From Bacilli bacterium (lineage in GTDB: Bacteria > Bacillota_I > Bacilli_A > RF39 > UBA660): a stretch of 7,270 bases of DNA. The stretch's first letter is position 1, and every line of letters begins with the position of its first letter. The notes beneath the pieces are model-generated. The model ran no database searches and had not been told where the DNA came from. It was given only the letters and a program-made list of their open reading frames with translations. The DNA is taken from contig JAFPMR010000140.1 of the NCBI GenBank assembly GCA_017411235.1, positions 1-7,270 of the forward strand, read 5' to 3'. This document shows positions 1 to 7,270 of this stretch, piece by piece. The translations under genes were made by a program, and so were the position numbers.

Positions 1-1530
1 AATTTTCTTCTCATATAACCAGAATATACGATAACCAGATTTAGTACTAATAATTACAACAGGGCTATCAGAAGTAGCAACATCAAGAATAGCCATTTCT
101 ACTTCTCCATCAAAATATCCGTTAGCATAATTTTCAGATAATTTATCTACTTTATTTGGATTAAAGTATCTTTCATATCTTTCATCCCAAGTAATGTTCA
201 TATCTCTTGTACTAATTCTATAATAAATATCAGAAACGCGTTCAGCAATAACATGAAGTGAATCATATTTCTTAGATTCAACTGAAATACTAGTAACATA
301 ATGTTTTATATCATCTCTAATTTGAATCCATGTATCTTTCTTAACTTTAGTTAAACCGAATATCATTCCACCTAAACATGCAATAGCAAGTACAACTGGT
401 AAGAACATACCAAGTAATGGACGATATGGATGCTTAGCATAACCTTTTTCATGAGTATGTTTAACTTCCCATTGAATCTTTCTAACAGGAACCCATAAAC
501 CATAAATACCTAAAGTAATAATAGTTAAGAAAGTCCATTTAATATAATTACCAAGTAATTGGAATCCCTTACCATCAAATTCCATATCTATTGTGTCATA
601 TGTAGTATGATTAACTCTCCATGAATACATTAATGTTTCACAGAAAGGAGCTAATAAACCTAAAGTAAATAAACTCAAGAAAAAGCTTAATACAGAAATA
701 CCAATATATTCCCAAGTAATACCATCAAATAATGAATAGTTTACTTTTGGTTTTCTATTGCCTTCATAATGAGTATGTTTTACTACCCATCTATTCCATT
801 GAACAGGTAAGAATAATAAGAAAATGCCTAAAGTAATAATACTAAAGAATGTCCATTTAATATAATTACCCCATAATTGTAATCCATTACCATCAAAGCA
901 TAATCTCTTACCATTAATCTTTGTATGTTTAAATCTCCAATCAAGAATAAAACACTTAGCAAAAGGAGCTCCTAAACCTAAAGTAACAACAGAAAGAACA
1001 AACCCAATAATATACCAACCAATTAATTGAATTAATTTACCATCAAATACAGATTCACCAAGTAATTCCATAGGAAGTGGCTCAGCAGCAATAGTATCAT
1101 CTGTTACTTCATCAATAATCTTTTCTTCCTTTTCAGGTTTAACGACTGGTAAAGCATCAGTAGTCTCTTTAACTGGTTCTTCTTTCTTTTCTTCTACTAC
1201 TGGAGTAGTCTCAGGAACAACTTCTTCTTTTACTTCCTGAACAGCAGGAACATCTTCCTTAACTTCTTCAACAGGAGTAGTTTCAGGAACTATTTCTTCT
1301 TTAACCTCTTCTTTAACTTCAGGTAAAGCTTTAACTTCTTTCTTCTTTGTAGTTGTTCTCTTTTTAGGTTCTTTCTTCACTACTTTTTCTTCTTTTACTT
1401 CTACTAAAGCAGTTTCTTCTTTTTTAGGAGTAGCTTTCTTTGTAGTAGTTTTCTTAGCAGTACTCTTCTTAGCAGGAGTTTTCTTTGTAGTTGTTTTTTT
1501 AGTTGTAGTTTTCTTTTCTTCTTCGTTCAT
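1..1530 (-). CDS. DUF898/YjgN-like multi-unit membrane protein with long charged N-terminal tail (3' end outside window)
   Basis: The frame is open from ATG at 1530 to the window edge, giving 510 codons without a stop. An AAGGTGG ribosome-binding site lies 7 bases upstream, which supports this start. Residues 1-150 are low complexity: Lys/Thr/Ala/Pro up to about 38, then Glu/Lys/Val/Pro with a repeated VKEE-[IV]-VPETTPV (76-87 and 100-111). Residues 162-363 hold four units, each opening with FDG (162, 212, 268, 318) and carrying a hydrophobic stretch with a TLG motif (183-185, 233-235, 289-291, 339-341). Units 2 and 4 end near KHTH. This pattern resembles the DUF898/YjgN membrane family, whose function is unknown. 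A fifth hydrophobic segment spans about 371-393, and residues 394-510 form an unrecognised polar domain that continues past the window. There is no signal peptide, so the tail is probably cytoplasmic. With five single spans the C-terminal domain would be outside, but the topology is uncertain. The DUF898 assignment is from memory of the motif, not from a search. Confidence 0.8.
   Translation of the reverse strand, partial: MNEEEKKTTTKKTTTKKTPAKKSTAKKTTTKKATPKKEETALVEVKEEKVVKKEPKKRTTTKKKEVKALPEVKEEVKEEIVPETTPVEEVKEDVPAVQEVKEEVVPETTPVVEEKKEEPVKETTDALPVVKPEKEEKIIDEVTDDTIAAEPLPMELLGESVFDGKLIQLIGWYIIGFVLSVVTLGLGAPFAKCFILDWRFKHTKINGKRLCFDGNGLQLWGNYIKWTFFSIITLGIFLLFLPVQWNRWVVKHTHYEGNRKPKVNYSLFDGITWEYIGISVLSFFLSLFTLGLLAPFCETLMYSWRVNHTTYDTIDMEFDGKGFQLLGNYIKWTFLTIITLGIYGLWVPVRKIQWEVKHTHEKGYAKHPYRPLLGMFLPVVLAIACLGGMIFGLTKVKKDTWIQIRDDIKHYVTSISVESKKYDSLHVIAERVSDIYYRISTRDMNITWDERYERYFNPNKVDKLSENYANGYFDGEVEMAILDVATSDSPVVIISTKSGYRIFWLYEKKI
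442..1047 (-). repeat. In-gene tandem duplication: two A-B membrane modules, 318-base period
   Basis: The four membrane units of the gene ending at 1530 alternate in type. Units 1 and 3 (residues 162-211 and 268-317) share VTLGLGAPF/FTLGLLAPF, and units 2 and 4 (212-267 and 318-363) share GNYIKWTF followed by IITLGI. Equivalent FDG motifs lie exactly 106 residues apart (162 to 268, 212 to 318). The DNA shows the same period: the 26 bases at 845-870 differ at one position from 527-552, and a CCTAAAGTAATAAT stretch recurs just upstream of each. This indicates duplication of a two-unit block. The second module ends about where the fifth membrane segment begins. Confidence 0.85.
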
Positions 1531-1552
1531 TTGAATCCCACCTTACATGAAC

Positions 1553-1574
1553 ATTTTACCATAAAATAAACTAT

Positions 1575-1581
<7 letters not shown>
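1553..1581 (-). promoter_or_regulatory. Weak candidate promoter for the DUF898-like gene
   Basis: Reading the minus strand, TGGTAAAAT (1553-1561) is an extended -10-like element. A T-run at 1576-1581 stands 17 bases upstream in the -35 position and matches the consensus poorly. The T-run is also the U-tract of the tgt terminator, so terminator and promoter would share bases. The tgt terminator immediately upstream implies that the downstream gene needs its own promoter, but the elements are weak. Confidence 0.35.
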
Positions 1582-2779
<1,198 letters not shown>

Positions 2780-2794
2780 TATAATATAGTAAAA

Positions 2795-2823
2795 TTTGCA
2801 AAATAAACAAAAATAAGTATAAT
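2795..2823 (+). promoter_or_regulatory. Promoter of the plus-strand gene
   Basis: TTTGCA (2795-2800) and a perfect TATAAT (2818-2823) are separated by exactly 17 bases. Transcription should start near 2830, so the upstream ATG at 2829 would not be in the transcript. This promoter is back to back with the tgt promoter. Confidence 0.75.
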
Positions 2824-2835
2824 ATTCGATGTCTC

Positions 2836-2843
2836 AGGAGGGG
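2836..2843 (+). promoter_or_regulatory. Strong ribosome-binding site deciding the start at 2850
   Basis: AGGAGGGG lies 6 bases before ATG at 2850. The in-frame ATG at 2829 precedes this site and coincides with the predicted transcription start, so it is unlikely to be used. Confidence 0.85.
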
Positions 2844-2849
2844 TTTAAA

Positions 2850-3764
2850 ATGATGTATGGTTCTATGAATTTAGATACATTAAAAAGTCAATTTCATTCT
2901 CGTTCAGTATCATTTCAAGATTTTAAAAACATTACTAACGAGGACGTCGCTAGAATAAGAGAATTAATTAATGCTAAATTACCAAAAATTGAAAACACTA
3001 AAACCTATGACAGAAATCAGGGATTAGATAATTATATTAACACTCTACGTTACTTAACAAATCCTACTATCAGTCAAAAATTAAAAACATTTGATGAAAG
3101 AATACTATTTTTAATTCTATCATGTGACCCTGATTTAAATCATTACTATCGTTTCTTAGAAAGCGACATAACTCCAGCTTCTTATATAGAAGATGAAGAA
3201 AATGAAAAGAAAAAACAAGAATTAAGAAACAAGAGAAAACAAGAAATTAACTCTTATAGTACTGAGGTAAGAACCAGAACAGGTTTCTATGATAGTACAC
3301 TATTAAGATATGAAAGTTTACTACATAGAAAACTATTAAAACAAGTTGGTTTCTATAGTGATATTAAGATACCTTCATTAAAAGTTTTATTATCAAGATC
3401 CGAAGGAATCGAAAATATTAATGGAATAAGTGAAATAAATCTAGAAAGATTACAGTCAATTAAAGAAAGATGGTTAAAAGAAGCTAAAGATCCAAGTGAT
3501 CTTAACTCCCTAGCTTATAACCTTTTAAAAAGTTTTAAAGAATTGCACATATATTCAGTCGAAGAGCAAGTCTTAACTTTTATCTTAATTGCTGATCCAA
3601 ACCTAGATTTATTAAGAATTTTTGAAGAAGAATCCAACTATAAGGAAATGGAAAAAAGAGCTAAACAAGAACTTGGTTTCTATAATAAAGGCTTAATTAA
3701 GGTTGAACAACTTTATCACGATAAGTTTGAACCAAATAAAAAATTAAGCGCCTGGACAATATAA
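2850..3764 (+). CDS. Soluble protein of unknown function with internal duplication
   Basis: I do not recognise this 304-residue protein. It is polar and charged, with no signal peptide or membrane segment, so it is probably cytoplasmic. Two stretches are clearly related: residues 82-106 (DERILFLILSCDPDL, then FLESD) and 238-262 (EEQVLTFILIADPNLDLL, then FEEES). A second motif, starting GFY and continuing as a likely amphipathic helix, occurs at 145-162, 167-184 and 276-293; the first and last copies share L-x-H-x-K near their ends. Each module therefore reads as a hydrophobic helix with a DP[DN]L turn followed by a GFY helix. A highly charged Glu/Lys/Arg segment at 113-138 lengthens the linker of module 1. 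The gene has its own promoter and shares a bidirectional terminator with queA. It splits the usual queA-tgt neighbourhood, but nothing in its sequence ties it to tRNA modification. The start at 2850 is preferred over 2829 because of the ribosome-binding site. Confidence 0.85.
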   Translation: MMYGSMNLDTLKSQFHSRSVSFQDFKNITNEDVARIRELINAKLPKIENTKTYDRNQGLDNYINTLRYLTNPTISQKLKTFDERILFLILSCDPDLNHYYRFLESDITPASYIEDEENEKKKQELRNKRKQEINSYSTEVRTRTGFYDSTLLRYESLLHRKLLKQVGFYSDIKIPSLKVLLSRSEGIENINGISEINLERLQSIKERWLKEAKDPSDLNSLAYNLLKSFKELHIYSVEEQVLTFILIADPNLDLLRIFEEESNYKEMEKRAKQELGFYNKGLIKVEQLYHDKFEPNKKLSAWTI

Positions 3765-3791
3765 AAAAGATACTATTTAGTATCTTTTTTT
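3763..3791. terminator. Bidirectional terminator between the plus-strand gene and queA
   Basis: GATACT (3769-3774) pairs with AGTATC (3779-3784) around an ATTT loop. Six A flank it on the left (3763-3768) and seven T on the right (3785-3791), giving a U-tract in both directions. The queA stop codon (3773-3775) lies inside the hairpin, and the stop of the plus-strand gene (3762-3764) touches its left edge. One element thus ends two convergent genes. Confidence 0.85.
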
Positions 3792-4825
3792 ATGTTATTA
3801 GTAATAAACATCGCATCTCCAAAGCTAAAGAATCTATACTTTTCCTTTATTGCTTCTTTATAAGCATTTAATATCTTATCTCTACTACTTAAAGCAGAAA
3901 CTAGCATAACTAAAGTACTCTTTGGTAAATGGAAATTAGTAATTAAACAATCAATTCCTTTAAATTCATAACCAGGATAAATAAATATATCTGTATTACC
4001 ACTAGTAGCAATAAACCTACCATTATTATTAGTAGCAATAGTTTCTAATGTTCTAGTACTTGTAGTACCTACAGCAATAATTCTTCTTCCTTCATCTTTA
4101 GCTCTATTTAAAATATCAGCAGTTTCTTTATTCATAACATAGAATTCACTATGCATATGATGTTCTAAAATATTATCTACTTCAACAGGTCTAAAAGTAC
4201 CTAACCCAACATGTAATGTAACATAAGTAATTATAATACCTTTATTTTCTATATCTTTAAGTAATTCCTTGGTAAAATGTAATCCTGCAGTTGGAGCAGC
4301 AGCACTACCAATATTCTTAGCATATACAGTTTGATATCTACTTTGATCAACTAATTTTTCATGAATATATGGAGGTAATGGCATTGTACCTAATTTATCT
4401 AAAATTTCCATTAGAATACCATCATATATAAGTTCAATATGTACTAGACCTTCATCAAACTTTTCAATTACTCTAGCCTTTAATTCTCCATTACCAAAAG
4501 AAACTATCGTACCAACTTTTAATCTTTTAGCAGGTTTAGATAAACACTCCCACTTATTAGATCCTAAATCCTTAAGTAATAATATCTCAATTACCGCACC
4601 AGTTTCTTCCTTAACTCCTATTAATCTAGCAGGAATAACTTTAGTATCATTTAACACTAAAACATCACCTGGTACTAAATAATCAATAATATTATTAAAA
4701 TGTTCATGAACTAATTCACCACTATTTTTATCCATTATTAATAATCTAGAAGAATCTCTCTTTTCTAATGGTGTTTGAGCAATTAATTCTTGTGGTAATT
4801 CATAATCAAATTCTGAAATATTCAT
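3773..4825 (-). CDS. queA: S-adenosylmethionine:tRNA ribosyltransferase-isomerase (queuosine synthesis)
   Basis: QueA transfers and isomerises the ribosyl group of S-adenosylmethionine onto preQ1-34 in tRNA, making epoxyqueuosine, the step after Tgt. The 350 residues match the family's length. Its blocks are present in order: [13 protein letters not shown] (58-70), MPLPPYI (148-154), YQTVYA (164-169), [13 protein letters not shown] (173-185), [12 protein letters not shown] (203-214), HHMHSE (222-227), [11 protein letters not shown] (251-261), [12 protein letters not shown] (294-305) and [10 protein letters not shown] (330-339). No conserved block is missing. GGGGTGA four bases before the ATG at 4825 supports the start. 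The gene appears monocistronic, with a good promoter just upstream and a terminator overlapping its TAG stop. No preQ1 riboswitch fits in the leader of roughly 20 bases. Confidence 0.98.
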
Positions 4826-4849
4826 ATTATCACCCCGAATAACTATCTA

Positions 4850-4878
4850 ATTATATATAATTATTATTAAAAAGTCCA
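4850..4878 (-). promoter_or_regulatory. Promoter of queA
   Basis: On the minus strand, TGGACT (4873-4878, four of six consensus bases) and a perfect TATAAT (4850-4855) are separated by 17 bases. It lies just beyond the terminator of the preceding gene, so queA is transcribed independently, with a start near 4843. Confidence 0.75.
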
Positions 4879-4883
4879 CAAAT

Positions 4884-4907
4884 AAAAAAGGAATTAAATT
4901 CCTTTTT
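4884..4907 (-). terminator. Intrinsic terminator of the rnfCD-like operon
   Basis: GGAAT (4890-4894) pairs with ATTCC (4898-4902) around a short TAA loop. The A-run at 4885-4889 and T-run at 4903-4907 can extend the stem and supply the U-tract on the minus strand. The TAA stop at 4906-4908 overlaps the structure. Confidence 0.7.
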
Positions 4908-5820
4908 ATTTACCAACAGTAAACTTAAATTTATTAAATAATGGAACTAATAAACTAGCAACCAAAATAGTAATATAAATTGCTATAAATGAATGTGATA
5001 CATTAACAAATACACCACACAACAATCCTATAATAAATGCATATAATACTCTACCAGTTCTAACTACAGGTGTAGCATTTGATAAAGATAAAACAAAAAC
5101 AATTGCAAATATAAATCCACTATTAAATAAATTTCTTAAAATATCATAAAAACCTATCTTACCAGCAAAATATAAAATACTAGCAACAACAACATATCCA
5201 AGGAATGCAATTAAAGGCATTTCTTTTTTATAATACTTATTAAATATTAAAATTAAATAACCAATTAAAGCACATAATGTACTAGTAGTTCCAATAGCAC
5301 CTATACCTTTACCTATAAATAGCAAAGAAGGTTTAGTAACAGCATCTACTAATTCTAATTCATATAGATTAGCATAACTCTTAACTCCCATTAATGCTAA
5401 AATACCAACTAAAATACACTTATATAGTGCTACTTGATTAACAGTAACCTTATTATCAATAAACTTTAATAGAACATCTACTACTACCATAATAGGAATT
5501 GTAATATAAAGTTTATGCATAGGACCAGTAACTAAATAACATAATACATTAACAAAAGGAGCTATAGAGTTGTATACACTACTCATTCCCTCTTCTTTTT
5601 TAATTACCGTATAGTAATAAATCTCAAATACATAACTTAAGAATAATACTACAATAGGAATTACAAAATATTGAGTACCAAACCAAAATGGAATAACACC
5701 TTTTTGAACAGGAACAATACCATTTTTATAATAACCAAATATAATAACTGGTAATAAACTTAATAAATAAAATAGATTAATTCCTAATATTTTATTATCT
5801 TTTAAAAACCCTTTTTTCAT
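4906..5820 (-). CDS. RnfD/NqrB-like membrane protein lacking the usual flavin motif
   Basis: This 304-residue, very hydrophobic protein has about nine or ten membrane segments (for example about 11-31, 51-71, 103-119, 168-193, 233-246, 276-297). It resembles RnfD, a membrane subunit of the Rnf ion-pumping ferredoxin:NAD oxidoreductase. Support comes from GAIGTTSTLCALIG (174-187), like the RnfD GSIGETSALAILIG block, from a C-terminal region around NATPVVRTGRVLY (248-260) at the place of MATDPVTSP, and from the RnfC-like gene 4 bases upstream. The SGAT motif whose Thr carries covalent FMN is absent; the nearest resemblance is DAVTKPS (159-165). The MATDPV motif is also degraded. It starts at ATG 5820, served by AAAGGAG (5828-5834) inside the end of the upstream gene, which suggests translational coupling. 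It may be a divergent RnfD that no longer binds flavin; its activity cannot be inferred. Confidence 0.8.
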   Translation of the reverse strand: MKKGFLKDNKILGINLFYLLSLLPVIIFGYYKNGIVPVQKGVIPFWFGTQYFVIPIVVLFLSYVFEIYYYTVIKKEEGMSSVYNSIAPFVNVLCYLVTGPMHKLYITIPIMVVVDVLLKFIDNKVTVNQVALYKCILVGILALMGVKSYANLYELELVDAVTKPSLLFIGKGIGAIGTTSTLCALIGYLILIFNKYYKKEMPLIAFLGYVVVASILYFAGKIGFYDILRNLFNSGFIFAIVFVLSLSNATPVVRTGRVLYAFIIGLLCGVFVNVSHSFIAIYITILVASLLVPLFNKFKFTVGK

Positions 5821-5824
5821 AGTC

Positions 5825-6961
5825 CTACTCCTTTATATCCTTTTCTCTATTTATTAAATTAATATTAGCTGGACATACAAAATTACAAAGTCCACATCTA
5901 ATACAATTAGGATCTAATTTCTTAGCCATAGGATTAATTCCAATAGGACATATATCTATACATTTACCACATTTAATACATTTAGATGGAATTACATCTT
6001 TATGTGGGAATATAAAGATACTTCTAATATTATCAGTAACAATTAAATTATCTATATTAGGACATTTAACTTTTCTCATAAAATTATTTAAATAAATATC
6101 TACATCATTTAAATCGTCATTAACACCTTTACGGATCATTTCACCTACATTTGACCCATATTTAGTATTAACAACAAATACTCTACTAGCACCCTCATAA
6201 CATACTGTTATATATCTTTCCCCTACAGGTAAACCATCTTTAACAGCAACAAATATCTTATATAATGCAAATGCATCTAAGAATAAAATATCTTCAAATT
6301 TATAATCATCAAAGTACTTTCTAGCTAATACTTGATTTGTATTATTAGGGAATACATCTGGAATAACTTTAAAATTAATATCAGGATAATCTTTAATAAC
6401 TTTATTAACTGCATCAACATTATTATCATCATATTTAGATAATAATAAATGAGCATTAATATTAAATCTTCTAGAAATTAAATTCATAATATCTAGTAGA
6501 TTAGTAACATTATCTTGAACTAAATAATTGCTATTAAATTGATATGGTTCAACGTCCAATGCATTAACTACTAATAGTTTGCAAGGATCTTTAAGTTTAT
6601 TAACTATTAATTTATTATCATAATCAATACCTAAATTCTCGCAAGCTTTAATCAATTCTTCTTTTTTAACATTCTCAATACTATCTAAAGCTTCTTCAGA
6701 GACAAATGCTGAATTAGTATGATCATTAACTATTCTAATAACATCATCTTTATAATCAATATCACCAGAAATAGTAGCATAAGTTTTAATACCAGCTGCA
6801 GATTCTTTTAACAACTGATTAATATAAACATAATCGCCATCATTAACGTAAACATTGTCTCCTTCTCTAGCATACACTTCAGTATACTCAGGATCTAAAT
6901 ATTCAACTTTAGATAAAGCAATCTTCTTTTCATCATTATTAAACTTATAAGTTAATTCCAT
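5825..6961 (-). CDS. RnfC-like iron-sulfur protein with degenerate FMN/NADH motifs
   Basis: The protein has 378 residues; RnfC of Bacillota is usually about 430-450. In order it shows a barrel-sandwich-like N terminus (about 29-80, with REGDNVYVNDG and SGD), an RnfC-like core with VVNALDVEPY (131-140) at the place of the usual NxxECEPY, and DGLPVGERYITV (242-253) like the GkPLxeRxvTV block. The C-terminal domain carries two complete 4Fe-4S clusters: Cys328, 331, 334, 338 and Cys353, 356, 359, 363, each CxxCxxCxxxCP. The glycine-rich GxGGAGFPT motif, the YPQGxE motif and the GGPMMG motif of RnfC cannot be found; at their places stand unrelated residues (for example NNFMRK at 292-297). The core resemblance is by eye. 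The protein is probably cytoplasmic and docked on the RnfD-like partner encoded 4 bases downstream. The start at ATG 6961 has a weak ribosome-binding site (AGTGAT) but a good promoter. Confidence 0.85.
   Translation of the reverse strand: MELTYKFNNDEKKIALSKVEYLDPEYTEVYAREGDNVYVNDGDYVYINQLLKESAAGIKTYATISGDIDYKDDVIRIVNDHTNSAFVSEEALDSIENVKKEELIKACENLGIDYDNKLIVNKLKDPCKLLVVNALDVEPYQFNSNYLVQDNVTNLLDIMNLISRRFNINAHLLLSKYDDNNVDAVNKVIKDYPDINFKVIPDVFPNNTNQVLARKYFDDYKFEDILFLDAFALYKIFVAVKDGLPVGERYITVCYEGASRVFVVNTKYGSNVGEMIRKGVNDDLNDVDIYLNNFMRKVKCPNIDNLIVTDNIRSIFIFPHKDVIPSKCIKCGKCIDICPIGINPMAKKLDPNCIRCGLCNFVCPANINLINREKDIKE
5828..5834 (-). promoter_or_regulatory. Ribosome-binding site of the RnfD-like gene, inside the RnfC-like gene
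   Basis: AAAGGAG on the minus strand lies within the last codons of the RnfC-like gene, 7 bases before ATG at 5820. This is stronger than the site of the first gene and fits coupled translation of the pair. Confidence 0.75.
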
Positions 6962-7000
6962 AAATAATCACTACTTTTCCTATTTTATTCTACTATCATT

Positions 7001-7029
7001 AGTATACAATATTTAATATCTAGAAACAA
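7001..7029 (-). promoter_or_regulatory. Promoter of the rnfCD-like operon
   Basis: On the minus strand, TTGTTT (7024-7029) and TATACT (7001-7006) are separated by 17 bases. It sits directly after the U-tract of the uvrC terminator and gives a leader of about 33 bases. Confidence 0.65.
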
Positions 7030-7030
7030 G

Positions 7031-7053
7031 AAAAAAAGACACTAATAAGTGTC
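7031..7053 (-). terminator. Intrinsic terminator of uvrC
   Basis: GACACT (7038-7043) and AGTGTC (7048-7053) form a 6-base stem with a 4-base loop. Seven U follow on the minus strand (A-run at 7031-7037). The hairpin begins two bases after the uvrC stop codon. Confidence 0.85.
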
Positions 7054-7055
7054 CA

Positions 7056-7270
7056 TTATTTTTCTTCATTATATTTATCATCTAAATACTTTTTTAAATT
7101 AATAGCAACATCACTAGGCAATATAGATTCCAACTCTTCTAAAGAAGCTTGTTGCATTTTAAGTACACTACCAAACTTCTTAATTGAAGCTTTCTTTCTT
7201 GCTGATCCAATACCTTCTATATCATCTAATACACTACCAATACTACCTTTGCTTCTTAATTGACGATGAT
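7056..7270 (-). CDS. uvrC: UvrABC excinuclease subunit C, C-terminal end (5' part outside window)
   Basis: Only the last 70 codons and the TAA stop (7056-7058) are in the window. They encode the C-terminal tandem helix-hairpin-helix domain of UvrC, which binds DNA and supports the 5' incision in nucleotide excision repair. The HRQLRSKG start, followed by SVLDDIEGIGSARKK and KKFGSV, matches the UvrC pattern HR-x(2)-R, S-x-L-(D/E)-x-I-x-G-(I/V)-G, FGS. A second hairpin follows at QASLEELESILP. The ending is of normal length. The gene is followed at once by its terminator and then by the promoter of the rnfCD-like operon, so they are separate units. Confidence 0.92.
   Translation of the reverse strand, partial: HRQLRSKGSIGSVLDDIEGIGSARKKASIKKFGSVLKMQQASLEELESILPSDVAINLKKYLDDKYNEEK

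Follow-up and report, generated by a model that had tools for sequence, protein, structure and literature searches.

The stretch of DNA analysed here, referred to as the window (7,270 nucleotides), carries a gene for an RnfC-like protein (C) followed by a gene for an RnfD-like protein (D) and raises the question of what two Rnf subunits may do after the flavin motifs of both have been lost. The initial annotation described a tight RnfC-like/RnfD-like pair, and two intact open reading frames spaced by 4 bases were indeed found. The features of the locus are as follows.

4879..4912, minus strand: weak hairpin resembling an intrinsic terminator at the end of D (-9 kcal/mol, z -2.17)
4906..5820, minus strand: D, RnfD-like membrane protein of 304 aa, intact open reading frame, NqrB/RnfD fold
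5825..6961, minus strand: C, RnfC-like protein of 378 aa, intact open reading frame, ferredoxin-type C-terminal domain for two [4Fe-4S] clusters
5873..5980, minus strand: eight cluster cysteines of C (residues 328-363), coordinates computed by hand from the residue numbers
7001..7029, minus strand: candidate promoter TTGTTT-17-TATACT upstream of C, found by eye, below the scanner threshold
7037..7054, minus strand: terminator-like hairpin after uvrC (z -4.05), listed by the scanner, separating uvrC from C and D

The minus strand of the window reads the end of uvrC, C, D, queA, tgt and a DUF898 gene, and the plus strand holds one hypothetical gene; the names queA and tgt are our assignments, made from their sequences. 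An AAAGGAG ribosome-binding site for D, identified by eye, overlaps the 3' end of C. The pair had also been credited with its own promoter and terminator. Candidates for both exist but are weak, the promoter lying below threshold and the AT-rich hairpin after D being absent from the terminator-scanner list; the terminator after uvrC is clearer (z -4.05) than this hairpin (z -2.17). Elsewhere in the window, the DUF898 membrane protein (1-1530, minus strand) has a long N-terminal region rich in Lys, Thr and Glu. The plus-strand gene (2829-3764) encodes a hypothetical protein of 311 aa with no family match above cut-off, a relative of which (cluster f43) lies near queA and tgt in locus L001.

A search of 5.8 billion proteins returned 104 C-like and 126 D-like matches, the best 120 of the 126 D-like matches being examined. 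Most homologues among the matches listed have the same short form, with identities of about 40-94% for C and 42-100% for D, and past these the identity drops to about 30% or less. A few are labelled as Rnf subunits at source (e.g. P0010 and P0123), labels that seem to promise an ion pump where none exists. The homologues were thinned to 34 of 104 for C and 32 of 126 for D; later sets comprised 81 and 85 rows including the window, and 24 and 30 homologues entered the motif alignments. The nearest genome relative, G001 (locus L001, 'uncultured Bacilli bacterium'), is 63% identical in C. Profile searches of G001 revealed no second rnf operon, finding a single C and a single D and nothing that matched RnfA/E, RnfB, RnfG or ApbE, and from such relatives we infer that the genome of the window lacks these other genes.

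A total of 146 genomes of the same order as G001 were then surveyed. This order is probably RF39, which would fit its small genomes, pyruvate:ferredoxin oxidoreductase (POR) and hydrogenase. All three traits have been reported for RF39 (PMC7301438, cited in excerpt, as are all papers below). C-like matches were present in 78/146 genomes, some of them weak and ferredoxin-like, and PF03116, the family of RnfD, was matched in 74 and unmatched in 72. RnfA/E was found in 15/146 genomes, FMN-bind in 17, ApbE in 28 and the RnfB FeS domain in 14. The 74 RnfD genomes were split into 15 full, 10 intermediate and 49 short-pair genomes, a division of our own in which A/E matches define the full class and locus layout and C motifs divide the remainder; G018 was counted as full on a single A/E match with no RnfB match. 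Profile searches (PF02508, PF04060 and PF04205 for the Rnf subunits) found RnfB, FMN-bind and ApbE in 0/49 short-pair genomes, as well as RnfA/E in 0/49 by definition, where single gene absences may be assembly gaps. ApbE was found in 13/15 full genomes as compared with 0/49 short-pair genomes (Fisher p 8e-12, without correction for kinship). Across 395 genomes of the class, the D matches above 110 bits among the matches listed came from this order only (20 matches, of which 19 lie in frames of 283-313 aa and that of G013 in a frame of 485 aa). Outside the order, the best D matches listed scored 95 and 91 bits (frames of 607 and 578 aa), followed by 81 and 80 bits (G443 and G478, frames of 308-310 aa). 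A spread of the short pair beyond the order was rejected on account of this confinement of matches above 110 bits.

The gene content of the order was also searched for a partner or a role. POR, a source of ferredoxin, was present in 138/146 genomes including 69 of the 72 that have no RnfD, so that the pair cannot be predicted from a supply of ferredoxin. UbiA exceeded its cut-off in 14/146 genomes and in 3/49 short-pair genomes; prenylquinone synthesis looks rare in the order, and a reading of the pair as a quinone reductase was rejected on the 3/49 count. [FeFe]-hydrogenase was found in 19/49 short-pair genomes, 18/72 genomes lacking RnfD and 1/15 full-Rnf genomes. The pair is not a clean substitute for hydrogenase as a ferredoxin sink (short pair against no RnfD, p 0.11). 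As a separate observation, full Rnf and [FeFe]-hydrogenase seldom occur together (1/15, in two fragments, versus 19/49 short-pair genomes; p 0.025, kinship uncorrected). C and D remain adjacent across loci, flanked by genes with housekeeping functions (uvrC, queA and tgt or dnaG-rpoD-trmK, for example). A functional link through neighbours was rejected, as only housekeeping functions were identified when 10 neighbour proteins were compared with Pfam, and no conserved extracytosolic redox protein was recognised beside the pair among the families checked.

Protein C matched the RnfC model TIGR01945 at 3e-19 and 68.9 bits, under the cut-off of 245.95, and the PrdC model TIGR04481 of NCBIfam at 30.3 bits, far under its cut-off of 490. 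PrdC, the RnfC-like protein associated with proline reductase, is not known to need RnfD. The cysteines that an RnfC subunit requires for two [4Fe-4S] clusters, eight of which the initial annotation had counted, were located at C328/331/334/338 and C353/356/359/363, and all eight are kept in 141/141 aligned C rows. These rows comprise 40 canonical, 16 full-operon, 12 intermediate and 48 short-pair sequences, the window and 24 homologues. Among the short-pair rows, L098 is a fragment short of the FMN loop and L141 is from the same genome as L114; rows from G002-G008 were classed from locus layout only, and the intermediate rows L005 and L009 extend to a contig end. On alignment to canonical RnfC, the FMN motif GGxGFPT was replaced by a shorter stretch, YPQGxE by FPNNTN and GGPMMG by NNFMRK, in agreement with the earlier remark that C lacks GxGGAGFPT, YPQGxE and GGPMMG. 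The FMN loop is absent in 71/71 informative rows (short-pair, window and homologues). The GG..P..K core of this loop survives in every canonical and full-operon row (56/56), and its FP or YP in 11/12 intermediate rows.

The pocket of C was not entirely erased, since the window retains N-x-x-D-x-E-P-Y, which belonged to the former FMN/NADH site. The second Glu of this motif was seen in 37/48 short-pair rows, in all homologue rows (24/24) and in the window. Asn292, which replaces the first Gly of GGPMMG, is found in 71/71 short-pair rows, this position being Gly in 56/56 canonical and full-operon rows. Such constancy would be expected if C still performed chemistry with NAD(P)H or another nucleotide in a pocket remodelled around N-x-x-D-x-E-P-Y and Asn292, with D as the membrane output. 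The phosphate loop for FMN is missing, however, and the Asn of N-x-x-D-x-E-P-Y is found in only 23/48 short-pair rows, and we regard this explanation as improbable. We know of no case in which an Fe-S cluster receives a hydride with no flavin involved. The earlier suggestion that the pair acts independently of NADH is likely given the loss of the FMN loop in all 71 rows but is left unproven by the persistence of N-x-x-D-x-E-P-Y.

Protein D matched PF03116 at 69 bits, above the cut-off of 27.7, and TIGR01946 at 44.4 bits, under the cut-off of 207.05, and belongs to the NQR2/RnfD/RnfE family and fold. Residue roles in its flavin sites were taken from structure papers (PMC9588780, PMC11889175). 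In an alignment of 140 D rows, the SGAT loop is a gap in the window, as had been noted from the sequence, the riboflavin Asp is Leu and the Glu of IGETS is missing. Among canonical rows 34/35 have the flavinylated Thr, as do 15/16 full-operon and 5/10 intermediate rows; every short-pair row (48/48), the window and every homologue (30/30) show a gap in place of its loop. The riboflavin Asp declines from 35/35 canonical and 16/16 full-operon rows to 7/10 intermediate, 13/48 short-pair and 3/30 homologue rows. Neither the FMN/NADH motifs nor SGAT were recovered by the alignments. The Asn of the riboflavin site persists in the window, in 37/48 short-pair rows and in 30/30 homologues. This Asn, together with N-x-x-D-x-E-P-Y in C and the Asp in 13/48 short-pair rows, hints from sequence that some ligand may still be bound by the pair. 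The gate phenylalanines are mostly retained in short-pair rows (F338 equivalent 42/48, F342 equivalent 35/48); no sign of an open channel was therefore seen and D as an open channel was rejected.

These results bear on the earlier proposal that the pair delivers electrons through the membrane, from C to a flavin or other cofactor held non-covalently in D and on to an extracytosolic acceptor. The fold of D and the riboflavin-site Asn are kept, two-gene one-way Nqr/Rnf-like systems whose membrane subunit lacks the Thr are described in PMC11334425, and the intermediates G013 and G096 encode an FMN-bind domain within the D frame as well as ApbE. Against this, the window D has neither Thr loop nor riboflavin Asp and has lost the IGETS Glu; the 49 short-pair genomes show no FMN-bind or ApbE match, and UbiA is above cut-off in three of them; and the neighbour analysis recognised no conserved extracytosolic redox protein among the families checked. 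As the flavin-site features are gone and no replacement cofactor site was noticed, a transmembrane path would be left with no known carrier. The claim of delivery through the membrane was not upheld by a D that is without features of both flavin sites, and we consider such a conduit unlikely.

The descent of the pair was reconstructed from a C and D tree of 88 rows. In this tree 47 short pairs form one clade (SH-aLRT 100), with four intermediates as sisters (support 100); the clade is nested within the full Rnf rows of the order, canonical Rnf lying outside. Six of the 49 short-pair genomes were read later (G043, G111, G021, G090, G108 and G128). The FMN loop is lacking in all six and the eight cysteines are kept in five of them. 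In a tree of C only with these rows added, the clade comprises 50 rows (support 98). G043, G111 and G021 fall inside it and their D is found by the D profile. G090, G108 and G128 fall outside: one tree puts them next to the clade, and in another they lie among intermediates at no settled position. No D was detected by the D profile in these three, and in G108 the PF03116 match is in two pieces. This places 45 of the 49 genomes in the clade and three beside it, with G121 (fragment L098) unplaced. Asn292 is Asn in three of the six later rows and Gly in three, one Gly row (L161) being inside the clade.

Four changes between the full and the reduced state are needed on the tree. The hypothesis that all reduced pairs arose once was rejected by 117.8 log units (p-AU 3e-5) in a test of 40 rows of our choosing, run with a simpler model and with the group named after the first tree had been seen. 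On these grounds RnfA, B and E were lost first and, on this tree, repeatedly, and the main loss of flavin sites occurred later in one lineage. The FMN loop may have been lost more than once, since G090, G108 and G128 outside the clade lack it, as does the intermediate L009. These loop-less RnfC-like proteins (L159, L160, L162 and L009) could represent separate losses or decay.

Decay of the entire pair into a functionless Rnf relic would accord with the loss of four Rnf subunits and ApbE by the lineage, with the absence of PF03116 from 72/146 genomes, with the missing or divided D of the later-read genomes (3/6 with no D by profile, one in two pieces) and with a C match in G044 listed with internal stops, although that locus contains a 379-aa open frame. 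The frames of the window are intact, however, and dN/dS is well below 1. For C, values of 0.15-0.22 were obtained from 4 pairs of short-pair genomes versus 0.07-0.25 for full and intermediate pairs, and for D 0.11-0.32 from 6 pairs versus 0.12-0.36; these pairs are the most similar listed, come from branches of the clade other than that of the window, and have high dS in several cases. Purifying selection on C and D is supported at the level of codons. The cysteines (8/8 in 141/141 rows) and the adjacency of C and D are conserved, and Asn343 of C and Tyr197 and Lys199 of D are, alongside Asn292, new and nearly constant in short-pair rows. A relic is thus very improbable. The earlier argument that parallel motif loss reflects selection and not decay held up, as the loss is lineage-wide, the cysteines are kept and both proteins are under purifying selection. 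That a pair stripped of its flavin parts has lasted, Fe-S sites and membrane partner included, in many gut bacteria with small genomes points to a new job.

What can be said of this job is that the chemistry of the pair is one-electron Fe-S chemistry on the cytosolic side of a membrane protein that is itself conserved. Our preferred reading, held with no more than even confidence, is that C and D are a flavin-stripped ancestral Rnf pair in which Fe-S redox changes drive D as a permease, gate or sensor. An ancestral Rnf, inherited in one order of small-genome Bacilli, was reduced to RnfC and RnfD by loss of RnfA, B, E, G and ApbE, followed by the FMN loop of C and the flavin features of D. This descent and the motif loss are shown by the data above, as are the distribution in relatives and the selection on the pair, whereas the contact of C with D, the partner and the output of D are proposals. 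C would sit on the cytosolic face, probably gripped by the N-terminal arm of D, as this arm holds RnfC in the solved Rnf structure (PMC9588780). Electrons would pass one at a time between the two [4Fe-4S] clusters of C and a soluble Fe-S protein, for which POR-reduced ferredoxin is the likeliest candidate; the usual hydride chemistry with NAD(H) would be impossible without FMN. The redox state of the clusters would be relayed to D, whose RnfD fold resembles that of ammonium and urea transporters, and D would probably respond as a redox-linked permease, gate or sensor and not as an electron wire. We favour a permease, gate or sensor in view of the transporter fold of D and of the constraint that D shows in its own right. 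Against this proposal, no neighbouring or co-occurring gene suggests the function. The presence of POR in 69 of the 72 genomes lacking RnfD, the remnants of ligand sites in C and D, the mostly intact gate and the Gly at position 292 in three later rows also weigh against it.

The same contact between arm and RnfC would equally serve a D that is a mere membrane anchor, with C docked on it to supply electrons, in the manner of a ferredoxin, to an enzyme of the cytosol or membrane. A comparable structural role has been suggested for NqrA, a relative of RnfC without cofactors (PMC12174285). In favour of an anchor, no feature of C is more constant than the cluster cysteines, and the three genomes next to the clade retain C while their D has diverged past the D profile. 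Within the clade, however, D is under constraint similar to that on C (0.11-0.32 against 0.15-0.22) and has gained near-invariant residues beyond what an anchor needs, which makes an anchor a doubtful explanation.

The flavin-stripped pair was further compared with known systems. With Rnf (RnfABCDGE; PDB 7ZC6, 8AHX, 9ERI) it shares homologous C and D, their gene order, the [4Fe-4S] cysteine sets and, by fold prediction among the families listed, the folds of both proteins. It differs in lacking the FMN loop, the flavinylated-Thr loop and the riboflavin Asp, in scoring under the TIGR01945 and TIGR01946 cut-offs and in that A, B, E, G and ApbE are without match in the nearest genome relative; a six-subunit Rnf was found neither in G001 nor in any of the 49 short-pair genomes. 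Electrons in Rnf pass from the RnfD riboflavin via the RnfC clusters and FMN to NAD+ (PMC9588780). NqrA has the RnfC fold and no Fe-S clusters, in contrast to C with both cysteine sets, and NqrB, which reduces ubiquinone, retains both FMN and riboflavin (PMC12174285). Two-gene Nqr/Rnf-like flavinylation systems also have an NqrB/RnfD-fold subunit without the flavinylated Thr, but as described in the excerpts of PMC8238504 and PMC11334425 they are flavin-based and consist of an FMN-bind subunit and an RnfD-PF00175 fusion. The pair instead has an Fe-S RnfC partner, its relatives lack an FMN-bind protein and ApbE, and a Pfam search found no PF00175 in C or D of the window, nor was PF04205 found in G001 or the 49 short-pair genomes. 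C resembles PrdC only weakly, and with ammonium and urea transporters D shares the fold only, its gate phenylalanines of the Nqr/Rnf type being mostly kept. No paper describing this pair was found among the results of a literature search.

Movement of ions through RnfD/NqrB is disputed, in that a structure paper on C. tetanomorphum proposes Na+ passage through RnfD (PMC9588780) whereas, in the excerpted text, a paper on A. woodii reports no evidence for it (PMC11889175). A natural and apparently flavin-free RnfC-RnfD pair, whose relatives have no RnfA/E, is a direct test object for this dispute. It also suggests that the C-D half of Rnf is able to live alone, repeatedly. It is possible, though we put this forward tentatively, that RnfC-RnfD is a separable module with its own function, that Rnf was trimmed to it several times in this order, and that one large lineage then rid it of flavin, leaving an Fe-S-driven or Fe-S-gated member of the ammonium/urea-transporter fold in which ferredoxin, through single electrons, powers or controls the passage of an ion or solute through D.

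Two further observations concern the remaining classes. In 14/15 full-Rnf genomes (L118-L120, L122-L132; the exception is L121 of G018) the FMN-bind domain of RnfG lies in the RnfD frame, which spans 466-599 aa, and the RnfB FeS match of the full-Rnf loci lies in a frame of just 87-109 aa. The intermediates L133-L140, L142 and L143 keep the FMN motifs of C, have no A, E or B and belong to several separate lineages of the tree; their C-D pairs possibly constitute an NADH-oxidising module.
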